Below the pieces are notes generated by a model. It did not search any database. It had not been told where the DNA came from and was given only the letters and a program-made list of their open reading frames with translations. Shown piece after piece: positions 1 through 64,000 of a stretch of 64,000 bases of DNA; the first letter of the stretch is position 1, and each line of letters starts with the position of its first letter. The translations under genes were made by a program, and so were the position numbers. This DNA is from Winogradskyella immobilis. Lineage in GTDB: Bacteria > Bacteroidota > Bacteroidia > Flavobacteriales > Flavobacteriaceae. The DNA is taken from NCBI RefSeq assembly GCF_021887715.1, contig NZ_JAIQXX010000001.1, positions 62,001 through 126,000 on the forward strand, written 5' to 3'.

Positions 1-395
1 CAGATGCGGAAGAGCGTGTAAATAAAGATAAAGAAGGTGTGGTAAAAGTAGAGTTAGATAAAATCTATTTCGATTTCGATAAATCAAAAATTAGAGAAGA
101 CGCTGCTAAAACGTTAGATGTATTAGTAGATCTAATGAAAAAATACCCGTCAATGTCTATAGAAGTGTCTGCGCATACCGATGTAAGAGGTAGAGATCAA
201 TACAATTTAGACTTGTCTAAAAAACGTGCGGCATCAACCTTAGAATATTTAGTAAGCCGAGGCATAGAACGTAGCCGATTAACTAGCGAAGGTTATGGTG
301 AAACAAAACCATTAAATCATTGTGATAAACCAGGAATATGCTCTAAAGCAGATTATGAAGTTAATAGACGCTGCGAATTTAAGGTTATAAACTAA
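1..395 (+). CDS. OmpA-family outer membrane protein, C-terminal part (5' end outside window)
   Basis: The reading frame is open from the left edge, so only the C-terminal peptidoglycan-binding domain is visible. It carries the OmpA signature: YFDFDKSKIRED, then SAHTDVRGRDQYNLDLSKKRA, and a terminal NRRCEFKV whose arginine, with the HTD aspartate, normally binds diaminopimelate. Two cysteines lie in the NHCDKPGICSKADYE loop, as is common in Bacteroidota members. In flavobacteria such domains often end larger TPR/PD40-containing proteins linked to PorP/SprF and type IX secretion, but the N-terminal part cannot be judged here. The GTG at position 39 is internal, not the start. A strong terminator follows. 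Confidence 0.9.
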   Translation, partial: DAEERVNKDKEGVVKVELDKIYFDFDKSKIREDAAKTLDVLVDLMKKYPSMSIEVSAHTDVRGRDQYNLDLSKKRAASTLEYLVSRGIERSRLTSEGYGETKPLNHCDKPGICSKADYEVNRRCEFKVIN

Positions 396-415
396 AATTT
401 ATTACTGCTTATCTC

Positions 416-461
416 AAAAGCCTTTCTTCCCGATTATTATCAGGATTAGAAAGGCTTTTTC
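416..461 (+). terminator. Rho-independent terminator after the OmpA-family gene
   Basis: The arms AAAAGCCTTTCT and AGAAAGGCTTTT are perfectly complementary around a 20-nt loop and are followed by a T-rich run. Confidence 0.85.
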
Positions 462-482
462 TTTATATTTGTTTTATTGCTG

Positions 483-580
483 AATGTCATTCAGAGTTGT
501 CAGACTGAGCTTGTCGAAGTTGAAACGAAGAATCTTATTTATGAATTATTAATAAAAGATTCCCACTTTCGTGGGAAGTA
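483..580 (+). repeat. Composite dispersed intergenic repeat upstream of ruvB (copy A)
   Basis: The segment contains GTCATTCAGAG, the core CTGAGCTTGTCGAAG (505-519), ACGAAGAATCT, and a hairpin TTCCCACTTTCGTGGGAA (about 560-577). The core resembles copies at 1686-1701, 2035-2050 (inverted) and 60524-60537. The outer parts resemble a simpler copy at 24652-24678. The hairpin ends a few bases before the ruvB ATG, so the element forms the whole ruvB leader. Confidence 0.75.
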
Positions 581-582
581 AC

Positions 583-1605
583 ATGAACGAAAACTTAGAT
601 CCTACAAACGAAAACTTTACACCCGAAGAGCTCGATGTCGAAAAGAAATTGAGACCTCTATCTTTTGAAGACTTTACAGGTCAAGATCAAGTATTAGAAA
701 ATTTGCAGATTTTCGTTCAGGCAGCTAACCTAAGAGGAGAAGCTTTAGATCATGCCTTATTCCACGGACCGCCAGGTTTAGGGAAAACCACCTTAGCACA
801 TATTTTAGCAAATGAATTAGATGTTGGTATAAAAGTAACATCAGGACCTGTTTTAGATAAGCCAGGAGATTTAGCAGGTTTACTTACTAATTTAGAAGAA
901 AGAGATGTTCTTTTTATAGATGAAATTCATCGTTTAAGTCCTATTGTAGAAGAATATTTGTATTCTGCAATGGAGGATTATAAAATTGATATCATGATTG
1001 AGTCTGGGCCAAATGCCAGAACAGTTCAGATTAATTTAAGCCCGTTCACTTTAGTTGGTGCCACTACACGTTCAGGATTGTTAACAGCACCAATGCGTGC
1101 ACGTTTTGGTATACAAAGTCGTTTACAATATTACAGTACAGAATTATTAACTACAATTGTGCAACGTAGCGCAGCCATACTTAATATGCCAATTACAATG
1201 GAAGCTGCTATTGAAATTGCTGGACGTAGCCGAGGAACACCTCGTATTGCTAATGCTTTGCTAAGACGTGTTAGAGACTTTGCACAGATTAAAGGCAATG
1301 GAAGTATTGATATTGCAATTGCAAAATTTGGGCTAGAAGCTCTACATGTAGATGCTCATGGTTTAGATGAAATGGACAATAAAATTTTAACTACAATTAT
1401 TGAAAAATTTAAAGGAGGTCCAGTAGGGATTTCAACAATAGCAACTGCAGTAAGTGAAAGTACAGAAACCATTGAAGAAGTTTACGAGCCTTTTTTAATA
1501 CAACAAGGTTTTATTATGCGTACGCCAAGAGGTAGAGAAGTTACCGAATTAGCTTATAAACATTTAGGAAAAATAAAAGGGCCAACACAAGGAGGATTGT
1601 TTTAA
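583..1605 (+). CDS. ruvB: Holliday junction branch migration helicase RuvB
   Basis: ATPase motor of the RuvAB complex, which drives branch migration of Holliday junctions in recombinational repair. The 340-aa protein has Walker A ([10 protein letters not shown], about residues 61-70), Walker B ([10 protein letters not shown], about 109-118), the sensor region [18 protein letters not shown] and a C-terminal winged helix ([16 protein letters not shown]). I chose the ATG at 583. The in-frame GTG at 571 lies inside the hairpin of the upstream repeat, and family members begin with MNEN-like sequence. ruvA lies separately at 6427. The leader is repeat-derived and has no evident Shine-Dalgarno site. 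Confidence 0.97.
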
Positions 1606-1610
1606 CATTT

Positions 1611-1645
1611 TATCAGACTGAGTCTTTCGACTAGTCTCAAGATAA
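1611..1645 (+). repeat. Divergent copy of the dispersed repeat (copy B)
   Basis: Just after the ruvB stop, the sequence TCAGACTGAGTCTTTCGAC resembles the CTGAGC...GTCGAAG core but has diverged in the centre. It lies 40 bases before a clean copy in the same orientation. Confidence 0.5.
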
Positions 1646-1678
1646 ACTCTATATAAGATTTGAGAATAGTATATTTAA

Positions 1679-1703
1679 TGTCAGGCTGAGCGCAGTCGAA
1701 GCC
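1679..1703 (+). repeat. Left inverted repeat of the GIY-YIG cassette (copy C)
   Basis: TGTCAGGCTGAGCGCAGTCG followed by AAGCC. The core at 1686-1701 is the exact reverse complement of 2035-2050. It ends 17 bases before the GIY-YIG start codon. Confidence 0.85.
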
Positions 1704-1720
1704 TTAAACATTCAATATTT

Positions 1721-2032
1721 ATGTATTTATATTATGTCTACATTTTAAAATGTACAGATAATTCTTACTATACAGGAATTACAAATGATATATCCAAAAG
1801 ATTTATAGAGCATCAATCAGGTTATAAAAAGGATTCTTATACTTATAAGAGGAGACCATTAAAATTAGAGTTTTATCAAGAATTTAATGATGTCTTACAA
1901 GCCATATATTTTGAAAAGAAAATAAAAGGATGGACTAAAGCTAAAAAAAGAGCATTAATAAGTGGGGATTTTGATATGCTCCAAATATTATCAGAATGTA
2001 GAAATGTGACTCATTATAAATATAATAATTAG
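1721..2032 (+). CDS. GIY-YIG nuclease family protein (UPF0213/URI type)
   Basis: A small 103-aa single-domain nuclease. The GIY-YIG motif appears as YVY (residues 5-7) and YTG (17-19), followed by R27 and H31. The putative metal-binding glutamate is E65 in FEKKIKGW. All the usual catalytic positions are therefore present, and the length is normal for the family. The cellular role of this short class is not established; relatives include the catalytic domains of UvrC and of homing endonucleases. The gene lies between two inverted copies of a dispersed repeat, and its TAG stop overlaps the right-hand copy. This arrangement suggests a mobile or repeat-maintaining element rather than a repair operon with ruvB. 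Confidence 0.9.
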
Positions 2033-2056
2033 CACTTCGACTGCGCTCAGTGTGAC
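2031..2056 (-). repeat. Right inverted repeat of the GIY-YIG cassette (copy D)
   Basis: The reverse complement reads GTCACACTGAGCGCAGTCG followed by AAGTGCT. The 16-base core is identical to the left copy. It overlaps the GIY-YIG stop codon and ends 7 bases before the queG ATG, so it also forms the queG leader. Confidence 0.85.
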
Positions 2057-2063
2057 AATACAA

Positions 2064-2990
2064 ATGATAAACAATAAAATTAAATACACGGAATTCATTA
2101 AAACCGAAGCCAAACGCCTAGGCTTTTTGTCTTGTGGAATTAGCAAAGCCGAATTTTTAGAAGCAGAAGCACCAAGGTTAGAGCAATGGCTAAATAATAA
2201 TAGTCATGGAGAAATGCGTTATATGGAAAACCATTTTGATAAACGTTTAGATCCAACGTTGTTGGTTGAAGACTCTAAAAGTGTGGTATCTCTGTTATTA
2301 AATTATTACCCAAGCCAAGAGCAAACAGCTAATAGCTATAAGCTGTCAAAATACGCTTATGGTACAGATTATCATTTTGTAATTAAAGATAAACTAAAAG
2401 AACTCTTACACTGTATTCAAAACGAAATAGGGGAGGTTAACGGGCGTGCTTTTGTAGATTCTGCACCTGTTTTAGATAAAGCGTGGGCAGCAAAATCGGG
2501 TTTGGGCTGGATAGGTAAACACAGCAATTTATTAACTCAAAAAGTAGGTTCGTTTTATTTTATAGCGGAGCTTATTATCGATTTAGAATTAGATTACGAC
2601 ACTTCTGTAACAGATCATTGTGGGTCGTGTACAGCGTGCATAGATGCTTGCCCTACGGAAGCGATAACAGAACCTTATGTAGTAGATGGCAGTAAATGTA
2701 TTAGTTATTTTACTATAGAATTAAAAGACAATATTCCATCAGAATTTAAAGGTCAATTTAATGACTGGATGTTCGGTTGCGATATTTGCCAAGATGTCTG
2801 TCCATGGAACCGCTTTAGTCAATCACATAATGAACCTTTATTTAATCCGCATCCAGAATTACTTTCTATGACAAAAAAAGATTGGGAGGAAATTACTGAA
2901 GATACGTTTAAAAAAGTGTTTAAAAAATCTGCTGTAAAGCGTACAAAGTTCTCAGGATTAAAACGAAACGTTGATTTTCTAAAAGATTAA
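2064..2990 (+). CDS. queG: Epoxyqueuosine reductase QueG
   Basis: Cobalamin- and iron-sulfur-dependent enzyme of the last step of queuosine synthesis, reducing epoxyqueuosine to queuosine at the wobble base of tRNAs. The 308-aa protein has the catalytic-region motif [20 protein letters not shown] (Asp near 132). It also has two 4Fe-4S cluster motifs, [12 protein letters not shown] (Cys 186, 189, 192, 196) and [10 protein letters not shown] (Cys 239, 242, 246, with Cys 212 as the likely fourth ligand). The ATG at 2064 is preferred to an in-frame GTG at 2052, which lies inside the repeat. A convergent gene ends 5 bases downstream. Confidence 0.96.
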
Positions 2991-2995
2991 AAAAA

Positions 2996-3904
2996 TCATT
3001 TTTTCTTCTGCGGAATATAAAACCGGTATATCGCTTCAAACTCAACCAAAAAACTAGATTGTATATCTTTATTTAACTGTGTGCGATTGTCACCAATTTG
3101 AAACCCAGGAAGCGCTAAATCTACACGGTCTCCTTGCTGGTATAGTTCAAAATTATTAGAAGCAAAACCCCATTTAGCTCTCAATAATACGCTTTTATTT
3201 AATACATTTAGTTGAGTGTATATTGTGTATTTTAATGAGCTTTGATGTGCATACAGTCTAGCATTATCTTCATTAATATTATAAGAACGTCCAACTCCAT
3301 TATAATCTACACCAAGCGTAAATTTGTTGAAACTGTAATTAATGTCAAATGAGATAGGAGCTAAAACATCCATAGCAAAACGTCCATTTTTACTGAGATA
3401 ATTCCATCCAAAAAAAGGAGAAATGATAACACCAAAAGCTTCGGTAGAACTATAAACTCCAAATTTATAAGAGAAGTTTTTAGATTTATTATAATTTATA
3501 ATAGCAATGCCACCGTATTGTATATCATTAGAGGTAATGTTTTGAAAATCTGAAGACAATCTAGGTAAAAAAATGAAATTACTAGTCCATTTATCAGAGT
3601 GGTTTGTAGCTAAACCAATTTTAAATGTTGTACTGTAAACATTGGAAAATCCATTATTAGGAAAAAACTCTAAACGATTAGAATTATGTATAGGTCCAGT
3701 AATAATCGTATACTTATCGTTAATAGGAATAGGAATGGTTAAATCTACATCTAAGTAGCTAACAGTTGTGCTACCTAAATCACTTTCAAAATCATTGTTA
3801 AATGAATGCCCATATGCTATAGAAAATAAGTCGATATAATTTTGCGCCCCAGAGAAAACAGGAAAACAAAAGAGAATAAGTATGAGGTATTGTTTCAAGA
3901 ACAA
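2996..3904 (-). CDS. Secreted beta-rich protein, probable DUF6268 outer-membrane barrel
   Basis: A 302-aa protein with an N-terminal signal peptide (LKQYLILILFCFPVFSGAQ). The rest alternates aromatic and polar residues, as in outer-membrane beta-strands, and ends RFYIP before a basic tail. The YIDLFSIAYGHSF start and the segment with NDKYTIITGPIHNSNRLEF fit the DUF6268 family as I remember it; function is unknown. No ATG lies near the signal peptide, so translation probably starts at TTG (3904 or 3898). The gene converges on queG with a 5-base gap. Confidence 0.7.
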   Translation of the reverse strand: MFLKQYLILILFCFPVFSGAQNYIDLFSIAYGHSFNNDFESDLGSTTVSYLDVDLTIPIPINDKYTIITGPIHNSNRLEFFPNNGFSNVYSTTFKIGLATNHSDKWTSNFIFLPRLSSDFQNITSNDIQYGGIAIINYNKSKNFSYKFGVYSSTEAFGVIISPFFGWNYLSKNGRFAMDVLAPISFDINYSFNKFTLGVDYNGVGRSYNINEDNARLYAHQSSLKYTIYTQLNVLNKSVLLRAKWGFASNNFELYQQGDRVDLALPGFQIGDNRTQLNKDIQSSFLVEFEAIYRFYIPQKKK

Positions 3905-4037
3905 ATCATTTTAGATTGCAAAAGTAGAAAAATCAAAACCTTTTTATGGTATGAAAATCAAAAAGCGTTGTTAAATTATAGCGATTATAACGACATTTAT
4001 TAAGAATAATTGTTTAAAATTAGATATATAAAATCTA

Positions 4038-4057
4038 GAACTTACCTTTGTAAGTTC
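4038..4057 (+). promoter_or_regulatory. maeB promoter -7 element inside a perfect palindrome
   Basis: TACCTTTG (4043-4050) matches the Bacteroidota -7 consensus TAnnTTTG. It lies inside the perfect dyad GAACTTACCTTTGTAAGTTC (8-base arms, 4-base centre). No good -33 TTG is seen at the usual spacing. The dyad ends 11 bases before the maeB ATG. An operator is inferred. Confidence 0.45.
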
Positions 4058-4068
4058 AAACTATAGGT

Positions 4069-6348
4069 ATGAGTAAACAAAGCAAACGTAGAGAAGCATT
4101 AGTATATCATGCAAAACCTACTCCAGGTAAAATAAAAGTCGTTCCAACAAAAAAATACGCAACGCAACGCGATTTAGCTTTAGCATATTCTCCAGGAGTT
4201 GCAGAACCTTGTTTAGAGATTGAAAAAGATAAAGATAATGCCTATAAATATACTGCAAAAGGGAATCTTGTAGCAGTAATCTCTAACGGAACAGCTGTAT
4301 TAGGGTTGGGTAATATTGGCCCTGAAGCTTCTAAGCCAGTAATGGAAGGAAAAGGCTTGCTCTTTAAAATATTTGCTGATATTGATGTTTTTGATATTGA
4401 AATAAATACCGAAAATATTGAAGAATTTATTGCGACGGTAAAAAATATTGCGCCAACATTTGGTGGTATAAACCTAGAAGATATTAAAGCTCCTGAAGCT
4501 TTTGAGATAGAATGTCGTTTAAAAGATGAGCTCGATATTCCTGTAATGCATGATGACCAACATGGTACGGCAATTATCTCTGCTGCGGCTTTATTAAATG
4601 CTTTAGAGATTGCAGATAAAAATATAGAAGATGTAAGTATAGTAGTAAGTGGAGCTGGTGCGGCGGCTATTTCGTGCACACGATTATATCAAGCATTTGG
4701 AGCACGTCGTGAAAATATTGTAATGCTCGATAGTAAAGGTGTAATAAGAAAAGATCGAGAGAATTTAACAGATGAAAAATCAGAATTTGCTACACATCGA
4801 AAAATAGATGCTTTAGATGAAGCTATGCAAAACGCTGATGTTTTTATAGGGTTATCTAAAGCAGATATAGTTACACCGGCAATGTTAAAAACAATGGCAA
4901 TTAATCCTATTGTTTTTGCTATGGCAAATCCAAATCCAGAAATAAAATACCAATTAGCAATAGATACTAGAGATGATATTATTATGGCAACAGGTCGTAG
5001 TGATCATCCAAATCAAGTTAATAATGTTTTAGGATTTCCATTTATTTTTAGAGGAGCTTTAGATGTAAGAGCAACAAAAATTAATGAACCTATGAAGATG
5101 GCAGCTGTAAAGGCGTTATCTAAACTTGCTAAAGAAGCTGTGCCAGAACAAGTAAATATAGCTTATGATGAAACACGATTAACTTTTGGTAAAGATTATA
5201 TTATTCCTAAGCCTTTCGATCCTAGATTAATTGCAGAAGTACCACCAGCTGTAGCAAAAGCAGCTATAGAAAGTGGTGTAGCAAAAGAGCCTATAACAGA
5301 TTGGGATAAATACAAAACTACACTTTTAGAACGCTTAGGTTCAGATAATAAATTGGTACGATTATTACTTGGTAGAGCGCGTACAAATCCTAAACGTATT
5401 GTATATGCAGAAGCAGATCATTTAGATGTGCTAAAAGCGGCACAGATTGTTTATGACGAAGGAGTTGCTATCCCTATTTTATTAGGCCGTAGAGATACCA
5501 TTTTAGAATTAATGGAAGAGATAGAATTCGAAGCAGATTTAGAAATTATAGACCCAAAATCTGAAGAAGAAAATGAACGAAGAAATAGATACGCTGAAGC
5601 TTATTGGAAACGAAGACATCGTAAAGGAGTAACACAGTATTCTGCTCGTAAAATTATGCGAGAGCGTAATTATTTTGCAGCTATGATGGTAAACCAAGGA
5701 GATGCAGATGGTTTAATTTCTGGTTATTCACGTAGTTATCCTAGTGTGGTAAAACCGATGCTAGAGCTTATTGGTATGGCTAATGGTGTATCTCGTATAG
5801 CAACAACTAATGTTATGATGACTGAACGAGGTCCTTTATTTTTGAGTGATACTTCAATAAACATAGAGCCTACAGCAAAAGATTTGGCTAAAATTGCACA
5901 GATGACTTCTCGTGTAGTTAAAATGTTTGGAATGGAGCCTGTTGTGGCTATGATATCGTATTCTAACTTTGGGTCGTCAGAAAATGATAGAGCTAGTAAA
6001 GTAAGAGAAGCAGTGTCTTATTTACATAAATCATATCCAGAAATGATTGTTGACGGAGAATTACAAACCGATTTTGCGTTAAATTCTGAAATGCTTCAAG
6101 ATATATTTCCGTTTTCTAAGTTGGTTGGTAAAAAAGTTAATACGTTGGTGTTTCCAAATTTAGATGCTGCAAATATTACGTATAAGCTTTTAAAAGAATT
6201 GAATAAAGCAGACTCTATTGGGCCAATTATGATGGGAATGCGCAAGCCAGTTCATATCCTTCAACTAGATGCAAGTGTAGATGAAATTGTTAATATGACG
6301 GCTATAGCTGTAATCGATGCACAAGAGAAAGGTAAAAAACATTCGTAA
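4069..6348 (+). CDS. maeB: NADP-dependent malic enzyme MaeB (malic enzyme-phosphotransacetylase hybrid)
   Basis: Oxidative decarboxylation of malate to pyruvate with NADP reduction, linking the TCA cycle to pyruvate and NADPH supply. The 759-aa length is that of the hybrid form. Residues 1 to about 420 form the malic enzyme part, with GTAVLGLGNIGP (74-85), DIKAPEAFEIE (138-148), HDDQHGTA (161-168) and the Rossmann motif VVSGAGAAA (192-200). Residues from about 430 to the end form a phosphotransacetylase-like domain, which in characterised homologues is regulatory and binds acetyl-CoA. The gene has its own predicted promoter with a palindrome over the -7 box. Confidence 0.96.
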   Translation: MSKQSKRREALVYHAKPTPGKIKVVPTKKYATQRDLALAYSPGVAEPCLEIEKDKDNAYKYTAKGNLVAVISNGTAVLGLGNIGPEASKPVMEGKGLLFKIFADIDVFDIEINTENIEEFIATVKNIAPTFGGINLEDIKAPEAFEIECRLKDELDIPVMHDDQHGTAIISAAALLNALEIADKNIEDVSIVVSGAGAAAISCTRLYQAFGARRENIVMLDSKGVIRKDRENLTDEKSEFATHRKIDALDEAMQNADVFIGLSKADIVTPAMLKTMAINPIVFAMANPNPEIKYQLAIDTRDDIIMATGRSDHPNQVNNVLGFPFIFRGALDVRATKINEPMKMAAVKALSKLAKEAVPEQVNIAYDETRLTFGKDYIIPKPFDPRLIAEVPPAVAKAAIESGVAKEPITDWDKYKTTLLERLGSDNKLVRLLLGRARTNPKRIVYAEADHLDVLKAAQIVYDEGVAIPILLGRRDTILELMEEIEFEADLEIIDPKSEEENERRNRYAEAYWKRRHRKGVTQYSARKIMRERNYFAAMMVNQGDADGLISGYSRSYPSVVKPMLELIGMANGVSRIATTNVMMTERGPLFLSDTSINIEPTAKDLAKIAQMTSRVVKMFGMEPVVAMISYSNFGSSENDRASKVREAVSYLHKSYPEMIVDGELQTDFALNSEMLQDIFPFSKLVGKKVNTLVFPNLDAANITYKLLKELNKADSIGPIMMGMRKPVHILQLDASVDEIVNMTAIAVIDAQEKGKKHS

Positions 6349-6369
6349 GCCTTTATTTTAGACCTTTAA

Positions 6370-6411
6370 AGTGCTTTTATATGTAAATAATTTTATTACA
6401 TTTGAAGCACT
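6370..6411 (+). promoter_or_regulatory. Nested inverted repeats containing a ruvA -7 element
   Basis: AGTGCTT (6370-6376) pairs with AAGCACT (6405-6411). Inside them ATGTAA (6381-6386) pairs with TTACAT (6396-6401). TACATTTG (6397-6404) fits TAnnTTTG. A -33 TTG is not evident. This may be a maeB 3' hairpin, a ruvA promoter or operator, or both. Confidence 0.35.
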
Positions 6412-6426
6412 AACTTTTAATACTGC

Positions 6427-7008
6427 ATGATAACGCACCTTCAAGGAAAACTTGTTGAAAAGAATCCGACAGACGTGGTTATAGATTGCAATGGTGTAGG
6501 CTATTTATTACACATATCATTGCATACCTATTCTAAAATTCCTGACCAAGAAAACTTAAAATTATACACCTATTTACAAGTTAGAGAAGACGCCCATACA
6601 TTGTATGGATTTTCTTCTCAGACCGAACGCGAAATATTTAAATTATTAATTTCTGTAAGTGGTGTAGGCGCTAGTATTGCACGTACCATGTTATCATCAT
6701 TAACTCCGCAACAAGTAAAAGAAGGAATTGCTAGTGGTGATGTAGGTTTAATTCAATCTATAAAAGGAATTGGTGCTAAAACAGCACAACGGGTCATCTT
6801 AGATTTAAAAGATAAAGTGTTAAAGGTTTACGGAATTGATGAAGTTTCTACTATTGAGAACAATACTAACAAAAGTGAAGCGTTATCAGCTTTAGAAGTT
6901 TTAGGATTTAATAAAAAACAATCCGAAAAAGTCGTAGATAAAATTTTAGCTCAAGAACCAAATGCCAATGTTGAAAAAATAATTAAAGACGCATTAAAAA
7001 ATTTATAG
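6427..7008 (+). CDS. ruvA: Holliday junction branch migration protein RuvA
   Basis: DNA-binding partner of RuvB, which recognises the Holliday junction as a tetramer. The 193-aa protein has the N-terminal OB-like domain (MITHLQGKLVEKNPTDVVIDCNG), tandem helix-hairpin-helix motifs (SGVGASIARTML and IKGIGAKTAQRVILDLKDK) and the flexible C-terminal domain that contacts RuvB (KSEALSALEVLGFNKKQSEKVV). Its stop codon lies 5 bases before the sprA start, so the two genes may be transcribed together. Confidence 0.97.
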   Translation: MITHLQGKLVEKNPTDVVIDCNGVGYLLHISLHTYSKIPDQENLKLYTYLQVREDAHTLYGFSSQTEREIFKLLISVSGVGASIARTMLSSLTPQQVKEGIASGDVGLIQSIKGIGAKTAQRVILDLKDKVLKVYGIDEVSTIENNTNKSEALSALEVLGFNKKQSEKVVDKILAQEPNANVEKIIKDALKNL

Positions 7009-7013
7009 CACCA

Positions 7014-10000
7014 TTGAACATAACCAACGCTAATATTTCCTTACTAAAACTGAAATGGCGCGTATTAATAATAATCTTATTAATAGGTGGCATCAGTAAT
7101 GCGCAAGATAATACGCAACAAGCGGATTCTACTAAAACCACATTCGCTTTAGGAGACATTAAATTACCTAAGCCAGGAAGTATAGAATCTAAGTATAAGT
7201 ACGATCCTATTTTAGACCGTTATATTTATTCAGAAAAAATAGGAGGTTTTAATATTAATTTTCCACTAATATTAACACCTGCAGAATTTCAGAAATTAGT
7301 ACTTAAAGAACGTTTAAACGCTTATTACAAGCAGAAGATTGACGCGGCTGATGGATTAAAAGATGGTAGTGCAGATGCACAAAAGAATCTACTGCCAGAT
7401 TTTTATGTAAATTCAGATTTATTCGAAACAATATTTGGTGGTAATACGATTTCAGTAAAACCATTAGGGTCTGTAGATATTGATTTAGGGATTCTTTTTT
7501 CGCAGCAAGACAACCCAAGTTTTACCCCAAGAAATAGAAGTAATTTCACGTTTGATTTTGATCAGAGAATTAGTTTAAGTTTATTAGGAACAGTAGGAAC
7601 GCGTTTACAAGTTACTGCCAATTATGATACTGAAAGCACGCAAAATTTCCAAAATCTTGTAAAGTTAGAATATACACCAGACGATGATGATATTATAAGA
7701 AAGATAGAAGTTGGTAATGTTAGTATGCCATTAAATAGTTCTTTAATCACAGGTGCTCAAAGCTTATTTGGTGTAAAAACACAATTGCAATTTGGTAAAA
7801 CTACTGTAACAGCAGTATTTTCAGAACAGCAATCACAATCAAGATCAGTAACAGCTCAAGGAGGTGGTACTTTAGAAGACTTTGAATTTTTTGCAAGAGA
7901 TTATGACGAAAATAGACACTACTTTTTAGCGCAATACTTTAGAGATACTTATGATAGGTCAATGCTAACTTATCCATATCTCAATAACAATATTCAAATT
8001 ACAAGGGCTGAAATATGGGTTACTAATAGAAATAATCAAACAAACGATGTTAGAAACGTAGTAGCATTTCAAGATTTAGGGGAATCTGACCGTATAGGAT
8101 TACCTAATCCACCAGCAGGTTTTATAAATGTACCAAATGGTAGTTTTCCAGACAATTCAAATAATGATTTCGATCCAACAAATATTCAAGGCCCAGGATC
8201 TTTATTAACAGATGCTGTAAGAGATATTACAAATATTGAAGCAGGAATTAATGTGCCTGTTAATGAAGGTTTTGATTATGGACGATTAGAAAGTGCACGA
8301 AAGTTAGTAGAAGGCCAAGATTATTTTTTAAATAAACAATTGGGTTATGTGTCTTTAAGTCAACGTTTACTTAATGATGAAGTTTTAGCTGTAGCGTTTC
8401 AATATACTGTTGGTGGCGAGGTATTTCAAGTTGGTGAATTTGCTAATGATGGGGTTGAATCAGCAGATGTTCAAGATGGAAATAATGGAAATCAAATAGT
8501 TAATAATCAAAGTTTAGTTCTAAAAATGTTAAAGAGTGCTGTAACAGCTGTTGAGCAACCGATTTGGGACTTAATGATGAAAAACATTTATGATACAGGA
8601 GCATTTCAACTAGAACAACAAGATTTTAGATTAAACATCTTCTATACCGAAGCATCTCCTTTAAATTTTATTACACCTGTTGAAGGTACTACATTTCCAA
8701 TATTTGGTAATAACACAGCATCAAACCCAAATGACGATACAGAAATACAAGAAACCCCTTTAATTCGTTTATTTCATTTAGACCGATTAAACTTTAATAA
8801 TGATCCTCAAGAGTTAGGTGATGGATTTTTCGATTTTGTGCCGGGATTGACTGTGCTAACGCAAAATGGTAAAATTATTTTTACAAAAGTAGAACCATTT
8901 GGGCGCTATTTATTCGATATTCTAGATGATGATAATAACCCTAATAATAATGAATTAGATTATGAACAAGATGTCTTTGGAAATGCAAACCAAGAACTCT
9001 ATGTTTATGATTTAATGTACAAATCAACAAAAACAGGGGCTTTAGAAGAAGTAGAAAAAAACAAGTTTCAAATTAAAGGACTTTTTAAAAGTAGCGGTGG
9101 TGGAGGTATTCCAATTCCATTTAATGCAACTCGAGGTTCGGTTAGAGTTACAGCTAATGGACAGTTATTAGTAGAAGGTATAGATTATACGGTAAATTAT
9201 GCTGCCGGTCGTGTTGAGATATTAGATCAGGCTTTAATAGCATCTAATACACCTATTAGTGTAGATGTAGAAAATAACGCCTTATTTGGTCAACAAACAC
9301 GTCGTTTTACAGGTATAAATGTTGAGCATCAATTTAACGATAACTTTTTATTAGGAGCAACATTATTAAACTTAAATGAAAGGCCTATTACGCAGAAAGC
9401 TAATTTTGATGCAGAACCTATTAACAACACCATTTTTGGGTTCAATGGAAATTTTGCTACAGAGGTTCCGTTTTTTACACGTTTAGTCAATAAACTTCCT
9501 AATATAGACACTGATGCGCCATCAAATTTATCTGTTAGAGGTGAATTTGCATATTTAGCACCAGGTGCTCCAAGAGGTACAGATTTTGAAGGAGAAGCTA
9601 CAGCATATATAGATGATTTTGAAGGCACACAAGGAAACATACAATTATTGTCCCCATTAACATGGTCGTTAGCAAGTAGACCTCTAGGTTTAGGTAGAGT
9701 ATATGCTTTAGGTAATGAGGACGATACAGGCATACAAAACGGATTTGATAGAGCATTATTAAATTGGTATTCAATAGATCCTATTTTTTATGGAAACCAA
9801 AGACCAGATGGTATTACAGATGAAGATGTTTCAGATTTATATACACGTCGTGTTTTTATTAGTGAAATCTTTCCTGAAGTAGATATAGTTCAAGGACAAA
9901 CATCAGTTATTAATACGTTAGATTTAGCATATTATCCAACAGAAAGAGGTCCTTATAATTTTGATCCATCAGCAGCAAATAATACACCACTAAACCCAAA

Positions 10001-13000
10001 TGATAGTTGGGCAGGTATTACCAGACAAATTACGTCTACCGACTTTGAACAAGCTAATGTAGAGTTTATTGAATTCTGGGTTCAAGATCCATTTTTAGAC
10101 GAACCGAACAATCAAGGAGGAAAATTAACTATTAATCTAGGAAATATTTCTGAAGACATTTTAAAGGACGGAAAAAAACAATACGAAAATGGATTGCCAG
10201 AAGATGGCAATATAGATTTTTTACAAAACATAACAGCTTCGTCACCTTATGCTGTGCCTCAAAACCAATCATTAATTTACACATTTGGAACTACAGGACA
10301 AGAGCGTACCAATCAAGATGTAGGTTTCGATGGTTACGATGATGAAGAAGAACAAGATATTGTTAACTTTTTACAGCAACAAACAGGACAGACTTTAGAC
10401 TTTGGCTCTGACCCATCAAATGATAACTATACATTTTTCTTAAATACTACAGGAAATATTTTTGATCGTTACAGACAATTTAACGGTCAACAAGGAAATA
10501 CGCCAGACCTATTTACCCAAACAAATAGAGGATCTACAACACAACCCGATGTAGAAGATATCAATAGAGATAACACAATGAATACCATTGATAGTTATTT
10601 TGAATATGAAATTGATATAACACCTAGTACACTAAATGCAGCAAATCCTCAAATTAATGATATTACCACTGAAAATGTAACATTACCTAACGGAGATGTA
10701 AGACAAGTAACATGGTATCAATTTAGATTGCCAATATCTAACCCAACTCGCGCAGTTGGTGGTATTACGGATATTAGATCTGTACGTTTTGCTAGATTGT
10801 TTTTAACAGAATTTACGCAGAATACGGTATTGCGTTTTGCAACTTTAGATTTGGTTCGTAGCGATTGGAGACGTTTTACTCAAGATTTAGATACTGATGC
10901 AACAAATAATAGCGCCAATGCTGAGTTTAATGTTGCTATTATTGGAATTCAAGAAAATGACGGTAATTATGTAATTCCTCCAGGCGTTCGCCGAGAAGAA
11001 TTAAATAACAATAACACCATTGTAAGACAAAATGAGCAATCTTTGGTCCTAGAAACTTGTGATCTTGACTTTACAGATTCTAGAGGAGTGTTTAAAAATG
11101 TAAATTTAGATATGCGTCAGTATAAAAAGCTACGGATGTTTCTACATGCTCAAGCCCAAGAAAATCAACCTTTAGAAGACGATGAGCTAGTCGCTTTTAT
11201 TAGAATGGGTAATGATTTTACCGATAATTTTTATCAAGTAGAAATCCCATTACTTAATAGTGATTTAATAAGTGGCGCCGAGTCAATAGAACGGCAAATA
11301 TGGCCAGAAGAAAATGAAATTAATATTGAATTACAATTTTTACAAGAGATAAAATCTAGAGGGATTTCTACGCAAACCTTAACTAATGAAAGTCCTACGT
11401 TTTATGATGTTGTAGACGGTGTATTAAGTGATAATCCGGCTGACGAATTTCCAGCAAATGGTATCGCTAATCAACGTGTAGCAGTTAAAGGAAACCCCAA
11501 TTTTGGTAATATAAGAGTATTAATGGTTGGTCTTAAGCATTCAGGGAAAAACAAAACACCAGTTTGCGGAGAAGTTTGGTTTAATGAGCTTAGAATGTCA
11601 GATTTAGACAATGAAGGCGGTTATGCAGCAATATTGGCTGTAGACACAAATTTTGCTGATTTTGCAACTGTGAGTGCATCAGGTAGACGTAGTACAGTCG
11701 GTTTTGGAGGTATTGAACAATCTCCTAATGAAAGAAGCCGAGAAGATGTAACACAATACGATGTAGTTACTAATATTCAATTAGGACAATTATTTCCAGA
11801 AAAATGGGGCATTAAATTACCGTTTAATTATTCGCAAAGCGAAGAATTAATTACACCAGAATACGATGCGTTTTTTAATGACCTTACTTTAGACTCAAGG
11901 ATTGAAGCCGCAGAATCTCAAGAAGAAGCAGATAGAATAGAGCGTCAGTCAGAAAGTTTTACAAAACGGAAAAGTATTAATTTTATTGGAGTAGGTAAAC
12001 AACGTACAGGTGATGCTAAACCACAGTTTTATGACGTAGAGAATTTAACGTTTAATTATTCTTACAATAAAACAGAGCATCGCGATTTTGAAATAGAAAA
12101 TGCCTTAGATCAAAATATTAGAGCAGGAGTTAATTATGCCTTTAGTTTTGAACCTAAAAAGATTGAACCATTTAAAAAGAATGATTCTTTATTTACAGGG
12201 AAATATTGGAAATTCATTAAAGACTTTAACCTTAATTTATTACCAACTAATTTCTCTATAAACACAGATATTATTCGTCAATTCAACAGTCAAAAGTTTA
12301 GAGAAGTAGCTTTAGGAGGAGATAATATTGGAATAGAGCAATTGTTTAGACGTAATTATGCTTTTGATTTTCAATATGCTATCAATTATAATTTAACAGA
12401 ATCTTTAAGTTTTAATTTTACGGCATCTAATAGTAATATCGTTCGTAATTACTTTATTGATGATAGAATAAATGGAAGACAAGATCCAACATTAGATGTT
12501 TGGGATGGTTTCTTTGATTTAGGCGATCCAAATATTCAACGACAAGAGCTTCAATTAAATTACCAATTACCGCTAGATAAGATTCCAGGCTTAGGCTTTA
12601 TAAGGTCAGATTATACATATAGAGGAACATTTCAATGGCAAAAAGGATCTGATTTAAATCAGAATTTCGAAGCTACAGATGCTGATGGTAATGTAACCGG
12701 AGTGTTTGATTTAGGAAATAATATTCAAAATAGTGGAGTGCACACATTAAACACTACATTGAATATGGAAACTTTATATAGATCTTTAGGACTTGTAAAA
12801 GCAAATACCAATAGAAGACGAAATACAAGACAACCTGCTAATACAAGAGGAGGTGCAAATACTAACCAAAATGCAAATAGAGTCAGCTTTGGTAAAAAAA
12901 CAGGAAATACCCTATTAGGTCTTCTAACTATGGTAAAGAATGTTAGAATTAATTATTCAGAAAATAAAGGAACATTTTTACCTGGTTATCTTCCAACTCC

Positions 13001-14282
13001 AGGATTTATAGGAACATTAAGACCTACATTAGGATATACGTTTGGAGGCCAAAGTGATATAAGAAGTTTAGCTGCAGGTAATGGATATTTAACTGTATTT
13101 CCAGATTTTAACCAACAATATAATGAGCAAACAACACGAAATATAGATTTTTCAGCGGATCTTGAGCCTATTAGCGATTTAACTATCGATTTGGTAGGAA
13201 ATAGAGCTTTTCAAGAAAACTCAACAGAGAACTTTAGAATAGAAGATTTCTTAGACGCAACAGGTCAACCTGGATCAGATGGCGTCTTAGATTATAGGCC
13301 TTTAACACCTAATACCTTTGGTAATTTTAATATATCCACAATATTATTTAAGACGGCATTTAGTAAAAGTGATGAAAATGGCTCTAATGTATTTAATGAT
13401 TTTAGAGAAAATCGTTTGGCTGTAGCAAACCGTTTAGCGAGAGACTTTTTTGGCAATGACAGTTTTGCTAGAGATCCAGATGGATTTCCTGTAGGTTTTG
13501 GTAGAAATAGTCAGCGTGTTTTACTACCAGCATTTCTTTCAGCTTATCAAGGTGTTAGTGCAGATAAAGTAGAGTTAGGTGCATTTAGAAGTTTTCCACT
13601 CCCTAATTGGACCATTCAATATACAGGTTTAATGAAATTACCATGGTTTAGAAAGAATTTTAGACGTTTTTCTATGCGACATGGGTATCGTTCTAATTAT
13701 TCAATTACTCAGTTTAGAACCAATTTAGACTTTAATAGAGAAGATCCTTCAGAATTAGATCAAGGAGGTAATTTTAAAAGCGAAGTTTTATATAGTAATA
13801 TCTTTTTAGAAGAACGATTTAGTCCATTAATTAGAATTGAAGCGACTATGAAGAATTCGCTTCAAATTAATGCTGAAGTTGCCAGAGATCGATCATTGTC
13901 TTTAAGTTTCGATAATAATTTAGTTACCGAAATACAAGGAAAAGAATACACATTAGGTTTAGGTTATAGAATTAAAGACCTGCCAATTAGATCAAGTTTA
14001 GCTGGAGCAAGGCAAGTGATTAGAAGTGATTTAAATATGACTTTAGATGTAAATGTGCGCGATAACCTTACTATTATTAGGTCATTAGATTTAGATAACA
14101 ATCAAATTACTGCTGGGCAAACGATTTGGGGCTTAAAATTCAATGCAGAATATGCTTTTACTAATGCACTTACAGGGATTTTTAGATTCGATTATAGTTT
14201 TTCTGATTTTGCTATCTCAACATCTTTCCCACAAACTCAAATTAGATCTGGTTTAACGATTCGTTATAATTTTGGTAATTAA
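7014..14282 (+). CDS. sprA: SprA, type IX secretion system outer-membrane translocon
   Basis: The 2422-aa protein forms the giant beta-barrel pore through which T9SS substrates, including gliding adhesins, cross the outer membrane. The Porphyromonas homologue is Sov. A signal peptide (LKWRVLIIILLIGGISNAQ) is followed by repeated aromatic, Asn/Asp-rich beta-strand sequence and a barrel-type C-terminus ending LTIRYNFGN. Characteristic blocks include FTFDFDQRISLSLLGTVGTR and EGEATAYIDDFEGTQGNIQL. No ATG lies ahead of the signal peptide, so TTG at 7014 is the likely start. The frame is intact over 7.3 kb. The position between ruvA and gcvH matches the order I recall in gliding flavobacteria. Confidence 0.96.
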   Translation: MNITNANISLLKLKWRVLIIILLIGGISNAQDNTQQADSTKTTFALGDIKLPKPGSIESKYKYDPILDRYIYSEKIGGFNINFPLILTPAEFQKLVLKERLNAYYKQKIDAADGLKDGSADAQKNLLPDFYVNSDLFETIFGGNTISVKPLGSVDIDLGILFSQQDNPSFTPRNRSNFTFDFDQRISLSLLGTVGTRLQVTANYDTESTQNFQNLVKLEYTPDDDDIIRKIEVGNVSMPLNSSLITGAQSLFGVKTQLQFGKTTVTAVFSEQQSQSRSVTAQGGGTLEDFEFFARDYDENRHYFLAQYFRDTYDRSMLTYPYLNNNIQITRAEIWVTNRNNQTNDVRNVVAFQDLGESDRIGLPNPPAGFINVPNGSFPDNSNNDFDPTNIQGPGSLLTDAVRDITNIEAGINVPVNEGFDYGRLESARKLVEGQDYFLNKQLGYVSLSQRLLNDEVLAVAFQYTVGGEVFQVGEFANDGVESADVQDGNNGNQIVNNQSLVLKMLKSAVTAVEQPIWDLMMKNIYDTGAFQLEQQDFRLNIFYTEASPLNFITPVEGTTFPIFGNNTASNPNDDTEIQETPLIRLFHLDRLNFNNDPQELGDGFFDFVPGLTVLTQNGKIIFTKVEPFGRYLFDILDDDNNPNNNELDYEQDVFGNANQELYVYDLMYKSTKTGALEEVEKNKFQIKGLFKSSGGGGIPIPFNATRGSVRVTANGQLLVEGIDYTVNYAAGRVEILDQALIASNTPISVDVENNALFGQQTRRFTGINVEHQFNDNFLLGATLLNLNERPITQKANFDAEPINNTIFGFNGNFATEVPFFTRLVNKLPNIDTDAPSNLSVRGEFAYLAPGAPRGTDFEGEATAYIDDFEGTQGNIQLLSPLTWSLASRPLGLGRVYALGNEDDTGIQNGFDRALLNWYSIDPIFYGNQRPDGITDEDVSDLYTRRVFISEIFPEVDIVQGQTSVINTLDLAYYPTERGPYNFDPSAANNTPLNPNDSWAGITRQITSTDFEQANVEFIEFWVQDPFLDEPNNQGGKLTINLGNISEDILKDGKKQYENGLPEDGNIDFLQNITASSPYAVPQNQSLIYTFGTTGQERTNQDVGFDGYDDEEEQDIVNFLQQQTGQTLDFGSDPSNDNYTFFLNTTGNIFDRYRQFNGQQGNTPDLFTQTNRGSTTQPDVEDINRDNTMNTIDSYFEYEIDITPSTLNAANPQINDITTENVTLPNGDVRQVTWYQFRLPISNPTRAVGGITDIRSVRFARLFLTEFTQNTVLRFATLDLVRSDWRRFTQDLDTDATNNSANAEFNVAIIGIQENDGNYVIPPGVRREELNNNNTIVRQNEQSLVLETCDLDFTDSRGVFKNVNLDMRQYKKLRMFLHAQAQENQPLEDDELVAFIRMGNDFTDNFYQVEIPLLNSDLISGAESIERQIWPEENEINIELQFLQEIKSRGISTQTLTNESPTFYDVVDGVLSDNPADEFPANGIANQRVAVKGNPNFGNIRVLMVGLKHSGKNKTPVCGEVWFNELRMSDLDNEGGYAAILAVDTNFADFATVSASGRRSTVGFGGIEQSPNERSREDVTQYDVVTNIQLGQLFPEKWGIKLPFNYSQSEELITPEYDAFFNDLTLDSRIEAAESQEEADRIERQSESFTKRKSINFIGVGKQRTGDAKPQFYDVENLTFNYSYNKTEHRDFEIENALDQNIRAGVNYAFSFEPKKIEPFKKNDSLFTGKYWKFIKDFNLNLLPTNFSINTDIIRQFNSQKFREVALGGDNIGIEQLFRRNYAFDFQYAINYNLTESLSFNFTASNSNIVRNYFIDDRINGRQDPTLDVWDGFFDLGDPNIQRQELQLNYQLPLDKIPGLGFIRSDYTYRGTFQWQKGSDLNQNFEATDADGNVTGVFDLGNNIQNSGVHTLNTTLNMETLYRSLGLVKANTNRRRNTRQPANTRGGANTNQNANRVSFGKKTGNTLLGLLTMVKNVRINYSENKGTFLPGYLPTPGFIGTLRPTLGYTFGGQSDIRSLAAGNGYLTVFPDFNQQYNEQTTRNIDFSADLEPISDLTIDLVGNRAFQENSTENFRIEDFLDATGQPGSDGVLDYRPLTPNTFGNFNISTILFKTAFSKSDENGSNVFNDFRENRLAVANRLARDFFGNDSFARDPDGFPVGFGRNSQRVLLPAFLSAYQGVSADKVELGAFRSFPLPNWTIQYTGLMKLPWFRKNFRRFSMRHGYRSNYSITQFRTNLDFNREDPSELDQGGNFKSEVLYSNIFLEERFSPLIRIEATMKNSLQINAEVARDRSLSLSFDNNLVTEIQGKEYTLGLGYRIKDLPIRSSLAGARQVIRSDLNMTLDVNVRDNLTIIRSLDLDNNQITAGQTIWGLKFNAEYAFTNALTGIFRFDYSFSDFAISTSFPQTQIRSGLTIRYNFGN

Positions 14283-14284
14283 TT

Positions 14285-14314
14285 TTGATATCCTTCAATT
14301 AAAAAATACATTTG
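14285..14314 (+). promoter_or_regulatory. Predicted gcvH promoter
   Basis: TTG (14285-14287), a 19-base spacer and TACATTTG (14307-14314) match the Bacteroidota consensus TTG-N17-23-TAnnTTTG. It starts just after the sprA stop and would give a leader of about 20 bases. Confidence 0.6.
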
Positions 14315-14342
14315 TTACTTTAATAATTATTATAAATAATCA

Positions 14343-14723
14343 ATGAATATTCCAGCAGATTTAAAATACACTAAAGACCACGAATGGGTTAAAATAGAAG
14401 GTGATACAGCTATTATAGGAATTACTGATTTTGCTCAAGGAGAATTGGGTGATATTGTATACGTAGAAGTAGAAACGGTTGACGAAACTCTAGATATAGA
14501 AGAAGTTTTTGGAACAGTTGAAGCTGTAAAAACAGTTTCAGATTTGTTTTTGCCTTTAAGTGGCGAAATAATAGAGTTTAATGAAACTTTAGAAGACGAA
14601 CCAGAGTTAGTAAATTCAGACCCTTATGATAATGGTTGGATGATAAAACTTAAGTTTACAGACGAAAGTCAATTAGATACTTTGCTTTCTGCCGAAGATT
14701 ATAAAGCACTAATTAGTGCTTAA
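14343..14723 (+). CDS. gcvH: Glycine cleavage system H protein
   Basis: Lipoyl carrier of the glycine cleavage complex, shuttling the aminomethyl intermediate between the P, T and L proteins. The 126-aa length is normal. The lipoylation site is K63 in [20 protein letters not shown], and the N-terminal [17 protein letters not shown] is typical. No gcvT or gcvP is in the window; the gene is dispersed, as in other flavobacteria. It has a well-formed predicted promoter, and its stop overlaps the next start codon. Confidence 0.97.
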
Positions 14724-15096
14724 AAACAGTCAAAGAATACTTTTTTTTGCAGTAATATATACATGTTTTGTCTTGTATATTAGTTTTGCAGATGCTGATA
14801 GTTATTTGCCAGAAAAGGCTTTTTTTAAAAATCAAGACAAAGTATTTCATCTTTTAATTTATATTTTTTTAGCAATAATATGGGGTTTATATGCGCTTAA
14901 ATCAAGAGTAAAAAAGAGATTGTGGATTTCATTTATAATTACTTTTATTTTTGGAATTATATTAGAAAGCATTCAAGAAATAGTAAGTCCATTTAGAACA
15001 TATGACACCATGGATCTTATAGCAAATTGTTTAGGTGTTATTATTGGTACAGTAATTGTGCACTACTATATGAAATATAAAGTTAAAATAAACTAA
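14716..15096 (+). CDS. VanZ-like membrane protein
   Basis: A 126-aa integral membrane protein with about four transmembrane helices. VanZ-like features include [18 protein letters not shown] in the second helix region and [33 protein letters not shown] near the C-terminus, with the conserved Glu and Asp/Asn residues. The founding VanZ gives teicoplanin resistance; the role of this flavobacterial class is unknown. A GTG at 14716 overlapping the gcvH stop is the likely start, suggesting translational coupling. Neither resistance nor gliding function should be assumed. Confidence 0.85.
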
Positions 15097-15152
15097 TCTT
15101 TTGTTTATTTAATAAGAATTTATTTAAATTAGCAATCTTTAATAATAAGTAT

Positions 15153-15875
15153 ATGGAACCAAAAAAGAATCCTAAATCAGACGTCAGTCGTAACAGCTCA
15201 ATTTACTTTGCAGTTGGTTTGGCGTTGATGCTACTTGTTACTAATTTAACTATTAATTACAAGACGTATGATAAAAGCGATATCGCTTTAGATAGTTTAA
15301 ATTTAGATGACGAGTTAGAAGAAGAGATTACAGTAGTACAAGAAGTAGAGCCACCACCACCAGATATTCCACCACCAGTTATCCCAGAAGAAATTGAAGA
15401 GGTAGAAGATGAGGAGGAAATCGAAGAAACAGTAATTGAATCTACAGAAACTGAACAAGATGCAGAAATTGCAGAAGTTGAAGATATTGCTGTGGAAGCA
15501 GTGGAAGAAGATATAGAAGTACCTTTTTCAGTTATTGAAAACGTACCAGTTTTTCCAGGCTGTGAAAGAAAAAAGACTAATGCAGCTAAGAAAAAGTGCA
15601 TGTCAGATAAAGTTTCAAAGTTTGTTAATAAAAAATTTAACACAGACTTAGCGGGAGATTTAGGTCTGTCAGGTAGACAAGTAATACGTTGTTCGTTTAA
15701 AATAGATAAAACAGGTAATATTGTTGCTGTGTTTGCAAGAGCTCCCCATCCTGGTTTAGCAAAAGAAGCAAAGCGTGTTTTAAATTTATTACCTAAAATG
15801 CAACCAGGTAAGCAACGTGGTAAAGCAGTAACTGTACCATATGCATTACCTATAGTATTCCAAGTACAAGATTAA
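15153..15875 (+). CDS. Energy transducer TonB (first of a tandem pair)
   Basis: A 240-aa inner-membrane protein that would pass proton-motive force energy from ExbB/ExbD to outer-membrane receptors. One N-terminal helix (IYFAVGLALMLLVTNLTI) follows a short cytoplasmic leader. A proline stretch and a long acidic periplasmic linker (about residues 50-125) come next. The TonB C-terminal domain then begins at VPVFPGCE and ends LPIVFQV. Two cysteines (PGCE and KKKCMSDK) flank the start of that domain. The next gene is a clear paralogue, and RemB carries a related domain. A strong terminator follows. Confidence 0.9.
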   Translation: MEPKKNPKSDVSRNSSIYFAVGLALMLLVTNLTINYKTYDKSDIALDSLNLDDELEEEITVVQEVEPPPPDIPPPVIPEEIEEVEDEEEIEETVIESTETEQDAEIAEVEDIAVEAVEEDIEVPFSVIENVPVFPGCERKKTNAAKKKCMSDKVSKFVNKKFNTDLAGDLGLSGRQVIRCSFKIDKTGNIVAVFARAPHPGLAKEAKRVLNLLPKMQPGKQRGKAVTVPYALPIVFQVQD

Positions 15876-15899
15876 TAAAGTAATTACTTTAAATATATA

Positions 15900-15938
15900 A
15901 AAATCCCGTTCAAAATTAATTGGACGGGATTTTCGTTT
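15900..15938 (+). terminator. Rho-independent terminator after the first tonB
   Basis: AAAATCCCGT (15900-15909) pairs perfectly with ACGGGATTTT (15924-15933). A T-rich tail follows. Confidence 0.85.
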
Positions 15939-15991
15939 TGGTATGCTTATTGTGAATTTTACATAATATTAACATATTAATTATAAGTATT

Positions 15992-16777
15992 ATGAAAAAT
16001 TTAATCCAAAACAACAGTAATGCTGACCAGAGCAGAACTGAAGTGAGAAAATCACAAAAGCATGATGCCAATTTACAAAAAAACTCCACGTTATACTTTC
16101 AGGTGGGTTTAATCTTATGTCTGTTGGGAACATTTGCATTACTAGAAATGCAATTTGAGAGTAAGAATTATGTGCCTGAGAAACCAGAGCTTAACGAAGA
16201 AATTTATGAAATTGCAATGTCCCAAGTGCAAGAGTATAAAAAAGAAATTACAAAAGAGAAGAGTGTACTTAAGAAGCAAATTATAATAGATGATGTTAAA
16301 CCTATTAAGAATGATGCTCCTGATCAAATATTAGAGACCTTAATTACCGAGCCAGATCCAATACCTAATCAGATTATAAAAGCAGATGATATTCCTGTAG
16401 TTACTCCAGTTGAAGAAGATTTTTTTATAGCTTCTGTTGAGTTTGCTCCTGTATACCCAGGTTGTGAAAAATATAAAAAGAACAGTAAGCGAAAAAAATG
16501 CTTTAACGATAAAATAAAAAAGTTAGTTCAAAAGAAATTTAATGCAGAACTAGCTTCGGAATATGGTTTATCAGGTATTCAAAAAATTAATGTACAATTT
16601 AAGGTAAATAAAAAAGGAGAGGTTACAGAGATTCAAACTAGAGCTCCACATCCTAAATTAGGTGAAGAAGCGGAACGTACAATTAACAAAATTCCAAAAA
16701 TGATACCTGGTAAAATGGGAGATAAACCAGTAAATGTAATTTATACCTTACCTATAAAATTTAAAGTAGAAAATTAA
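15992..16777 (+). CDS. Energy transducer TonB (second of a tandem pair)
   Basis: A 261-aa paralogue of the preceding TonB. It has a basic cytoplasmic segment of about 30 residues, one transmembrane helix (LYFQVGLILCLLGTFALLEM), a Lys/Glu-rich linker lacking the proline run, and a TonB C-terminal domain (APVYPGCE, GLSGIQKINVQFKVNKKGEV, LPIKFKVE). The paired cysteines are conserved (PGCEK and RKKCFNDK). Linker divergence with C-terminal conservation suggests tandem duplication followed by specialisation. No exbBD lies nearby. The intervening terminator means it needs its own promoter, which I could not identify. Confidence 0.88.
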   Translation: MKNLIQNNSNADQSRTEVRKSQKHDANLQKNSTLYFQVGLILCLLGTFALLEMQFESKNYVPEKPELNEEIYEIAMSQVQEYKKEITKEKSVLKKQIIIDDVKPIKNDAPDQILETLITEPDPIPNQIIKADDIPVVTPVEEDFFIASVEFAPVYPGCEKYKKNSKRKKCFNDKIKKLVQKKFNAELASEYGLSGIQKINVQFKVNKKGEVTEIQTRAPHPKLGEEAERTINKIPKMIPGKMGDKPVNVIYTLPIKFKVEN

Positions 16778-16806
16778 TCATCACTTATCATCATAAAACG
16801 AGCAGT

Positions 16807-16838
16807 AAACCGTTATTTTTTAATAACGGTTTTTTGTT
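16807..16838 (+). terminator. Rho-independent terminator after the second tonB
   Basis: AACCGTTATT (16808-16817) pairs with AATAACGGTT (16822-16831), followed by a T run. Confidence 0.85.
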
Positions 16839-16893
16839 TTTATAGGGCAACAAAAAAATAGTATCTTTCTCACGTCAAATGGTAAAAATAAAT

Positions 16894-19014
16894 ATGAAAT
16901 ATTTTATTTTTTTAATACTTTTTTCATGTAGTGTTCATCTTTCTGGGCAAACATCTCAAGCTTATCAAAAACCTCCTGTATTTGCTGAATGTGCTGGTCA
17001 ATCTGAAGAAAATTTAAAAACCTGTTTTAGGTTTCAATTAAATAGTTTTATCTATAAAAATTTTAAATTGCCCGAAGTAGTTACAAAGGCTAATTATAAA
17101 GGAGAGATAAAATTACTTTTTGAAGTTGATAAAGAAGGTGCTTTTCAACTTATATATACAGATGCTGCCTACGAGGAGTTAAAAACTGAAACTCAGCGTG
17201 TTTTTGATAATCTACCAAAAATAACTCCTGCAAGTTATAATGGAAATCCGACGTTTGTACAATATTCTACAAAAATTAATATACCACTACAATCTCCATC
17301 ACAAGAAGAAGAAACGTTAGAGGTTATTAAAGAAACTAAAAAGAAGAAGACTCCAAATCCAGACCTTAATGCAGTAATCTCAAATGAACTAGATAGCATT
17401 AACGCGTCATTAGTGCCGTATAAACAATTAGAATATAATAGTCAACTTAATATTCCATTTACGCACACCTACTATGCGCGTTTTGATGCTAATTTAAATG
17501 CATTAGGTACAAATAGCCATACGGCATCAAAACCATACTTATATGATGATGTGGCACCTTATTACGATTTTAAAGCTGAAAAGGAAAGTTTATCTAAAGA
17601 TGTAGAAAGCTGGGTAGGACGTAAATTATGGAATGAGCATATGGTAGCTGTTCAAGGTAAAGATTACTGGTTTACAATAGATCCTGTTTTAGATTTACAA
17701 GTTGGCAAAGATACAGAGGCAGATTTTGGATCTACGTTTAATAATACTAGAGGTTTATATGTACAAGCAGGTATTGGTAAAAAATTAAATTTCACAGCTT
17801 CGGTCTTTGAGAGTCAAGGTCGTTTTGCACAGTATTTTAATGAGTTTGCAGAGAGTTTAAAGCCATTTGGTCCAGATCCTGCAATTATTCCAGGAAGAGG
17901 AATAGCTAAACGTTTTAATGACGATGCTTTCGATTATCCTGTTGCAGAAGCTTATTTGTCTTATTCGCCATCTAGAGTATTTAATGTTCAATTTGGTCAT
18001 GGTAAAAATTTTATTGGAGATGGTTACCGATCTTTATTTTTAAGTGATGTGGCTAGTCCTTCACCGTTTTTAAAAACCAATCTTAAATTCTGGAAAATTA
18101 AATACACAAGTACATGGTTGTTTTTAAGAGATGTTAGGGATGAGGTTGTAGAAGATGGAGCATTTCTGCCGAAGTATATGGCGAATCATTATTTAAGTTG
18201 GAATGTTTCTAAACGTTTAAATATTGGGCTTTTTGAATCTGTAGTTTGGAACAATGCTAACGATCGGGGTTTTGATGTTAATTATTTAAACCCTTTAATC
18301 ATTTTTAGAGCAATAGAATTTGAAACAGGGCAAGATGCAGGTAATGCAGTTGTTGGGTTATCTGCTAAATACAAGTATAACAATAAAGTTAATTTGTATG
18401 GACAATTTATAATAGATGAATTTTCTATAAGCGATGTAAGAGCAGGAAATCAAAGTTTTAGAAATAAATTTGGTTTTCAGCTAGGTGCTAAATATTTTAA
18501 TGCCTTTAATGTAGATGGATTATTACTACAAGCAGAATATAATCAGGTACGTCCATATACGTTTTCACACAATAGTATAGTTTTAAATTACGGACATAAT
18601 AATCAATCCGTAGCACATCTTTGGGGAGCAAACTTTAGGGAGTTTATATTAATAGGAAGATACAATTATAAACGATGGTTTGCTGATGGTAAATTGATTT
18701 TTGGAGAGCGAGGACTAGATTTTAATACGCCAGAAGATAGTTTTAGTTATGGAGGAGATATTTTTACTTCAGAAAATAATAGACCATCTGATACAGGTAT
18801 TAGAATTGGGCAAGGAAACAGAACCACTGTATTTCATGGAGAATTACAAGCAGGTTATATTATTAATCCTGTAAGTAATTTAAAAATTTTCACCAATATT
18901 AGTTATAGAAATTTTGATCCAACAGAAGAAACTAATGTTACAAGGCGTAGTAATACTGTTTGGTTTAATATAGGTCTACGTACCGATTTGTTTAATTGGT
19001 ATACGGACTTTTAA
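16894..19014 (+). CDS. remB: RemB-like gliding motility outer-membrane protein with an N-terminal TonB_C-like domain
   Basis: A protein of about 706 aa with a signal peptide (MKYFIFLILFSCSVHLSGQ). An exported module resembling the TonB C-terminal domain follows (PPVFAECAGQSEENLKTCF, then GEIKLLFEVDKEG, about residues 25-130). The rest is a large aromatic beta-strand region from about residue 170, probably a barrel. RemB in Flavobacterium johnsoniae supports surface motility; I identify this gene from its location downstream of sprA and tonB and from overall sequence character. The ATG at 16879 is an alternative start that would place MVKIN before the signal peptide. Confidence 0.75.
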   Translation: MKYFIFLILFSCSVHLSGQTSQAYQKPPVFAECAGQSEENLKTCFRFQLNSFIYKNFKLPEVVTKANYKGEIKLLFEVDKEGAFQLIYTDAAYEELKTETQRVFDNLPKITPASYNGNPTFVQYSTKINIPLQSPSQEEETLEVIKETKKKKTPNPDLNAVISNELDSINASLVPYKQLEYNSQLNIPFTHTYYARFDANLNALGTNSHTASKPYLYDDVAPYYDFKAEKESLSKDVESWVGRKLWNEHMVAVQGKDYWFTIDPVLDLQVGKDTEADFGSTFNNTRGLYVQAGIGKKLNFTASVFESQGRFAQYFNEFAESLKPFGPDPAIIPGRGIAKRFNDDAFDYPVAEAYLSYSPSRVFNVQFGHGKNFIGDGYRSLFLSDVASPSPFLKTNLKFWKIKYTSTWLFLRDVRDEVVEDGAFLPKYMANHYLSWNVSKRLNIGLFESVVWNNANDRGFDVNYLNPLIIFRAIEFETGQDAGNAVVGLSAKYKYNNKVNLYGQFIIDEFSISDVRAGNQSFRNKFGFQLGAKYFNAFNVDGLLLQAEYNQVRPYTFSHNSIVLNYGHNNQSVAHLWGANFREFILIGRYNYKRWFADGKLIFGERGLDFNTPEDSFSYGGDIFTSENNRPSDTGIRIGQGNRTTVFHGELQAGYIINPVSNLKIFTNISYRNFDPTEETNVTRRSNTVWFNIGLRTDLFNWYTDF

Positions 19015-19026
19015 TTTATAAAAAAG

Positions 19027-19060
19027 AAAGCAACCTATAATAATTATAGATTGCTTTTAA
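19027..19060. terminator. Bidirectional terminator between convergent genes
   Basis: AAAGCAA-C-CTATAAT pairs with ATTATAG-A-TTGCTTT, followed by Ts on one strand and preceded by As. It lies between remB and the minus-strand metallo-hydrolase gene. Confidence 0.8.
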
Positions 19061-19081
19061 ATATCTATTAAGGTAATTTAT

Positions 19082-19957
19082 TTATTTTCCTTTTAAACTT
19101 TTATAAAAAGTAACTCGTATACGCTCGCTATTAATAAATCCACTTCCAAAATCTAAATCGTCATATTTTTTAGTAAGTGAACCGTCTTTAGCAACATCTT
19201 CTTCAGTCTTGCCTTCAGCAATAGCTTTACTTATATTAGCTTTAATTTCTTCAAGCATTTCTAAAAAGGCTTTATACTCAGATTTGTTAGAAGGTGCGCC
19301 ATGACCAGGAATAATTTTGGTGTCATTATCAATAACCATCAAGCCTCGTTTAGCGGCTTCGATATAACCATTAACACTTCCGCCAGAATTTAAATCTATA
19401 AAAGGATATCTGCCTTTAAAATAAGTGTCACCGGTGTGTAAAACATTACTTTCTGTGAAATATAAAATGGCATCTCCGTCAGTATGTGCATTTTCTACAT
19501 GGAATACAGCTATAGGTTCACCGTTAACGTTAATATTTAATTTGTCATTAAATGTAACAATAGGTAAAGCTTCTTTAGGGTTTTTGCTACCATCACGTCT
19601 TGGTTTTTCCATGCGTACTCTAACATTATCGTGGGCAATGATTGTAGCACCAGCTTCAGCCATATTTTCATTTCCACCACTATGATCACCATGCCAATGT
19701 GTATTGACTAAAAAATTTAAAGGTTTATCACTAAGTGCTTTTATAGCAGTTAATATTTTTTCTGAAAGTGGTGCAAACTGATCATCGATAACAAAAACAC
19801 CATCTTCACCTATAGAAACTCCAATATTTCCACCTGCGCCAACAAGCATATATACATGATCAGAAAGTTTTGTGGTTTCAATTTTAATGTTATCAAAACG
19901 TTGAGCAAACGTAAGTGATATAAAGAATAAAGCAATTAAAGAGAATAACGATTTCAT
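19082..19957 (-). CDS. Secreted metallo-beta-lactamase-fold hydrolase
   Basis: A 291-aa periplasmic or secreted enzyme with a signal peptide (MKSLFSLIALFFISLTFAQ). The zinc-binding motif is NTHWHGDHSGGNE (H87, H89, D91, H92). Further ligand histidines lie in FHVENAHTDGDAILYF, VLHTGDTYF and IIPGHGAPS. This is the class B-like MBL fold. Many such flavobacterial proteins are cyclase-like or quinoprotein-type hydrolases rather than antibiotic-resistance enzymes, and substrate specificity cannot be read from the sequence. Monocistronic, with a shared convergent terminator. Confidence 0.88.
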   Translation of the reverse strand: MKSLFSLIALFFISLTFAQRFDNIKIETTKLSDHVYMLVGAGGNIGVSIGEDGVFVIDDQFAPLSEKILTAIKALSDKPLNFLVNTHWHGDHSGGNENMAEAGATIIAHDNVRVRMEKPRRDGSKNPKEALPIVTFNDKLNINVNGEPIAVFHVENAHTDGDAILYFTESNVLHTGDTYFKGRYPFIDLNSGGSVNGYIEAAKRGLMVIDNDTKIIPGHGAPSNKSEYKAFLEMLEEIKANISKAIAEGKTEEDVAKDGSLTKKYDDLDFGSGFINSERIRVTFYKSLKGK

Positions 19958-20051
19958 AATAATTATTGAATGGTTTAAGAATTCATTGTCGAATAAAAAG
20001 ATCTGAACTTACAACAAGTCTATAGTTTCGTTAATAACTAGAGCTTTCCAT

Positions 20052-20082
20052 TGCTCATAAGTAATTTTCAGACTATCTTTGC
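20052..20082 (+). promoter_or_regulatory. Predicted promoter of the heme O synthase/cytochrome oxidase operon
   Basis: TTG (20052-20054), a 20-base spacer and TATCTTTG (20075-20082) match the Bacteroidota promoter consensus, about 35 bases before the start codon. Confidence 0.6.
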
Positions 20083-20116
20083 ACTCGCAAAATAAAGCAA
20101 TACAACAGCAATTTAA

Positions 20117-21010
20117 TTGGACACAACTAAACCTTCTTTTTCAGTAGCAGCAATGCTAACCGATTTTAAAGAAATTACAAAAATGGGATTATCCATTAGT
20201 GTTGTTTTTTCTTCTGTAGCGGGTTATTTATTAGGTGCAGAAACAGTAGATTTTTATACTGTAGTTCTTTTAAGTCTTGGTGGTTATTTTATGGTTGGTG
20301 CATCTAATGCGTATAATCAAATTATAGAAAAAGATTTAGATGCATTAATGGATAGAACCAAAAATAGGCCAATACCTGCTGGCAGAATGTCTGTAAATAT
20401 GGCTTTTATTATCGCTGCAACTTTTACTTTGCTAGGTATAATAACATTGTATATTATTAACCCTAAAACAGCAATGTATGGGGCTATTTCAATTTTCTTG
20501 TATACCTGTGTTTATACTCCATTAAAAACAAAAACTCCTTTAGCTGTTTTTGTAGGTGCAATTCCTGGTGCCATACCATTTATGTTAGGTTGGGTGGCTG
20601 CACGTAATGATTTTGGAATAGAGCCAGGAACATTATTTGCAATTCAGTTTTTTTGGCAATTTCCTCACTTTTGGGCTATAGGATGGTTTTTATTTGAAGA
20701 TTACAAAAAAGGAGGCTTTTTTATGTTGCCGACAAGAAAACGAGATAAAGGTACCGCAGTACAAACTATAATGTATACTGTTTGGACAGTTATAGCATCA
20801 ATAATACCTGTGTTTGGTTTTACAGGAGATTTAAAACTCTCAATCATCGGTGCGATAATAGTGTTTCTATTAGGAATGGTAATGTTATATTATGCATTGC
20901 GTTTATTTAAATTAAGAACATCTAAAGCAGCAAAACAATTAATGCTATCTAGTGTATCATATATTACATTACTACAAATTATATATGTAGTAGATAAATT
21001 TTTAAGTTAA
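20117..21010 (+). CDS. ctaB: Protoheme IX farnesyltransferase (heme O synthase)
   Basis: An integral-membrane UbiA-family prenyltransferase that attaches a farnesyl group to heme b, making heme O for terminal oxidases. The 297-aa protein has the first Asp-rich active-site motif NAYNQIIEKDLDALMDRTKNRP (about 64-85), the second polar region around FEDYKKGGFFMLPTRKRD, and about eight or nine hydrophobic helices. No ATG precedes the conserved N-terminus in frame, so TTG at 20117 is the likely start; M13 would remove only a few residues. It heads a tightly packed cytochrome oxidase gene group. Confidence 0.93.
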   Translation: MDTTKPSFSVAAMLTDFKEITKMGLSISVVFSSVAGYLLGAETVDFYTVVLLSLGGYFMVGASNAYNQIIEKDLDALMDRTKNRPIPAGRMSVNMAFIIAATFTLLGIITLYIINPKTAMYGAISIFLYTCVYTPLKTKTPLAVFVGAIPGAIPFMLGWVAARNDFGIEPGTLFAIQFFWQFPHFWAIGWFLFEDYKKGGFFMLPTRKRDKGTAVQTIMYTVWTVIASIIPVFGFTGDLKLSIIGAIIVFLLGMVMLYYALRLFKLRTSKAAKQLMLSSVSYITLLQIIYVVDKFLS

Positions 21011-21012
21011 TT

Positions 21013-21603
21013 ATGGATTTAACTCAAGGCACTCAACAAGAAAAACAGGCGCGTTCAAAAAAAATGATGCTTTGGTTTGGTATAGGTTCTTTAATTATGT
21101 CTTTTGCAGGATTAACGAGTGCTTTTATAGTAAGCCGTAAACGTGAAGATTGGTTAAATGATTTTGAATTACCTAGCGCATTCTACATCAGTCTTATTGT
21201 AATATTATTGAGTAGTATTGCACTAATTTTAGCAAAACGAGCATTAAAAATAAAGAATAGGCAACAGGCTACAGTTTGGTTGTTACTAGGTTTTGGATTA
21301 GGACTTTTTTTTGTTGTTAATCAGTTTACAGGTTTTGGTCAAATTATAGAACAAGGTTATAATTTTACGGGGCCAACAAGTAATGTAACCATGTCATTTA
21401 TTTATTTAATAGCCATGGTGCATATAGGCCACGTTATTGCTGGCTTAATATGTTTATTAGTTGTAATTTATAATCATTTTAAACAAAAGTATAATGCCAA
21501 TAATATGTTGGGCTTTGAACTGGCGGTAAATTTCTGGCATTTTGTAGACTTACTTTGGCTCGGTCTCTTTTTGTTTTTATATTTTTTTAGATATATAATT
21601 TGA
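21013..21603 (+). CDS. Cytochrome c oxidase subunit III (short form)
   Basis: A 196-aa membrane protein of the heme-copper oxidase subunit III family with about five helices. Typical features are the N-terminal KMMLWFGIGSLIMSFAGLTSAFIV, the HIGHVIAGLICLLVV helix and the C-terminal NFWHFVDLLWLGLFLFLYF. It starts 3 bases after ctaB, indicating cotranscription. A longer subunit III gene follows directly. Two adjacent subunit III genes are common in flavobacteria, where this shorter one lacks the inserted domain. Confidence 0.88.
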   Translation: MDLTQGTQQEKQARSKKMMLWFGIGSLIMSFAGLTSAFIVSRKREDWLNDFELPSAFYISLIVILLSSIALILAKRALKIKNRQQATVWLLLGFGLGLFFVVNQFTGFGQIIEQGYNFTGPTSNVTMSFIYLIAMVHIGHVIAGLICLLVVIYNHFKQKYNANNMLGFELAVNFWHFVDLLWLGLFLFLYFFRYII

Positions 21604-21640
21604 TTATTTTTGTCGAATCTTAAAAGTTTAAATAGTTTAT

Positions 21641-22642
21641 ATGGATACTACAGTAGCAAATACTGGAACAGAAGGTAAAGCTTGGGGTGGAGGAAATAAG
21701 CCTCTAAAAGCAAGTTATGGTAAAATGATGATGTGGTTTTTTATCGTATCAGATGCCTTAACTTTTTCAGGATTTTTAGCAGCATACGGTTTTTCTAGAT
21801 TTAAGTTTATCGATTCTTGGCCAATTGCAGATGAAGTGTTTACTCACGTGCCATTTTTACATGGACAGGAGTTGCCAATGATATATGTAGCATTCATGAC
21901 ATTTATTCTTATTATGTCATCTGTAACTATGGTTTTAGCTGTAGATGCAGGTCACCACATGAATAAAGCTAAAGTCACTATATATATGTTTTTAACCATT
22001 ATTGGTGGAGCAATATTTGTAGGTTCACAGGCTTGGGAATGGGCTACATTTATCAAAGGAGATTATGGTGCAATACAGACAAAAGGTGGTAATATTCTTC
22101 AATTTGGAGAATATGTTGAGCATGATGGTGAAACTAAATTTGAACGTATAGCTTTAGCAGACTTTGTTACTGCAGAAGCTAAAGATAGAACGCAGCACCA
22201 ACGCAAAAGCGGACTTTGGTTCTCTAGTGAAGGGACTTTGCCAACATATACTGTAGCAGAAGTAACAAAAGGATTAGAATCGCATTCTAATATTTTGGTA
22301 AGGACTCAAATTATCAATGATGAAGGTGAAAAAACAGTATTATCTAGAGAAGAATCGATTAATCAAATAAAAAATAACGGAAAGTTAGTTGTAGAAGGAG
22401 CCAATCTTCATGTTAATGAATACGGAACATCTCTTTTTGCTGATTTCTTTTTCTTTATTACGGGCTTTCACGGATTTCACGTATTCTCAGGTGTAGTAAT
22501 TAATATTATAATATTTTTTAATGTTATTTTAGGAACTTATGAGCGAAGAGGAAGTTATGAAATGGTTGAAAAAGTTGGTTTATACTGGCACTTTGTAGAT
22601 TTAGTTTGGGTATTTGTATTTACATTCTTTTACCTCGTTTAA
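21641..22642 (+). CDS. Cytochrome c oxidase subunit III (long form with inserted domain)
   Basis: A 333-aa subunit III-family protein. The family core is clear at both ends: KMMMWFFIVSDALTFSGFLAAYGFSRF near residues 28-54, SQAWEWATFI near 129-138, GFHGFHVFSGVV and YWHFVDLVWVFVFTFFYL. A hydrophilic segment of about 120 residues (roughly 140-260) sits between helices and has no resemblance to usual subunit III. It is followed in the same cluster by subunit IV. The insertion is probably periplasmic or cytoplasmic and lineage-specific; its role is not known to me. Confidence 0.88.
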   Translation: MDTTVANTGTEGKAWGGGNKPLKASYGKMMMWFFIVSDALTFSGFLAAYGFSRFKFIDSWPIADEVFTHVPFLHGQELPMIYVAFMTFILIMSSVTMVLAVDAGHHMNKAKVTIYMFLTIIGGAIFVGSQAWEWATFIKGDYGAIQTKGGNILQFGEYVEHDGETKFERIALADFVTAEAKDRTQHQRKSGLWFSSEGTLPTYTVAEVTKGLESHSNILVRTQIINDEGEKTVLSREESINQIKNNGKLVVEGANLHVNEYGTSLFADFFFFITGFHGFHVFSGVVINIIIFFNVILGTYERRGSYEMVEKVGLYWHFVDLVWVFVFTFFYLV

Positions 22643-22664
22643 AAATAAATGATAATTTTTAGAA

Positions 22665-23111
22665 ATGGCACACGAACATAAATTAGAAATATTTCAAGGT
22701 TTAGTTAAGTTTAAATCTAACACGCAAAAAATTTGGGGTGTATTATTATTCTTAACTATTGTAACAGCGATAGAAGTTGTTTTAGGTATTTATAAACCAG
22801 ATGTCTTAGCAACAGCATGGATGACGCCTTTTGAAGGAGGGTTTTTAGCAACACTAGGAAACATTATTTTTTCAGGCTTTATATACATGAAACCTTTAAA
22901 CTTAATATTTATTCTATTAACCATAGTAAAAGCATATTATATCACTTGGGATTTTATGCACATGCGTGATGAAACAAAAGCATTAAGACGCATGGTAGTA
23001 TGGACAGCAGTCTTTCTTATCTGTTATTTAATATTTATATTATTACAAGAAGGAGGTTATGTATTCGATGTATATAATACCGATGATGCACTAATTAAAA
23101 ATGATTTTTAA
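22665..23111 (+). CDS. Cytochrome C oxidase subunit IV-family membrane protein
   Basis: A 148-aa protein with a short hydrophilic N-terminus and three or four transmembrane helices (IWGVLLFLTIVTAIEVVLGIY, LNLIFILLTIVKAYYITWDFMHM, VWTAVFLICYLIFILLQEGGY). The helix containing VKAYYITWDFMHMRDE is characteristic of prokaryotic subunit IV. It lies 22 bases after the long subunit III gene and closes the oxidase part of the operon before a strong terminator. The catalytic subunits I and II are not in this window. Confidence 0.85.
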   Translation: MAHEHKLEIFQGLVKFKSNTQKIWGVLLFLTIVTAIEVVLGIYKPDVLATAWMTPFEGGFLATLGNIIFSGFIYMKPLNLIFILLTIVKAYYITWDFMHMRDETKALRRMVVWTAVFLICYLIFILLQEGGYVFDVYNTDDALIKNDF

Positions 23112-23138
23112 ACTCATATTTATGAGTTAAATGATATC

Positions 23139-23174
23139 AAAAGGTGGTTTTTTAAAGCCACCTTTTTTATTTTT
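23139..23174 (+). terminator. Rho-independent terminator after subunit IV
   Basis: AAAAGGTGG (23139-23147) and CCACCTTTT pair around an A/T loop, followed by a T-rich tail. A second small hairpin (AACTCAT/ATGAGTT) lies at 23111-23128. Confidence 0.85.
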
Positions 23175-23179
23175 GCAGT

Positions 23180-23896
23180 ATGAAGGAAAATAAGAGTAAG
23201 CGTAATCTAATTTTAGGTGTTTTATTCTTTTTGCCGGTTGCATTTTTATTAATGCTTTACCCAGCGAAACATAATTATATTCCGTTAGATATTATTAACG
23301 ACAATGTAGTTGAATTGAATGCGTTTAAGTCTGTTGATAACAAAAAAATAACACTTCAAGATCATATTACAGTTATAGGGTTTTTAGGAAAACAACCCTT
23401 AAGTAACAGTATAGCCGCTTCAAACTTAAAAGAGTTGGTGTACGATAAATTTAAAGGCTTTAAAAAGTTTCAAATAGTTATTGTTATGCCTTCTGGTACA
23501 GAAGCTGAAGTTCAGACTTTAGAAAAAGAAATTTCTTCTTATGAAGATCTTAGATTTTGGCATTATGTTTATGGTTCCGATAGTGCAATTAAGCAATTGT
23601 ATAATAGTCTAAAAATAGAAACGGCTTTAAAAGAAGATTTATCTACTAATGATGTATTTATTATTGATAAAGACCTTAATCAACGTGGACGAATAGACGC
23701 AAGAGATGAAAAAGAGGTGGAAGCAAATAAACCAATAACAACTTTAAGTGCTTATGATTGTATAGAAGTAGCAATTATAAAAAACAAAATGAGTGAAGAT
23801 ATGCGCGTTCTATTCACAGAATATCGTCAAAAAAGAAAAGGAAATTTTGATTCTACAACAAGACGTGCTAACGATTTAAAAGAAAGCGATGAGTAA
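23180..23896 (+). CDS. Membrane-anchored thioredoxin-fold-like protein of unknown function
   Basis: A 238-aa protein with one N-terminal helix (LILGVLFFLPVAFLLMLYPA) and a soluble domain outside the inner membrane. The domain reads like a thioredoxin fold (ITVIGFLG, KFQIVIVMPSG, NDVFIIDKDLNQRGRIDARD), but the CxxC or CxxxC redox pair is absent and no conserved active-site cysteine is seen. Its stop overlaps the start of the SCO gene by 8 bases, which suggests a joint role in oxidase copper-centre assembly. The fold assignment is by eye only. Confidence 0.65.
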   Translation: MKENKSKRNLILGVLFFLPVAFLLMLYPAKHNYIPLDIINDNVVELNAFKSVDNKKITLQDHITVIGFLGKQPLSNSIAASNLKELVYDKFKGFKKFQIVIVMPSGTEAEVQTLEKEISSYEDLRFWHYVYGSDSAIKQLYNSLKIETALKEDLSTNDVFIIDKDLNQRGRIDARDEKEVEANKPITTLSAYDCIEVAIIKNKMSEDMRVLFTEYRQKRKGNFDSTTRRANDLKESDE

Positions 23897-24644
23897 AAAA
23901 ACAAACTATTCATATATAGGTATTGCCCTAGTCATTTTGGTGTTTGGTATTATTTTTATTCCAAAGATTATAGACAGAGTCACTAATAAAGATATTACAA
24001 GAGAAGAAAGTAGAAGTCAATCTTTAGGGACATCAGATAATCAAGATTATACATCAGATTTGGTTTATATTCCTTCTGTAGATGGAGGAAATAGAAAAGT
24101 GCCAGATTTTAGTTTTACTAATCAAGATGGAAAAACCATTACCAATGAAGATTATTTAGGTAAAGTTTATTTGGTAGAATTTTTCTTTACCACTTGCCCA
24201 ACTATTTGCCCGAGAATGAGTAAAAATTTAGTGCAAATTCAAAACCATTTTTCAACATCTGAAGATTTTGGGGTAGCATCATTCAGTATATTTCCAGAGA
24301 CAGATACTCCCGAAGTTTTAAAAGCCTATGCGGAGAATTATGGTATTACAAACCCAAACTGGCATTTAATGACAGGTGATAGAGAAACTATATATAAACT
24401 GTCTAATGAAGGGTTTTATTTATATACAGCAGAAGCAGAAAATGTAGAAGGAGGTTTTGAGCATTCTGGTAATTTTGCGTTAATAGATAAAAAAGGTTTT
24501 ATTCGTTCAAGATTAACATCACCAGACAATCCGTTGATTTATTATAATGGTATTGTATCTGAGGAAGAGGGAATTGATGATGAAGGTATTCCGCAGCAGA
24601 TTTCTATTTTAAAAGAAGATATAGCAAAACTACTAAAAGAGTAA
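23889..24644 (+). CDS. SCO family copper chaperone for cytochrome oxidase
   Basis: A 251-aa protein with one N-terminal membrane anchor (IGIALVILVFGIIFIP) and a thioredoxin-fold SCO domain. It has the copper-binding CxxxC motif FFFTTCPTICPRMSKNL (C103 and C107) and the conserved histidine in GGFEHSGNFALIDKKG. SCO proteins deliver copper or reduce cysteines at the CuA site of oxidase subunit II. The overlap with the upstream thioredoxin-like gene and the position after subunits III and IV support an assembly role. Confidence 0.92.
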   Translation: MSKKTNYSYIGIALVILVFGIIFIPKIIDRVTNKDITREESRSQSLGTSDNQDYTSDLVYIPSVDGGNRKVPDFSFTNQDGKTITNEDYLGKVYLVEFFFTTCPTICPRMSKNLVQIQNHFSTSEDFGVASFSIFPETDTPEVLKAYAENYGITNPNWHLMTGDRETIYKLSNEGFYLYTAEAENVEGGFEHSGNFALIDKKGFIRSRLTSPDNPLIYYNGIVSEEEGIDDEGIPQQISILKEDIAKLLKE

Positions 24645-24651
24645 TGTTTTT

Positions 24652-24678
24652 GCTATTCAGAGCAAAGTGAAGAATCTA
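24652..24678 (+). repeat. Simple copy of the dispersed repeat (copy F)
   Basis: CTATTCAGAGCAAAGTGAAG followed by AATCT, just after the SCO stop. It matches the two outer parts of copy A (CATTCAGAG ... ACGAAGAATCT) without the central CTGAGCTTGTCGAAG core. It ends 20 bases before the next start codon. Confidence 0.55.
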
Positions 24679-24698
24679 AACATTCAAACCAAATATAA

Positions 24699-25238
24699 AT
24701 GAACACTACAGAATCTGAAAAGAAATATAATAAATGGATTGTAATACTATCTATTGGTATTCCTTTAGTTGTCGCAGGTTTATTTGGTGTTAACCTTCGT
24801 AGATTAGGTTTTAATGTAGAGCCATTAACTTTTTTGCCGCCTATTTACGCAACTGTAAATGGTATAACAGCCTTGGTTTTAATTTTCGCATTTGTTGCTA
24901 TTAAAAATAAAAACAGAAAATTACACGAGCGTTTAATGAAATTTGCCATAATGCTTTCTATAGCATTTTTAGCCATGTATGTGGCTTATCATATGACGAG
25001 TGATTCTACTAAATTTGGTGGTCAAGGAGCAATTAAATATGTCTATTATTTTATTTTAATTACACATATTATTTTATCTATAATTATTATTCCATTTGTG
25101 TTAATTACCTATGTCCGTGCCATAACAAATAATATAGAACGTCATAAAAAAATAGCAAAGATTACATTTCCATTATGGTTGTATGTTGCAATTACTGGCG
25201 TTATTGTATATATGATGATATCACCGTATTATGCTTAA
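24699..25238 (+). CDS. DUF420 domain-containing membrane protein
   Basis: A 179-aa membrane protein with about five helices. DUF420 features include LTFLPPIYATVNGITALVLIFAFVAIKNKNRKLHERLMKFAIMLSIAFLAMYVAYH and later ITHIILSIIIIPFVLITYVRA plus HKKIAKITFPLWLYVAITGVIVY. The conserved histidines (HERL, YHMT, THII, RHKKI) fall at membrane boundaries and may bind heme or copper. The family is usually found beside oxidase assembly genes, as here, but its biochemical role is not settled. Confidence 0.88.
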   Translation: MNTTESEKKYNKWIVILSIGIPLVVAGLFGVNLRRLGFNVEPLTFLPPIYATVNGITALVLIFAFVAIKNKNRKLHERLMKFAIMLSIAFLAMYVAYHMTSDSTKFGGQGAIKYVYYFILITHIILSIIIIPFVLITYVRAITNNIERHKKIAKITFPLWLYVAITGVIVYMMISPYYA

Positions 25239-25240
25239 TT

Positions 25241-25468
25241 ATGAAACGTAAAATTCTCTTTTCTCTTTTCTCTTTTCTTTTTTTTCTAAAGACAAATGCC
25301 CAATGTGCAATGTGTAGAGCTGTTTTAGAAAGTGAAGAAGGACAATCTACAGCTGAAGGAGTTAATGATGGTATTGTATATTTAATGGCTATACCATACA
25401 TTATCGTTGGTACTATAGGTTTTATTATTTATAGAAAATTCAACAATCCTAAAAAAGAAATAAAATAA
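25241..25468 (+). CDS. Small cysteine-containing membrane protein of the oxidase cluster
   Basis: A 75-aa protein with a cleavable signal sequence (MKRKILFSLFSFLFFLKTNAQ), immediately followed by CAMCRAVLESEEGQSTAEGVNDGIVYLMAIPYI and a C-terminal membrane helix. The CxxC placed just after the signal cleavage site is suggestive of metal or redox function. The ATG at 25241 is chosen because it gives the signal peptide; longer frames starting inside the upstream gene are not credible. It starts 2 bases after the DUF420 stop. Conserved in this context as far as I recall, but unnamed. Confidence 0.8.
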   Translation: MKRKILFSLFSFLFFLKTNAQCAMCRAVLESEEGQSTAEGVNDGIVYLMAIPYIIVGTIGFIIYRKFNNPKKEIK

Positions 25469-25600
25469 TTTCTAATTGTTGTAACAATCCTTGTGTTTAG
25501 TAGTCTTAATCATAGATTATTGCAAAGGAAGTCTTAACAGTTTATTGGCATAGAAAACGTAGATATTTCCTTAAAATTGTACTCGCTAACCGAAAATGCT

Positions 25601-26302
25601 ATGATTCAAATTAAAGATTTACATAAATCTTACCATATGGGGAGTAATTCTCTTCATGTATTAAAGGGAATAAACTTTAATGTTAAAGAAGGAGAGTTGG
25701 TTTCAATTATGGGATCTTCAGGTTCGGGTAAGTCAACATTACTTAATATTTTAGGAATGCTTGACGAAGCAGATGAAGGCAGTTATACTTTAGATAATGT
25801 GCCTATTAAAAATCTAAATGAAAAAATAGCGGCACGCTACAGAAATGAATTTTTAGGATTCGTTTTTCAATCCTTTAACCTTATTAATTATAAATCTGCA
25901 TTAGATAATGTGGCTTTGCCATTATTCTATAAAGGAATTACCCGTAAAGAACGTTCAGAGAAAGCTGCTCACTATTTAGAAAAAGTAGGTTTAGCAGAAT
26001 GGTCTCATCATTTACCAAGTGAATTATCTGGAGGACAAAAACAGCGTGTTGCAATAGCAAGAGCATTAGCTAGTGAACCAAAAGTGTTACTAGCAGATGA
26101 ACCAACAGGAGCTTTAGATACGAAAACCTCATATGAAGTTATGGATTTAATACAAGGTATTAATGACGAAGGTAAAACAATACTAGTTGTAACGCATGAA
26201 GACGATATTGCACACATGACTAAGCGTATTGTAAACCTAAAAGATGGTTTAATTATTGACGATAGCACAGTAGAACAAGTAAGAGCACAACAATATGTTT
26301 AA
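25601..26302 (+). CDS. ABC transporter ATP-binding protein (MacB/LolD type)
   Basis: A 233-aa ATPase of the MacB/LolD/FtsE class, powering the two permeases encoded next. Motifs are Walker A GSSGSGKSTLLN, Q-loop FVFQSFNLI, signature LSGGQKQRVAIARAL, Walker B VLLADEPTGALD and switch histidine VVTHED. The ATG at 25601 (MIQIKDLHKSY) fits the family better than a TTG 24 bases upstream. The 3' end overlaps the next gene by 8 bases. With the downstream adaptor and TolC genes it suggests a tripartite efflux or lipoprotein/peptide export system. Confidence 0.93.
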   Translation: MIQIKDLHKSYHMGSNSLHVLKGINFNVKEGELVSIMGSSGSGKSTLLNILGMLDEADEGSYTLDNVPIKNLNEKIAARYRNEFLGFVFQSFNLINYKSALDNVALPLFYKGITRKERSEKAAHYLEKVGLAEWSHHLPSELSGGQKQRVAIARALASEPKVLLADEPTGALDTKTSYEVMDLIQGINDEGKTILVVTHEDDIAHMTKRIVNLKDGLIIDDSTVEQVRAQQYV

Positions 26303-27539
26303 TGTAGAACGTTGGCAAGAAATATTTGAAACACTCAGAAAAAATAAACTTCGTACGTTTTTAACTGGGTTGTCTGTAGCTTCAGGAATATTTATTTTAG
26401 TTATTCTTCTTGGTTTTAGTTCTGGTATTGAAAACGGGGTTACTACCGAGTTTCAACAAGATGCTACCAATAGAGTTTCTGTAAGAACACGACGAACAAC
26501 AAAAGGATATAAAGGATTAAACCCAGGAAGGCGCATTCAATTAAAAGATGAAGATTTTTTAGCGCTTTCAAATAATTATGATGAGTACTTAGAATACCGA
26601 TCAGCAAGTTTTAGTATTTGGGGTGGACAAGTAGCTTATAAAAATGAAACAGGAAATTATCGCGTTCAAGGGGTTTTACCAGATAATCAATTTATTGAAA
26701 ATGCAGATATAGGCCGAGGACGTTTTTTAAATAATTCTGATATAGATGAAAGTAAAAAGGTTGCTGTTATAGGAAACAAGGTAAAAAAAGATTTATTTAA
26801 AGACGAAAATCCAATAAGTAAATACATTTCCATTTTCGGAATTAATTATAAAGTTATAGGAGTTTATTATGACCCAGGAGGAGAACGTGAAGAAAGTCAA
26901 ATATTTTTACCATTAACAGCTGCAAGAAATGCATTTAATGGAGGTGATAATATTAGAGATATGGTTTTTACGGTTAAAATGTCAGATAACTTTGATGAAG
27001 CTGTAAAACGTTCTCAAAATATTACTCTAGCAATTGAAAATGATCTAAAAGAGAAGCATATAATTGCGCCAAATGATGTCGCAGCTATAAGAGTTAATAA
27101 CACCTTAGAAGAAGCACAAAAAATATATTCTTTAATAGATACAATTAAAGCTGTTTTTTGGTTTATTGGTATTGGAACTATCGTGGCTGGAATTGTAGGT
27201 GTTGGTAACATTATGATTATTATAGTTAAAGAACGTACTAAAGAAATTGGCATCCGTAAAGCTTTAGGAGCTGTGCCAAGTTCTATTATAGCGATGATTC
27301 TTCAAGAAGCTATTTTTGTAACCATGTTATCTGGATTATTTGGACTTATTGCAGGTCTAGGATTATTAGAAATAGTAGGTCCGCAGGTAGATAGTCCGTT
27401 TATCAAATATCCACAAGTAGATTTTAGAACAGCAATAACGACTGTATTTATTTTAGTCGGTGCAGGCGCTTTTGCAGGGTTTATACCTGCGTATAGAGCA
27501 GCGAAAATTAAACCAATTGTAGCATTAAGAGACGAATAG
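26295..27539 (+). CDS. MacB-type ABC transporter permease 1
   Basis: A 414-aa permease with the MacB/FtsX layout: an N-terminal helix (TFLTGLSVASGIFILVILLGF), a large periplasmic MacB_PCD domain (about 45-280) and three C-terminal helices. The cytoplasmic coupling motif VKERTKEIGIRKALGAVPSSI precedes the penultimate helices. It is a paralogue of the next gene; the two probably form a heterodimer with the ATPase dimer. It starts inside the 3' end of the ATPase gene and is followed by a 2-base gap to permease 2, so translational coupling is likely. Confidence 0.9.
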   Translation: MFNVERWQEIFETLRKNKLRTFLTGLSVASGIFILVILLGFSSGIENGVTTEFQQDATNRVSVRTRRTTKGYKGLNPGRRIQLKDEDFLALSNNYDEYLEYRSASFSIWGGQVAYKNETGNYRVQGVLPDNQFIENADIGRGRFLNNSDIDESKKVAVIGNKVKKDLFKDENPISKYISIFGINYKVIGVYYDPGGEREESQIFLPLTAARNAFNGGDNIRDMVFTVKMSDNFDEAVKRSQNITLAIENDLKEKHIIAPNDVAAIRVNNTLEEAQKIYSLIDTIKAVFWFIGIGTIVAGIVGVGNIMIIIVKERTKEIGIRKALGAVPSSIIAMILQEAIFVTMLSGLFGLIAGLGLLEIVGPQVDSPFIKYPQVDFRTAITTVFILVGAGAFAGFIPAYRAAKIKPIVALRDE

Positions 27540-27541
27540 TT

Positions 27542-28801
27542 ATGTTTAATAAAGATCGCTGGACAGAAATAATAGAGGCTTTAAATGCTAATAAAGTAAG
27601 AACTTTTCTTACTGCCTTTGGTGTATTTTGGGGAATAACAATATTAGTTCTATTACTTGCTTTAACTAATGGACTTCGAGCAGGAGTTACTGCAGATTTT
27701 GGCAATTTCGCAACCAATTCTATGTTTATGTGGGGACAAAGAAGTTCTATATCCTATAAAGGACTTCCAAAAGGAAGACGATTAGAGTATAAAGTTTCTG
27801 ATATAGAAGCCATAAAAGCTGAGATTCCAGAACTTAAATATGTGTCACCTAGGAATTCTTTAGGTGGATATAACGGTGCTAATAATGTAACAAGAAATAC
27901 TAAGACAGGTGCTTTTCAAATTTACGGGGATTATCCAGAGTTTATTAAGCAGAAACCTATGGATATTTTAGAAGGGCGTTTTTTGAGTTATTCAGACATT
28001 AATGCAAAACGAAAAGTATGTGTTATTGGCCCAGATGTAGTTAAAGGACTATATGATAAAGATGAAGAGGTTATGGGTTCGTATATTAAAATTAACGGAG
28101 TTAATTTTTTGGTAGTTGGCACATTTAAAATAACTAATTCTCAAGGAGATACTGAAGAAGAAGCCAATACTGTTTTTATACCATTTACAACTTTTAATCA
28201 AGCGTTTAATTACGGAGATCGTGTTGGTTGGATGGCAATTACAGCAGAAGATAAGACAAGTATTACCCAAGTTAAAGAACGTGTTTTCGATATTGTAAAA
28301 TCGAGGCATAATATAGCACCAGCAGATCAAAGAGCAATAGGTCACAGAGATATAGCAGAGCAGTTTCAACGAATTAATGGGTTGTTTGATATACTCTCTA
28401 TTGTAGGCTATTTTGTAGGTGCACTAATTTTAATGTCAGGTATTATAGGCATTAGTAATATTATGCTCATTGTTGTAAAAGAGCGTACAAAAGAAATAGG
28501 AGTACGGCGTGCTTTAGGAGCTACACCGTGGGCAATAAAAGGTCAAATTCTGCAAGAAAGTTTAATTCTAACCATATTATCTGGTATGGTTGGTATTTCA
28601 TTTTCTGCTTTAGTCATTTGGATTATGAATTCCATTTTAGATGCTGGTGGACCTGTAGAGAATTTCTCTAATCCATCGGTTAGCATGCAGGTAGTATTTG
28701 TGGCATTAACAATATTAGTAATCTCAGGTGTGCTAGCAGGATTAATCCCGGCAAATAGTGCAACAAAAATGAAGCCTGTAGATGCTTTAAGGATAGAATA
28801 A
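27542..28801 (+). CDS. MacB-type ABC transporter permease 2
   Basis: A 419-aa paralogue of the preceding permease with the same order: N-terminal helix (TFLTAFGVFWGITILVLLLAL), periplasmic domain, VKERTKEIGVRRALGATPWAI and three C-terminal helices ending in an NSATKMKPVDALRIE tail. The near-identical coupling helices and diverged periplasmic domains suggest that the two permeases share the ATPase but contact different adaptor or substrate surfaces. Cotranscribed with its neighbours. Confidence 0.9.
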   Translation: MFNKDRWTEIIEALNANKVRTFLTAFGVFWGITILVLLLALTNGLRAGVTADFGNFATNSMFMWGQRSSISYKGLPKGRRLEYKVSDIEAIKAEIPELKYVSPRNSLGGYNGANNVTRNTKTGAFQIYGDYPEFIKQKPMDILEGRFLSYSDINAKRKVCVIGPDVVKGLYDKDEEVMGSYIKINGVNFLVVGTFKITNSQGDTEEEANTVFIPFTTFNQAFNYGDRVGWMAITAEDKTSITQVKERVFDIVKSRHNIAPADQRAIGHRDIAEQFQRINGLFDILSIVGYFVGALILMSGIIGISNIMLIVVKERTKEIGVRRALGATPWAIKGQILQESLILTILSGMVGISFSALVIWIMNSILDAGGPVENFSNPSVSMQVVFVALTILVISGVLAGLIPANSATKMKPVDALRIE

Positions 28802-28823
28802 ATCAACTATTTATATATTAAAA

Positions 28824-29987
28824 ATGAAAAGAACAACAACTGTAATTGTATTAATAGCTATCGTAATAATATTCTCGGCAGCTTTATATTATTTATGGAA
28901 GAAAAACCAGGAAGATCCAGTAACGTATACAACACAATCTGCATCCGAACAAACCATTATAGTTAATACAGTAGCCACCGGAAGTATTGTGCCAGAAGAA
29001 GAGGTGCTTATTAAACCAAATATTTCTGGAGTTATTGAAGAGGTATATATTGAGGCTGGCGAGTTTGTAAAATCTGGAGATCTTATTGCTAAAATTAGAG
29101 TAATTCCTAATGTATCTTCTTTAACAAGTGCAAAAAACAATATTGCTTCTAATCAAAATGCATTAAGAACTGCAGAAATAAATTTTAATGCTCAAAAAGC
29201 AACTTTTGATAGGCAAAAAGCATTATATGATAAAGGAGTTATTTCTGTTAATGATTTTGATGCTATAAATAATACATATTTACAAGCAAAGCAGCGTGTA
29301 GATCAAGCAAAAATTGATCTACAACAATCACGTCAAAACTATGATATTATTAAAACAGGTACTACAAGTGGTTTAGGTAATATTGCACAGACACAAGTTA
29401 GAGCTACAGTATCTGGGATGGTTTTAGATGTGCCAGTAAAAGAAGGGAATCAGGTAATTGAGGCCAATAATTTTAATGAAGGAACATCTATAGCTTCTCT
29501 TGCGGATGTAAAAAAGATGATTTTTGAAGGTAAAGTTGATGAAAGTGAAGTAGGAAAGATAAAAGAAGGATTACCATTAGTAATTACAGTTGGAGCTATA
29601 GAAAACGAAGAATTTGATGCAGTACTAGATTACATAGCACCTAAAGGTATTGCCGAAAATGGCGCAATACAATTTGAAATAAAAGGCTCTTTAAGAAAAA
29701 TTGACTCTACATTTATTAGAGCAGGTTTAAGCGCAAATGCATCCATTATTTTAGATAAAGCAGAAAATGTATTAGCCATTAAAGAAGCTTTAGTTCAATA
29801 CGATCCTAAAACTAAAGAATCTTTTGTAGAAGTTGAAGTTAGCGATCAACGATTTGAAAGAAGAGAAGTAGAATTAGGGATTAGTAATGGAATATTTGTT
29901 GAGGTAAAAAAAGGAGTATCTAAAACAGATAAAATAAAAGTTTGGAATCAATTACAAGGACCACCAAAATATAGTGGAAGAAATTAA
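28824..29987 (+). CDS. Periplasmic adaptor protein (HlyD/RND/MacA type) 1
   Basis: A 387-aa adaptor bridging inner-membrane permease and outer-membrane channel. One N-terminal membrane anchor (TVIVLIAIVIIFSAALYYLW) is followed by the biotinyl-lipoyl half motif (IKPNISGVIEEVYIEAGEFVKSGDLIAKI) and a coiled-coil hairpin with heptads (about 95-180). The second lipoyl half (VRATVSGMVLDVPVKEGNQVI) and beta-barrel domains follow. The operon encodes a second adaptor after TolC. The two may form a mixed ring or serve alternative assemblies. Confidence 0.9.
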   Translation: MKRTTTVIVLIAIVIIFSAALYYLWKKNQEDPVTYTTQSASEQTIIVNTVATGSIVPEEEVLIKPNISGVIEEVYIEAGEFVKSGDLIAKIRVIPNVSSLTSAKNNIASNQNALRTAEINFNAQKATFDRQKALYDKGVISVNDFDAINNTYLQAKQRVDQAKIDLQQSRQNYDIIKTGTTSGLGNIAQTQVRATVSGMVLDVPVKEGNQVIEANNFNEGTSIASLADVKKMIFEGKVDESEVGKIKEGLPLVITVGAIENEEFDAVLDYIAPKGIAENGAIQFEIKGSLRKIDSTFIRAGLSANASIILDKAENVLAIKEALVQYDPKTKESFVEVEVSDQRFERREVELGISNGIFVEVKKGVSKTDKIKVWNQLQGPPKYSGRN

Positions 29988-30039
29988 TTTTCTAAATTTT
30001 GTAACACTTATAGATTTGCATAGACATATAACACATATT

Positions 30040-31362
30040 ATGAAAAAATCAATCATCATAGCATTACTTCTATGTGGGGTATTTGCACAAGCACAAAAAA
30101 AATGGACACTCAAGGAATGTGTTGAGTATGCCATAGAGAATAATATATCTATAAAACAGAGTGAATTAGATATAGAAGTAACTGAAATTGAAAAATTAAC
30201 AGCTATTGGTAATTTTATTCCAACATTAAGAGCTGGTGCAGGCGTACAAGAAAACACAGGTTTAAGTTTCAACCCAACAACAAACCAGGCAGAAACAGAA
30301 ACATTTTTGTCTGCCAATGGATCTATAAATGCTGGATATAATGTATTTGATGGATTAAGAAATATTAGACAAGTACAGCGTGCAAAAATTTCAAATATAG
30401 CAAGTCAGTATCGTTTGTCTAAAATGAAAGACGATATTTCTTTATTTGTGGCAAATGCTTATTTGCAAGTGATATTAAATAAGGCAAACTTAGAAGTTTT
30501 AGTATCACAAAATCAAGTGACAAAAGAACAGATTAAAAGAACTCAAGAATTGGTAGATGCAGGTGTTTTGCCTAAAGGAGATTTGTTAGAAATTAAGGCA
30601 ACAGATGCTAGCGAATTACAATCTATAGTCGGTGCAGAAAATAGTGTGCAACTTTCTTTAATTAATTTGGCTCAACTATTATTGATTACAGATTACGAAA
30701 ATTTTGATATCGAAGAGCGCACTTACAATATCGTTGATGAAGGTATAGCCTCTAAAAATGTAGATGAAGTAATTAATGCAGCTAAAACAAATCGAAGTGA
30801 AATTAAGATTGCCGAACAAAATTTAGAGTTATCTAAAAAAGATGTACAAATTGCTAGAGGAGCAAACTTACCTTCAATCTCAGCATTCTTTGGTTATAAT
30901 ACCAGATATACTGATAGAGATGAGCTAAATTCTTTTATAGATCAGCTATCATTAAATGATGGTATTAGTTATGGATTAAACTTAAATGTTCCTATACTTA
31001 ATGGTTTTAATACCAAGGCTAATATAAAAAGGAGTAAGATTAATGTATTACGTTCTGAGTTTCAATTAGAACAAGCAAAATTAGACTTAGAATCTACAGT
31101 TTACCAAGCTTATGTAGATACTAAAGGGTCTTTAAAGTCTTATGAAGCAGCTCAACTATCAGTAGAATCACAAGAATTGGCGTACCAATATGCTAAAGAT
31201 CGTTATGATGTTGGTTTAACTAATGCTTTTGATTTTAGCCAATCTAAATTACGATATGATAATGCAATAATTAATGCTAATAGAGCCAAGTACGACTATA
31301 TTTTTAAATTAAAGATATTAGAATTATATTTTGGCATACCAGCTTCTGAATTAAAGTTTTAA
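30040..31362 (+). CDS. TolC family outer-membrane efflux protein
   Basis: A 440-aa outer-membrane channel with a signal peptide (MKKSIIIALLLCGVFAQAQ). The mature start is typical (KWTLKECVEYAIENNISIKQSELD). Two OEP repeats follow, with long alpha-helical segments, an aromatic strand region (GRNxx-like sequence is replaced by GYNVFDGLRN) and a second repeat ending in YDVGLTNAFDFSQSKLRYDNA. The ATG at 30040 is chosen because it starts the signal peptide; upstream in-frame GTG codons would add a polar leader. Sits between the two adaptor genes. Confidence 0.92.
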   Translation: MKKSIIIALLLCGVFAQAQKKWTLKECVEYAIENNISIKQSELDIEVTEIEKLTAIGNFIPTLRAGAGVQENTGLSFNPTTNQAETETFLSANGSINAGYNVFDGLRNIRQVQRAKISNIASQYRLSKMKDDISLFVANAYLQVILNKANLEVLVSQNQVTKEQIKRTQELVDAGVLPKGDLLEIKATDASELQSIVGAENSVQLSLINLAQLLLITDYENFDIEERTYNIVDEGIASKNVDEVINAAKTNRSEIKIAEQNLELSKKDVQIARGANLPSISAFFGYNTRYTDRDELNSFIDQLSLNDGISYGLNLNVPILNGFNTKANIKRSKINVLRSEFQLEQAKLDLESTVYQAYVDTKGSLKSYEAAQLSVESQELAYQYAKDRYDVGLTNAFDFSQSKLRYDNAIINANRAKYDYIFKLKILELYFGIPASELKF

Positions 31363-31364
31363 TT

Positions 31365-32681
31365 ATGAGTAAAAATGTAAAAATAGTTTTAGGAATTGTA
31401 GTTTTTGTTTTGATCGCATTAATTGTGGGATCAAAAATGGGAGCGTTCGGTAAAAAAGGAAATTTTAAAACAGTTTCTACGAAGAAAGTTGAATTAAAAG
31501 AGATCATTGAGAAGGTTTCTGCAACAGGGAAAATTCAACCCGAGGTAGAAGTGAAAATTTCTAGTGAAGTTTCAGGAGAAATTATAGAATTACCGTTTAA
31601 AGAAGGTCAACAAGTTAAAAAAGGGGACCTATTAGTTAAGGTAAACCCAGATTTAATTCAATCAGCTTTAAATAGAACTCAAGCATCTTACCAAAATGTA
31701 AGAGCAGGTCTAGAACAAGCTGAAGCAAATTTAAAACAAGCAAAAGCAGATTATGAGCGTAATCAAAATTTGTTTGAAAGAGGTGTTATATCTAAAGCAG
31801 ATTGGGACCGTTCGGTTGCTAGTTACGAGACTGCTGTAGCTTCTAAAAGTTCAGCGTATTACAATGTAAAAAGTGCAGCAGCTTCTGTAAATGAAGCTAG
31901 AGATAATCTAAGTAGAACAACAATATATGCCCCAATGAGTGGTACTATTTCTATGTTAGGGGTTGAGTTAGGAGAACGTGTTGTAGGAACGCAGCAAATG
32001 ACAGGAACGGAGATTTTGCGTGTAGCCAACTTAAACAATATGGAAGTTGAAGTTGATGTTAACGAAAATGATATTGTAAAAGTTAATATTGGAGATACTA
32101 CTATAGTAGAAGTAGATGCTTATTTAAAGAAAGAATTTAGTGGAATTGTTACAGAAATTGCAAATTCAGCTGCAGGTGCTTTAGCAGCAGATCAAGTAAC
32201 TAACTTTAAAGTAAAAGTTAGAATAATTGAAGAATCTTATAACGAACTTACAGAAGGGAAGCCAGAGTCATACTCACCATTTAGACCAGGTATGACTGCT
32301 ACAGTAGATGTTATAACAAATAAAAGAAGTAAAACTGTATCTGCCCCTATTAGTGCTATTGTTATTAAAACAGATACAAGCTCAGTAAAAAAACCTTATG
32401 GGTCAAGTACCGAAATTAATGATGATGCTACACCTGCAAATGAAGAAAAGTTTGAATGTGTTTTTGTCAATGAAAATGGTAAGGCAAAACTTAGAGTTGT
32501 AAAAACAGGAATACAAGACGATACTAATATTGAAATCATCTCTGGACTTAAAGAAGGAGATGAAATAATCACTGGACCTTATAATATAGTTTCTAAAACG
32601 TTGAAACCTGGAGACGCAATTGAAGTTAAAGGTAAAAATAATAGAACAAACCAAGAAGAAGGAGAAGGCACATCAGAATAG
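31365..32681 (+). CDS. Periplasmic adaptor protein (HlyD/RND/MacA type) 2
   Basis: A 438-aa second adaptor of the operon. It has a membrane anchor (VKIVLGIVVFVLIALIVGSKMG), a lipoyl half motif (VKISSEVSGEIIELPFKEGQQVKKGDLLVKV), a coiled-coil hairpin rich in Ala/Gln/Glu (about 100-180), the second lipoyl half (IYAPMSGTISMLGVELGERV) and beta-barrel plus membrane-proximal domains. It is longer than adaptor 1 and has a hydrophilic insertion and tail near residues 325-350 and 425-438. Begins 2 bases after the TolC stop; likely ends the operon, as tsaB is a housekeeping gene. Confidence 0.9.
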   Translation: MSKNVKIVLGIVVFVLIALIVGSKMGAFGKKGNFKTVSTKKVELKEIIEKVSATGKIQPEVEVKISSEVSGEIIELPFKEGQQVKKGDLLVKVNPDLIQSALNRTQASYQNVRAGLEQAEANLKQAKADYERNQNLFERGVISKADWDRSVASYETAVASKSSAYYNVKSAAASVNEARDNLSRTTIYAPMSGTISMLGVELGERVVGTQQMTGTEILRVANLNNMEVEVDVNENDIVKVNIGDTTIVEVDAYLKKEFSGIVTEIANSAAGALAADQVTNFKVKVRIIEESYNELTEGKPESYSPFRPGMTATVDVITNKRSKTVSAPISAIVIKTDTSSVKKPYGSSTEINDDATPANEEKFECVFVNENGKAKLRVVKTGIQDDTNIEIISGLKEGDEIITGPYNIVSKTLKPGDAIEVKGKNNRTNQEEGEGTSE

Positions 32682-32703
32682 TAGACATTATTAAAAGCTA
32701 TTT

Positions 32704-33375
32704 ATGGCTATTATATTAAATATAGAAACGACAACAACTAATTGTTCAGTCTCTTTATCGCAAGATGGAGAGACTTTAGTTTTAAAAGAGAATAATGATT
32801 CTGGTTTTTCTCATGCAGAAAAATTGCATGTATTTATTAAAGATATCTTTGAATTAGCAAAAATAGGAGCTAAAGATATAGATGCTATATCAATTAGTAA
32901 AGGACCAGGTTCATATACAGGGCTACGTATTGGAGTTTCTACGGCTAAAGGCTTGTGTTATTCATTAGATAAACCATTAATATCTATATCTACATTGTTG
33001 TCTTTAGCTCATCAAATCAATGTAAAAGAAAAAGAATTAATAGTACCTATGTTAGACGCTAGGCGTATGGAAGTATACTCAGCAATATATAATCCTGATT
33101 TTTCAATTTATAGAGAAATAGAAGCACAAATTATTGATAAATTTAGTTTTTCAAGTTTATTAGAAAGCTATAAATTATACTTTATTGGGAGTGGTGCAGA
33201 GAAAATGAAATCTATTATAAATCATCCTAATGCGGTTTTTATTGATAATAAGTATCCATCTGCATCTACAATGGGATTTATAGCAAATAAAAAGTTCAAA
33301 ATAAGCGCATTTGAAAATCTCGCCTATTTTGAACCTTATTATTTAAAAGATTTTGTAGCTATAAAAGCTAAATAA
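32704..33375 (+). CDS. tsaB: tRNA threonylcarbamoyladenosine biosynthesis protein TsaB
   Basis: Partner of TsaD and TsaE in forming the t6A37 modification of ANN-decoding tRNAs. The 223-aa protein has the ASKHA N-terminal strand ILNIETTTTNCSVSL, HAEKLHVFI and the characteristic ISISKGPGSYTGLRIGVSTAKGLCYSLDKPL motif. Length is normal. It lies 22 bases after the exporter adaptor gene and may read through from it, with no link in function apparent. Convergent with the next gene, 4 bases away. Confidence 0.95.
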   Translation: MAIILNIETTTTNCSVSLSQDGETLVLKENNDSGFSHAEKLHVFIKDIFELAKIGAKDIDAISISKGPGSYTGLRIGVSTAKGLCYSLDKPLISISTLLSLAHQINVKEKELIVPMLDARRMEVYSAIYNPDFSIYREIEAQIIDKFSFSSLLESYKLYFIGSGAEKMKSIINHPNAVFIDNKYPSASTMGFIANKKFKISAFENLAYFEPYYLKDFVAIKAK

Positions 33376-33379
33376 AAAA

Positions 33380-34060
33380 TTATAAGGATGTTATATACTG
33401 TGCAACTTTAATTAAATCCTCTTCTTTATTTGTAGATAATTTATTGTCTTTTAAATATGTTTTAATTGCTTTTGCGTGTTTAGGAAATGCATTTAAAAGC
33501 TCTTTCTTTTTGGTAGGCATAAAAGAGATATTATCTCCTTTTTTTATGAAGTAAGTATCACTCTCTCGTTTAAACTTAGCAGGTTTATCTTTTTGATAAG
33601 TTGAAGTTGCTTTTACGGTGTCATAGTATTTAATATTTTCTCGTTTTAATAAAGAAAAAGAATCATTTTCACTAACAACTGCTAAAAACCCTTTTTTTGA
33701 AACACCATCTTTAGTTAGATAATAATAAGTTTTGTAAATTTTATTAGTTTGAGTGAATATAACTTCGTAATCATTTTTTACATCTAAAGCAATAATCTTT
33801 GTGCCTAGATTGATTTCCATCTCGCCATTATACGCATTATACCTACCAGTAAATATATTATTCTGTCCTTTTATTTTTATAGGCAGAAAAGCTTCATTTA
33901 CATAAGGAGAACCTTGCGCATCAATTCTTTTACTTGCATCAGCAGACATTCTTAATTTTTCTGTTGCAACATCTATACTCGTTACACCTTGTGCATATAT
34001 AAAATTAAATCCACCTAATATTAATCCAGTAATCAATGTAATTTTTTTTATTGTCTTCAT
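33380..34060 (-). CDS. Secreted protein of unknown function, paralogue of the gene at 35147
   Basis: A 226-aa protein with a signal peptide (MKTIKKITLITGLILGGFNFIYAQG). The mature part begins TSIDVATEKLRMSADASK and ends in a Lys-rich helical tail (KAIKTYLKDNKLSTNKEEDLIKVAQYI). It is highly similar to the gene at 35147-35830, so one arose by duplication; both flank mscS. I do not recognise a catalytic motif. The longer upstream frame lacks a credible start before the signal peptide. Confidence 0.8.
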   Translation of the reverse strand: MKTIKKITLITGLILGGFNFIYAQGVTSIDVATEKLRMSADASKRIDAQGSPYVNEAFLPIKIKGQNNIFTGRYNAYNGEMEINLGTKIIALDVKNDYEVIFTQTNKIYKTYYYLTKDGVSKKGFLAVVSENDSFSLLKRENIKYYDTVKATSTYQKDKPAKFKRESDTYFIKKGDNISFMPTKKKELLNAFPKHAKAIKTYLKDNKLSTNKEEDLIKVAQYITSL

Positions 34061-34185
34061 AATTTCTATAGTTGATTTTAAAATAGAAATATCCAAAATC
34101 ATGCCAATTATTTGATTTTTAATATTTTCGAACATTTCTAAAATACAATTATTTTTTATAATGTAAAATTTTAATCGTATTAAAT

Positions 34186-34211
34186 AAAAAAGCAATGCTA
34201 TGCATTGCTTA
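34186..34211 (-). terminator. Terminator downstream of mscS
   Basis: On the minus strand AAGCAATG and CATTGCTT pair, followed by TTTTTATT. It lies past the mscS stop. Confidence 0.8.
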
Positions 34212-34252
34212 AAGAATTGTATTAAATATCTTATAATTAAGAAATCATTTTG

Positions 34253-35065
34253 TCAATTCTGTTTATGTATTTCTACTTGATGAGGGTACGGTATTTCTAT
34301 GTCGGCTTTATCTAATGCTATTTTAGTATTTTCAGTGATATCAAAATAAACTGTCCAGTAATCATCTGCCTTACACCAAGGACGGACAGCAAAATTTACA
34401 GAGCTATCTGCTAACTCAGAAACATTAACAGTTGGTTCTGGGTCGTTAAGAACTAATGGATGATTAATAAGTACAGACATTAAAATAGATTTAGTTTCTT
34501 TTATATCCGAATCGTAACTAACTCCAAATGTTAAATCTACACGTCTAGTACCTTCTGTGTTATAATTTATAATATTTCCATTGGATAATGATCCGTTTGG
34601 AATTATAATTTCTTTATTGGATAAACCTCTAAGTTTAGTAGTAAATATTGATATTTCTTTCACAATACCAAGTTCTCCTTGAGCTTCTATAAGATCATCA
34701 ACTTTAAAAGGTTTAAAAATCATTATTAAGACTCCTCCGGCAAAGTTGCCTAGAGAACCTTGTAAAGCTAAGCCTATTGCTAAACCTGCTGCAGCTAATA
34801 TAGCAGCAAATGAAGTGGTTTCTATACCAACAGTACTTAATACAACTATAATTAAAAGAATTTTTAATGACCAGTTTAACAAATCAGATAAAAATTTACT
34901 TAAACTTATATCATACTTGGCTTTTTTCATTGCAGATTTAAGACCTTTGGTAATCAATTTAATCACGAAATTACCAATTACCCATATCAGAAATGCCATA
35001 ATTAATTTAGGCCCATAATCTAAGAGAATTTCAAAACCCTTATCTATCCATAATTTAATGTTCAT
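34253..35065 (-). CDS. Small-conductance mechanosensitive channel, MscS family
   Basis: A 270-aa channel that opens under membrane tension to release solutes on hypo-osmotic shock. It has about three N-terminal helices. The pore helix carries Gly/Ala packing (AAILAAAGLAIGLALQGSLGNFAGGVLIMIFKPF), followed by the beta domain (VDDLIEAQGELGIVKEISIFTTKLRGLSNKEIIIPNGSLSNG) and the cytoplasmic cage. Length matches the short E. coli-type MscS. It lies between two paralogous secreted-protein genes, each unit separated by terminators. Confidence 0.93.
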   Translation of the reverse strand: MNIKLWIDKGFEILLDYGPKLIMAFLIWVIGNFVIKLITKGLKSAMKKAKYDISLSKFLSDLLNWSLKILLIIVVLSTVGIETTSFAAILAAAGLAIGLALQGSLGNFAGGVLIMIFKPFKVDDLIEAQGELGIVKEISIFTTKLRGLSNKEIIIPNGSLSNGNIINYNTEGTRRVDLTFGVSYDSDIKETKSILMSVLINHPLVLNDPEPTVNVSELADSSVNFAVRPWCKADDYWTVYFDITENTKIALDKADIEIPYPHQVEIHKQN

Positions 35066-35084
35066 ACTTTACGTAAATCTATGC

Positions 35085-35125
35085 AAAAAGCCTAATTCTT
35101 AATTTTAATAAGAATTAGGCTTTTT
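35085..35125 (-). terminator. Strong bidirectional-type terminator
   Basis: AAAAAGCCTAATTCTT (35085-35100) and AAGAATTAGGCTTTTT (35110-35125) are perfectly complementary over 16 bases around a 9-base loop. It follows the minus-strand gene ending at 35147. Confidence 0.85.
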
Positions 35126-35146
35126 ATAATTTTATATATTATAATT

Positions 35147-35830
35147 TTATAAGGTACTTATGTGTTTAGCAATTTTAACTAAATCTTCTTCCTTAGTAGT
35201 AGATAGTTTATTTTCTTTAATAAAAGCCTTTATAGCTTTTGCTTGCTTAGGATAAGCTTTTAAAAGAGTCTTCTTTTTTGTTGGTAAAAATGTAATTTTG
35301 TTTCCTTTTTTAAGGTAATAAAAATCATTTTCTCTTTTAAATTTTGCAGGCTTAGGTTGTTGATAAGATGATAAAGGCTCAATTCTTTCAAAATACTTGA
35401 CAACTTCTTGTTTTAAAATTGCAAAATCTTCACTTTCATCTACAACGGCTAAAAATCCATTTTTAGAAACTCCTTTTTCTGTTTGGTAAGAAAATGTACG
35501 ATATATTTTATTGGTCTGAGTAAAAATAACTTCGTAATCAGAACTTTTATCTAAGGCTATTATTTTTGTACCTAGATTAACCTCCATTTCACCATTGTAT
35601 GCATTAAATCTTCCTGTAAATATTTGATTGTCAAAGCCTTTAACTTTTACAGGCAAGAAATTATCATCTACATAAGGTGATCCTTGCGCATCAATTGGTT
35701 TACTGGCGTCAGCCGACATTCTCAACTTTTCAGTAGCTACGTCTATGCTTGTTGCTCCTTGACTATAACCAAAATTGATTACTCCTAATACTATTATTGC
35801 TATTGCTGATATATTCTTTGTTAGTTTCAT
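35147..35830 (-). CDS. Secreted protein of unknown function, paralogue of the gene at 33380
   Basis: A 227-aa protein with a signal peptide (MKLTKNISAIAIIVLGVINFGYSQG) and the same mature sequence pattern as its paralogue: TSIDVATEKLRMSADASKPIDAQGSPYV, GRFNAYNGEMEVNLGTKIIALD and a Lys-rich tail ending LVKIAKHISTL. The two genes are collinear throughout, with substitutions spread evenly. Likely periplasmic or surface-exposed; no domain recognised. The presence of two conserved copies suggests both are still under selection. Confidence 0.8.
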   Translation of the reverse strand: MKLTKNISAIAIIVLGVINFGYSQGATSIDVATEKLRMSADASKPIDAQGSPYVDDNFLPVKVKGFDNQIFTGRFNAYNGEMEVNLGTKIIALDKSSDYEVIFTQTNKIYRTFSYQTEKGVSKNGFLAVVDESEDFAILKQEVVKYFERIEPLSSYQQPKPAKFKRENDFYYLKKGNKITFLPTKKKTLLKAYPKQAKAIKAFIKENKLSTTKEEDLVKIAKHISTL

Positions 35831-35989
35831 AATTTTATAATCTATATCTATTTTTATATTATACAGTATCTATATTGATCTAAAGGATTATTTACGTAGT
35901 ATCTAAAGTCGCTTTAAATTAATTTTTCTTACATTAAAAGATGCGAATCTATAAATTATATATGATAATAAAAACACAAAAAATGTTAA

Positions 35990-36892
35990 CTAATTGTTAA
36001 TTGCTGTAACAGAAATGTCTAGGTCATTAAGCATTTCTTTTAACATGTTCTCTATACCATTTTTTAAAGTAAAAGTAGATGATGGACAACCGTTACAAGC
36101 TCCTTGTAGTAAAACTTCTACTTTTTTAGTATGGGGATTATAGGATTGAAATTCTATATTTCCTCCATCACTTGCAACAGCAGGTTTTACGTACTCTTCA
36201 ATTATATTTATAATAGTCTTAGAGGTGTCATCTAAAGATTCAAAATGACGTTCTATTTTTTTTTCTTCAGTTTTTGTTTGTTGAGAAATAGGTGTATTTA
36301 AAATAGGGTTGCCTGCTTCGACATAGTTTTTTATAAAATCTCTTAATTGAAAAGTAATATCACTCCATTCAGCAATGTCATATTTTGTTATGGAAATGTA
36401 ATTTTTATCAATAAAAACATTTTTAACAAATGGGAATTGAAATAACTCAGAAGCCATAGGAGATACTTTAGCTTCATCTATTGAAGAAAATTCACAAAGT
36501 TGAGCCACCAAAGCTTTATTACATACAAATTTTAGCACACTCGGATTTGGAGTGCTTTCAGCATAAACAGTTACAGCAGTTTTAGATTTAGAAACTTCCT
36601 CTTTTACAACAGTTTTATTACTATTTAAATAGTTTTTTATTTGTTCAGCTACTTCTTCTTGCACATCTGACCATTCAACAATATTATAACGTTCTATAGC
36701 CACAAAATTAGAGGCTATATATATTTTTTTTACAAATGGAAGATGAAATAATTGTTGAGCCAAAGGAGAATTCTTGGCATCATCAATATTATTAAATTCA
36801 TAACTATTATGCTCGGTTAAAAATCGATCGGCTTCAAATTTTAATATAGTATTATTTGATGTTTCTTGAATTTTAATATCAGTAGGAGTCAT
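35990..36892 (-). CDS. NifU family iron-sulfur scaffold protein with two N-terminal Nfu domains
   Basis: A 300-aa Fe-S carrier. Two Nfu_N-type domains occur in tandem. The first (about residues 5-90) contains ILKFEADRF and SPLAQQLFHLPFVKKIYI. The second (about 110-190) contains STPNPSVLKFVCNK and SPMASELFQFPFVKNVFI. A NifU C-terminal domain (about 225-295) follows, with the cluster-binding CxxC in LLQGACNGCPSSTFTLKNGIE. The ATG at 36892 is preferred to a TTG 15 bases upstream. A separate 80-aa Nfu gene lies at 59134. Confidence 0.9.
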   Translation of the reverse strand: MTPTDIKIQETSNNTILKFEADRFLTEHNSYEFNNIDDAKNSPLAQQLFHLPFVKKIYIASNFVAIERYNIVEWSDVQEEVAEQIKNYLNSNKTVVKEEVSKSKTAVTVYAESTPNPSVLKFVCNKALVAQLCEFSSIDEAKVSPMASELFQFPFVKNVFIDKNYISITKYDIAEWSDITFQLRDFIKNYVEAGNPILNTPISQQTKTEEKKIERHFESLDDTSKTIINIIEEYVKPAVASDGGNIEFQSYNPHTKKVEVLLQGACNGCPSSTFTLKNGIENMLKEMLNDLDISVTAINN

Positions 36893-37132
36893 TCTTTTTT
36901 TTTGCAAAAATATGAAATAACAATATTAAACGTTATGTGTTTAACTAAGTTTTACTAATCGTCTATGGCTTAATTTTACTTAGTCATTAATGTAATTGAT
37001 AGGTTATCTATCATAAAAATTTATATATTTGGCAGTAAGAGATGTTTTTTACAATAGAAATTGTTTAAAATTTAATTACACAATTGTATTAAATATTGAA
37101 TACAAAGCCCATTTCACTTTGAAACTAGACAT

Positions 37133-38143
37133 ATGAGATTAAAGAAAATTTGTTTAATAATCTTAATTACTTTAATACCTGTTATTGGATCTTCTCAAGA
37201 AGGTCTACCTATTTATTCAGATTATTTAACAGATAATTATTATTTACTACACCCTTCAATGGCAGGGATTGCTAATTGTGCTAAGATAAGACTTACAGCG
37301 CGCCAGCAATGGTTTGGTATAGATGATGCGCCTAACTTACAAACATTAAGTGCTCATGGCAGAATAGGTGATTCGCAATCTGCTGTTGGTGCAATAGTAT
37401 ATGATGATGCTAATGGATTTCATTCTACAACAGGAGCGCAAGTAACTTACGCTCATCATTTATTATTTTCACGTAATGAAGTAGATTTAAATATGTTGTC
37501 TTTTGGATTAAGTGTAGGTTTTAACCAATATAAATTAGATGAATCTTCGTTTTTAGCTCCTGGTGAATTTGACCAACTAATAGCGGGAATAGAGCAAAGT
37601 GCAACAAATTTTAATATAGATGTAGGTTTTTCTTATCATTTTCTAAATTTCTATGCAATTGCTACTGCTAAGAATATACTTGAAAATGAGGGAATTAACT
37701 TTAATGAGCAAGGCTTTGCTTTTAATAACTTGAGAAGTTATTTAGTATCAGTTGGAAATGTGTTTCATAAGTATGGAAGTGATTGGAGTTTTGAGCCTTC
37801 ATTATTATACTTTTATAGAGATGCTACAAGAGAAAACTCAATTGATGTAAATGCTAAAGTCTATAGAGAAATGGATTTTGGAAAAATATGGGGAGGTCTA
37901 TCTTACAGACGTAGTTTAGATGGAGCAGAATTTTTAGAAGGTAATGACGTAAGTAGTCAAAAACTACAAATTTTCACACCATTTGTAGGAGTGGATTTTG
38001 ATCAATTAACATTTGCATATACATTTTCTTATCAAGCCAATACAATAAATTTCAATACAGGTGGTTTCCACCAAATAACACTTGGGTACAACTTTAATTG
38101 CAAGCGAGAAAAATATGATTGCGATTGCCCTGCAATAAACTAA
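37133..38143 (+). CDS. Type IX secretion system membrane protein, PorP/SprF family
   Basis: A 336-aa outer-membrane barrel with a signal peptide (MRLKKICLIILITLIPVIGSSQ). Family features include EGLPIYSDYLTDNYYLLHPSMAGIANCAKIRLTARQQWFGIDDAPNLQTLSAHG, then GAIVYDDANGFHSTTGAQVTYAHH and the C-terminal FHQITLGYNFNC. These proteins anchor specific type B T9SS substrates such as SprB to the surface and are usually paired with an adhesin. No adhesin is adjacent here. It ends with a Cys-rich tail (CKREKYDCDCPAIN) and is followed by a terminator. Confidence 0.93.
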   Translation: MRLKKICLIILITLIPVIGSSQEGLPIYSDYLTDNYYLLHPSMAGIANCAKIRLTARQQWFGIDDAPNLQTLSAHGRIGDSQSAVGAIVYDDANGFHSTTGAQVTYAHHLLFSRNEVDLNMLSFGLSVGFNQYKLDESSFLAPGEFDQLIAGIEQSATNFNIDVGFSYHFLNFYAIATAKNILENEGINFNEQGFAFNNLRSYLVSVGNVFHKYGSDWSFEPSLLYFYRDATRENSIDVNAKVYREMDFGKIWGGLSYRRSLDGAEFLEGNDVSSQKLQIFTPFVGVDFDQLTFAYTFSYQANTINFNTGGFHQITLGYNFNCKREKYDCDCPAIN

Positions 38144-38148
38144 TAATT

Positions 38149-38178
38149 AAAGCCTCGAAAATATTCGAGGCTTTTTAT
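38149..38178 (+). terminator. Rho-independent terminator after the PorP/SprF gene
   Basis: AAAGCCTCGA (38149-38158) and TCGAGGCTTT (38165-38174) form a perfect stem followed by Ts. Confidence 0.85.
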
Positions 38179-38362
38179 TTGTATTTCATTTTAATTCTAA
38201 AAAAACCAAGAATACGTGAATCTATCATTTCAATGCGTAAATGAGATATATGACTTAGTATTATAGCCTATTTTTAAAGATATTATAAGGATTTTGATTT
38301 TTTTGATTTTTTGAAACCAATTAAAGTATGTATGTTTATTCTAGTTTATACATTTTATATCA

Positions 38363-40522
38363 TTGAAAGCAACTAGCAAACATATAGTAATTTTTATACT
38401 ACTTTGTATTTCATATACAGGGTTAGGGCAAAATAGCGAGCTGAAAAAAAAGAGCAGTGCTATTTTTACGGTAAGAGGTTCTGTATACCACAAGTACTCA
38501 AACGATCCAATCAACTTAGTTAATATAGAAGTTAATGGAGGTGCTTATGCCGTTACAGGAAGTGATGGTTCTTTTAGAATTAAAGTTAAAATCGGAGACG
38601 AACTTGTTGTAAGACATAAAGATTTTGAAACGGTTTATTATACTATAGAAAGTGATGAACGTGTAGTAATAGAAGTAGAACCAGAACAACCTAAACCATC
38701 CCGTAAGGAAAGGCTTAAGCAAAGTATACAAACATTTAATAAATTAATAGATTCTGCCAATTTTTATCTCAAAACTGACGCAGAACAGAGTATTCATTTT
38801 ATTGCAGATGCACTCAATGAAAGTACATCTCAAGATCAAAATGCCGAAGCATATAAAACACTAGGAGATTTGTATATGCATTGGAAACAATTTGATTTGG
38901 CGATTAGTAATTACCGAATTAGTCTTCAGAATTCTAAAATAAACGAAACACAATTAAAACTAGCAAAAGCATATAAAAACAATAAAAATTACCAAGAAAG
39001 TTTAGAAATTTATTCAAACTTTAATATAGAAGATTTATCGAATTTCCAAGAGATAGAATACTATGAAAATTTTGGGGACACTTATATAGGAACAAAAGAT
39101 TATAAGTCTGCTATATCTATATATGAAAAAGGATTAAAAGTTGCTAAGGATTATAAAATAAACTCTAAAACTACAGACTTAAACTCTAAAATAGCTCAAG
39201 CCTATAATTTAGATGGAAATATAATAAAAGCTAAAGGTTTTTTTAATAGCTCATTAAGTTTGGCAGAAAAAGAAAATAAAAAAAGGGCATTAGAAGAAAA
39301 AATAACAGTAGCAGAATTCAATAATACAGCTAAGAATTACACAGACGAAATTTCATTGCGCAAACAAGCAGTAGAAGATATAAAAGAAATAGAGTCGGAT
39401 TCGTTTATATCTAATGAGAGTAATATTACACCACAAAAACAAAATTATAAAATAGGAAATGCGTACTATCTTCAAAAGGATTACGATTCTGCAATTCCGT
39501 ACCTTGAAAAGAGTATACAAGAAGCAGATAGTAGAGCAGATTTAATTATAAAAAACAATGCACTTAGACGCATTGCAGATGTTTATGAAAATAAAGGAGA
39601 TTTTGATAAAGCAAAACAAAAATTTCAAGAATATATAGCATCTGTAGACGAACTTTATACAAAAAAAGAGCAAGAGATATACCAAGCGGCGCGTTCTCAA
39701 AGAAATATTATTGAAACACAAAACCGTATTACAAGCTTAGAGAATGATAGAAAGTTCAATCAAATAAGATACGATCTTACAAATCGTAATCAGCAAATTA
39801 TTATTTATTCACTTTCAGGAGGATTATTATTACTGCTTATAGGAAGTTATTTTGCCTATAAATATATAAAACAACAGCGTCTTGCTAATAATCTATTGGC
39901 CTTAAAATCGCTGAGAAGTCAGATGAATCCGCATTTTATTTTTAATGCTTTAAATTCTGTAAATAGTTTTATAGCTACAAATGACGAACGCACGGCAAAT
40001 AGATATTTATCTGATTTTTCATTTTTAATGCGAGCTGTTTTAGAAAATAGCGAAGAAGATTTTATTCCCTTACAAAAAGAAATCGACCTGCTAGAACTTT
40101 ATGTTAAACTAGAACATTTTAGATTTCAAGATAAATTTGATTACGCTATAGAAGTAGAGAAGACTGTAGATGTTGAAAAATTTAAAATTCCACCAATGTT
40201 ATTACAGCCTTATATAGAAAATGCAGTTTGGCATGGCTTACGTTACAAAACAGAAAAGGGATTGTTGAAAATTTTAATTGCCTCTAGGAGCAAAGATGAG
40301 ATAATAATTAGCATTATTGATGATGGAGTAGGAAGAGTAAGATCTAAAACCTTAAAAACAGATAATCAAAAGAAACACAATTCTAAAGGATTAAGTAACA
40401 TAAAAAAACGAGTTGCCATTTTAAATGACATGTATAAAGATAAAGTAGATGTATCAATAGAAGATTATCAAAATTCTGAAGATACAGGAACCAAAGTTGT
40501 AGTAACCTTAAAGAAAGACTAG
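38363..40522 (+). CDS. LytS-type sensor histidine kinase with TPR sensor region
   Basis: A 719-aa kinase. It has a signal peptide (SKHIVIFILLCISYTGLGQ), a carboxypeptidase-like beta-sandwich domain (about 30-110: FTVRGSVYHKYSNDPINLVNIEV), tetratricopeptide repeats (about 150-430), one membrane helix (IIIYSLSGGLLLLLIGSYFAYKYI) and a cytoplasmic His_kinase domain. The phospho-His motif is LRSQMNPHFIFNALNSVNSFI, and the ATPase N box is LLQPYIENAVWHGL. It starts at TTG 38363. It is separated by one base from its cognate LytTR regulator. The signal sensed is unknown. Confidence 0.92.
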   Translation: MKATSKHIVIFILLCISYTGLGQNSELKKKSSAIFTVRGSVYHKYSNDPINLVNIEVNGGAYAVTGSDGSFRIKVKIGDELVVRHKDFETVYYTIESDERVVIEVEPEQPKPSRKERLKQSIQTFNKLIDSANFYLKTDAEQSIHFIADALNESTSQDQNAEAYKTLGDLYMHWKQFDLAISNYRISLQNSKINETQLKLAKAYKNNKNYQESLEIYSNFNIEDLSNFQEIEYYENFGDTYIGTKDYKSAISIYEKGLKVAKDYKINSKTTDLNSKIAQAYNLDGNIIKAKGFFNSSLSLAEKENKKRALEEKITVAEFNNTAKNYTDEISLRKQAVEDIKEIESDSFISNESNITPQKQNYKIGNAYYLQKDYDSAIPYLEKSIQEADSRADLIIKNNALRRIADVYENKGDFDKAKQKFQEYIASVDELYTKKEQEIYQAARSQRNIIETQNRITSLENDRKFNQIRYDLTNRNQQIIIYSLSGGLLLLLIGSYFAYKYIKQQRLANNLLALKSLRSQMNPHFIFNALNSVNSFIATNDERTANRYLSDFSFLMRAVLENSEEDFIPLQKEIDLLELYVKLEHFRFQDKFDYAIEVEKTVDVEKFKIPPMLLQPYIENAVWHGLRYKTEKGLLKILIASRSKDEIIISIIDDGVGRVRSKTLKTDNQKKHNSKGLSNIKKRVAILNDMYKDKVDVSIEDYQNSEDTGTKVVVTLKKD

Positions 40523-40523
40523 T

Positions 40524-41258
40524 ATGAAATTAAAAGCAATACTTGTAGAAGACGAAGAAAAAAGTAGAGAAATACTAAGAAACTATTTAACTAAATATTG
40601 CCCTAGTATTTCAATTATAGGTGAAGCAGCTAATGTTGAAGATGCTTTAATATTAATTAGAAATCACGATTTAGATGTAGTGTTCTTAGATGTAGAAATG
40701 CCGTTTGGTAATGCATTTGATTTATTAGAGAAAGTTGGGCATGTCGATTTTCAAACCATATTTGTAACGGCATACAACCATTATGCTATAGAAGCCTTAA
40801 ATGCACATGCCTCGTATTATTTAATGAAACCTATCTCTATAGATGAACTTATAAAAGCAGTAGATTATGTTACCGAAATTAGAGCAAAAGAAGAAGCTCT
40901 ACAGGATGAAGTTTTAATTCCTAAAACTAATATTGTAGAAGGTAAAATAACCATTCCGCAATTAGATGGTTTTGAAGTTATTGAAACTAAAGACATATTA
41001 TATTGTAAGGCTGATGATAATTATACCGAAATTTATTTAAAGAGCAATAAAAAGAAATTGGTAAGTAAAACATTAAAATATATTGAAGAAGCATTGGTAG
41101 ATGCTAATTTTGCAAGAGTCCATAAAAGTTATTTGGTTAATGTTAATGAAGTTGTAAAGTACCTAAAAGGTAAAGGTGGTAGTGTGGTATTAAGTAATGG
41201 CAAAGAAATTATGGTATCTGCTTCTAAGAAATCGGATTTGTTATCTTATTTTAAATAA
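40524..41258 (+). CDS. LytTR-family response regulator
   Basis: A 244-aa partner of the preceding kinase. The receiver domain (about 1-120) has VEDEEKSRE, the phospho-acceptor in VVFLDVEMP and the conserved Lys in YYLMKPISI. A LytTR DNA-binding domain (about 140-240) follows, with DILYCKADDNYTEIYL, FARVHKSYLVNVNEVV and KGGSVVLSNGKEIMVSASKK. One base separates the genes, so the pair is surely cotranscribed. No target promoter can be named from this window. Confidence 0.94.
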   Translation: MKLKAILVEDEEKSREILRNYLTKYCPSISIIGEAANVEDALILIRNHDLDVVFLDVEMPFGNAFDLLEKVGHVDFQTIFVTAYNHYAIEALNAHASYYLMKPISIDELIKAVDYVTEIRAKEEALQDEVLIPKTNIVEGKITIPQLDGFEVIETKDILYCKADDNYTEIYLKSNKKKLVSKTLKYIEEALVDANFARVHKSYLVNVNEVVKYLKGKGGSVVLSNGKEIMVSASKKSDLLSYFK

Positions 41259-41305
41259 AATGATACTGAGAATAAGTTTATTTTTATGTCTTAAATAATT
41301 AATCA

Positions 41306-41345
41306 AAAGGGAATCTTAACTAACAATTTTGAGATTCCTTTTTTT
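41306..41345 (+). terminator. Rho-independent terminator after the LytTR regulator
   Basis: GGGAATCT and AGATTCC pair around a 15-base loop, with flanking A and T runs that extend the stem. Confidence 0.75.
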
Positions 41346-41357
41346 CAAAGGAATAAT

Positions 41358-41873
41358 ATGCCAATAATAAAACCAGTAAAAGGTAAATACCCACAAATAC
41401 CAGAAGATTGTTATGTTGCCGAAAATGCCACTATAGTTGGTGAGGTATCAATGGGTGAGCAATGTAGCGTTTGGTTTAATGCAGTAATCAGAGGCGATGT
41501 GCATTATATTAAAATGGGAAATAAGGTCAATGTGCAAGATGGAGCAGTGATCCACGCTACATACCAAAAATCACCAACTAACATAGGCAATAATGTCTCT
41601 ATAGGACATAATGCTATAGTACATGGCTGCACCATACATGATAATGTGCTTATTGGTATGGGAAGTATTGTTATGGACGATTGCATTATAGAAAGTAATA
41701 GTATTATTGCCGCTGGTGCAGTAGTAACTAAAAATACAATTGTTGAGTCAGGAACAATATATGCTGGTGTGCCAGCAAAGAAGGTAAAAGATATTAGTCA
41801 AGAATTAATTTCAGATCAGATAGATCGAATTGCTAATAACTATCTAGAATACTCAAGCTGGTTTAGAAATTAA
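41358..41873 (+). CDS. Gamma-carbonic anhydrase-like left-handed beta-helix protein
   Basis: A 171-aa hexapeptide-repeat protein of the gamma carbonic anhydrase/PaaY class, predicted to be trimeric. Metal-binding histidines are consistent with the family: VIHATYQ, IGHNAIVHGC. The repeats GEVSMGEQCSVWFNAVIRGDVH, NVSIGHNAIVHG and NVLIGMGSIVMDD form the helix, and the C-terminal helix ends YSSWFRN. Carbonic anhydrase activity is not assured; some relatives act as acyltransferases or are inactive. Its last 21 bases overlap the convergent gene. Confidence 0.88.
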   Translation: MPIIKPVKGKYPQIPEDCYVAENATIVGEVSMGEQCSVWFNAVIRGDVHYIKMGNKVNVQDGAVIHATYQKSPTNIGNNVSIGHNAIVHGCTIHDNVLIGMGSIVMDDCIIESNSIIAAGAVVTKNTIVESGTIYAGVPAKKVKDISQELISDQIDRIANNYLEYSSWFRN

Positions 41874-42215
41874 TAAGCTATTAATTTGCGTTATTAATTC
41901 TTCAAGAGCGTCAATTCTATTTAAGGTTTTAGAATCAATAAAGGTTGATAAAACACCATTATCATCTTTTAGAATTATTGGGTAGCTGAAATTTTTGTTC
42001 GGATGTGTTTTTTCAAATTCATCCGTATGAAGAAATTCCATAGCAATAGAACTTTGGGTTCTAAATTCTTTCCAAATTTTATTTTCAGAAAAAGTGCCAT
42101 GTGTTAATGTGCATAAACTGCACTGATAGGTCTTTGGGCTTATCAGTTTATGACCAGCATCTAAAAGTGCATTTAATTTACCCGATTTAGCATTATATAC
42201 AAATATGAGCTTCAT
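41853..42215 (-). CDS. Conserved small protein of unknown function, possible thioredoxin-like
   Basis: A 120-aa soluble protein. It has a first strand KLIFVYNAKSG, then CSLCTLTHGTF with a CxxC, a central SSIAMEFLHTDEF, and YPIILKDDNGVLSTFIDSKTL, which resembles the strand-turn region of thioredoxin-type or GTPase-like small proteins. I cannot assign a family with confidence. Its 3' end overlaps the carbonic anhydrase-like gene by 21 bases tail to tail, and its start lies 37 bases beyond the murI stop. Confidence 0.72.
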   Translation of the reverse strand: MKLIFVYNAKSGKLNALLDAGHKLISPKTYQCSLCTLTHGTFSENKIWKEFRTQSSIAMEFLHTDEFEKTHPNKNFSYPIILKDDNGVLSTFIDSKTLNRIDALEELITQINSLLISKPA

Positions 42216-42252
42216 TTATAATTAGTTGCTATTTTACACATAAACTTACGGT

Positions 42253-43032
42253 TTAGAAGTCTAAGAAAGTGGCTTTAAATTTATGATTTAAAATGTTCTC
42301 TAAAATCGTAGTGTCTTTATTTGTATATAATTCTATTTTAGGGATAGATCTATCTTTATTTAATAGACATGCTTGCTCTAAGATTGACTTAGTTTGTTTA
42401 GCAACTGCCAAACCAGAATCTATAATTTTTATATGTTGTGGTAAAATTTTAGTAAGAAGCGGAATTAAATACGGGTAATGCGTACAGCCTAATACTAGAT
42501 AATCGATATTAGCATCAAGCATAGGTTGAGTGTATGTTAAAAGCAAGTTTCTCATTTCGTCAGAATCTATTTTTCCAGCTTCAATAAGAGGAACAATGCC
42601 TTCGCCTATTCGTTCTATAATGGTAATCCCTTTACTATATAAATTAGATGTTTCATGAAACAGAGAGCTACTTAAAGTGCCTTTAGTAGCTAGTATGCCA
42701 ATAGATTTTGTAGTTGTTTTTAAAGATGCAGGCTTTATAGCTGGTTCAATACCAATAAAAGGGGTGTTGTAATTTTTTCTAAGATAGTCTATAGCATTTG
42801 TAGTAGCCGTATTGCAAGCAACTACAATAACTTTACAGCCTTTATTGATAAGTAACTCGGTATTTTTAATGCTAAGCTGTAATATATCTTCGGCAGATTT
42901 ATTACCATAAGGAGCATTTTTGCTATCTGCTAAATAAATAATTGCCTCGTAAGGTAATAAGGTATTTATCTCTTTAAAGATAGATGTACCGCCAATACCC
43001 GAATCAAATATACCTATAGGTTCTTTACACAT
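42253..43032 (-). CDS. murI: Glutamate racemase
   Basis: Makes D-glutamate for peptidoglycan. The 259-aa enzyme has FDSGIGGTS with the catalytic-site Asp10 and Ser11, and the two catalytic cysteines in VVACNTATTNA and LGCTHYPYL. The NAPYGNK motif is also present. Length is normal. The start ATG at 43032 lies only a few bases from the end of an IS3-family relic, so the original leader or promoter has been replaced or shortened. Confidence 0.95.
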   Translation of the reverse strand: MCKEPIGIFDSGIGGTSIFKEINTLLPYEAIIYLADSKNAPYGNKSAEDILQLSIKNTELLINKGCKVIVVACNTATTNAIDYLRKNYNTPFIGIEPAIKPASLKTTTKSIGILATKGTLSSSLFHETSNLYSKGITIIERIGEGIVPLIEAGKIDSDEMRNLLLTYTQPMLDANIDYLVLGCTHYPYLIPLLTKILPQHIKIIDSGLAVAKQTKSILEQACLLNKDRSIPKIELYTNKDTTILENILNHKFKATFLDF

Positions 43033-43038
43033 TATGAG

Positions 43039-43191
43039 TCGTCCTAAAATAAGTTGACGATTAATAATAAATTTATATTAATGCAGTGAAGGTGTTTTAA
43101 CTGCATTTTTGTTGTGTATAAAATTAGGTGTTTTATAGTTAAGACTCAAATGTGGTCTTAATATTATTGTATGTTCTAATAACTTCTTTTA
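43039..43191 (-). mobile_element. Relic of an IS3-family insertion sequence (transposase C-terminus and one end)
   Basis: On the minus strand, 43158-43078 translates as RPHLSLNYKTPNFIHNKN followed by AVKTPSLH and a stop. This is the conserved end of IS3-family DDE transposases (YNxxRPHxSL...TP). The preceding residues VKEVIRTYNNI are read in another frame (43192-43160), separated by one extra base at 43159. The segment TCGTCAACTTATTTTAGGACGA at 43060-43039 may be the terminal inverted repeat. All of the element upstream of about 43192 is gone. Confidence 0.8.
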
Positions 43192-43192
43192 C
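43078..43192 (-). pseudogene. Truncated, frameshifted IS3-family transposase fragment
   Basis: About 37 C-terminal codons of an integrase-core transposase remain: VKEVIRTYNNI, a one-base insertion, then RPHLSL...TPSLH and TAA. Catalytic DDE residues are lost, so it is inactive. Its first bases overlap the end of hemD in a different frame. Confidence 0.75.
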
Positions 43193-43938
43193 TTTCCTTT
43201 ATTTACTTCATTAATATACTTTTTCAACGCCATTGTCATTGATGGTGTTTCTGGTGTTGGCGCAGCAATATCTACTCTCAAACCTTTTGATTCAACAGCT
43301 TTAATTGTTGTGTTTCCAAAAACAGCAATACGTGTATTATTTTGTTTAAAGTCTGGGAAATTATGAAATAATGATTCAATACCAGAAGGACTAAAGAAAA
43401 CTAATATATCGTAATATACATTAGCTAAATCAGATAAGTCACTGATTACCGTTTTATAGAATGTAGATTGCTTCCAATTAACTTCTAGCTTGTCTAATGT
43501 ATTAGGTATAATAGGTTTTACTTTATCCGTAGTAGGTAATAAAAATGTTTCGTCTTTGTATTTTTTAATTAATGGAGATAAATCTTCAAAATTACGTTTG
43601 CCTACATATATTTTACGTTTTCTGTAAACAACATATTTTTGTAGATAGTAAGCAACAGCTTCAGATTGACAAAAGTACTTCATTGAATCTGGTACTTTAA
43701 AACGCATTTCGTCGGCAACTCTAAAAAAGTGATCTACAGAATTTCTACTCGTAAGTATAATAGCAGTAAACTTGCTTAAATCAATTTTTTGTTGTCTAAT
43801 ATCTTTTGCTTCTACTCCTTCAACATGAATAAATGGCCTAAAATCAACTTTTACTTTTTGACGCTCTTGTAAATCAAAATAAGGAGAGTTCTCTATTTTA
43901 GGCTCTGGCTGTGATACTAATATCGTTTTCACTTTCAT
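43189..43938 (-). CDS. hemD: Uroporphyrinogen-III synthase family protein
   Basis: Cyclises hydroxymethylbilane to uroporphyrinogen III in heme synthesis. The 249-aa protein shows the two-domain HEM4 pattern: TILVSQPEPKIENSPYFDL, TAIILTSRNSVDHFF, LLPTTDKVKPII, DILVFFSPSGIESLFHNFPDF and RIAVFGNTTIKAVESKGLRVDIAAPTPETPSMTMAL. The ATG at 43938 is preferred to a TTG 6 bases upstream. The final codons lie against an IS3 relic, but the C-terminus appears complete. DUF4271 lies just upstream, as in other flavobacteria. Confidence 0.88.
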   Translation of the reverse strand: MKVKTILVSQPEPKIENSPYFDLQERQKVKVDFRPFIHVEGVEAKDIRQQKIDLSKFTAIILTSRNSVDHFFRVADEMRFKVPDSMKYFCQSEAVAYYLQKYVVYRKRKIYVGKRNFEDLSPLIKKYKDETFLLPTTDKVKPIIPNTLDKLEVNWKQSTFYKTVISDLSDLANVYYDILVFFSPSGIESLFHNFPDFKQNNTRIAVFGNTTIKAVESKGLRVDIAAPTPETPSMTMALKKYINEVNKGK

Positions 43939-43953
43939 ACACAAACACTTTTT

Positions 43954-44607
43954 TTAAGCTAAGTAATCTTTAATTGCCTTATACAAAATAATATAAGGTC
44001 CAATTTCAAGTGCGCAAAGATACAATAAAAAATAGAAAAAATTAGCTAATATTAATTTTTGATAATTCTTAAAAGAAGTGATAAAGCCAATGCTATTAAT
44101 CAATAAAAAAACGATGATTACTACGCATATGGCAATATTAGAAACATTTAGACCAAATAGTAAAATTAAATTTGCAATAAGTAAAACAAGGCCAGAAAAA
44201 TTTTTGAAAGTTGTTTTTTGAAAGACATAGCTATCAATAATAGCATCAATTTCAAAAAGACTACTTATTAAGCGTTCTATTAATACTTTTATAAGAAATA
44301 GCGCACTTACAGCAAAGAGAAGTTTTAAAAAACTTAAGATATCAAAGGTTATTGGAGAGACAAGATGTGAGTATGATATATGAATAAAGATACTTAATCC
44401 AATGGTAAAGTTGGCAAACAATAAACCATCAAAAGCATCTATAAATTTTTGTTCTTTTGAATATATCTTGAGATATTTTGAATTTCCTAAAACTAATAGA
44501 AAATCATTAAAGCGAAGTCCAAACAAATATTTAGCCGCAGTAACAAACAATAGACTAGTTATACAAAGTAGAGTAAACCATTCGTATGTTATAAACTCAC
44601 GTATCAT
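43954..44607 (-). CDS. DUF4271 domain-containing membrane protein
   Basis: A 217-aa protein with about six transmembrane helices. Family features include the start REFITYEWFTLLCITSLLFVTAAKYLF, the NFTIGLSIFIHIS helix and the C-terminal FFYFLLYLCALEIGPYIILYKAI. The family is restricted to Bacteroidota and lies beside hemD, but its function is unknown. It is separated by 15 bases from the hemD start and divergent from the glycosyltransferase gene. Confidence 0.85.
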   Translation of the reverse strand: MIREFITYEWFTLLCITSLLFVTAAKYLFGLRFNDFLLVLGNSKYLKIYSKEQKFIDAFDGLLFANFTIGLSIFIHISYSHLVSPITFDILSFLKLLFAVSALFLIKVLIERLISSLFEIDAIIDSYVFQKTTFKNFSGLVLLIANLILLFGLNVSNIAICVVIIVFLLINSIGFITSFKNYQKLILANFFYFLLYLCALEIGPYIILYKAIKDYLA

Positions 44608-44724
44608 AAGGCTAATTTATAAAGAAAAATTAAAGCGAAAGAATCTACAACAGATTAAATGCAAAAGGTTAATTAAATCTGTATTATCACTTAAAAATTT
44701 TACTTTTGCTAAAATTAGAAATTT

Positions 44725-45447
44725 ATGACTGATGCTGTTGTCATCATCCCAACGTATAATGAAATAGAAAACATTGAAGCAATAATAAATGCTGTTTTTG
44801 CGCAACCTAATATGTTTGATGTTTTAATTGTTGATGATAACTCACCAGATGGAACTGGTAAAAGGGCTAAAGAAATGCAAGCCATTTATCCAGAACGTTT
44901 ATTCTTACTATCAAGAGAAGAAAAAAGCGGTTTAGGGACTGCATATATTTCTGGTTTTAAATGGTGTCTAGAAAAAAAGTATCAATATATATTTGAGATG
45001 GATGCCGATTTCTCTCATAATCCAGAAGATTTAAATAAACTGTATAAAACTTGTAAAACGGATAATGTAGATTTAGCTATTGGTTCACGTTATATTAAAG
45101 GAGTGAATGTGGTTAATTGGCCGATGTCTAGAGTATTGTTGTCTTATGGAGCTTCTAAGTATGTTCGGTTAATTACAGGAATGAAAATACAAGATACAAC
45201 AGCTGGGTTTGTATGTTATAAGCGTTCTGTTTTAGAAACAATAAATCTCAACGCTATTAAATTTATAGGATATGCATTTCAAATTGAAATGAAATTTAAA
45301 GCGTATAAAAAAGGATTTCGTATTGTAGAAGTACCCGTTATATTTACAGATAGAACAAAAGGAAAGTCAAAAATGTCTGGAGGCATTATTTCTGAAGCCA
45401 TTTTTGGTGTTATAAGTTTAAAATTAAATAGTCTCTTTAAAAAATAA
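44725..45447 (+). CDS. Polyprenol monophosphomannose synthase-like GT2 glycosyltransferase
   Basis: A 240-aa glycosyltransferase family 2 enzyme of the dolichol-phosphate mannosyltransferase subgroup: VIIPTYNEIENIEAII, IVDDNSPDGTG, GLGTAYISGFKWCLE, the metal-binding EMDADFSHNPEDL, IGSRYIKG and QDTTAGFVCYKR. It would transfer a sugar from a nucleotide donor to a polyprenyl phosphate for cell-envelope glycans. No C-terminal GtrA or membrane domain is present. TACTTTTG at 44701-44708 could be its -7 element. Followed at 8 bases by dihydroorotase. Confidence 0.92.
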   Translation: MTDAVVIIPTYNEIENIEAIINAVFAQPNMFDVLIVDDNSPDGTGKRAKEMQAIYPERLFLLSREEKSGLGTAYISGFKWCLEKKYQYIFEMDADFSHNPEDLNKLYKTCKTDNVDLAIGSRYIKGVNVVNWPMSRVLLSYGASKYVRLITGMKIQDTTAGFVCYKRSVLETINLNAIKFIGYAFQIEMKFKAYKKGFRIVEVPVIFTDRTKGKSKMSGGIISEAIFGVISLKLNSLFKK

Positions 45448-45455
45448 ATAAAAGA

Positions 45456-46799
45456 ATGAATAATAAAACACTAATAAAAAATGCAAAAATAGTTAATGAA
45501 GGAGTCATTTTTGAAGGTGATGTACTTATTGAAAATGAAATAATTTCGGCTATTGAGACTTCAATTAGTGTTAAGTCTGCAGATATAAATGTTATAGATG
45601 CCGAAGGCAAATATCTGTTTCCAGGAATGATTGATGATCAGGTTCATTTTAGAGAACCAGGATTAACTCATAAAGCCGATATAGAGTCTGAATCTAGAGC
45701 CGCCGTTGCTGGAGGTATTACTTCGTTTATTGAAATGCCTAATACAAACCCTCAAACGACTACTGTAGAAAAGTTAGATGAGAAATTTGAAATAGCGTCA
45801 AAATCGTCTTATGCTAATTACTCCTTTATGTTTGGAGGAACAAATGATAATTTAGAAGAAATATTAAAAGTAGATCCCAAAACTGTAGCTGGGTTAAAAC
45901 TATTTTTAGGATCTTCTACAGGAAATATGTTAGTAGATGATCCAAAAGTTTTAGAAACGATATTTAAAAGTACAGATATGGTTATTTCTGTGCATTGCGA
46001 AGATGAAGCTACCATACGTAAGAATTTAGCAAAATATAAAGAACAGTATGGAGATGACATTCCTATGGAGTTTCATCCTATAATTAGAAGCGAAGATGCG
46101 TGTTACATTTCTTCATCTAAAGCTATAGAGTTAGCTAAAAAAACAGGAGCACGTTTGCATGTATTTCATCTTTCAACAGCTAAAGAGACAGCATTATTTA
46201 CTAATAAAATTCCATTAAAAGATAAAAAGATAACAGCAGAGGTTTGTATTCATCATTTATGGTTTTCAGAAGAAGATTATAAAGAAAAAGGCTCCTTAAT
46301 AAAATGGAATCCAGCAGTAAAAAAAGCATCAGATAGAGATGGCTTATTAAAAGCTTTATTAGATGGAAGAATAGATGTGTTAGCAACTGACCATGCGCCG
46401 CATACTATAGATGAAAAAAATAACGTTTATACTAAAGCTCCATCTGGCGGTCCATTAGTACAACATGCTTTTGTTGCTTTGTTAGAACTATATCATAAAA
46501 ATAAAATTTCGCTAGAACAGATTGCAGAAAAGATGGCACATAATCCGGCCATATTATTTGATGTTGAAAAACGAGGGTATATTAAAGAAGGCTATTATGC
46601 AGATTTAATTTTAGCAGATTTAAATAATCCGTGGACAGTTAATAAAGAGAATATAATGTATAAATGTGGTTGGTCTCCATTTGAAGGTAATACATTTAAA
46701 AGTAGAATTACACATACGTTTATCAATGGTCAATTATGTTATCAGAATTTTAAAGTAAAAAACGTAAAAGCCGGAAAACGTTTAACATTTAACAGATAA
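45456..46799 (+). CDS. pyrC: Dihydroorotase family amidohydrolase
   Basis: Forms dihydroorotate from carbamoyl aspartate in pyrimidine synthesis. The 447-aa type I protein has the carbamylated-lysine region VAGLKLFLGSSTG, ligand histidines in ISVHCEDE and LHVFHLST, and the catalytic Asp in LATDHAPH. The first motif reads DDQVHFREPG (60-69), so the first metal-binding histidine of the usual HxH is Gln62. I recall this form as common in flavobacteria, but activity should not be taken for granted. Confidence 0.88.
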   Translation: MNNKTLIKNAKIVNEGVIFEGDVLIENEIISAIETSISVKSADINVIDAEGKYLFPGMIDDQVHFREPGLTHKADIESESRAAVAGGITSFIEMPNTNPQTTTVEKLDEKFEIASKSSYANYSFMFGGTNDNLEEILKVDPKTVAGLKLFLGSSTGNMLVDDPKVLETIFKSTDMVISVHCEDEATIRKNLAKYKEQYGDDIPMEFHPIIRSEDACYISSSKAIELAKKTGARLHVFHLSTAKETALFTNKIPLKDKKITAEVCIHHLWFSEEDYKEKGSLIKWNPAVKKASDRDGLLKALLDGRIDVLATDHAPHTIDEKNNVYTKAPSGGPLVQHAFVALLELYHKNKISLEQIAEKMAHNPAILFDVEKRGYIKEGYYADLILADLNNPWTVNKENIMYKCGWSPFEGNTFKSRITHTFINGQLCYQNFKVKNVKAGKRLTFNR

Positions 46800-46802
46800 A
46801 AT

Positions 46803-47258
46803 ATGAAATATATATATGGAATATTTCTATTGGTTTTTATAACAAGTTGTGAGTCTAATATTAAACCCAAAAAACCAGAAAACTTAATCCCAAAAGAGGA
46901 TATGACCAATGTGTTGTTTGATATGTTTGTAGTAAACTCAGCAAAAGGCCTTAACAAGAAATTATTAGAAGTAAAAGGCGTTTCTCCAGAAAAATATATT
47001 TTAGAAAAATATCAGATAGATAGTTTACAGTTTGCACAAAGTAATAATTATTACGCACACGATATAGAAACTTATAAAACAATAATCGAAGAAGTGAAAG
47101 AGAAAATCACAACACAAAGAAAAGTGTTTGAAGAGATTGAAAAGAAAGAAAAAGAAGAAGCAAATCGACGTAGAGATTCTATAAAAGCTGCGCAGAAAAA
47201 AAATGGAAGAATTATAAATGAAGATAGTATTAGGGCTACCCTTAAAATAAAATCTTAA
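46803..47258 (+). CDS. DUF4296 domain-containing lipoprotein
   Basis: A 151-aa protein with a lipobox (MKYIYGIFLLVFITSCES; Cys16). DUF4296 follows: PENLIPKEDMTNVLFDMFVVNSAKGLN, then KYQIDSLQFAQSNNYYAHDIETYKTI. The C-terminus is a charged helix (about 95-140) that likely forms a coiled coil. The family is Bacteroidota-specific, and the protein is probably anchored to the outer membrane. It lies 3 bases after dihydroorotase, and its stop is 2 bases from the end of the convergent epimerase gene. Confidence 0.88.
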   Translation: MKYIYGIFLLVFITSCESNIKPKKPENLIPKEDMTNVLFDMFVVNSAKGLNKKLLEVKGVSPEKYILEKYQIDSLQFAQSNNYYAHDIETYKTIIEEVKEKITTQRKVFEEIEKKEKEEANRRRDSIKAAQKKNGRIINEDSIRATLKIKS

Positions 47259-47260
47259 AA

Positions 47261-48274
47261 TTATAGATCCTCTAAAAACAATTGAGACACTTTTTTTATA
47301 GAATCATCTACTGAACTAAACTCAAATTCTAAAGCATTTTTAATTTTAGAATTATCATAAACCGTTTTGGTAATAATAGTTTTTGCAAGCTGTTTAGATA
47401 ATTTTCTTCGTTTACCAAATAGTTTATGATTCAACCAATCTAAACGCCAAGCCAATTGTAGTTGCCAAGACTTTATCTCTTTTGATTTTTTTGTAATATT
47501 TAAATTTTCAGATACTTTCTCATTAAAAGATCTGAAAGATAGGTTATCTGAAACAACAATATAGTTTTCATTTTTAATAGTGCTATCCATAAGTTGTTGC
47601 ATTACATTAACAACATCATAGACATCGACATAACCACTTGTACCTTTGGTGTAGTAGTTTTTGCCTTTATAAATTTGACGAAAAAAACTCCCGCTGCCTC
47701 CACCTCTCCAATAACCAGGTCCAATAATTATACCTGGGTTTACAATAACAGCGTCTAAACCTTCTTGAGTGCCACGCCAAACCTCTAATTCAGCACCATA
47801 TTTTGTAATAGAATAAACACTATTATCCTCCTCAGGATTCCAATGCGTTTCTTCAGTGATTAAAGTTTCTTCATTTATATGACGCCCAATCGTAGCGATA
47901 GAACTCACATAACATAGTTTCTTAATAGCATGACTAATGCATAAATTTACAATATTAGCAGTGCCTCCTATATTTATTTTACGTAATGTTATGTATTTAT
48001 CGGGTTCAAAAGAAATAAAAGCAGCGCAATGGTATACGTGAGTTATTCCAGTAAATGCAGTTTCTAATTTTGGAATATCAGTAATATCAGCTTCAATCCA
48101 TTCAATAGTATTATATAGAGTTTCCCAATCTTCAGAGTAATAAGAAAACACATGTTTTACAGTCTCTAATTTATGAGGTCTCCTATAGATTGCTCTAATC
48201 GTCTTTTTTTGAGAAGCAAGTTTATATAACAAATGCGAACCAACTAAACCTGTTCCTCCAGTAACTAAAATCAT
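47261..48274 (-). CDS. NAD-dependent epimerase/dehydratase family protein
   Basis: A 337-aa extended short-chain dehydrogenase. The Rossmann motif is VTGGTGLVGSHLLYKLA, ADITD binds the nucleotide, and the active site is VSSIATIG with YSITKYGAE (YxxxK). VVNPGIIIGPGYWRGG matches the sugar epimerase/3-beta-hydroxysteroid dehydrogenase-like group. The substrate cannot be told from sequence. Divergent from tyrS with a 131-base gap. Confidence 0.9.
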   Translation of the reverse strand: MILVTGGTGLVGSHLLYKLASQKKTIRAIYRRPHKLETVKHVFSYYSEDWETLYNTIEWIEADITDIPKLETAFTGITHVYHCAAFISFEPDKYITLRKINIGGTANIVNLCISHAIKKLCYVSSIATIGRHINEETLITEETHWNPEEDNSVYSITKYGAELEVWRGTQEGLDAVIVNPGIIIGPGYWRGGGSGSFFRQIYKGKNYYTKGTSGYVDVYDVVNVMQQLMDSTIKNENYIVVSDNLSFRSFNEKVSENLNITKKSKEIKSWQLQLAWRLDWLNHKLFGKRRKLSKQLAKTIITKTVYDNSKIKNALEFEFSSVDDSIKKVSQLFLEDL

Positions 48275-48367
48275 AAACTCAATATTTCGTTAGGCTATGT
48301 TACTCGGTATAGCCGAAGTAAATGTAGTCTTTTTTACAATTGTCTTTTCTCTTTTACTATGGAAACA

Positions 48368-48375
48368 TATCTTTG
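48368..48375 (+). promoter_or_regulatory. Possible tyrS promoter -7 element
   Basis: TATCTTTG matches TAnnTTTG, 30 bases before the start. The best upstream TTG is at a spacing of 25, longer than usual. Confidence 0.35.
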
Positions 48376-48405
48376 CTAAAGTTTAAAGATTGAAACTTAA
48401 AAGAA

Positions 48406-49716
48406 ATGGCTAATAAATTAGTAGAAGAGTTAAGATGGAGAGGTATGGTTCATGATATCATGCCAGGAACAGAAGCGCAGTTAAATAAAGAAATGACAAC
48501 GGCTTATATAGGCTTTGATCCTACATCTGATACTTTACATATAGGAAGTTTAGTGCCTATAATTTTATTAGTACATCTAGAAAAAGCAGGCCATAAACCC
48601 ATAGCTCTTGTTGGTGGCGCTACAGGAATGATTGGTGATCCATCTGGTAAAAGTGATGAACGTAATTTATTAGATGAAGCCACTTTATTACATAATGTAG
48701 CAGGAATAAAAAATGTATTATCTCGCTTTTTAGATTTTAATGCCACTACAGAGAACGCACCTGTTTTAGTTAATAATTACGATTGGATGAAAGACTTTTC
48801 ATTTATCGATTTTGCTAGAGATGTAGGTAAACGTATTACGGTTAATTATATGATGGCAAAGGATTCTGTTAAGAAACGTTTGTCTGGCGAAGAAGGTAAT
48901 GTAGGCATGTCGTTTACTGAGTTTACATATCAATTAATACAAGGTTACGATTTTTACCATTTACATAAAGTTTTAGACTGTAAATTACAAATGGGCGGAA
49001 GTGACCAATGGGGAAATATTACTACTGGTACAGAATTGGTAAGGCGAATGAATGTTGGTGACGAGCAAGCTAAAGCCTATGCAATGACTTGCCCATTGAT
49101 TACAAAAGCTGATGGCTCTAAGTTTGGGAAAAGTGAAGGAGGAAATGTTTGGTTAGATGCAACTAAAACATCTGTGTATAAGTTCTACCAATTTTGGTTA
49201 AATACAACCGATGCCGATGCCGAAAAGTATATTAAAATCTTTACGTTTTTAGATAAAGAGACTATTGAATCTTTAGTTAATGAACATAATGAAACACCAC
49301 ACCGACGTGTATTACAAAAACGCCTGGCTGAAGAAGTCACTACATTTGTGCATTCTAAAGCAGATTTTGAAAATGCAGAAAAAGCATCAAATATTCTGTT
49401 TAGTAAATCGTTTAAAGATGATATAAAAACTTTAGATGAAAGTACATTTTTAGATGTCTTTGAAGGAGTGCCACAAGCTGAATTGCCTAAGGAAGACTTG
49501 GCAAAAGGATTAGATATGATTGCTGCATTATCTGCAAAAACTAATTTTTTAAATTCTAATGGTGAAGCACGTCGTGCTTTAAAAGAGAATTCAGTAGCTG
49601 TCAATAAAGAAAAGGTAAAAGAAGATTATATATTATCTTCTAATGATGTTATTAATGACAGTTATATTATTATTAATAAGGGTAAAAAGAACACTTACAT
49701 TATTAAACTGATTTAA
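48406..49716 (+). CDS. tyrS: Tyrosyl-tRNA synthetase
   Basis: Class I aminoacyl-tRNA synthetase. The 436-aa protein has the HIGH-type signature HIGS (45-48) in [11 protein letters not shown], the KMSKS-type [13 protein letters not shown] near 245, [18 protein letters not shown] in the tyrosine and tRNA-binding region and a C-terminal S4 domain (REALKENS-like segment ending [15 protein letters not shown]). Length is normal. The long leader has no T-box motif, as expected for Bacteroidota. Confidence 0.97.
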
Positions 49717-49722
49717 AAGAGA

Positions 49723-49750
49723 AAGAGCCTAGGACTTCTCCTAAGCTCTT
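49723..49750 (-). terminator. Terminator downstream of the YHS-domain gene
   Basis: AAGAGC-C-TAGGA pairs with TCCTA-A-GCTCTT. The minus strand continues into TTTCTCTTTT, so it acts for the minus-strand gene and may also stop tyrS. Confidence 0.7.
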
Positions 49751-49804
49751 AACCAACCAATCAACTTTAAAACTATAATTACTTTTTCTTTTTCACAGAA
49801 AATG

Positions 49805-50254
49805 CTAATTTTTTATAGCTTCCCAATTTAAGTCGGCCTTACTTACATAACCTTTCACATCTTTTAAAATATTTTTTTCCCATAGCTCTAAAGTATTAGT
49901 TCCCCATTTGTTGTAGAATAAGTATAGCTTGCCATTTCGGATTTCAAAAGTTTTAGGATTAATACCAACTTTCTTAGATTTTTCTGCAATAGCATAGGCG
50001 CAATAGCCACCATATTGCGGAATATATTTTTCAGGAGCTTTTAAAAAAGCATCTAAATTATTTTGTGATGAAAATTTATAATTTACACCATCATGAGTTG
50101 TGGAGTATTTTTTATCACCTTCAATAGCTTCATTATTAAAATAAGCGACAACATCGTAACCTTCTGCTACATATCCTTTTTTTAGATTATAGTCAATAGA
50201 TTGTGCATTTATACTAGAAACTCCAATAAAAAATGCAAAAATTAAATATCTCAT
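49805..50254 (-). CDS. Secreted YHS-domain protein
   Basis: A 149-aa protein with a signal peptide (MRYLIFAFFIGVSSINAQS) and a YHS domain (GYDVVAYFNNEAIEGDKKYSTTHDGVNYKFSSQNNLDAFLKAPEKYIPQYGGYCAYA) in which the usual metal-binding cysteine corresponds to GGYCAY. The domain is thought to bind heavy metals; the protein acts in the periplasm. The gene lies 45 bases downstream of the LuxE-like gene and may be cotranscribed with it. Confidence 0.9.
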   Translation of the reverse strand: MRYLIFAFFIGVSSINAQSIDYNLKKGYVAEGYDVVAYFNNEAIEGDKKYSTTHDGVNYKFSSQNNLDAFLKAPEKYIPQYGGYCAYAIAEKSKKVGINPKTFEIRNGKLYLFYNKWGTNTLELWEKNILKDVKGYVSKADLNWEAIKN

Positions 50255-50299
50255 AATATTTGTTGTTTATATAAATTTGTCGGCTTGTAAAAAGCTTTC

Positions 50300-51280
50300 T
50301 TACAAAACCATTAGGTTACAACCTCTAATGTCAGAGTTGTCAAAACGACCAATGATCTCAAAGCTATAATCATTGTAAACTCTACCTAAATCTTGTGAAG
50401 CAATAAAGGAGCACGAGTTTATATTGGCTAAATCAATAATGTTTATACCACCAGTTTTATTTGAAGTTTGTATTGTTAATGCATCTTCTGTGTCTCGTGT
50501 TAAAATCTTTAGCCATGGTGGGCATTTAAAAATACCGTTACCTTTTGAGTAAGCCTGACTTAAAAGTTCTGTCATTCCATACTCACTATGAATTTTTTTA
50601 ACCCCAAACCCTTTTTTTAAGATGGTATGTAATTCACTTCTTATCATTTCTTTTCGCCTTCCTTTCATACCACCAGTTTCCATAACAATGGTGTGTTTTA
50701 AATTGAATTGAAAAGATTCAATCAAATCTAGTAAAGCAAAAGAAACACCAATTAATAATGTTTTTTGTCCTTTAGATTCTAAGATTTTTAATGTTTCGGC
50801 TAAAGCTTGAAGATTATTTAAATAAAACCCACTTTGTGGATGATTAGATTGAGTGATTAAATCATTAGCCATATAAACTAAAGAAGAGCCATCACGTTCT
50901 AAGTAATTAGGCAGTAAGGCGAGTACTGCATAATCTTTAACATCTCCATAAAAATGTCTGAAACTTTTATTATAACTCTTCTCATATAAAGATAAATCTG
51001 TAACGTGGTGTTTGCTAGCTAAACTTCCTGTTGTGCCAGAACTAGAAAAAATAGTTTCTATAGGCTTTTTATCACTAAGAATAATATGTGATTTAAAAAA
51101 TTGAATTGGCAAAAAAGGAATTTCTTCAATACATGTTATATCACTTGGGTGTTTGTATAATAAATCACAAAACGAACGGTAAACCGGATTATTTTCAAAC
51201 TGATATTTAAAAACATTAAGAGCAGCGGCTTCAAATTCTGAAGCGCTAGAAATATTGAAAATAGTATTTGGGTTTATCAT
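50300..51280 (-). CDS. LuxE-like acyl-protein synthetase/acyltransferase
   Basis: A 326-aa protein of the LuxE/acyl-protein synthetase family, with an adenylate-forming domain signature FSSSGTTGS, an active-site MKGRRKEM, and the GVKKIHSEYGMTELLSQAYSKG block that parallels the LuxE ATP-binding region. It is expected to activate a fatty or other carboxylic acid as an acyl-AMP. The transferred group and acceptor are not evident. No lux genes are present. It is probably an unlinked house gene of Bacteroidota. Confidence 0.85.
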   Translation of the reverse strand: MINPNTIFNISSASEFEAAALNVFKYQFENNPVYRSFCDLLYKHPSDITCIEEIPFLPIQFFKSHIILSDKKPIETIFSSSGTTGSLASKHHVTDLSLYEKSYNKSFRHFYGDVKDYAVLALLPNYLERDGSSLVYMANDLITQSNHPQSGFYLNNLQALAETLKILESKGQKTLLIGVSFALLDLIESFQFNLKHTIVMETGGMKGRRKEMIRSELHTILKKGFGVKKIHSEYGMTELLSQAYSKGNGIFKCPPWLKILTRDTEDALTIQTSNKTGGINIIDLANINSCSFIASQDLGRVYNDYSFEIIGRFDNSDIRGCNLMVL

Positions 51281-51316
51281 ACCAATTATAATAACGCAAA
51301 AGTATTATAAAAATAA

Positions 51317-51342
51317 AAAAGTGCTACAACTGTAGCACTTTT
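51317..51342 (-). terminator. Terminator downstream of the T9SS cargo gene
   Basis: AAAAGTGCTACA and TGTAGCACTTTT are perfectly complementary around a 2-base loop. It lies between the two minus-strand genes. Confidence 0.8.
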
Positions 51343-51366
51343 AAATAGATTAATAAGAAAAGAAGA

Positions 51367-53085
51367 TTACCTAATCACTAATTTTTTAGTCACCGTAGCA
51401 TTATCTTGTGTAATACGCATGATGTAAACTCCAGATTTTAGACTAGAAACATTTAAGCGACCATTAGACGGTAAAGCTTCATTCTTTACTTGTTTTCCTA
51501 AAATATCGTAAACCATAATAGAAATTGCTCCAGAATTTACTGTAGATATAGTTACTTCTCCAGTAGAAGTTGGATTAGGATATAATGAGAAATTAGTAAC
51601 ATTAAAATCATCGTTAGATAAAACTATGGCTAAACTAAAATCATCTGTATTCCTAGCAGTGAGAAAATATTCATTACCACTACGTTCATTTATAATTCCT
51701 GTAATATCAGTAGGCATAGTTGGTACTTCTCCTCCTTGAGTAATATAATCAGCTTCAAAAAAAGTAGACCTAAATGTAAAAGCATCTGGGCCTTGAGTCA
51801 TTCCATATTCGGTACTGCTAATAAAAGTAGGAGTAGAATTATCCATAGTTACAGCAGTAACTGTAACTAATTCCGATTCATAAGTTTCAGGATTCATGGT
51901 TAAATCTAACAAAGAAACAGATTGTGGGGTTATTGTATTTCCAGTAGAACTTGGAGCTCCAGGATCTACAGAAGGCACAAATTGTATTGTGCCGTTAAAT
52001 TCACCTAACCTTCCAAGAATGCCTGTAATGCCATCTCCTACAGTATATGAAGTAGTAATAATACCATTATCATCATCAATTAAAACTGCTCCAGTGGCGT
52101 CTTCAATATATTTTTGCCCTCTAAAATTTTCTCGTTGAAAAGTTAAAAAAACTTCACCAGTCAATTCATAAAAAGTTCCATCCTGGGGACTAGCCCTAAG
52201 TGTTGCAATATCCGCAACTTGAGTAGCAGATCCAATGCTAAAATCAATAATTTCAAAGTCTATTTGACTTCCGCCGTTAACAATTTCAGCAGTAACTTCA
52301 AATGTATCCCCATCTGAAGTAGAGTTAATAGTAAATGGACTGGTTTGATTAGTAAAAGTCATTGCCATACCTCCATTAGTAGAAACCAATATGTTTACTT
52401 CATCACCAGATTGTAAATTTGCTGCAGTAAAAACAACATCTACACTTGTAGTTCCTGGCGGAAGTTCTTCCATGTCTGAAGGTGATGAAATCGAAATAAA
52501 AGCAGTAGCAGTTGTAGAAAATGAACCAATAGGGAGTTCTTCATCACAAGTAGCATTTGTGGTACATCCATCAACAGCATTAGGTCCAGTAAATAACCAG
52601 TTATTAATATCAAAAGTGCTGCCATCAGGTCCAGTTCCACTTATTCTATAAGCTCCACCATCTAAATATTCCCATGGCTGTCCTGTCCCGTCAGTATTAA
52701 TATCTCCAAAGGTATCTATAACTGCACCGTTAAAAAATAATTCTAAAGCATCATCTCCATTAATATTTGCGGATGAATCAATATAATCTGCAGTAACTCC
52801 AAAATAAGTCATTACAGATGGTCCTTCCGAAGTAATATAAATGAAATCACCTGCATTAGCTGAACCAGCAAAGGTTAATTCTTCTCCATCTGTTCCGCCA
52901 CCATTGTTGGCAGATCCAAAACCATAGACAGATAAATCAGCTATGTCATTGATAACATATATTTCTACCAATTTAGGTAATCCACCAGACAGAGGTCCAT
53001 CAAAAGCCCCAGATATAAGCATATCTTGCCCAAAAGAGACAGAAGTAGTTAAAAAAGTAAAAAGTAAAAAGTAAAGTTTTTTCAT
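51367..53085 (-). CDS. T9SS type A cargo protein with lamin-tail-like and OB-fold-like domains
   Basis: A 572-aa secreted protein with a signal peptide (MKKLYFLLFTFLTTSVSFGQ). A lamin-tail-like domain covers about 20-170 (PKLVEIYVINDIADLSVYGFGSANNGG, GDFIYITSEG, GDDALELFFNGAVIDTFGD). A beta-sandwich follows, then a DUF5689-type OB-like region (FYELTGEVFLTF...KYIEDATGAVLIDD). The C-terminus is a T9SS type A sorting domain (NFSLYPNPTSTGEVTI...KSGVYIMRI...KKLVIR). The protein would be exported by the SprA pore encoded here and anchored to lipopolysaccharide. Similar architectures occur in extracellular nucleases, but no nuclease domain is visible. Confidence 0.9.
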   Translation of the reverse strand: MKKLYFLLFTFLTTSVSFGQDMLISGAFDGPLSGGLPKLVEIYVINDIADLSVYGFGSANNGGGTDGEELTFAGSANAGDFIYITSEGPSVMTYFGVTADYIDSSANINGDDALELFFNGAVIDTFGDINTDGTGQPWEYLDGGAYRISGTGPDGSTFDINNWLFTGPNAVDGCTTNATCDEELPIGSFSTTATAFISISSPSDMEELPPGTTSVDVVFTAANLQSGDEVNILVSTNGGMAMTFTNQTSPFTINSTSDGDTFEVTAEIVNGGSQIDFEIIDFSIGSATQVADIATLRASPQDGTFYELTGEVFLTFQRENFRGQKYIEDATGAVLIDDDNGIITTSYTVGDGITGILGRLGEFNGTIQFVPSVDPGAPSSTGNTITPQSVSLLDLTMNPETYESELVTVTAVTMDNSTPTFISSTEYGMTQGPDAFTFRSTFFEADYITQGGEVPTMPTDITGIINERSGNEYFLTARNTDDFSLAIVLSNDDFNVTNFSLYPNPTSTGEVTISTVNSGAISIMVYDILGKQVKNEALPSNGRLNVSSLKSGVYIMRITQDNATVTKKLVIR

Positions 53086-53314
53086 AGTTAATTGATTTTA
53101 AAGTTGACCATAAATATAATAAGAAATTATTAGATATACTTAGCTGTTTTTTAGATTTTTGACTCAATTTTACAATTTATTAATAGATATGACTTTAATA
53201 CAAGAAAGATTTTATAATTGTAATTTCTATGTTAGCGAATTGTTATCAATTTTATCCTAGTAGCAATTAAAGTAGATATACTTTATATTTACATTGTAAT
53301 AAATACCTCAAGGT

Positions 53315-54001
53315 TTGAAAAAAAAGGATATAAAGATATTACTAGTTGATGATGAAGCCGATATACTAGAAATTGTAGGCTATAATTTGTCTTCAGAAGG
53401 ATATCAAGTTATAACAGCCGAAAATGGATTAAAAGCTATTGATAAAGTAAAAAAACATAAGCCTCATTTAATTATTTTAGATGTAATGATGCCAGAAATG
53501 GATGGTATTGAAGCTTGCGAAAAAATTAGAGAATTGCCAGATGTTGGAGATACTATTATTACGTTTTTAACAGCTAGAGGTGAAGATTACTCTCAAGTTG
53601 CAGGTTTTGATGCTGGCGCAGATGATTATATTACTAAACCAATAAAACCAAAAGTATTGGTTAGTAAAGTCAAGGCTTTGTTAAGACGCCTTAAAGAAAC
53701 TAATGATTCTTCTGACTCCATATTAAAAATAGGAAATCTTGTTATTAATAGAGAAGAATATAAAGTTATTAATGAAGGCCAAGAAATTGTTTTACCTAGA
53801 AAAGAATTTGAATTATTATCTTTACTAGCAACCAAGCCTGGTAAAGTTTTTAAGCGCGACGAGATTTTAGATAAAGTCTGGGGAAACGAAGTTATTGTTG
53901 GAGGTAGAACCATAGACGTTCATATTAGAAAACTGCGTGAAAAAATAGGTGATAAATCTTTTAAAACTGTAAAAGGCGTTGGTTACAAGTTTGTCGACTA
54001 A
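53315..54001 (+). CDS. PhoB/OmpR-family response regulator
   Basis: A 228-aa regulator with a receiver domain (ILLVDDEADILE, phospho-Asp in LIILDVMMPEMDG, Lys in DDYITKPIKP) and an OmpR/PhoB winged-helix effector domain (PRKEFELLSLLATKPGKVFKRDEILDKVWG...GGRTIDVHIRKLREKIG). It probably starts at TTG 53315. The stop codon overlaps the ATG of the kinase gene (TAATG). The combination is similar to PhoB/PhoR, but the target regulon is not evident. Confidence 0.94.
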   Translation: MKKKDIKILLVDDEADILEIVGYNLSSEGYQVITAENGLKAIDKVKKHKPHLIILDVMMPEMDGIEACEKIRELPDVGDTIITFLTARGEDYSQVAGFDAGADDYITKPIKPKVLVSKVKALLRRLKETNDSSDSILKIGNLVINREEYKVINEGQEIVLPRKEFELLSLLATKPGKVFKRDEILDKVWGNEVIVGGRTIDVHIRKLREKIGDKSFKTVKGVGYKFVD

Positions 54002-55041
54002 TGCAAAGAAATCTTAAAAAATCTTACCGATTTGCTTTTAAAACGGCATTATATGTAACGCTAATAGCGTCTACATTAATGAGTGTCTTTTTATACGTTT
54101 TTCACACCTTAGATTGGGAGTTTGTTATATTTCCTATTGCTTGTTATATTACTTGTTTTATAGTTATTCAGTTCCGTGTAGAGTATTTTATTTATAGAAG
54201 AGTAAAAAGAATATATGATGATCTTACACTCTTAGAATCTTCAGATTTACGTCAAAAACATATCACTACTGATATGAAAACGTTAACTCAGCAAATAGAC
54301 GAGTATGCTAAAAATAAAAAGATAGAGATTGAAACACTTAAAGTAAGAGAAGAATATAGAAAAGAATATTTGGGTAATGTTTCACATGAGTTAAAAACTC
54401 CACTGTTTACAATTCAAGGTTATATAGAGACTTTGCTAGATGGAGCAATGGAAGATGAAAATCTTAGAAATAAATATTTAAATAGAGCAAGTAAAGGAGT
54501 AGAACGATTAAGTTATATCATTAAAGATTTAGATATGATAACTAAGTTAGAAGTTGGCGATCTTAGTTTAAATATTGAAGTTTTTGATATAGTAGAATTA
54601 GTTCAAAATGTATTTGATCTTTTTGAAATGAAAGCAGCCAAAAGTAAAATTACATTCACCTTTGATACAGAATACCAGAAACCAATTTACGTCAAGGCAG
54701 ATAAAGAACGTATTCAGCAAGTATTAACAAATCTTGTTGTTAACTCTATTAAATATGGACACCAAAATGGAACGATAGAAGTTAGTATAGAAAACTTAAT
54801 AAAAAATAAAGTTATTGTCAGAGTTACAGATAATGGCGAAGGTATTGATGAAGAACATCTACCACGCTTATTTGAACGTTTCTATAGAGTAGATAAAAGT
54901 GGCTCTCGTAGACAAGGAGGCTCGGGCCTGGGACTTTCAATTGTAAAACATATTATAGAAGCGCATAAAGAGCGTATCTATGTAGAAAGCGAACTCGAAG
55001 TGGGTAGTGAGTTTTCTTTTACTTTAGAAAAGGCTAAATAA
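54001..55041 (+). CDS. PhoR-like sensor histidine kinase
   Basis: A 346-aa kinase with two N-terminal helices (FKTALYVTLIASTLMSVFLYVF, FVIFPIACYITCFIVIQF) and almost no periplasmic domain. A HAMP-like linker region, the HisKA motif NVSHELKTPLFTIQGYIETLLDG and HATPase boxes (LVVNSIKYG, VTDNGEGIDEEHLPRLFERFYRVD, GGSGLGLSIVKHI) follow. As no sensory domain is present, it may sense membrane state or an associated protein. The last 18 bases overlap the convergent glycosyltransferase gene. Confidence 0.93.
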   Translation: MQRNLKKSYRFAFKTALYVTLIASTLMSVFLYVFHTLDWEFVIFPIACYITCFIVIQFRVEYFIYRRVKRIYDDLTLLESSDLRQKHITTDMKTLTQQIDEYAKNKKIEIETLKVREEYRKEYLGNVSHELKTPLFTIQGYIETLLDGAMEDENLRNKYLNRASKGVERLSYIIKDLDMITKLEVGDLSLNIEVFDIVELVQNVFDLFEMKAAKSKITFTFDTEYQKPIYVKADKERIQQVLTNLVVNSIKYGHQNGTIEVSIENLIKNKVIVRVTDNGEGIDEEHLPRLFERFYRVDKSGSRRQGGSGLGLSIVKHIIEAHKERIYVESELEVGSEFSFTLEKAK

Positions 55042-56100
55042 ATCTTTATAATCTAATTTATAATTTATTTTAGTAAAACCGTTATAGTTATCTATAGATT
55101 TTAATTGGTCTAAAGTAAATTCATCTTGGTGACAAAATGGAGCAATCTTATCTTTCATTAATTTTTTTGCCAAATAAATTTGTTCAAACTGTCCTGGTGT
55201 TGGAATGAAAAATGCTTTTTTTTCAAGTTTAGATAAATCCATAATGGTTGTATAACCAGATCGAGCTAGTATAATAGCACTATTATTTATAGCGGTTTCT
55301 AATTCGTCAGTGGTCATAAAATTATAAAATGTAATGTTGTTAATTTCTTTACGGTATTGATCTGCTTCAATAACACCTTTAATAAATATAACAGATACTT
55401 CTTTATGTGTTAATTCATGAATGAGCTTTTTCTCTAGAGTTGTACGTTGAGGTTCTGGGCCAGAAAGCAAAACCATAATATCATATGCGTTTTTAATGTT
55501 TTGTTTTTGTAACCGACTTAAAGAACCAATATATTTAACATTAAGATTCTTAGTTTGTGTATGTCCTAAATCACCACTTAAATTATAACTTCCTTTATGG
55601 TCAGGTACCCAGCATTCATCAAATTTTTCAATAATAGATTGATGAATTTTGCTGCTTAACCAAGTGGTATTACCACTCAATACTTTAAGCTGATGTGTTA
55701 TAAAAACAGAAGGAACAGATTTATGTCGTATACCAAAACGATTGTCAGAAATAATACCATCAACTTTAGTACTCTCTATATATTTTTCAATGAAACGTCT
55801 TTCCTTTTTAATGGTTTTTAAAATATGAAATGAATTTTTTAGAAGTTTAAGCTTAATTTGATTTCCTTTTTTAGGATACGATATGTTATAAGAAGGTAAT
55901 TCTAAAGTTTCTAGATTAGGAAACTCTTTTTTTAAAAGTGATAAAGCAACGCCATCTGAAGCAATAATAGGTTCAAACTCATTATCGATAAGAGCTTTTA
56001 TTATTGGTATACAGCGCGTTGCATGCCCCAATCCCCAATGTAATGGGGCGACTAAAATTCGTTTTTTTTGTTTTATAGAGTAAGCTACAAACTCAGACAT
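55024..56100 (-). CDS. MurG-like (GT28-type) glycosyltransferase
   Basis: A 358-aa GT-B protein. The N-terminal glycine-rich loop LVAPLHWGLGHATRCIPIIKAL resembles MurG/UDP-glucuronosyltransferase folds, with DGIISDNRFGIRHKSVPSVFITHQL and the C-terminal nucleotide-binding segment MVLLSGPEPQRTTLEKKL and ILARSGYTTIMDLSKLEKKAFFIPTPGQFEQIYLAKKL. Related proteins are annotated as glycosyltransferases of unknown acceptor. It is convergent with the PhoR-like gene, overlapping it by 18 bases. Confidence 0.85.
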   Translation of the reverse strand: MSEFVAYSIKQKKRILVAPLHWGLGHATRCIPIIKALIDNEFEPIIASDGVALSLLKKEFPNLETLELPSYNISYPKKGNQIKLKLLKNSFHILKTIKKERRFIEKYIESTKVDGIISDNRFGIRHKSVPSVFITHQLKVLSGNTTWLSSKIHQSIIEKFDECWVPDHKGSYNLSGDLGHTQTKNLNVKYIGSLSRLQKQNIKNAYDIMVLLSGPEPQRTTLEKKLIHELTHKEVSVIFIKGVIEADQYRKEINNITFYNFMTTDELETAINNSAIILARSGYTTIMDLSKLEKKAFFIPTPGQFEQIYLAKKLMKDKIAPFCHQDEFTLDQLKSIDNYNGFTKINYKLDYKDLFSLF

Positions 56101-56213
56101 CTAATAGTATTGGGTTATAATTAAAGTTAAAATAAGGTAAATTTTAAAATCCCAATTATAGGCAAAGATAATCCTAAAATGTTTCCTTAATTTTGCCGAA
56201 AGATTAAATTATT

Positions 56214-56888
56214 GTGGGTAGCAAAAACAAATTAAAACGCTTTAAGGAAAACGAAACATTTTCAAATGTATATCAGCCAACTAGAGACGAATTGGTCAAT
56301 GCCAGATATCAATATAAAGGGCAATGGAACAAAAGTGTTTTTAAAAATGATAACCCAATAGTATTAGAATTAGGTTGTGGTAAAGGAGAATATACTGTAG
56401 AATTAGCCAAACGGTATCCAAATAAAAATTTTATAGGTATAGATATTAAAGGTGCGCGTTTTTGGAGAGGAGCAAAAACCGCTATAGAAGAACAGATACC
56501 TAATGCAAGTTTTATAAGAACACAAATTGAATTGGTAGAGTATATATTTGATGAAAATGAAGTAGATGAAATTTGGATTACATTTCCAGATCCTCAAATT
56601 AAATATAAGCGTACCAAACATAGAATGACCAACCTTCAATTTATAGAACGCTATAAAAAGATTCTTAAAAAAGAAGGAATAATGCACCTTAAAACGGATA
56701 GTGAGTTTATGCATGGTTATACTCTAGGATTGTTACATGGCGCCAACCATGAAGTGCTATATGCCAACCATAATGTATACAAATTAGAAGGTAGCCCAGA
56801 GGAAGTTACAGAGATACAAACCTTTTATGAAAACCAATATTTAGAACATAACAAAGCAATTACGTATATTCGATTTAAAATCAACTAA
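56214..56888 (+). CDS. trmB: tRNA (guanine-N7-)-methyltransferase
   Basis: Methylates G46 in the tRNA variable loop. The 224-aa enzyme has the SAM-binding motif LELGCGKGEYTVELAKRYPN, a second motif FIGIDIKGARFWRG and the conserved ITFPDPQIKYKRTKHRM. The start is GTG at 56214 (MGSKNKLKRFKENETF), a start typical of flavobacterial TrmB. Followed 3 bases later by the LysE-family gene. Confidence 0.96.
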   Translation: MGSKNKLKRFKENETFSNVYQPTRDELVNARYQYKGQWNKSVFKNDNPIVLELGCGKGEYTVELAKRYPNKNFIGIDIKGARFWRGAKTAIEEQIPNASFIRTQIELVEYIFDENEVDEIWITFPDPQIKYKRTKHRMTNLQFIERYKKILKKEGIMHLKTDSEFMHGYTLGLLHGANHEVLYANHNVYKLEGSPEEVTEIQTFYENQYLEHNKAITYIRFKIN

Positions 56889-56891
56889 AAC

Positions 56892-57521
56892 TTGAGTATT
56901 ACTGTTATCTTTTTTTTAGGCTTAATTGTGGCATTGGTAGGTGTTATACCGCCAGGATTACTCAATATGACTGCTGCTAAAATTAGCCTTAGAGAAGGAG
57001 CTGGTAGAGGTATAATGTTCTCTACCGGTGTTTGTTTGGTAGTATTTGTACAAACATATATTGCAGCTATTTTTGCACGTTATTTAAGTAATCGTCCAGA
57101 TATAGTGGAGATCCTTCAGCGCGTTGCATTTGTAATATTTGTACTAATAACTATTTATTTTTTTCTATTGGCTTCCAAAGAAACTGAGCCAAAAATAGAG
57201 GCTGAAATTAAAAGTAAACACAGCCGATTTTTTAATGGTATGTTTCTTTCGGTGTTAAATGTATTTCCTATTCCATATCAAGCTTATATGACCATTACAC
57301 TAGCATCTTTTGGTGTTATGGATTTTGAACGTTTAAGTATTATAACATATGTAACGGGTGCATCAATGGGTACTTTTGTGATGCTCTATGTCTATATCTT
57401 CTTCTTTGATAAAATAAAAGACAAAGCATTTACGTCTCAAAAGAACATGAATTATATCATAGGATCTGTAACAGGCATAGTTGCTTTAATTACACTTATT
57501 AATATTTTAATGGAACTCTAA
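56892..57521 (+). CDS. LysE family translocator
   Basis: A 209-aa inner-membrane exporter with six predicted helices. The LysE-type start is VIFFLGLIVALVGVIPPGLLNMTAAKISLREGAGRGIMFSTGVCLVVF, whose PPGLxNM segment is typical. Members export amino acids or related small molecules, and the substrate here is unknown. The start is TTG at 56892. The stop codon overlaps the ATG of the next gene (TAATG), so the two are translationally coupled. Confidence 0.87.
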   Translation: MSITVIFFLGLIVALVGVIPPGLLNMTAAKISLREGAGRGIMFSTGVCLVVFVQTYIAAIFARYLSNRPDIVEILQRVAFVIFVLITIYFFLLASKETEPKIEAEIKSKHSRFFNGMFLSVLNVFPIPYQAYMTITLASFGVMDFERLSIITYVTGASMGTFVMLYVYIFFFDKIKDKAFTSQKNMNYIIGSVTGIVALITLINILMEL

Positions 57522-57862
57522 TGAAACCAGAAACTCTAGGTTTTTTTGATCGTGTTTACGAAGTAGCTAAGCTTATTCCTTACGGACGAGTTACGAGTTA
57601 TGGTGCAATTGCTAAATATTTAGGAGCTGCAAAAAGTGCGCGTATTGTTGGTTATGCAATGAATGGGTCATTTGGAAAAGATGTACCTGCACATCGTGTT
57701 GTAAATAGAAAAGGATTGCTAACAGGCAAACATCATTTTGAAGGGACTAACCTTATGCAGCAACTTTTAGAGAGTGAAGGCATAGAAGTTGTAGATAATC
57801 AAATTCAAAATTTAGAATCAATTTATTGGGATCCTTCCAAAGAATTATCATCTCATATATAG
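57521..57862 (+). CDS. Alkyltransferase-like (MGMT-family) protein lacking the acceptor cysteine
   Basis: A 113-aa protein with the Ogt/Ada DNA-binding domain: IPYGRVTSYGAIAKYLGAAKSARIVGYAMNG and PAHRVVNRKGLLTGKHHFEG. The methyl-acceptor motif of true transferases is PCHRV; here it is PAHRV (Ala57). It is therefore an ATL protein, which binds O6-alkylguanine lesions without repairing them and can hand them to nucleotide excision repair. Length agrees with ATL1-type proteins. Confidence 0.9.
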   Translation: MKPETLGFFDRVYEVAKLIPYGRVTSYGAIAKYLGAAKSARIVGYAMNGSFGKDVPAHRVVNRKGLLTGKHHFEGTNLMQQLLESEGIEVVDNQIQNLESIYWDPSKELSSHI

Positions 57863-57932
57863 CTGCTATCATCATATAAAATTCATGTAATTTCATTTTA
57901 TTTTCATTAACAAATATCTAAACATTTCGCAG

Positions 57933-57940
57933 TATCTTTG
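57933..57940 (+). promoter_or_regulatory. Possible promoter -7 element of the Mrp-type ATPase gene
   Basis: TATCTTTG fits TAnnTTTG, 48 bases before the ATG. No -33 TTG is found at the usual spacing. Confidence 0.35.
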
Positions 57941-57988
57941 CATTTAGAATTAATCTTAATAAAGAAATTCCTTTTTACCGAAACATAT

Positions 57989-59125
57989 ATGAAGTTAAAT
58001 AAACAAGATATATATAATGCCCTAAAAACGATAACAGCTCCTGGTGAAGGAGAAAATATGGTGGATAGTGGTGCAGTAACTAATGTTGTAACTTTTGCAG
58101 ATGAAGTGATTGTAGATATAACTATAAAAAATCCAAGTCTACAAGCACGTAAAAAAACAGAAGTTGAAATTTTACAAACCATCCATAGAAAGGTTTACGA
58201 AAAAGCAAAAATAAAAGTTAATATAAAAGTAGATGCTCCTGTAGCACCAGCAAAGAATGAGATAAAAGGAAAAGCAATTCCTGGTATTAAAAATATTGTT
58301 GCTGTAGCCTCAGGGAAAGGAGGTGTAGGGAAGTCAACAGTTACAGCAAATTTGGCAGTAACTTTAGCTAAAATGGGTTTTAATGTTGGTGTTTTAGATG
58401 CAGATATTTATGGGCCTTCAATGCCTATTATGTTCGATGTGGCTTCAGAGCGACCATTATCTGTAACTATTGATGGAAAATCTAAAATGAAACCTGTAGA
58501 AAATTATGGAGTTAAATTATTATCTATAGGCTTTTTTACTAAACCAGATCAAGCTGTAATATGGCGAGGTCCTATGGCATCAAAAGCTTTAAACCAGATG
58601 ATATTTGATGCAGCTTGGGGAGAATTAGATTTCTTATTATTAGATTTGCCTCCAGGAACAGGAGATATACATTTAAGTATTATGCAGGCATTACCAATTA
58701 CTGGCGCTGTAGTTGTAAGTACTCCTCAAAACGTAGCTTTAGCTGATGCAAGAAAAGGCGTAGCCATGTTTGAACAAGAGAGTATTAATGTACCAGTTTT
58801 GGGAATAATAGAAAATATGGCGTATTTTACTCCAGAAGAATTACCTAATAATAAATACTATATTTTCGGAAAAGAAGGAGCTAAGCATTTAGCTGAAGAT
58901 TTAGAAGTACCGTTTTTAGGTGAAGTTCCATTAGTACAAAGTATTAGAGAGGCAGGAGATGTAGGAAGGCCAGCAGCATTACAAATAGATAATGCTATAG
59001 AAAATGCTTTTGATGAAATTACTAGAGATGTTGTACAACAAGTAGTAGATAGAAATAAAGATTTACCAGCAACTGAAGCAATAAAGATTACAACAATGGC
59101 AGGATGTTCTGCTGTTAAAAAATAA
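57989..59125 (+). CDS. Mrp/NBP35-type iron-sulfur cluster carrier ATPase
   Basis: A 378-aa ATP-binding Fe-S carrier with an N-terminal MIP18/DUF59 domain (KLNKQDIYNALKTITAPGEGENMVDSGAV...VDITIKNPSLQARKKTEVEIL) and a P-loop ATPase with the deviant Walker A SGKGGVGKSTVTANLA (about 108-123), DADIYGPSMP and LLLDLPPGTGDIHL. The usual CxxC of the Mrp C-terminus is not obvious; a single Cys remains near the end (MAGCSAVKK). The ATG at 57989 gives the family start. It precedes an Nfu gene by 8 bases, consistent with cluster trafficking. Confidence 0.93.
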   Translation: MKLNKQDIYNALKTITAPGEGENMVDSGAVTNVVTFADEVIVDITIKNPSLQARKKTEVEILQTIHRKVYEKAKIKVNIKVDAPVAPAKNEIKGKAIPGIKNIVAVASGKGGVGKSTVTANLAVTLAKMGFNVGVLDADIYGPSMPIMFDVASERPLSVTIDGKSKMKPVENYGVKLLSIGFFTKPDQAVIWRGPMASKALNQMIFDAAWGELDFLLLDLPPGTGDIHLSIMQALPITGAVVVSTPQNVALADARKGVAMFEQESINVPVLGIIENMAYFTPEELPNNKYYIFGKEGAKHLAEDLEVPFLGEVPLVQSIREAGDVGRPAALQIDNAIENAFDEITRDVVQQVVDRNKDLPATEAIKITTMAGCSAVKK

Positions 59126-59133
59126 TTAACAAG

Positions 59134-59376
59134 ATGAGTTCAGAAGAGATTAGACTAAATGTAGAAAAAGCTTTAGAAGAGATTCGTCCATTTTTACAAA
59201 GTGATGGAGGAGACATCTCTCTTTTATCTATAGAGGACGATAAGTTTGTTAAAGTACAATTAGAAGGTGCATGTACATCTTGTAGCGTTAATCAAATGAC
59301 CTTAAAATCTGGAGTTGAAATGACCATTAAAAAGTATGCTCCGCAAATAGAGAATGTAATTAATGTAGAAGAATAA
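59134..59376 (+). CDS. NifU-domain iron-sulfur scaffold protein (short)
   Basis: An 80-aa Nfu-type protein with the FLQSDGGDISLLSIEDDKFVKVQLEGACTSCSVNQMTLKSGVEMTIKKYAPQIENV signature. The cluster-binding CxxC is in GACTSCS. It would bind and deliver a [4Fe-4S] or [2Fe-2S] cluster. It is a shorter relative of the three-domain protein at 35990. The position after the Mrp-type ATPase suggests they cooperate. Confidence 0.93.
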   Translation: MSSEEIRLNVEKALEEIRPFLQSDGGDISLLSIEDDKFVKVQLEGACTSCSVNQMTLKSGVEMTIKKYAPQIENVINVEE

Positions 59377-59417
59377 TTAATGTGATTTTCATCGCATTTT
59401 TAATAAAAATACATTAG

Positions 59418-59425
59418 TAATTTTG
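59418..59425 (+). promoter_or_regulatory. Possible -7 element upstream of the flavoprotein gene
   Basis: TAATTTTG fits TAnnTTTG, 17 bases before the ATG. No TTG is seen at the right spacing upstream. Confidence 0.3.
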
Positions 59426-59442
59426 TTCCCAATTTTACAGAT

Positions 59443-60498
59443 ATGATTACTACCGATATATTAATAATTGGTGCAGGACCTACAGGGTTATTTACAGTTT
59501 TTGAAGCAGGCTTATTAAAACTTAAATGTCATTTAATAGACGCCTTACCACAACCTGGCGGACAATGCTCAGAGATTTATCCTAAAAAACCCATTTATGA
59601 TATTCCTGCTTATCCCGAAATTTTAGCAGGTGACCTTACAGATAAGTTATTAGAACAATGCAAGCAGTTTGAACCTGGTTTTACGCTTGGAGAACGAGCT
59701 GAGACTATTGATAAACAAGAAGATGGTAGTTTTATAATAACGACTAATAAAGGCACTAAACATAAAGCGCCAGTTGTTGCTATTGCTGGAGGTTTGGGAA
59801 GTTTTGAGCCAAGAAAACCATTGCTGGAAAATATAACGAATTTTGAAGATAAAGGAGTAGAATACATTATTAAAGATCCAGAACTATATAGAGATAAAAG
59901 AGTAGTTATTGCAGGAGGAGGAGATTCAGCGTTAGATTGGAGTATCTTTTTAAGTGATGTAGCATCTGAGGTAACATTAATTCATAGAAGAAATGAATTT
60001 AGAGGACATTTAGATTCTGTTGAAAAAGTTCAAGAACTAAAAAATGCAGGTAAGATTAATTTAATTACACCAGCAGAGGTTACAGCTATAATTGGTGATG
60101 ATAAAGTTAAAGGCATAGAGGTTACAAAGAAAGATGAAAATCCAATAATTGTAGAAACGGATCATTTTATTCCATTATTTGGGTTGTCACCAAAACTAGG
60201 TCCTATTGCCAATTGGGGTTTAGAGATAGAAAAAAATGCGATTAAAGTTAATAATGCGTTAGATTATCAAACTAATATTCCAGGAATTTTTGCTATTGGA
60301 GATGTTAATACATACCCAGGGAAATTAAAGTTAATTCTTTGTGGATTTCATGAAGCAACATTAATGTGCCAAGCAGCCTATCAAATTATTAACCCAGGAA
60401 AACGTTACGTATTAAAATATACAACGGTTAGTGGTATTGATGGTTTTGACGGTACACGTAAAGAAGCTCCTAAGGCAGTGGTAAAAGCAATTGAGTAA
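59443..60498 (+). CDS. Ferredoxin/flavodoxin--NADP+ reductase (thioredoxin reductase-like type)
   Basis: A 351-aa FAD- and NADPH-binding oxidoreductase. The FAD motif is ILIIGAGPTGLFTVFEAG (about 6-23), the NADPH motif VVIAGGGDSALDW and the second FAD motif GIFAIGDVNTYPGKLKLILCGFHEA. It lacks the CxxC redox pair of thioredoxin reductase, placing it with the TrxR-like ferredoxin-NADP reductases (FNR2). The following gene encodes a [2Fe-2S] ferredoxin, its likely electron partner. Confidence 0.92.
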   Translation: MITTDILIIGAGPTGLFTVFEAGLLKLKCHLIDALPQPGGQCSEIYPKKPIYDIPAYPEILAGDLTDKLLEQCKQFEPGFTLGERAETIDKQEDGSFIITTNKGTKHKAPVVAIAGGLGSFEPRKPLLENITNFEDKGVEYIIKDPELYRDKRVVIAGGGDSALDWSIFLSDVASEVTLIHRRNEFRGHLDSVEKVQELKNAGKINLITPAEVTAIIGDDKVKGIEVTKKDENPIIVETDHFIPLFGLSPKLGPIANWGLEIEKNAIKVNNALDYQTNIPGIFAIGDVNTYPGKLKLILCGFHEATLMCQAAYQIINPGKRYVLKYTTVSGIDGFDGTRKEAPKAVVKAIE

Positions 60499-60516
60499 AC
60501 GCAATATATAAATGGA

Positions 60517-60544
60517 TGTTATGCTGAGCTTGTCGAAACATCTT
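60517..60544 (+). repeat. Copy of the dispersed repeat upstream of the ferredoxin gene (copy E)
   Basis: TGTTATGCTGAGCTTGTCGA followed by AACATCTT. The core (60524-60537) matches copy A. It ends 4 bases before the ferredoxin ATG. Confidence 0.75.
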
Positions 60545-60548
60545 AAAT

Positions 60549-60884
60549 ATGAGTAAAACTGACATAAACATAACAATAATCGATCGTGATGGTGTAATTC
60601 ATAAAGTTGAAGCTCCAACCGATATGAATATGAATTTAATGGAAATAATTCGATCTTATGAGTTAGCTCCAGAAGGGACTATTGGTGTTTGTGGAGGTAT
60701 GGCAATGTGTGCCTCTTGTCAATGTTATGTTTTGAGTGAAAATGAGTTGCCGGTACTGCAAGATGATGAGGAAGCCATGTTGTCTGAGGCATTTTATGTA
60801 AAAGACAATTCCCGTTTAGGTTGTCAAATCCAAATGACACCAGAAATGGAAGGTCTAAAGATTGAAATTGCACCAGAAAGTTAA
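60549..60884 (+). CDS. 2Fe-2S ferredoxin (adrenodoxin type)
   Basis: A 111-aa electron carrier with the [2Fe-2S] ligand motif GVCGGMAMCASCQCYV (Cys48, Cys54, Cys57) and the fourth ligand Cys92 in RLGCQIQMTPEMEG. The spacing C-x5-C-x2-C is that of the adrenodoxin class. It would serve the flavoprotein encoded upstream. Its leader is a dispersed repeat copy. Confidence 0.93.
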   Translation: MSKTDINITIIDRDGVIHKVEAPTDMNMNLMEIIRSYELAPEGTIGVCGGMAMCASCQCYVLSENELPVLQDDEEAMLSEAFYVKDNSRLGCQIQMTPEMEGLKIEIAPES

Positions 60885-60939
60885 AAACTTAGCCACAAGA
60901 GAGTGACTTCTTTAATATTAGTGTGTCTTATATAATATA

Positions 60940-61278
60940 ATGGCACTTTTCAAAATATATCAAGAAAAATCTGGTGATTTTAGAATACTATTAAAACTAA
61001 ATTCACAGATAGAATTTATTAGTAGTCGTCAAAAATCTAAATATGATTGCTACTATCTCATAAAAATAATCAGAAAAATTTCTGAATTAGCTTCATCATA
61101 TATAAAAAAGACATCTGATTGCGGAAGTATTTACTTTAAATTGGTTGATAAATCATATAATAAAGAATTAGGTGAAAGTATGCTCTACATAAATGATAAC
61201 ATGCTAAATTCTAAAATTGAAATAATGAAATTAGAAACTGCATGTGCAAAATTAGATTCTAAAATGTATTCAGTGTAA
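60940..61278 (+). CDS. Small protein with a DUF1508 (YegP-like) first half
   Basis: A 112-aa protein. The first half MALFKIYQEKSGDFRILLKL...SRQKSKYDC matches the YegP-type repeat (FxIYKxKSGxFRFxLKA...SxxYxSKxxC). The second half resembles a degenerate second repeat (IYFKLVDKSYNKELGESMLYINDNMLNSKIE). Function unknown. Relatives are small, and the second repeat is weak. Low-complexity Lys/Ile/Ser composition limits certainty. Confidence 0.6.
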   Translation: MALFKIYQEKSGDFRILLKLNSQIEFISSRQKSKYDCYYLIKIIRKISELASSYIKKTSDCGSIYFKLVDKSYNKELGESMLYINDNMLNSKIEIMKLETACAKLDSKMYSV

Positions 61279-61281
61279 TAC

Positions 61282-62178
61282 TTAGTTTACTTTATATTCT
61301 AATAATTTTTGAGGACCTTCTAATAACGTTTTAACAATCCTTAAAGAACCATCTTCAGATGAATCTATATGCCATTTAATCAACGAAATTTTGCCATGTT
61401 CTATTTCTATACCAGTAATACTTCGCGGATGTACGCAACTACCATCATTAAAAAATGGAATATCGTTAGGTTTAGGAAAACGAGGGCGATGTGTGTGGCC
61501 AATTACAGTTATTAAATTATTGTTATTTGAAATCCACTTTTTAATACGACGTTCTATTTTAATCAACTCTTTATAGTTTTTTGCAGGGCTAGTTGGGTCT
61601 GCAATACCCATAACATTTAGAGGCTTCCAAAGTATACGTACCATAAAACGACTCCACTTCCAGAACAAATAGTTCCACCAATCTGCCTGGTGACCATGTG
61701 CTAAAAACAACTCTTGCTTAGTGTCTTTATGTTCTAAAATTATGCCTTCATGGTATTCAATATCGCAAAATAAATCTTTGTTTTCACCAGTTTTTGGATC
61801 AAAATAGGTGTTGAGGTGTTTGCGAATATAATTCTCATTTCTGTATACCATATCATGGTTTCCCCAGATCATGTGCAAGCGCTCTTCATCATGAAACTGC
61901 TTCATTAGCATGTATACATTTTTATGGGCATAAAAAATAGATTGAAAGGTTATATTTTCCCATAACTCATCTCCATCGCCCAATTCACAATACTCAAAAC
62001 CCTCATTGTAGTAATGTTTAAGAGCATGGAAGTAAATATTTCTATTATTTGCAAAATCGTCAGCAAAACTATTATCGCCACGATGGCAATCACTAAATAA
62101 TATAAATTTAGAAGTATCATCAAACGCAATTCGTTTTGCGTTTTTATATGCACGATCTAATCTGGTTTTTGAAGACAT
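61282..62178 (-). CDS. LpxH-like metallophosphoesterase
   Basis: A 298-aa calcineurin-type phosphoesterase. The dinuclear metal motifs are FSDCHRGDNS (D-x-H), GDGDELWE (GD), GNHDMV, AHGHQADWW and IGHTHRPRFPKPN, with FNDGSC at the end. The order fits UDP-2,3-diacylglucosamine hydrolase-like enzymes of lipid A synthesis, but the length exceeds LpxH and the acceptor is uncertain. A 3-base gap separates it from the convergent small gene. Confidence 0.87.
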   Translation of the reverse strand: MSSKTRLDRAYKNAKRIAFDDTSKFILFSDCHRGDNSFADDFANNRNIYFHALKHYYNEGFEYCELGDGDELWENITFQSIFYAHKNVYMLMKQFHDEERLHMIWGNHDMVYRNENYIRKHLNTYFDPKTGENKDLFCDIEYHEGIILEHKDTKQELFLAHGHQADWWNYLFWKWSRFMVRILWKPLNVMGIADPTSPAKNYKELIKIERRIKKWISNNNNLITVIGHTHRPRFPKPNDIPFFNDGSCVHPRSITGIEIEHGKISLIKWHIDSSEDGSLRIVKTLLEGPQKLLEYKVN

Positions 62179-62193
62179 AGAGTAAATGTAAAC

Positions 62194-62225
62194 AAAAAAT
62201 GCTTCCTAAATTAGAAGCATTTTTT
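62194..62225 (-). terminator. Terminator downstream of the acyl-CoA dehydrogenase gene
   Basis: AAAAAATGCTTC (62194-62205) pairs with GAAGCATTTTTT (62214-62225). It separates two minus-strand genes. Confidence 0.8.
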
Positions 62226-62244
62226 ATAAACTAAATTTTTAAAC

Positions 62245-63423
62245 TTATTTAAAAGCGTTTAGACCAGTAACATCAAGTCCTGTAATTAAGAGATGAATAT
62301 CGTGCGTGCCTTCATAAGTAATTACACTTTCAAGATTCATAGAATGACGCATAATAGAATATTCTCCAGAAATACCCATACCACCTAGCATTTGTCGAGC
62401 TTCTCTCGCAATATTAATTGCCATATCTACATTATTACGTTTTGCCATAGAAATTTGAGCTGAAGTTGCTGTGCCATTATTTCGCATGACGCCAAGTTTC
62501 CATGCTAATAATTGTGCTTTAGTAATTTCTGTAATCATTTCAGCTAATTTTTTTTGTTGCAATTGAAACTGCCCAATCGGTTTGCCAAACTGTAAACGTT
62601 CTTTACTATATCTAAGTGCGGTATCGTAACAATCCATTGCTGCTCCAATAGCTCCCCAAGCAATACCAAAACGTGCAGAATCTAAGCACCCAAGTGGCGC
62701 ACCTAAACCAGATTTATTAGGTAATAAATTCTCTTTAGGTACTTTTACATTATCAAAAATAAGTTCTCCAGTAGCTGATGCTCTAAGTGACCATTTGTTG
62801 TGAGTTTCAGGAGTTGAAAACCCTTCCATACCACGCTCAACAATTAATCCGTGTATACGACCTTCTTCATTCTTTGCCCAAACAACAGCAACTTGTGCAA
62901 ATGGAGCATTAGAAATCCACATTTTAGCACCATTTAAAAGATAATGATCTCCCATATCTTTAAAATTAGTAACCATACCACCAGGATTAGAACCATGATC
63001 AGGTTCGGTAAGTCCAAAACATCCCATCCATTCTCCTGAAGCTAATTTTGGTAAATATTTTTTACGTTGATCTTCGTTGCCATATTTCCAAATCGGGTAC
63101 ATCACTAAAGAGGATTGAACAGAAGCTGTACTTCGTACACCAGAATCTCCACGTTCAATTTCTTGCATAATTAAACCATAAGAAATTTGATCTAATCCAG
63201 CACCACCATATTCTTCAGGTATGTATGGGCCAAAAGCGCCAATTTCAGCTAGTCCGTTTACAATTTGAGTTGGGAATTCTGCTTTTTGAGCATAATCTTC
63301 AATAATGGGAGAAACATCACGTTTTACCCATTCTCTAGCAGCATCACGTACTAATTTATGTTCGTCTGTTAAAAGCTCATCAAGATTATAATAATCTGGA
63401 GCTTCAAATAAATCTGGCTTCAT
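62245..63423 (-). CDS. Acyl-CoA dehydrogenase, glutaryl-CoA dehydrogenase-like
   Basis: A 392-aa FAD-dependent dehydrogenase: GLTEPDHGSNPGGM and KMWISNAPFAQVAVVWAK bind substrate and FAD, and the catalytic Glu is in VITYEGTHDIHLL. The LRASATGELIFDNVKVPKENLLP block and IGQFQLQQKKLAEM resemble glutaryl-CoA dehydrogenase, which decarboxylates glutaryl-CoA to crotonyl-CoA in lysine breakdown. The ATG at 63423 is the likely start. A palindrome overlaps the predicted promoter start site. Confidence 0.9.
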   Translation of the reverse strand: MKPDLFEAPDYYNLDELLTDEHKLVRDAAREWVKRDVSPIIEDYAQKAEFPTQIVNGLAEIGAFGPYIPEEYGGAGLDQISYGLIMQEIERGDSGVRSTASVQSSLVMYPIWKYGNEDQRKKYLPKLASGEWMGCFGLTEPDHGSNPGGMVTNFKDMGDHYLLNGAKMWISNAPFAQVAVVWAKNEEGRIHGLIVERGMEGFSTPETHNKWSLRASATGELIFDNVKVPKENLLPNKSGLGAPLGCLDSARFGIAWGAIGAAMDCYDTALRYSKERLQFGKPIGQFQLQQKKLAEMITEITKAQLLAWKLGVMRNNGTATSAQISMAKRNNVDMAINIAREARQMLGGMGISGEYSIMRHSMNLESVITYEGTHDIHLLITGLDVTGLNAFK

Positions 63424-63432
63424 TTGTTTTGT

Positions 63433-63446
63433 TTTTGTATACAAAA
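63433..63446 (-). promoter_or_regulatory. Palindromic operator-like site over the transcription start
   Basis: TTTTGTATACAAAA is a perfect 14-base palindrome at the predicted start site of the acyl-CoA dehydrogenase gene, 10 bases before its ATG. A regulator of the TetR or FadR type is possible but inferred. Confidence 0.4.
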
Positions 63447-63476
63447 CAAAAGTACAAAAACGATTGTATTGCTCAA
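63447..63476 (-). promoter_or_regulatory. Predicted promoter of the acyl-CoA dehydrogenase gene
   Basis: On the minus strand, TTG (63476-63474), a 19-base spacer and TACTTTTG (63454-63447) match the Bacteroidota consensus. Confidence 0.6.
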
Positions 63477-63482
63477 TGAAAA

Positions 63483-64000
63483 TTACATTTTCAAATAAAA
63501 AGCCTTAGTTAAATTTATATAAGCTTCAGTGTATTGATGGCGAGACGTTTCAATAACTAATTTTGTTTTGTTAATTTCAGTTTTATGAAATGAAAATTCT
63601 AATAAGCTTCGCTTGATTTCGGATTCAGGGTTTCCTTTAACATGTAGTATTCGATTAGGAAATAAACCAACTTTTAAGGCTAAATCAATAAAAGAAGCTT
63701 CTTCTTTATGTGGAATAATAACTGAGAAAACACCGTCTGCTGAGAGTAATTTGCTCACAGCATATATTAAGTGTTCAAATGGCATAGCATCGTTAAAACG
63801 TGCAAGATCTCTTGAAGCATTATTTGTTTTATAATCTTCAGAATAGAATGGAGGATTACAAATGACTAGATCATAGTTGTCATCAATCTCTTCTGCAAAT
63901 TCTAATAATGAAGCATGGTAACAGAATAAACGGTCAGCCCATGGAGAGTTTTCGAAATTTTCTGAGCATTGCTCGTAAGCATCAGTATCGATCTCTAAAG
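63483..64000 (-). CDS. tRNA1(Val) (adenine(37)-N6)-methyltransferase-like protein (5' end outside window)
   Basis: The open frame runs off the right edge; 172 codons are visible, with the stop at 63483. The end of a SAM-binding fold (LEIDTDAYEQCSENFENSPW) and the N6-adenine methyltransferase motif IV, NPPFY, are present (DLVICNPPFYSEDYKTNN). The C-terminus (MPFEHLIYAVSKLLSADGVFSVIIPHKEE) fits TrmN6/YfiC, which modifies A37 of tRNA1(Val). The internal Met at 63785 is not the start. Confidence 0.87.
   Translation of the reverse strand, partial: LEIDTDAYEQCSENFENSPWADRLFCYHASLLEFAEEIDDNYDLVICNPPFYSEDYKTNNASRDLARFNDAMPFEHLIYAVSKLLSADGVFSVIIPHKEEASFIDLALKVGLFPNRILHVKGNPESEIKRSLLEFSFHKTEINKTKLVIETSRHQYTEAYINLTKAFYLKM

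What the first reader, a model, noticed from the sequence alone, without database searches (positions are those of the whole stretch)
1679..2056. GIY-YIG nuclease gene enclosed by inverted copies of a dispersed repeat: a possible REP/RAYT-like mobile unit
Seen: a 103-aa GIY-YIG ORF with all the usual catalytic positions fills the space between CTGAGCGCAGTCGAAG (1686-1701) and its exact reverse complement (2035-2050). The stop codon overlaps the right repeat, and reading past it gives HFDCAQCD from the repeat itself. Known: RAYT transposases are single small nucleases beside REP palindromes, and GIY-YIG domains power homing endonucleases. Inference: the nuclease may spread or maintain the repeat family in Bacteroidota genomes. 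It sits in an otherwise conserved ruvB-queG interval. My memory is that short GIY-YIG genes in this phylum are often followed by such repeat-derived codons.
Basis: partly seen in the sequence, partly recalled or inferred. Interest (0 to 1): 0.78.

Follow-up and report, generated by a model that had tools for sequence, protein, structure and literature searches.

The report
GIY-YIG genes framed by REP hairpins
A tiny DNA-cutting enzyme gene sits between two mirror-image copies of a short hairpin repeat, and the same pairing recurs in other bacteria, which suggests that this enzyme family is the missing partner of a widespread class of genomic repeats.

Summary
A 103-aa GIY-YIG ORF (1721-2032) lies between GTCA-tagged hairpin repeats at 1680-1703 (+) and 2033-2056 (-); the stop codon abuts the right hairpin. 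The pattern is general. Flanking inverted repeats (score >=16) occur at 52 of 86 short GIY-YIG genes of the genus versus 12 of 201 control ORFs, and at 56 of 77 close relatives from other taxa versus 18 of 207 (seeds already known to be flanked). UvrC and DnaQ-like genes with the same domain score 2 of 20 each. Each GIY-YIG subfamily carries its own repeat type (0 of 1000 within-genome permutations reach the observed correlation). In Proteobacteria the arms are mostly CGTC-tagged REPs, which a 2013 survey said 'apparently lack a dedicated transposase'. Orthologous intergenic sites show the whole unit, a gene-less repeat pair, or nothing. I conclude that these are REPtron-like units with a GIY-YIG nuclease in place of a RAYT. 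The association is strong; that the nuclease cuts or moves the repeat is inferred, not shown. A sister class of short GIY-YIG genes sits at tRNA genes (13 of 88 versus 3 of 387 controls). No paper I saw reports the REP link.

The parts
1721..2032 (+). short GIY-YIG nuclease gene, 103 aa, stop codon TAG at 2030-2032
1680..1703 (+). left REP: tag GTCA 1680-1683, stem 1684-1687/1700-1703 (GGCT/AGCC), core GAGCGCAGTCGA
   Evidence: (stem covariation over 37 copies)
2033..2056 (-). right REP, inverted: tag GTCA (rc, 2053-2056), stem 2033-2036/2049-2052 (CACT/AGTG), same core; begins directly after the stop codon
1612..1639 (+). degenerate third REP shortly after ruvB (ATCAGACTGAGTCTTTCGACTAGTCTCA)
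   Evidence: read; pairing by eye
499..520 (+). further REP copy of the TTG-core type upstream of ruvB (GTCAGACTGAGCTTGTCGAAGT)
583..1605 (+). ruvB, left neighbour
   Evidence: (ORF from 571; ATG at 583 read), identity by reading
2064..2990 (+). queG, right neighbour
   Evidence: ORF from 2052; ATG at 2064 read; used as query; identity by reading

Best explanation
The feature is an autonomous repeat unit: two outward-tagged hairpin repeats (REPs) enclosing the gene of a small GIY-YIG nuclease that is specific for that repeat type. It has the layout of a REPtron, with a GIY-YIG enzyme in the place of the RAYT. SHOWN here: tight inverted framing, subfamily-specific pairing of nuclease and repeat, stem covariation, dispersed single and paired gene-less copies, presence/absence at orthologous sites. 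INFERRED: the nuclease recognises the tagged hairpin, probably extruded or single-stranded during replication, nicks at its base as the structurally similar Slx1 does at branched DNA, and the cut promotes copying of the REP pair, with or without the gene, into new intergenic sites by repair. Gene-less pairs are then its non-autonomous derivatives, as REPINs are for RAYTs.
For: Inverted-repeat framing at score >=16: 52/86 short GIY-YIG genes of the genus vs 12/201 far control ORFs, 5/68 size-matched far ORFs, 7.5% for swapped flanks; 56/77 vs 18/207 in other taxa, and at >=20 47/77 vs 1/207; 11 of 16 fetched of 34 plasmid-collection records. Same domain, other genes: UvrC 2/20, 0 at >=20; DnaQ-like 2/20, 0 at >=20. 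Specificity: protein identity vs REP similarity rho 0.58; within-genome permutations mean 0.17, max 0.36, 0/1000 reach it; nearest REP belongs to the same protein family in 40/52 vs 15.6 expected. Structure: the third and fourth stem positions are paired in 31/37 copies each vs 12.4 and 16.1 expected, four pair types each. Orientation: upstream arm tag forward 24, reverse 3, undecided 25 in the genus. Gene-less pairs and empty sites at orthologous places. In the genome of L173 70 REP matches give 21 close pairs, 20 with tags outward, starts 50-65 bp apart. No Y1 transposase over cut-off in the own genome, nor in 13 of 21 genus genomes, own included.
Against: No cutting, binding or movement was observed. 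34 of 86 genus genes, 21 of 77 other genes and 5 of 16 plasmid-collection loci score below 16. Genomes G001, G013 and G032 have 45, 27 and 46 matches of the window's REP pattern (reversed control 4, 4 and 6) without the matching nuclease subfamily as I assigned it by hand, and cognate presence predicts copy number only moderately (medians 36 vs 7.5, p 0.0036, not corrected for kinship). Several units are syntenic across species, so movement is rare. The window's own repeats fold weakly (-2.9 and -2.5 kcal/mol as DNA). No target-site duplication was defined. The 80 loci were the best of at least 590, and all six seed proteins came from loci already seen with inverted repeats, so the 56/77 is not an unbiased rate. 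Swapped flanks in that set reach 16 in 16% and 20 in 8%, since relatives share repeats.
Confidence: 0.68

Rival explanations
1. Free-standing homing endonuclease: the REP or REP pair is only the landing site. The GIY-YIG gene homes into existing REP pairs by cutting gene-less ones and being copied in by repair; the REPs themselves are spread by something else.
Against: REPs are more numerous than the genes (36 matches against 8 short GIY-YIG genes of all subfamilies in the own genome) and occur where no Y1 mover was found; arms of about 25 bp are short for homing by homology; left and right ends stay distinct.
Confidence: 0.2
2. REPs are moved by Y1/HUH transposases (RAYT or IS200) and only happen to lie near GIY-YIG genes.
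For: RAYTs are held to move GTAG REPs (PMC3733652); Y1 genes over cut-off exist in 8 of 21 genus genomes.
Against: The Y1 genes of the genus carry other hairpins (GTGCCTTTAGGTAC, CCCTGAA-GGGC and the like): 8 of 12 tested have inverted repeats, none of the shared GTCA-tagged type by eye; the own genome has no Y1 over cut-off; Di Nocera 2013 found no Y1 gene flanked by CGTC REPs.
Confidence: 0.03
3. Passive accumulation or regulation: REPs serve as terminators or mRNA stabilisers of the small gene, or both collect in tolerant intergenic sites.
For: The right hairpin follows the stop codon at once; units sit between operon genes.
Against: Does not explain why repeat type follows nuclease subfamily inside one genome, why control ORFs and UvrC/DnaQ-like genes lack it, or the dozens of dispersed copies.
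Confidence: 0.06
4. Chance or annotation artefact.
For: Low-scoring AT-rich matches occur in controls.
Against: Fisher p 9e-23 and 5e-26 in two sets.
Confidence: 0.01

Closest known systems
REPtron / RAYT (TnpA-REP) with REP and REPIN, GTAG superfamily
   Same: single small nuclease gene framed by inverted tagged hairpins; dispersed gene-less copies, many as outward-tagged pairs; nuclease and repeat co-diverge
   Different: enzyme is GIY-YIG, not HUH Y1; tag is GTC(A)/CGTC, not GTAG; cleavage and recombination in vitro are reported for TnpA-REP (PMC8266576, passages), not shown here
CGTC-tagged REPs (Di Nocera et al. 2013, PMC3733652), including dRS3 and Rickettsia RPE-4/6
   Same: the arms around GIY-YIG genes in Rhizobiaceae, Azospirillum, Sphingomonadaceae and a Neisseria record are mostly CGTC-tagged palindromes
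   Different: the paper found no gene partner; the window's own repeat has the TGTC(A) tag but a short variable stem and a 12-nt core instead of the 8-9 bp stem
Free-standing GIY-YIG homing endonucleases (phage T4 Seg type, recalled)
   Same: intronless small GIY-YIG gene between host genes, presence/absence among relatives
   Different: framed by dispersed repeats; no evidence of conversion of a cognate empty allele
UPF0213 proteins (1zg2, 1ywl)
   Same: closest solved relatives by sequence (E 4e-14) and by Foldseek rank
   Different: structural-genomics targets by their titles; no repeat link known to me
Slx1
   Different: eukaryotic, in complex with Slx4; not repeat-linked

Membership tests
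RAYT/REPtron | HUH (Y1) transposase domain PF01797 | tested here: not met
   protein matches PF01541 only; no Y1 over cut-off in the genome
RAYT/REPtron | gene flanked by inverted REPs that are dispersed in the genome | tested here: met
RAYT/REPtron | GTAG tag | tested here: not met
   tag is GTCA
RAYT/REPtron | gene-less inverted REP pairs (REPIN) | tested here: met
RAYT/REPtron | enzyme cleaves its REP | not testable with these tools
   needs purified protein
CGTC REP | CGTC tag (often TGTC or CCTC) at one end | tested here: met
   window repeats read TGTCA; many arms read CGTC, TGTC or CCTC
CGTC REP | 8-9 bp stem with complementary AT in the first two positions, 4-5 nt loop, CCA-like tail | tested here: not met
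   window repeat has about 4 bp stem plus core; repeats of families B/E and of alpha-proteobacteria do look so by eye
GIY-YIG nuclease | PF01541 domain over cut-off with conserved active-site positions | tested here: met
free-standing homing endonuclease | cuts the empty allele and is copied into it | not testable with these tools
   only presence/absence seen
UPF0213 | sequence relation to 1zg2/1ywl | tested here: met
   E 4e-14 and 7.5e-11; but no NCBIfam model hit

The most novel reading that the evidence does not exclude
Short GIY-YIG nucleases, from Bacteroidota and Proteobacteria to Armatimonadota and Omnitrophota, form an apparently unrecognised class of minimal mobile units. One branch is the dedicated enzyme of the CGTC/GTC-tagged REP superfamily and moves REP pairs; a sister branch uses tRNA genes as its site, leaving a partial tRNA copy, often split by a palindrome, and in several cases borrowing the tRNA 5' end for its stop codon. 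This would be GIY-YIG-driven spread of bacterial repeats, without a transposase of any known class.
Probability: 0.5. Interest if true: 0.95.

Novelty: new variant of a known kind. Interest (0 to 1): 0.86.

Why it matters
CGTC-tagged REPs were described in 2013 in five phyla without a known mover (PMC3733652), and I found no later paper that names one. A cognate enzyme would explain how they spread, make it testable with a roughly 100-residue protein and an oligonucleotide, and suggest a role for many proteins now named only 'GIY-YIG nuclease family protein' or not at all (1009 relatives of the window's protein alone). It would also show that the REPtron design arose with two unrelated nucleases.

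Tried and rejected
RAYT/IS200 as mover: rejected for this genome. Rfam on 1600-2100: no match. NCBIfam: no match. Repeat-derived tails as a general feature: 1 of 120 listed proteins by a motif scan, and three with N-terminal codons such as LSAVE or MSAVE among the 16 longer ones that I read. L101 vs L118 looked like an inverted unit but is a same-strand unit on the other side of the thiolase gene. S. meliloti for empty sites: 4 of 132 records cover 80% of the query, the other listed ones 30% or less in pieces; no empty site defined. A generic GTC-hairpin finder misses most of the short-stemmed genus repeats (67 of 86 genes none on either side) but, where it sees both sides, outward pairs lead (9 of 9 genus, 17 of 30 global). 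VIA list: the GIY-YIG entries lead; rows from rank 16 are other folds. Counting faults: one search had unmasked GIY duplicates among its controls and was replaced; one search found no DnaQ-like frame because of a wrong length window, redone; the bit scores printed were a wrong column and are not used; one gene is counted twice (L341/L369) and L340 is the own genome's L015 again. Rows dropped: L026 (duplicate), L017 and L098 (short flank); L193, L223, L242 (short flank); matches in frames of 200 aa or more; four fragmentary or stop-broken genus matches were not fetched, and that list was cut at its weak end. In one search the upstream gene was not recognised for 4 of 21 kynurenine loci; for ruvB-queG 8 of 19 genus loci stayed unresolved. 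Of 34 plasmid-collection records 16 were fetched.

Literature: full-text searches (all ten allowed). GIY-YIG with 'repetitive extragenic palindromic' gives 0 papers; repeat strings and HFDCAQ give 0. The other listings were seen only in part (for example 20 of 803, 20 of 41, 25 of 70, 40 of 278); no title or abstract start that I saw links GIY-YIG to REPs. Read: PMC3733652 (abstract, passages, sections 6, 14, 16; Figure 2 not held); PMC8266576, PMC6006769, PMC12306157, PMC10969869 (term finds only). Most subscription journals and all bioRxiv preprints are missing from that library.

Full report
WHAT IS THERE. The window carries a 103-aa GIY-YIG ORF at 1721-2032 between ruvB and queG. It is enclosed by two inverted repeats whose 16-base core matches exactly at 1686-1701 and 2035-2050 and, within three mismatches, nowhere else in the 64 kb. 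Read with its flanks the left repeat is GTCA-GGCT-GAGCGCAGTCGA-AGCC (1680-1703) and the right one, on the other strand, GTCA-CACT-GAGCGCAGTCGA-AGTG (2033-2056). The stop codon ends at 2032 and the right hairpin begins at 2033. A degenerate third copy follows ruvB (1612-1639, by eye).

THE REPEAT IS A HAIRPIN FAMILY. In the own genome (3.0 Mb, 82 contigs) CTGAGC-N2..8-TCGAAG occurs 36 times against 1 for the reversed pattern. Among 37 copies of GAGC-N3/4-TCGA in the own-genome loci I held, the two stem positions just outside the searched core pair in 31 of 37 copies each, 12.4 and 16.1 expected from base composition, each with four different Watson-Crick pairs. This is compensatory change: the pairing matters, not the letters. 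Pairing fades beyond the fourth position (14 of 37 at the fifth, 16.8 expected). The two window copies fold weakly on their own (-2.9 and -2.5 kcal/mol as DNA).

ENRICHMENT IN THE GENUS. Twenty-one genomes of the genus hold 2 to 26 PF01541 matches each. I held 88 distinct short GIY-YIG genes and scored the best local match between 250 bp upstream and the reverse complement of 250 bp downstream. Score 16 or more: 52 of 86 GIY-YIG genes, 12 of 201 control ORFs at least 600 bp from any GIY-YIG gene in the loci held, 13 of 112 nearer ORFs, 5 of 68 size-matched far ORFs, 7.5% of 1000 swapped flank pairs; Fisher p 9e-23. Two housekeeping types with the same domain serve as a control: UvrC 2 of 20 and DnaQ-like 2 of 20 at 16, none at 20. 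In the own genome 5 of 36 copies of the window repeat lie within 300 bp of the 8 short GIY-YIG genes, 0.08 expected, and 3 of 8 genes have one.

OUTSIDE THE GENUS. tblastn of a family-B protein against plasmid records hit 34, mostly alpha-proteobacterial replicons. I fetched 16; 11 score 16 or more, 5 do not (Photobacterium, Rhizobium tumorigenes, Aeromonas, Sinorhizobium K101, Sphingomonas). The arms are mostly CGTC-, TGTC- or CCTC-tagged palindromes, e.g. CGTCATCCCAGGGCTTGACCCTGGGATCCA in Rhizobium. In Azospirillum the unit lies between sufB and sufC. A scan of species genomes gave at least 590 relatives, of which the best 80 were kept: 56 of 77 usable loci score 16 or more versus 18 of 207 control ORFs (p 5e-26); at 20 or more 47 of 77 versus 1 of 207; swapped flanks reach 16 in 16% and 20 in 8%. 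Bias to state: all six seed proteins came from loci already seen with inverted repeats, and the 80 are the closest relatives, mostly Alphaproteobacteria. Positive examples include a Deltaproteobacterium, two Armatimonadota, one of two Omnitrophota, two Bacteroidetes MAGs, a Thiotrichaceae MAG and an archaeal-named MAG of uncertain binning; the Parcubacteria, Uhrbacteria, Berkelbacteria, Ignavibacteriales and both Thiobacillus loci are below 16. A REP pattern is present 8 to 70 times in each of seven alpha-type genomes holding such loci, reversed control 0 in all seven.

SPECIFIC PAIRING. Over 1233 between-genome pairs of framed genus genes below 90% identity, protein identity and repeat similarity correlate at rho 0.58; when repeats are permuted among GIY-YIG genes of the same genome the mean is 0.17, the maximum 0.36, and none of 1000 reaches the observed value. 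The gene with the most similar repeat is of the same protein family (45% identity or more) in 40 of 52 cases, 15.6 expected under permutation, at most 25. So the repeat follows the enzyme more than the genome. Synteny of some units adds to this signal. Examples: CSDxSYYTG proteins with GTCA..GAGCGCAGTCGA; LTYTGVTNN proteins with GTCTGGTCGAGCGCAGTCGAGACC; NGTLYIGVTNDLERRM proteins with TGTCATTCCTGCGNAGGCAGGAATC; GFTGGIDDRM proteins with TGTCATGCTGAACTTGTTTCAGCATCT.

LAYOUT. Where the tag could be read it mostly points outward: upstream arm forward 24, reverse 3, undecided 25 in the genus; forward 25, reverse 12, undecided 19 elsewhere. The downstream arm lies within 20 bp of the last sense codon in 30 of 52 and 29 of 56. 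Gene-less pairs have the same order: in the genome of L173 (a Rhizobium) 20 of 21 neighbouring pairs have tags outside, starts 50-65 bp apart. Di Nocera et al. note that CGTC elements are predominantly HH dimers (PMC3733652, section 6).

PRESENCE AND ABSENCE. Between paaI and paaJ (20 loci) two genomes carry the full unit (385-388 bp), one carries both repeats without the gene (89 bp), one a single repeat (54 bp), four have 0-8 bp, and twelve have other content. Between AMSDH and the SDR gene of the kynurenine operon (21 loci) five carry the unit, four a gene-less repeat pair (76-116 bp, by reading), four could not be anchored, and eight hold other sequence (gene names by reading). ruvB-queG: this genome alone of 11 resolved has the unit; G004 has 40 bp with another REP-like palindrome, G007 has none. 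Several units are syntenic between species, while others with up to 90% identical protein lie in contexts without detectable similarity. So units persist vertically and seem to relocate now and then; I saw no target duplication, and which state came first at each site is not settled.

RIVAL MOVERS. The own genome has no Y1 transposase over cut-off; 13 of 21 genus genomes, own included, have none. Of 12 Y1 genes tested, 8 carry inverted repeats, which shows that the test finds known kinds of hairpin-ended genes, but by eye with other hairpins. Against a simple one-to-one rule: G001, G013 and G032 have 45, 27 and 46 matches of the window repeat (reversed control 4, 4, 6) without the nuclease subfamily that I assigned to it, and copy number relates to cognate presence only moderately (medians 36 in 7 genomes, 7.5 in 14).

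NOVELTY. [quoted passage not shown] sections 6, 14, 16). In ten searches of the open-access library I saw nothing that links GIY-YIG proteins to REPs (long listings seen in part). Closed-access work and preprints are not covered.

A SISTER CLASS. 13 of 88 short genus GIY-YIG genes lie within 150 bp of a tRNA versus 3 of 387 control ORFs (p 5e-8): 12 of the 36 without a repeat score of 16, 1 of the 52 with it; all 13 in the same orientation. In the clearest cases (L142, L138, L135, L015, L126) an upstream partial tRNA 5' copy, split by a palindrome, precedes the gene, and the intact tRNA's 5' end supplies the stop codon. In 30 loci from 60 Bacteroidia genomes searched with this class, 18 have a tRNA or tmRNA within 150 bp, all on the same strand; without the twice-counted gene and the own genome it is 16 of 28. 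This deserves its own study.

VERDICT. The mechanism is untested.

Noticed in passing
L015, L019, L093, L119, L126, L135, L138, L142, L143; L340-L369: A second class of short GIY-YIG genes sits at tRNA/tmRNA genes, same strand, often with a partial tRNA copy on the other side, split by a palindrome, and in several the stop codon lies inside the intact tRNA's 5' end (13 of 88 genus genes vs 3 of 387 controls; 16 of 28 distinct further loci in Bacteroidia).
   Followed up: partly
L145 (G011:C1:538857-546977), L116, L126, L084: Tandem arrays of short GIY-YIG units: six matches 378-381 bp apart in G011, repeated units also in G015, G012 and G002.
   Followed up: no
L070-L074 (G003, G016, G017, G013, G012): Pieces of the queG 3' end (25-60 codons, 73-87% identical) occur about 0.7-9 kb from queG in five genomes, as if DNA had inserted at the gene end with duplication.
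   Followed up: no
L109 (G017:C32): A REP-framed GIY-YIG unit sits between hsdR-like and hsdM-like genes of a type I restriction operon (names by reading).
   Followed up: no
L149 (Planktothrix plasmid p1): A repeat-flanked GIY-YIG gene lies between an MmeI-type restriction enzyme and DISARM drmA.
   Followed up: no
L276 (G004, kynurenine operon interval): Two REP-like ends enclose a different, non-GIY sequence of about 340 bp: possibly a REP pair with other cargo.
   Followed up: no
L327, L328, L329, L330, L331, L333, L334, L338: Y1 (IS200-like) genes of the genus have their own hairpin ends (such as GTGCCTTTAGGTAC or CCCTGAA-GGGC), distinct by eye from the GIY-YIG repeats.
   Followed up: partly
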